This document shows positions 1 through 7,890 of a stretch of DNA of 7,890 nucleotides, piece after piece (within the stretch, counting starts at the first letter, position 1; every line of letters begins with the position of its first letter). The notes below the pieces were generated by a model. That model worked only from the letters and a program-made list of their open reading frames with translations, did not search any database and was not told the origin of the DNA. The stretch spans positions 1 to 7,890 of the forward strand of contig JAUXFI010000085.1 of assembly GCA_030620125.1 (NCBI GenBank), given 5' to 3'. The translations under genes were made by a program, and so were the position numbers. Origin of the DNA: Anaerolineae bacterium. GTDB taxonomy: Bacteria; Chloroflexota; Anaerolineae; B4-G1.

Positions 1-483
1 AGCGATGCTGTCTACAGCATCCACCAACCGCTGAAGCAGCATCACACGTTGCCCCGCGTTTTGTGTCTCGGAGAAAACACGCGCTGCCGTTTGTACACTC
101 CGCATATGCAGGTTCACCGCGGCTTGTGCGTCTTGCTCTCCTTCAAACCCCAGCCACTCGGCTAGTTCCTCCACCGCCGCTGCCGTATACTCTGGTATGA
201 TGTGTGGCTCATATTCGCCTTTCCCCTGGACATAAGCCTGCCACTCATCACGTTCTTTGGCGACATCGTGTATCGTTATGCCCAAGATCAGCGATTGCTC
301 TTCCTCATCAGATAGATTCAAACTCTCTCTCAAGGTGGGCAACAAAGTAAGCATTACGTCCAAACAATTGGCCGAGTGTTCCAACAACGATTGTTCAAAT
401 CCGCCTCGCTTGGCAATTTGCTCTTTCCAACCTCGCTGAATCATAAATGTCAGAATTCTTTTGCGTAGCGCCTCATAGTTCAT
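1..483 (-). CDS. cas10d: Cas10d (Csc3)-like protein, N-terminal HD nuclease domain (partial; runs off the left edge)
   Basis: I translated the minus strand from the ATG at 483-481. It stays open for 161 codons to the window edge, so the C-terminus is missing. The start is preceded by GGAGGTAA, a strong ribosome binding site about 5 bases upstream. The protein shows an HD phosphohydrolase pattern: H36 in LLEHSANCLDVM, H72-D73 in GITIHDVAKERDEW, H94, H126 in NLHMRS, and D155/D158 in LVDAVDSIA. From family knowledge, type I-D CRISPR effectors carry the HD DNA-cleaving domain at the N-terminus of Cas10d, and the EHS...LTLLP and HDVAKE-EWQAYV segments fit that layout. The WYL-regulator tail directly upstream supports a CRISPR setting, because WYL proteins accompany type I-D loci. 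This stretch is visibly less GC-rich than the metabolic genes to the right, consistent with transfer. The Palm and D4 domains, csc1, csc2, cas3 and any repeat array would lie outside the window. Alternatives are another HD protein, such as a Cas3 HD or a type III Cas10. Confidence 0.68.
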   Translation of the reverse strand, partial: MNYEALRKRILTFMIQRGWKEQIAKRGGFEQSLLEHSANCLDVMLTLLPTLRESLNLSDEEEQSLILGITIHDVAKERDEWQAYVQGKGEYEPHIIPEYTAAAVEELAEWLGFEGEQDAQAAVNLHMRSVQTAARVFSETQNAGQRVMLLQRLVDAVDSIA

Positions 484-512
484 TTGCTTACCTCCAAATT
501 CCTAACTTTGCT

Positions 513-641
513 TCATTCGTAAATTTGAATTGCCTGTCGATGCTCCTCCACCACCCGCTCCCGCAACTCTGGCGGCTCCAACATCTCCACCCGGCTGCCG
601 TAGTGCAGCACCCAACCCCACTCGCCCAACTTGCGCCTCTC
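513..641 (-). pseudogene. Remnant C-terminal tail of a WYL-domain transcriptional regulator (copy 1)
   Basis: The minus-strand frame ending at the TGA at 515-513 encodes 42 residues, including WVLHYGSRVEMLEPPELRER and the ending HRQAIQIYE. The pattern of aromatic-x-L, then YGSxVExLEPPELRE, matches the extreme C-terminus of WYL-domain regulators. A stop codon (644-642) closes the frame immediately upstream, inside the TATAAT of the candidate promoter. The HTH and the body of the WYL domain are therefore absent. The tail ends 29 bases before the Cas10d-like start and may now be only leader sequence. In a complete relative the WYL gene would lie just upstream of the CRISPR operon; this is inferred from the position. 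Confidence 0.62.
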
Positions 642-643
642 CT

Positions 644-672
644 ATTATACGGTAAAATGGATTTGCTGACAC
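644..672 (-). promoter_or_regulatory. Candidate promoter for the Cas10d-like gene
   Basis: On the minus strand, -35 GTGTCA (672-667) is separated by exactly 17 bases from a perfect -10 TATAAT (649-644). Transcription would start near 637 and leave a leader of about 150 bases before the ATG at 483, covering the WYL tail remnant. No other good promoter is visible closer to the start codon. A much weaker plus-strand candidate, TTGCGC (631-636) with TAAAAT (653-658), overlaps it and could serve the antitoxin gene at 704. Confidence 0.5.
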
Positions 673-703
673 TTCCCTCAATCCGTAAGGGAGACGTGAG
701 CCT

Positions 704-985
704 ATGAGCGAAAATTCGTCCGACAATCTCGTCCACACCTTGCGCGAGCGTGGCGCGCAGTACGTCGTTGGTACAGAGGGCCATCCTGTCGCTGTCTTGT
801 TGACGCTAGGAGAATACGACCACTATCTGGACTTGCTGGACGACGAGGCGGATAGCCAGGACACTGAATTGGCGGCGCGTCTGGCTCAAGCGGCGGTTCG
901 ACCCACCCGCGAAGAGCGCCAATCCTTTCGAGACTACCTGCGCCAGCGCGAGTCGCCGTCATCGCCCCGTGTCCGCATCCGCTGA
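704..985 (+). CDS. Phd/YefM-like antitoxin, apparently without a partner toxin
   Basis: This 93-aa protein has an N-terminal segment (about residues 5-45) of the Phd/YefM type: a short helix (DNLVHTLRERGAQ), a strand YVVGTEG, and HPVAVLLTLGEYDHYLDLLDD, where the G-x-PVAVL-x-x-x-EY pattern is the usual antitoxin signature. The charged C-terminal half (residues 50-93) has no recognised domain and would be the toxin-neutralising tail. The ATG at 704 follows AAGGGAG (687-693) at a spacer of 10 bases. Family members normally sit next to a RelE- or Doc-type toxin. None follows here: downstream are tandem octamers and a WYL tail on the other strand. It is either an orphan antitoxin or an antitoxin whose toxin gene has been lost. 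The stop codon lies inside the first octamer repeat. Confidence 0.6.
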   Translation: MSENSSDNLVHTLRERGAQYVVGTEGHPVAVLLTLGEYDHYLDLLDDEADSQDTELAARLAQAAVRPTREERQSFRDYLRQRESPSSPRVRIR

Positions 986-1023
986 TTCGCCCATTCGCCC
1001 ATTTGCTCATTCGTACATTCGCA
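984..1023. repeat. Tandem octamer repeat, consensus CATTCGCC, five copies
   Basis: Five contiguous 8-base units run from 984: GATTCGCC, CATTCGCC, CATTTGCT, CATTCGTA and CATTCGCA. They overlap the stop codon of the antitoxin gene on the plus strand and the last codons and stop of the second WYL tail on the minus strand. Confidence 0.8.
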
Positions 1024-1148
1024 CCGCCCTCCCGTGCTCCTCCGCTACCCGCTCCCGCAGTTCAGGCGGCTCCAGCACCTCCACACGGCTGCCGTAGTAG
1101 AGCAGCCAATATCGGTTCAAGCGTCTCGCGTCGGGCCTGCGTCCCACG
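1007..1148 (-). pseudogene. Remnant C-terminal tail of a WYL-domain regulator (copy 2)
   Basis: The minus-strand frame ending at the TGA at 1009-1007 contains RYWLLYYGSRVEVLEPPELR followed by ERVAEEHGRAVRMYE. It aligns over about 40 residues with the tail at 513-641, and the underlying DNA is clearly related but diverged. The WYL character holds up to about 1140. Upstream in the frame is a palindromic element (1152-1195), beyond which no WYL homology is recognisable. No HTH is present. Two tails in the same orientation suggest either two separate regulator genes that both decayed, or one tail duplicated and then diverged. It is not expected to make a functional protein. Confidence 0.6.
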
Positions 1149-1151
1149 TTG

Positions 1152-1195
1152 CACCTCCCTGTGGATGGATTTGACTCCATCCTAACAGGGAGGTG
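1152..1195. repeat. Palindromic (REP/MITE-like) hairpin element
   Basis: The arms CACCTCCCTGT (1152-1162) and ACAGGGAGGTG (1185-1195) are perfect inverted copies. Inside them, GGATGGA (1163-1169) pairs with TCCATCC (1176-1182) around the loop TTTGAC. The result is an 18-bp stem with one 2-base bulge (TA at 1183-1184). The 5-base sequence TTGCA occurs at 1149-1153 and again at 1196-1200, so it may be a target duplication, though it overlaps the left arm by two bases. It sits exactly where recognisable WYL homology stops. Confidence 0.75.
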
Positions 1196-1234
1196 TTGCA
1201 GGTACGGCAACAGCACGTCGGGGAAGGCCGAGAG

Positions 1235-1263
1235 TTGACGAATGCGGGAATTGATAGTATCAT
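1235..1263 (+). promoter_or_regulatory. Promoter with overlapping palindromic operator for the AbrB/MazF-like pair
   Basis: TTGACG (1235-1240) and TATCAT (1258-1263) each match the sigma-70 consensus at 5 of 6 positions and are 17 bases apart. The perfect palindrome TGATA-G-TATCA (1252-1262) overlaps the -10 box. Type II antitoxins usually repress their own promoter through such palindromes, so autoregulation is a reasonable inference. The predicted transcript start is about 70 bases before the ATG at 1340. Confidence 0.5.
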
Positions 1264-1339
1264 AAGTTTGGAACCCGATCCTTCCCCAGCCAAGAGTACG
1301 ATTGCAGAAACTGACCAGGCGAATTACAGGGATGCGACA

Positions 1340-1639
1340 ATGACTACTCTCACCCTACAATTATCCGACAAATCTATTGCGACTCTGCCGGCTGAACTGG
1401 CTCACCAGGCGGGCCTGGAAGAAGGCAAAGTACAGGTCATTCTCGGTGAACATGGCCTCACCGTGATCCCGGTCACGCCGCCCACCGACTATACGATCCG
1501 CTGGAAAGCCATGTCGGCGACTCTGCGCGAACAAGCAGCGCAATTCGACTTTTCCCTGGAAGATCGCCGTGATGCTTCGTATTGGGAAATCGTCAACCCT
1601 CTGTTCGAAGAGATGGAACGTATGGTCAGTTCCGTGTGA
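1340..1639 (+). CDS. AbrB/MazE-like antitoxin
   Basis: A 99-aa protein. The first 40 residues (MTTLTLQLSDKSIATLPAEL, then a short helix and EGKVQVILGEHGLTVIPV) have the strand-strand-helix-strand spacing of a swapped-hairpin AbrB/MazE DNA-binding domain. The acidic, aromatic C-terminal part (residues 50-99, with FDFSLEDRRDASYWEIVNPL) would be the toxin-binding arm. The frame is open further upstream, but I chose the ATG at 1340 because AGGGA lies 7 bases before it, the domain begins there, and the promoter at 1235-1263 lies inside the upstream extension. It is followed after 12 bases by a MazF-like toxin gene, the usual antitoxin-toxin order. That toxin is broken, so the antitoxin may now have no partner. 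The exact subfamily is uncertain. Confidence 0.6.
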   Translation: MTTLTLQLSDKSIATLPAELAHQAGLEEGKVQVILGEHGLTVIPVTPPTDYTIRWKAMSATLREQAAQFDFSLEDRRDASYWEIVNPLFEEMERMVSSV

Positions 1640-1651
1640 CCTCGAGTTGCC

Positions 1652-1961
1652 ATGTCTCCCTACCCTGCCACACCACAACGCGGCCATCTTTACTGGGCCC
1701 AGGTGCCTTATCTGCCGGAACGTCCGCTCGACGTACTGCGTCGCACCGCCAGAAGGAGTGAGGTGCGTGCTGTCCTCACCTTCAAAACACGACCTGTCCT
1801 GATCGTGCAGAGTCGCCGGGATAATGCCAACCCTGCCTATCGGTTTGTCCTGGTCGCCGCCGTCCACTCTATCAAGCCAGGCGAACTTGAAAAGCTGCGC
1901 CGGATCGTTGGCCGAACTCAACGTCAAGTTGGCGCTGGCACTGGACCTGGTGGCGTTGTGA
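1652..1961 (+). pseudogene. MazF/PemK-like toxin, disrupted by internal deletion and frameshift
   Basis: From the ATG at 1652 the frame reads RGHLYWAQVPYLPERPL (the G-x-x-Y-W start of MazF/PemK endoribonucleases), then TRPVLIVQSRRDNANPAYRF, VLVAAVHSIK and PGELEKLRRI. At about 1903-1908 the sense jumps to another frame, where S-LAELNVKLALALDLVAL ends in a TGA at 1959-1961. This second piece looks like the C-terminal helix of the same family. The two pieces together are about 100 residues, less than a typical 110-120-residue toxin, and the middle section expected to carry the second conserved half is missing. I infer a deletion of roughly 30 codons that also shifted the frame. In the unshifted frame translation would run on to 2131 through repeat DNA, which is not a credible protein end. 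The ribosome binding site is weak. Confidence 0.62.
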
Positions 1962-1984
1962 GCTTGTTCTTTTCGTGGTGCTTT

Positions 1985-2131
1985 TTGCTCCATTATAAGC
2001 GACGAAGCCCAGTCGCGCCATGTCGAGTCGCCGGCTGCCGTCTTGGGCGAAGGTCTCTGACCGAGCCCCATCCGGCTGCGAGCGCGCTCTCTCCCCACAT
2101 GGGGGAGGGCTGGGGTGGGGGCAAACATTGA
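1985..2131. repeat. Non-coding, repeat-like DNA with a small hairpin
   Basis: This stretch between the toxin remnant and the GH127 gene has no credible reading frame. Its GC-rich end (2070-2125) translates on both strands into low-complexity strings such as SPHMGEGWGG and PPPQPSPMWGE, typical of dispersed intergenic repeats in high-GC bacteria. CTCCCC (2091-2096) pairs with GGGGAG (2102-2107) around a 5-base loop. Only a database comparison would show whether it is multicopy. Confidence 0.4.
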
Positions 2132-2147
2132 GTGAGGAGGAGGTCGG

Positions 2148-4127
2148 TTGCCCGCTGTGATCGTAGACACGTCCCGCAGTCCACACGCCCGCCTGCGGCC
2201 TGTGCCGCTGACCGCCGTCACGCTCGCCGACGATTTCTGGGCGGAGCGCCGGCGGGTCAATCGGGAGGTCACGCTTCCCTCGCAGTACCACCTTCTCGAG
2301 GAGACCGGCCGGATAGATAACTTTCGCCGCGCAGCGGGCAAAGTGGATGTCCCCTTCCAGGGCAGGTACTATAACGACTCCGACGTCTACAAATGGCTCG
2401 AAGCGATCTCCTGGACGCTCGCCACCGGCGCCGACCGTGCCCTGGCAGAGATGGCCGGCGCCGTGATCGCCGAGATTGCCGGCGCGCAGCAGCCCGATGG
2501 TTACCTCAATACCTACTTTGTGCGCGATAGGGCCGTCGAGCGTTGGACCAACCTGCGCGACAAACACGAACTGTACTGCGCCGGTCACCTGATCCAGGCC
2601 GCCGTCGCCCACCATCGCGCTACTGGGGAGGACCGCCTCCTTCACGTCGCCCGCTGCCTGGCTGACCACATCTGCGGTCTCTTTGGGCCGCAGGAGGAGG
2701 GCAAGCGGGCCGCAACCCCCGGCCACCCGGAGATCGAGATGGCGCTGGTTGAATTGGCGCGCGAGACAGGCGAGCAAAAGTATCTGAGACAGGCATTGTT
2801 CTTCCTGGATGCGCGCGGGCGAGGGCTGATCGGCGGCAGCGCGTATCACCAGGATCATCAGCCGTTTCGCGAGCTGGAGCGCATGGCGGGCCACGCTGTG
2901 CGCGCCGTCTACTTGAGCGCGGGGGCAGCGGACCTTTGCGCCGAGATGGGCGAGCCTGCCCTGCGCCACGCGCTCGACCGGCTCTGGCGCAATATGACGG
3001 CGCGACAGATGTACGTCAGCGGGTCCATCGGCTCGCGCTACGAGGGCGAGGCGTTTGGGGAGGACTATGAACTGCCCAACGAGCGCGCCTACGCGGAGAC
3101 CTGCGCCGCCATCGGCAGCGTGATGTGGAACTGGCGTATGCTTCAGCTTTCGGGCAGCGCCTGCTACGCCGACGTGCTGGAGAACACGCTCTACAATGGC
3201 GTGCTCCCCGGTCTCTCGCTGGACGGCGGGGCCTACTTTTACCAGAACCCCCTGGCCGGCGACGGGAGACACCGGCGTCAACCGTGGTTCGGCTGTGCCT
3301 GCTGCCCACCCAACGTCGCCCGGCTGCTCGCGTCGCTTCCCGGCTACTTGTACAGTCTCAGTAGATCCAAAATCGCTCCGAGGGGATTGTCAAATCCCCG
3401 CTTCTGGCCTGGATCTGGCGATCCAGGCCGAGCAGAATTGGATCTACAGAGTCTCTCCACTGGAGGGCTGTGGGTGCATCTGTACGCCCAGGGGGCCGCC
3501 CGCATCCCGCTTCACGACGGCCGCACCCTCAGCCTGACCCAGCACACCCGCTATCCGTGGGACGGCGAGGTCGTCATTGAGGTTGGAGGGGTGGGGGACT
3601 TGAGCCTTTGGCTGCGTATCCCCGCCTGGTGCGAGGAAGGGGCCACGCTCAAGATCAACGGACGGCCTTTCACAGGTACGCTCGCGCCTGGTTCCTACGC
3701 CGAGATTCACCGCACCTGGCGGCCAGGCGACACCGTGCGGCTCAACCTGCCGATGCCGGTACGCCGTGTCGAATGTCACCCTTACGTCACCGAAAACGCG
3801 GGCCGGGTGGCCCTGGCGCGTGGTCCAATCCTCTACTGCGTCGAGCAGGCCGACAATCCCGGTCTCGACCTGCGCGACGTGCTCCTGCCCACCGGCGTGG
3901 ACTTTGCGGCGACGTTCCGGCCTGACCTGCTCGGCGGCGTGGTCGTGCTGTGTGGTCAGGCCGAGGTCGTTCCACCGCACGATGCCTGGGAGAATCGTCT
4001 TTACCGCGCGCCACTTCCCCGTTTGCAGAAACCGCGTGGCCGCTCCGTGGAGGTGACCGCCATTCCCTACTACGCCTGGGCCAACCGCGAACCTGGCCCT
4101 ATGCAAGTCTGGCTGCGAACCCGGTGA
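2148..4127 (+). CDS. GH127 family glycoside hydrolase (beta-L-arabinofuranosidase-like), with an in-frame palindromic insertion
   Basis: A 659-aa cytoplasmic-type protein with no signal peptide. GH127 enzymes (formerly DUF1680, type member HypBA1) release beta-linked L-arabinofuranose from plant-derived oligosaccharides using a zinc-bound cysteine nucleophile. The equivalents are visible: E301 in GEAFG (acid/base position), E317 and C319 in AYAETCA, and C385-C386 in WFGCACCPPN (zinc ligand and nucleophile). Residues 1-400 form the alpha/alpha-barrel part. Residues 440-659 are the beta-sandwich part, with LWLRIPAWC, INGRPF, WRPGDTVRLNLPMPVRR and ARGPILYCVEQ. Residues about 404-435 are extra: a palindromic repeat inserted without breaking the frame (3361-3447). 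The start is TTG at 2148, because AGGAGG (2135-2140) lies 7 bases upstream; GTG at 2157 is too far from it. GH127-related families (GH142, GH146) and uncharacterised members exist, so the substrate is less certain than the fold. Confidence 0.9.
   Translation: MPAVIVDTSRSPHARLRPVPLTAVTLADDFWAERRRVNREVTLPSQYHLLEETGRIDNFRRAAGKVDVPFQGRYYNDSDVYKWLEAISWTLATGADRALAEMAGAVIAEIAGAQQPDGYLNTYFVRDRAVERWTNLRDKHELYCAGHLIQAAVAHHRATGEDRLLHVARCLADHICGLFGPQEEGKRAATPGHPEIEMALVELARETGEQKYLRQALFFLDARGRGLIGGSAYHQDHQPFRELERMAGHAVRAVYLSAGAADLCAEMGEPALRHALDRLWRNMTARQMYVSGSIGSRYEGEAFGEDYELPNERAYAETCAAIGSVMWNWRMLQLSGSACYADVLENTLYNGVLPGLSLDGGAYFYQNPLAGDGRHRRQPWFGCACCPPNVARLLASLPGYLYSLSRSKIAPRGLSNPRFWPGSGDPGRAELDLQSLSTGGLWVHLYAQGAARIPLHDGRTLSLTQHTRYPWDGEVVIEVGGVGDLSLWLRIPAWCEEGATLKINGRPFTGTLAPGSYAEIHRTWRPGDTVRLNLPMPVRRVECHPYVTENAGRVALARGPILYCVEQADNPGLDLRDVLLPTGVDFAATFRPDLLGGVVVLCGQAEVVPPHDAWENRLYRAPLPRLQKPRGRSVEVTAIPYYAWANREPGPMQVWLRTR
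3361..3447. mobile_element. MITE-like palindromic element inserted in the GH127 coding sequence
   Basis: The 10-bp ends GTAGATCCAA (3361-3370) and TTGGATCTAC (3438-3447) are perfect inverted repeats. Inside are two further perfect hairpins: GGGGATT/AATCCCC (3382-3388 with 3393-3399) and GGCCTGGAT/ATCCAGGCC (3406-3414 with 3421-3429). The hexamer AGTCTC occurs on both sides (3354-3359 and 3450-3455), exactly 96 bases apart. Removing 96 bases rejoins GYLYSLS to TGGLWVHLYAQ, a smooth GH127 sequence. The net insertion is therefore 32 codons with no stop. It encodes no protein of its own. Confidence 0.82.
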
Positions 4128-4168
4128 GACGGGGCAAGGTGGCGATGGTTCTACTCAGACGGGAGAAT

Positions 4169-4262
4169 CCTTGCGAAGGTTTGGTGAGAACTTGCTGGCC
4201 AACAGCGTCTTTGCCTACCGAGAGTTGCCCCGGCGACAAGGCCATTCGCAACCTTCGCAAGG
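4169..4262. mobile_element. 94-bp element with perfect 13-bp terminal inverted repeats
   Basis: CCTTGCGAAGGTT (4169-4181) and AACCTTCGCAAGG (4250-4262) are perfect inverted copies enclosing 68 bases with no open frame of note. The flanks also carry a direct repeat, AAGGTGGCGA-Y-GGT, at 4136-4149 and 4270-4283. It is separated from the inverted ends by unequal gaps, so it is not a simple target duplication. The element fills most of the 180-base gap between the GH127 and amidohydrolase genes, so it may be a MITE or a long-armed regulatory or terminator structure. Confidence 0.6.
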
Positions 4263-4307
4263 GTGGCTGAAGGTGGCGACGGTCAATTTCTACGAGGAGG
4301 TGCGACA

Positions 4308-5945
4308 ATGAGCTTTGACCTGGTCATCACCAACGGCACGGTGATTGACGGTGCCGGTCGCCCCCGCTTCCGGGCTGACCTGGGCATCCGCGACGGCAGG
4401 ATCGTTGCCATCTCCACGGGTGAGCAGTTGACCGGCCGGCAGACGCTCGACGCCGCCGGCCTGATCGTCGCCCCCGGCTTCATTGACGTGCACTCCCACT
4501 CCGACTGGGTGCTCCCCCTCCCCGACCACGACCAAATCCTGGCCCCGCTCCTCCTGCAGGGCATAACCACTCTCGTCACCGGCAACTGCGGCTTCTCCCC
4601 CGCTCCGGTCACAGAGGACTCTATCCCCCTGCTGGACAATTGCTCCGAGATGATGCGGGAGCGGGCCTTTCCCTATCGCTGGCGTTCCACGTCCGGCTTG
4701 CTCGACACGCTGGAACGGGATGGCCTGATGCTCAACGCCGCCTTCCTGGTGGGCCACGGCGCACTGCGCTACGCGGTGATGGGAGACCGCGCCGACGGTC
4801 ATACTCCCCCCACTGCAGAGGAGGTGCACGCTCTCTGCCGCCTCACTCGCCAGGCGCTGCGAGAGGGAGCTTTCGGCCTGTCGGCGGGGTTGGCTTATGC
4901 GCCGGGGGTCTTTGCCAGCAACGAGGAGCTGCTCTCACTGCTGCGGGTGGTCGCTGAAGAAGGCGGCATCTTTGCCGTCCACGGGCGGGCCTACACCTGG
5001 GTCTCTCCCTTCTACAAACCGATGATCGTGGGCACGCCTCACAACGTCCGCTCCACCAGGGAATTGCTGCACCTGGCCCGGCAGGCCGGGGCGCGGCTAC
5101 AACTATCGCACCTGATTTTTGTTGGCCGGCACACCTGGCGCACCCATCGCACCGTCCTGCGCGATATTGAGCGGGCCGCCGGCGGCGGGTTGGACGTCGC
5201 TTTTGACGCCTTCCCCTACACCGTGGGCAACTCTACCATCAAAGTCGTCTTCCCCGACTGGTTCCTCGATGGTTTCGCCGCCAAGATAAACGACGCTCGT
5301 GCCCTGCGGCGGCTCAATAGAGAGATCAATCTCCTGCGCTGGACGCTGGGGCTGGGCTATGGGGACATCAGGCTGCTGTGGGGCTGTGTGCCGGAACTGG
5401 CACAACTGGAGGGGTTGGACTTTGCCGCCATCGCCCGCCGCCTGGAAATGCCGGAATTTGTGGCCTACGTCCACGTCGCCCGGATGAGCGAGGGCAAGGC
5501 GCGTGTTTTGTTGGGCACCTACTCCGGCGACGGCGAGCGGGAGGAAGCGTTGCAGGCCGTACTGTCCCATCCTCTGTGCGCGTTCATGACCGACACTATC
5601 CTCACCCGGCGAGGCCAGCACAACCCGGCCTCCTTCGGCGCTTTTCCCCGCGTGCTGGGCCACTACAGCCACGACCTGGGACTCTTTTCGCTGGAGGAGG
5701 CGGTGCGCCGGATGACCTCATTCCCGGCGGAGCGGATCGGCCTGGCGGACGTGGGCCGCATAGCCGAAGGAGCCCACGCCGACCTGGTGCTCTTCGACCC
5801 GGTGACGGTGACCGACAACACCACCCTCGACCGGCCCGACGTGCCGCCGATGGGTATCGAGGCAGTGTTGGTCTCTGGGCGGGTCGTGATCCAGGATGGG
5901 CAGGTCGTGAGCCGCGAGCGGCGAGGCCGGGTCTTGCGGAGGTGA
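4308..5945 (+). CDS. N-acyl-D-amino-acid deacylase (D-aminoacylase)-like amidohydrolase
   Basis: A 545-aa amidohydrolase-superfamily protein. Family members hydrolyse N-acyl-D-amino acids to a D-amino acid and a carboxylate in the cytoplasm. Visible hallmarks are the N-terminal beta-sandwich strand DLVITNGTVIDGAG and the metal-binding HxH in PGFIDVHSHSD (H62, H64). TGNCGFSPAP carries the cysteine ligand C94 typical of this subgroup. H225 (FAVHGR), H268 (LQLSHLIF) and D428 (CAFMTDT) follow, then the family motif FGAFPRVLGHY and the C-terminal amidohydrolase end GRIAEGAHADLVLFDP. H225 sits in VHGR where characterised D-aminoacylases often have THMR, so substrate choice may differ. The length fits the family. 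I chose the ATG at 4308 because GAGGAGG (4294-4300) lies 7 bases upstream; the open frame before it lacks a site. It may be co-transcribed with the GH127 gene, but the 180-base gap with an inverted-repeat element argues for independence. Other amidohydrolases are possible. Confidence 0.82.
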   Translation: MSFDLVITNGTVIDGAGRPRFRADLGIRDGRIVAISTGEQLTGRQTLDAAGLIVAPGFIDVHSHSDWVLPLPDHDQILAPLLLQGITTLVTGNCGFSPAPVTEDSIPLLDNCSEMMRERAFPYRWRSTSGLLDTLERDGLMLNAAFLVGHGALRYAVMGDRADGHTPPTAEEVHALCRLTRQALREGAFGLSAGLAYAPGVFASNEELLSLLRVVAEEGGIFAVHGRAYTWVSPFYKPMIVGTPHNVRSTRELLHLARQAGARLQLSHLIFVGRHTWRTHRTVLRDIERAAGGGLDVAFDAFPYTVGNSTIKVVFPDWFLDGFAAKINDARALRRLNREINLLRWTLGLGYGDIRLLWGCVPELAQLEGLDFAAIARRLEMPEFVAYVHVARMSEGKARVLLGTYSGDGEREEALQAVLSHPLCAFMTDTILTRRGQHNPASFGAFPRVLGHYSHDLGLFSLEEAVRRMTSFPAERIGLADVGRIAEGAHADLVLFDPVTVTDNTTLDRPDVPPMGIEAVLVSGRVVIQDGQVVSRERRGRVLRR

Positions 5946-5991
5946 TGTTTTGGACTTGCTCAAAACGCTGGTGGCAGAGTCTTCCAGGCCT

Positions 5992-6006
5992 CGCCGGTAA
6001 CCGGCG
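5992..6006 (+). terminator. Terminator hairpin of the amidohydrolase gene, split from its T-run by a MITE
   Basis: CGCCGGT (5992-5998) and ACCGGCG (6000-6006) form a near-perfect palindrome 47 bases after the stop codon at 5945. In the present sequence it runs straight into a MITE. If the MITE and one 9-bp duplication are removed, this hairpin is followed within a few bases by TTTTGTTTTGT (6120-6130), which makes a recognisable intrinsic terminator. This reconstruction is inferred. Confidence 0.45.
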
Positions 6007-6009
6007 CGC

Positions 6010-6110
6010 GTATCTTCTCAATATCGTGGGGCAGTAGGGCGGTTTTGCTAACCGCCATAGGGTCGGATAGCAAATCCGACCTACCCTCGCCCCAACTTTT
6101 TGAGAAGATA
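6010..6110. mobile_element. MITE-like element with 9-bp target site duplications
   Basis: CCGGCGCGC is present at 6001-6009 and, identically, at 6111-6119. Between them the ends TATCTTCTCAA (6011-6021) and TTGAGAAGATA (6100-6110) are perfect inverted repeats. They extend with a few mismatches to GGGGC (6028-6032) and GCCCC (6089-6093), about 18 matches over 22 positions. No coding frame exists inside, so it is non-autonomous. Its centre holds two hairpins, GGCGGTT/AACCGCC (6038-6044 with 6050-6056) and GTCGGAT/ATCCGAC (6062-6068 with 6074-6080), bounded by GTAG (6034) and CTAC (6084). A 9-bp duplication is typical of several DDE transposase families; the parent element is unknown. Confidence 0.85.
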
Positions 6111-6142
6111 CCGGCGCGCTTTTGTTTTGTCTGGGTGTATCC

Positions 6143-6170
6143 TTGACACGGGTACAGGTTGTGGTATAAT
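6143..6170 (+). promoter_or_regulatory. Consensus sigma-70 promoter giving a leaderless or near-leaderless transcript
   Basis: TTGACA (6143-6148) and TATAAT (6165-6170) are both perfect consensus boxes, 16 bases apart, with an extended -10 TGG (6162-6164) directly before the TATAAT. Initiation 5 to 11 bases downstream would fall at 6175-6181, while the ATG of the next gene is at 6181-6183. There is therefore no room for a ribosome binding site. It is the strongest promoter in the window. Confidence 0.8.
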
Positions 6171-6180
6171 TTCGATTGCA

Positions 6181-6546
6181 ATGAACGTGTACCTGGGATA
6201 TCTGAGTAACTGCATACAGGCCTCGGCGCTCTCCACTGCCATCCGCTCCATCTTGGACAAGGCGCGGGCGACCGGTAAACGAGCGCCACAGCGCCTGGCC
6301 GAGAGGACTTTGCCGATGCGCTTGCCGGCCGAGACGATGGACTGGCTCCGCCAACAGGCCAAAGCGCAGGAGTGTGCGATGGCCGAGATCGTCAGAGCCC
6401 ACGTTGCGACCCAAGCAGTCTCAGAGTTGACAGCACTTTACCAGCAGCATACCATAAACCCCGTCGAGTTCTCGGCGGCGCTGTGGTCGGTCCTGGGATA
6501 TGAGCCTGGGTCCTCGCCAGGGGAGGAGGCGCGTGGGAGTGTGTGA
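6181..6546 (+). CDS. Ribbon-helix-helix-like small protein, probably DNA-binding
   Basis: A 121-aa protein. Residues 44-75 (LPMRLPAETMDWLRQQAKAQ, then AMAEIVRAHV) have the strand, helix, turn, helix pattern of MetJ/Arc-type ribbon-helix-helix domains: R-L-P-x-E on the strand and the A-x-x-x-x-x-x-M-A-E-I-V-R helix junction. The basic N-terminal part (residues 18-45, with ILDKARATGKRAPQRL) and the C-terminal part (residues 76-121) have no recognised domain. The start at 6181 is the first ATG after a consensus promoter and implies leaderless translation. An internal ATG at 6316 has AGAGGA 8 bases upstream and would give a 76-aa form containing just the RHH region. The gene is a single unit between its own promoter and a strong terminator. 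A role as a transcription factor or antitoxin is inferred; no toxin is adjacent. Confidence 0.6.
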   Translation: MNVYLGYLSNCIQASALSTAIRSILDKARATGKRAPQRLAERTLPMRLPAETMDWLRQQAKAQECAMAEIVRAHVATQAVSELTALYQQHTINPVEFSAALWSVLGYEPGSSPGEEARGSV

Positions 6547-6564
6547 CTTTCTCAGTTGGCGAGG

Positions 6565-6601
6565 AACGCGGGGTCTTGTTCAAGGCCCCGCGTTTTTTTT
6601 T
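6565..6601 (+). terminator. Strong intrinsic terminator after the RHH-like gene
   Basis: ACGCGGGGTCTT (6565-6576) pairs over 12 positions, including one G-U, with AAGGCCCCGCGT (6581-6592) around the loop GTTC. A run of ten Ts (6592-6601) follows. It lies 19 bases after the stop codon. Confidence 0.93.
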
Positions 6602-6917
6602 GCACTCTACCAACTGCCCGCTCTTGTCTCTCCACCGCCCGGGGTGATCGGGAACCCGGGGTCGAGGCTCTCCGGCGATGTCCCCGCTGCAAGGACATTG
6701 CCGCGAACGATGGGGCGTAACCTGGTCAGCAGTCAGCAGGAAGCAGTCAGCAATTAGCGCAAAGTACCGGCTACTGGCTGACGACTAACTGCTAACGGCT
6801 GTGCTGGGCTATCGTTGAAGGGGGCAGGGAGCCGGTGTCGCCCGTGGCAGGGCAGGGCGCCGAAGTATGCCTATGAATGAGACCGTCGTCGGGACGCGGT
6901 GGAGAGACCAGTTGCCT
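6602..6917. other. Gene-free stretch before the tRNA cluster
   Basis: I see no credible gene or RNA here on either strand. Its only clear structure is a pair of inverted heptamer arrays at 6724-6804. The minus-strand frames covering its right part run antisense through the tRNA genes and are not real proteins. The promoter of the tRNA cluster should lie in 6805-6917, but no convincing -35/-10 pair is visible. Confidence 0.6.
6724..6804. repeat. Inverted arrays of a degenerate heptamer (AGTCAGC / GCTGACT)
   Basis: Five contiguous 7-base units run from 6724 to 6758: GGTCAGC, AGTCAGC, AGGAAGC, AGTCAGC and AATTAGC. After an 18-base spacer, four units in the opposite sense run from 6777 to 6804: GCTGACG, ACTAACT, GCTAACG and GCTGTGC. 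The two arrays can pair imperfectly into a long hairpin. No coding frame is involved. Confidence 0.7.
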
Positions 6918-6991
6918 GGGCCGGTGGCCAAATGGGGAAGGCCCTTCCTTTGCAAGGAAGAAATTTGCGGGTTCGAGGCCCGCCCGGTCCA
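6918..6991 (+). tRNA. tRNA-Ala (anticodon TGC)
   Basis: A full cloverleaf can be folded by eye. The acceptor GGGCCGG (6918-6924) pairs with CCGGTCC (6984-6990) and includes the G3-U70 pair that marks alanine tRNAs. The anticodon arm is CTTCC-TTTGCAA-GGAAG (6944-6960) with TGC at 6951-6953. The T-arm is GCGGG-TTCGAGG-CCCGC (6967-6983), and the discriminator is A6991. CCA is not encoded (CCT follows), so it must be added by a nucleotidyltransferase. The variable loop has 6 bases. Confidence 0.95.
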
Positions 6992-7025
6992 CCTGCGCAT
7001 ATAGGTGTTGGCTCAAAATGCGCTC

Positions 7026-7046
7026 GGCGGAGCCTATGGCTCCGCC
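7026..7046. repeat. Perfect 9-bp hairpin between tRNA-Ala and tRNA-Asp
   Basis: GGCGGAGCC (7026-7034) and GGCTCCGCC (7038-7046) form a perfect stem around the loop TAT, ending three bases before tRNA-Asp. No T-run follows, so it is more likely a spacer or processing hairpin in a tRNA precursor, or a small palindromic repeat, than a terminator. Confidence 0.7.
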
Positions 7047-7049
7047 CAG

Positions 7050-7127
7050 GGTCCCGTGGGGGAGTCTGGAGTCCCCGTTAGCCTGTCGAGCTAAAGATCG
7101 CCGGTTCAAGTCCGGTCGGGACCGCCA
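7050..7127 (+). tRNA. tRNA-Asp (anticodon GTC), CCA encoded
   Basis: The acceptor GGTCCCG (7050-7056) pairs with CGGGACC (7117-7123). The D-arm is GGGG-AGTCTGGAGT-CCCC. The anticodon arm is TTAGC-CTGTCGA-GCTAA, with GTC in the loop. The T-arm is GCCGG-TTCAAGT-CCGGT. The discriminator is G7124, as expected for aspartate, and CCA is encoded at 7125-7127. It is the only one of the three tRNAs here with an encoded CCA. Confidence 0.96.
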
Positions 7128-7181
7128 TATTTCATTTCAGACTTGGTGATGTTGGATTCGGCGATTGAGCCGAGGCGAAGC

Positions 7182-7264
7182 GCCGCCGTGGTGGAACTGG
7201 AAGACACGCCCGGCTTAGACCCGGGTGGGCCTGGCCTGTACAGGTTCGACTCCTGTCGGCGGCA
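7182..7264 (+). tRNA. tRNA-Leu (anticodon TAG)
   Basis: A class II tRNA. The acceptor GCCGCCG (7182-7188) pairs with CGGCGGC (7257-7263). The D-arm has GTG and CAC stems. The anticodon arm is CCCGG-CTTAGAC-CCGGG with TAG in the loop. There is a long variable arm of 14 bases, with GGC-CTG-GCC pairing in it. The T-arm is ACAGG-TTCGACT-CCTGT, and the discriminator is A7264, a leucine determinant. CCA is not encoded. The HNH gene starts 24 bases later, so the two may share a transcript. Confidence 0.95.
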
Positions 7265-7288
7265 CTGGAGATTGAGAAGAAGGTAAGA

Positions 7289-7816
7289 ATGATGACTACG
7301 GCTGTTCTATTACTCAACGCATCCTACGAGCCGCTGCGGGTTGTATCCGTGAGGCGAGCCGTGGGCTTGTTGCTGCGCGGCGTGGCCGAGGGCGTGGACG
7401 GGATCGCGGCACGGCTGCACACGCCCAGTACGGTGTTCGAGGTGCCCTCCGTGCTGCGGCTGCGTTACTACGTCAACGTCCCCCGGCGCGGGGCGACGTG
7501 GAGCCGGCGCGGCGTCCTGATCCGTGATGGCTATGCCTGCGTGTACTGCGGCGCTCGGTCCGGTGATCAACGGCGGGGTCGTCGTCTCACTCGCGCTGAT
7601 TTCAGCGTGGATCACCTGATTCCCCGCAGCCGGGGCGGTGCGAATACCTGGGGCAACACGGCCTGTGCCTGCCACTCGTGCAACCATCGCAAGGCCGACC
7701 GCACGCCCCACGAGGCCGGGATGCGTCTCCGCTGGGAGCCCAAGACTCCTCGCGCCAACTACCTGGTCGCTTCCGGTGACGTGCCGGCTGAGTGGAGGGT
7801 CTATCTGCCGGTGTAG
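7289..7816 (+). CDS. HNH endonuclease-family protein
   Basis: A 175-aa protein of the widespread chromosomal HNH family that begins VLLLNASYEPLRVVSVRRAV. Residues 5-60 are the conserved N-terminal part of unknown role. Residues 74-136 hold the nuclease fold. C84 and C87 (CVYC) and C128 and C131 (CHSC) form the zinc site. D108-H109 (SVDHLIPRSRGG), N123 (TWGN) and the CNHRK segment form the beta-beta-alpha-metal active site. DRTPHEAGM follows, as usual in the family. All expected catalytic residues are present. There are two adjacent ATGs at 7289 and 7292, and AAGAAGG (7277-7283) serves either one. The true cellular substrate of this family is not established; it is not a clear restriction enzyme, since no methylase is nearby. 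Confidence 0.88.
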   Translation: MMTTAVLLLNASYEPLRVVSVRRAVGLLLRGVAEGVDGIAARLHTPSTVFEVPSVLRLRYYVNVPRRGATWSRRGVLIRDGYACVYCGARSGDQRRGRRLTRADFSVDHLIPRSRGGANTWGNTACACHSCNHRKADRTPHEAGMRLRWEPKTPRANYLVASGDVPAEWRVYLPV

Positions 7817-7842
7817 CCGCAAGGTAGAACGGATAAGAGCAT

Positions 7843-7880
7843 CAGAGCACGGGGGAGTCCCCGTGCTCTGTGTGTTTATC
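7843..7880 (+). terminator. Intrinsic terminator-like long hairpin after the HNH gene
   Basis: CAGAGCACGGGG (7843-7854) and CCCCGTGCTCTG (7859-7870) form a perfect 12-bp stem around GAGT, followed by the U-rich but interrupted TGTGTTTAT. An outer pair, GGATAA (7831-7836) with TTATCC (7876-7881), can enclose it. It starts 27 bases after the stop codon. The symmetric outer arms make it possible that it acts in both directions. Confidence 0.72.
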
Positions 7881-7890
7881 CCGTGAAGAA

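What the first reader, a model, noticed from the sequence alone, without database searches (positions are those of the whole stretch)
3354..3455. Palindromic element spliced in frame into a GH127 enzyme gene
A 96-bp insertion with 10-bp inverted ends, two inner hairpins and 6-bp direct repeats (AGTCTC) adds exactly 32 codons without a stop. It falls at the junction between the catalytic barrel and the beta-sandwich, 18 residues after the nucleophile cysteine pair. All catalytic residues remain. This is like the in-frame palindromic elements known in Rickettsia genes, but in a glycosidase of a probable Chloroflexota.
Basis: partly seen in the sequence, partly recalled or inferred. Interest (0 to 1): 0.75.

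Follow-up and report, generated by a model that had tools for sequence, protein, structure and literature searches.

The report
Jumping DNA hairpin inside enzyme gene
A tiny hairpin-shaped mobile DNA element has jumped into a bacterial sugar-cutting enzyme gene without breaking its reading frame, apparently moved by the machinery of a larger jumping gene, showing that a trick best known from Rickettsia also occurs in unrelated bacteria.

Summary
Window 3354-3454 holds a 91-bp miniature transposable element (MITE, 3359-3449) between two copies of a 5-bp target duplication, AGTCT. It adds 96 bp (32 codons) in frame to a GH127 gene. None of the 119 best-listed homologues carries it; one at 89% identity shows the empty site. 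Copies are dispersed in related Chloroflexota genomes: of 98 distinct copies, 60 have an exact 5-bp duplication (consensus A-G-A/T-C-T), none a longer one. Insertion sequences with the same or nearly the same ends, 5-bp duplications and an ISH3-family transposase occur in the same class, so an ISH3-like transposase acting in trans most likely moved it. A second in-frame case lies in a putative arabinofuranosyltransferase gene and is shared by two related proteins. The predicted GH127 fold is intact; the insert is a low-confidence loop. The Rickettsia parallel holds for the outcome (a protein-coding palindrome), not for membership. One oddity: the same inner hairpins also sit in a second MITE family with unrelated ends and 8-bp duplications. 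Selection for frame compatibility is not supported: 15 of 60 exact copies are frame-keeping by length.

The parts
2148..4127 (+). GH127 beta-L-arabinofuranosidase-like gene carrying the insertion (659 codons if read from TTG)
   Evidence: Pfam PF07944, PF20736, PF20737; homologues
3354..3358 (.). left copy of the 5-bp target duplication AGTCT
   Evidence: consensus A-G-W-C-T in 60 exact copies
3359..3449 (.). MITE, 91 bp, with ISH3-type ends
   Evidence: copies in other genomes
3359..3370 (+). left terminal inverted repeat CAGTAGATCCAA
3438..3449 (-). right terminal inverted repeat, TTGGATCTACAG on the + strand (family consensus ends ...CTACTG)
3375..3378 (+). GCTC foot that pairs with GAGC at 3430-3433 and closes the double-hairpin core
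   Evidence: structure
3382..3399 (+). inner hairpin 1, GGGGATT-GTCA-AATCCCC
3406..3429 (+). inner hairpin 2, GGCCTGGATC-TGGC-GATCCAGGCC
3450..3454 (.). right copy of the 5-bp target duplication AGTCT

Best explanation
The insert is a non-autonomous transposable element (MITE) of 91 bp. An ISH3-like transposase acting in trans recognised its ends (CAGTAGATCCAA), cut the target AGTCT with a 5-bp stagger, and joined the element into the codons for the beta-hairpin between the GH127 barrel and beta-sandwich; gap repair duplicated AGTCT. Because 91+5=96 is a multiple of three and this phase has no stop, the gene gained 32 codons and stayed open. Shown: element boundaries, target duplication, dispersed copies, insertion sequences with matching ends and ISH3 transposases, empty sites in relatives, a second in-frame example. 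Inferred: transposition in trans, that the enlarged enzyme is made and active, and that the copy survives because the loop tolerates it rather than because it helps.
Against: No genome is held for the window's organism, so copies in its own genome were not seen. MITE-rich genomes G003, G431, G432 and G671 gave no ISH3 match: the transposase may be missing from assemblies, lost, or another one. One ISH3 match of those passes the curated cut-off, the rest do not. Of the 16 near-full-length ISH3 loci 4 showed no matching end. Of 98 copies 38 lack an exact duplication, 11 of them with two or more mismatches. In a phylum-wide BLAST search 3 of 400 genomes matched, with at most 2 candidates scored per genome in the rows shown. 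Eight of the 17 genomes had only weak matches (best E between 1e-4 and 3e-3).
Confidence: 0.92

Rival explanations
1. It is a lineage-specific protein loop of ordinary origin whose DNA happens to be palindromic.
For: The same loop holds unrelated extra residues in P0021, P0027, P0032 and P0035.
Against: The DNA, not the peptide, recurs at unrelated loci with target duplications; none of 119 homologues has the peptide.
Confidence: 0.02
2. It is a REP/BIME-type repeat moved as single-stranded DNA by a Y1 (RAYT) transposase.
For: The two inner hairpins resemble a REP pair; REP elements inside longer palindromes are described, T. roseum among them (PMC3733652, passages). The same core occurs in a second MITE backbone, so the core may have a REP-like history.
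Against: The unit that inserted is bounded by inverted ends and a 5-bp target duplication, which Y1 transposition is not expected to leave (recalled). Y1 transposase genes were not searched for.
Confidence: 0.04
3. The element has been selected for frame compatibility or for the peptide it encodes (a domesticated protein-coding palindrome).
For: Two genes with in-frame copies, both 91 bp; the arabinofuranosyltransferase-like insert is open in two related proteins, 28 of 32 residues identical; P0123, in another clade, has a related insert at the same loop.
Against: Of 60 copies with exact duplications 15 have a frame-keeping length and the commonest length, 90 bp (24 copies), does not. The insert is less conserved than the rest of the protein (28 of 32 against 93.4%). 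Of six copies tested for open phases out of six, the window has 3, the others 2, 1, 1, 0 and 0.
Confidence: 0.12

Closest known systems
Rickettsia palindromic elements (RPE)
   Same: Palindromic mobile repeats of about 100-150 bp found in frame inside conserved enzyme genes (PMC2229807 and PMC10969869, passages).
   Different: In the review table the RPE target duplication is marked as unknown, and RPEs end in CGTC at one side (PMC3733652, passage). This element ends in CAGT, has a 5-bp duplication and a traced insertion-sequence family.
ISH3-family insertion sequences
   Same: CAGT ends, 5-bp duplication with A and T at its edges, elements of 1245-1475 bp with ISH3 transposases.
   Different: The window's element has no transposase gene; its interior is a double hairpin. 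The 2008 survey called ISH3 so far restricted to archaea; the NCBIfam control here also rings in Caulobacter.
ERIC/IRU and other bacterial MITEs
   Same: Short elements with inverted ends, target duplications and stable folding, some of them fused in frame with genes.
   Different: Other ends, target and hosts; here one hairpin core occurs in two backbones with unrelated ends.
GTAG/CGTC REP elements within palindromes
   Same: Hairpins nested in a longer outer palindrome.
   Different: The outer palindrome here is a transposon end pair with a target duplication.

Membership tests
MITE (miniature inverted-repeat transposable element) | short, bounded by inverted ends, no transposase gene | tested here: met
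   91 bp, 12-bp ends with 11 matching
MITE (miniature inverted-repeat transposable element) | target site duplication | tested here: met
   60 of 98 copies exact at 5 bp; window AGTCT/AGTCT
MITE (miniature inverted-repeat transposable element) | ends shared with an autonomous insertion sequence | tested here: met
   L424, L437 and L407 begin CAGTAGATCCAAA, L393 CAGTAGATCGAAA
MITE (miniature inverted-repeat transposable element) | mobilised in trans by that transposase | not testable with these tools
   needs a transposition assay
ISH3 family (autonomous partner) | ISH3 transposase | tested here: met
   NF033541 in 22 of 298 class genomes; one match above the cut-off of 225 bits (266.8, G497), the others below it
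ISH3 family (autonomous partner) | ends CRGT, 1225-1500 bp | tested here: met
   11 of 11 distinct elements have CAGT ends; 10 of 11 are 1245-1475 bp; L407 is 1643 bp and looks interrupted by a second element
ISH3 family (autonomous partner) | direct repeats of 4-5 bp, A and T at the edges | tested here: met
   6 of 11 distinct elements exact at 5 bp (ATTCT, AGTCT, ATTTT, AGATT, AGTAT, AGTCT); 2 with one and 3 with two mismatches
Rickettsia palindromic elements | palindromic element in frame in protein genes | tested here: met
Rickettsia palindromic elements | CGTC at one end | tested here: not met
   the element begins CAGT and its other end, read inward, CTGT; feature from PMC3733652
Rickettsia palindromic elements | found in Rickettsia | not tested
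   no Rickettsia genome was searched
REP/RAYT repeats | linked Y1 (RAYT) transposase | not tested
   Y1 transposases were not searched for

The most novel reading that the evidence does not exclude
The double-hairpin core is a separately spreading or repeatedly captured unit that occupies unrelated transposon backbones: in one genome an ISH3-type backbone with 5-bp duplications and another with ends GCATTAGGGAAAA or similar and 8-bp duplications. These backbones deposit palindromes inside proteins, as in GH127 and a putative arabinofuranosyltransferase, making modular palindromes a recurrent source of new protein loops in Anaerolineae.
Probability: 0.3. Interest if true: 0.7.

Novelty: new variant of a known kind. 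Interest (0 to 1): 0.55.

Why it matters
Protein-coding palindromes are best known from Rickettsia, where the review table read here marks the target duplication as unknown. Here boundaries, target, duplication and a candidate transposase family are all visible, so how selfish DNA becomes part of a protein can be tested directly. One hairpin core in two transposon families with different ends also raises the question of how non-autonomous elements acquire and exchange their interiors.

Tried and rejected
Chance palindrome: rejected by the folding z-score and dispersed copies. Ordinary loop: rejected. A 3-bp duplication reading (and notes) was replaced by 5 bp once the ISH3 description suggested that the outer T and A belong to the duplication. 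ISAzo13 (PF07592, matches in 3 of 5 genomes) and DDE_Tnp_1 (PF01609, 3 of 5) as partners: in the 16 loci looked at, no pair of TCAGTAG ends, one single occurrence (L352). G001's TCAGTAGACTCAA sites are part of another repeat. The L393 transposase scored weakly with Pfam; NCBIfam named ISH3. Covariation among 6 aligned copies was weak (2 of 34 pairs changed on both sides; 157 of 500 shuffles reached that) and is not used. In one search (125 pairs of ends, ORF of 70 or more codons on each side of the empty site) 9 rows were printed: the window and L158 are backed by homologues; two (L158 2230-2411, L394) I take as wrong pairings and L262 as a tandem array; L091, L123, L235 and L392 were not checked with homologues, and L392 (113 bp) would shift the frame. 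A 1020-residue frame over a copy in G003 appeared to have the element before the likely start codon (by eye). Literature: no listing described this family; I saw listings and the passages cited, and the library lacks most subscription papers.

Full report
What is there. The GH127 gene at 2148-4127 (Pfam catalytic, middle and C-terminal domains) has a 96-bp stretch that relatives lack. In an alignment of the window protein with its 119 best-listed homologues (of 7998 scored), none carries the 32 residues; P0009, 89% identical over 85% of the query, reads straight across. Four homologues (P0021, P0027, P0032, P0035) have other extra residues at the same loop, so the site is tolerant. Against the crystal structure 4qjy the match breaks at residue 403 and resumes at 439. 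The DNA folds into a closed stem with two inner hairpins, -55.8 kcal/mol, z -7.6, 0 of 200 shuffles as stable.

It is a mobile repeat. No genome is held for the window, so relatives were used. Of three genomes reached through GH127 relatives, all three had some match to the element and one, G003 (record title: Anaerolineales bacterium), had 48, both strands counted, the best 87% over 101 bp. A covariance model from six copies matched 1 of 7 genomes of G003's order and 17 of 48 of G001's order (record title: Thermoflexia bacterium); eight of the 17 had weak matches only, while G431 had 89, all the candidates that were scored. A phylum-wide BLAST search, scoring at most 2 candidates a genome in the rows shown, matched 3 of 400. 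The 65 G431 copies printed are closely alike.

Boundaries and target. I first read a 3-bp duplication. With ends defined as CAGT, as in the ISH3 family, it is 5 bp: of 98 distinct copies in the fetched loci (both 9-bp ends within one mismatch), 60 have exactly 5 matching flanking bases and none more; 27 have one mismatch, 11 two or more. Shifting the right flank by 5, 7 or 10 bases gave 1, 0 and 0 exact matches. The consensus is A-G-(A/T)-C-T: A in 58, G in 45, A or T in 56, C in 45, T in 59 of 60. The window has AGTCT on both sides of a 91-bp element (3359-3449).

The partner. The pattern TCAGTAGATCNAAA occurs in 32 of 298 genomes of G431's class; the reversed control matched 5 times in the rows shown. 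G003 and G001 are among those 298, so from their record titles I take the class to be Anaerolineae (inference). Two fetched places are long elements: L393 1340-2816, with a broken transposase that matches the ISH3 model in two pieces (E 6.9e-10 and 1.3e-23, both under the cut-off), and L407 2273-3917, by eye an ISH3 element interrupted by a second one; the ISH3 match L415 in the same genome carries the same 22-base end. A class-wide search found the ISH3 model in 22 of 298 genomes, one match above the cut-off. Of the 16 near-full-length ISH3 loci fetched, 10 have a pair of matching ends, 2 one end, 4 none. Of 11 distinct elements with both ends, 6 have exact 5-bp duplications, 2 one mismatch and 3 two. 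L424 and L437 have open frames of 409 and 421 residues and begin CAGTAGATCCAAA, as the window's MITE does. A published table lists ISH3 ends CRGT, 1225-1500 bp, direct repeats 4-5 bp, and the text says A and T generally flank them (PMC2266710, passages). ISH3 was not found in G003, G431, G432 or G671, so those MITEs may be stranded, or the assemblies incomplete.

Why the gene stays open. 91 + 5 = 96, and the window copy is open in three of six phases; five other copies are open in 2, 1, 1, 0 and 0. This is arithmetic, not evidence of selection: 15 of 60 exact copies are frame-keeping by length.

A second case. In G003 a 91-bp element with the same left end and another inner hairpin lies in frame in L158 (element 2231-2321, ORF 1209-2828), a protein whose homologues one source names arabinofuranosyltransferase and which has no Pfam match. 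P0121, 93.4% identical outside the insert, also carries it (28 of 32 residues identical); P0122 and P0124 lack it. In the tree the query and P0121 group together with P0124 as sister; P0123, with a related and expanded insert, falls in another clade, which suggests an independent event (protein evidence only for P0121 and P0123). The duplication at L158 is AGACT/AGGCT, one mismatch.

A shared core. In G003 a second repeat family with ends GCATTAGGGAAAA or similar has 8-bp duplications (7 of 14 copies exact at 8, none longer up to the 10 bases tested), yet its interior shares 14 to 22 identical bases with the window's core, against at most 12 in 200 shuffles. ISH3-type ends also enclose quite different palindromes in G431, G432, G433 and G671. 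Ends and interiors thus seem to be exchanged; how is unknown.

Judgement. This is a MITE of ISH3 type and a new example of a protein-coding palindrome. It works like an RPE insertion in its outcome but lacks the CGTC end of that group. RPE, ERIC and REP insertions within genes are known (PMC2229807, PMC10969869, PMC3733652, passages), so the kind is known; the traced mechanism and the modular core make it a new variant.

Noticed in passing
window 6002-6119: Second palindromic element in the window: ends GTATCTTCTCAA / TTGAGAAGATAC (6010-6111) flanked by the 8-bp direct repeat CGGCGCGC, with a GTAG-hairpin and hairpin-CTAC core; another MITE-like family. Similar ends seen by eye in L082, L098 and L110.
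   Followed up: partly
L100, L103, L104, L106, L108, L112, L114, L115, L118, L137, L190, L202, L215, L226 (G003): Repeat family with ends GCATTAGGGAAAA or similar and 8-bp duplications sharing the window element's inner hairpins.
   Followed up: partly
L262, L272, L279 (G431): MITE copies lying next to each other in tandem with a shared target duplication.
   Followed up: no
L140 207-318, L095 1428-1544: Hairpin loops of MITE cores that contain further hairpins or inserts.
   Followed up: no
P0021, P0027, P0032, P0035: Unrelated inserts of various lengths at the same GH127 loop; DNA seen only for the L003 relative.
   Followed up: no
P0123: Arabinofuranosyltransferase-like homologue with a repeated, expanded version of the palindrome-encoded segment.
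   Followed up: partly
G003, places scoring 41.8 bits: A 77-bp repeat in about a dozen places with identical model scores; its ends and duplications were not examined.
   Followed up: no
window 1163-1182, 4169-4262, 7843-7870: Further palindromes outside the GH127 gene.
   Followed up: no
window 6918-7265: Cluster of tRNA-Ala, tRNA-Asp and tRNA-Leu genes upstream of an HNH endonuclease gene.
   Followed up: no
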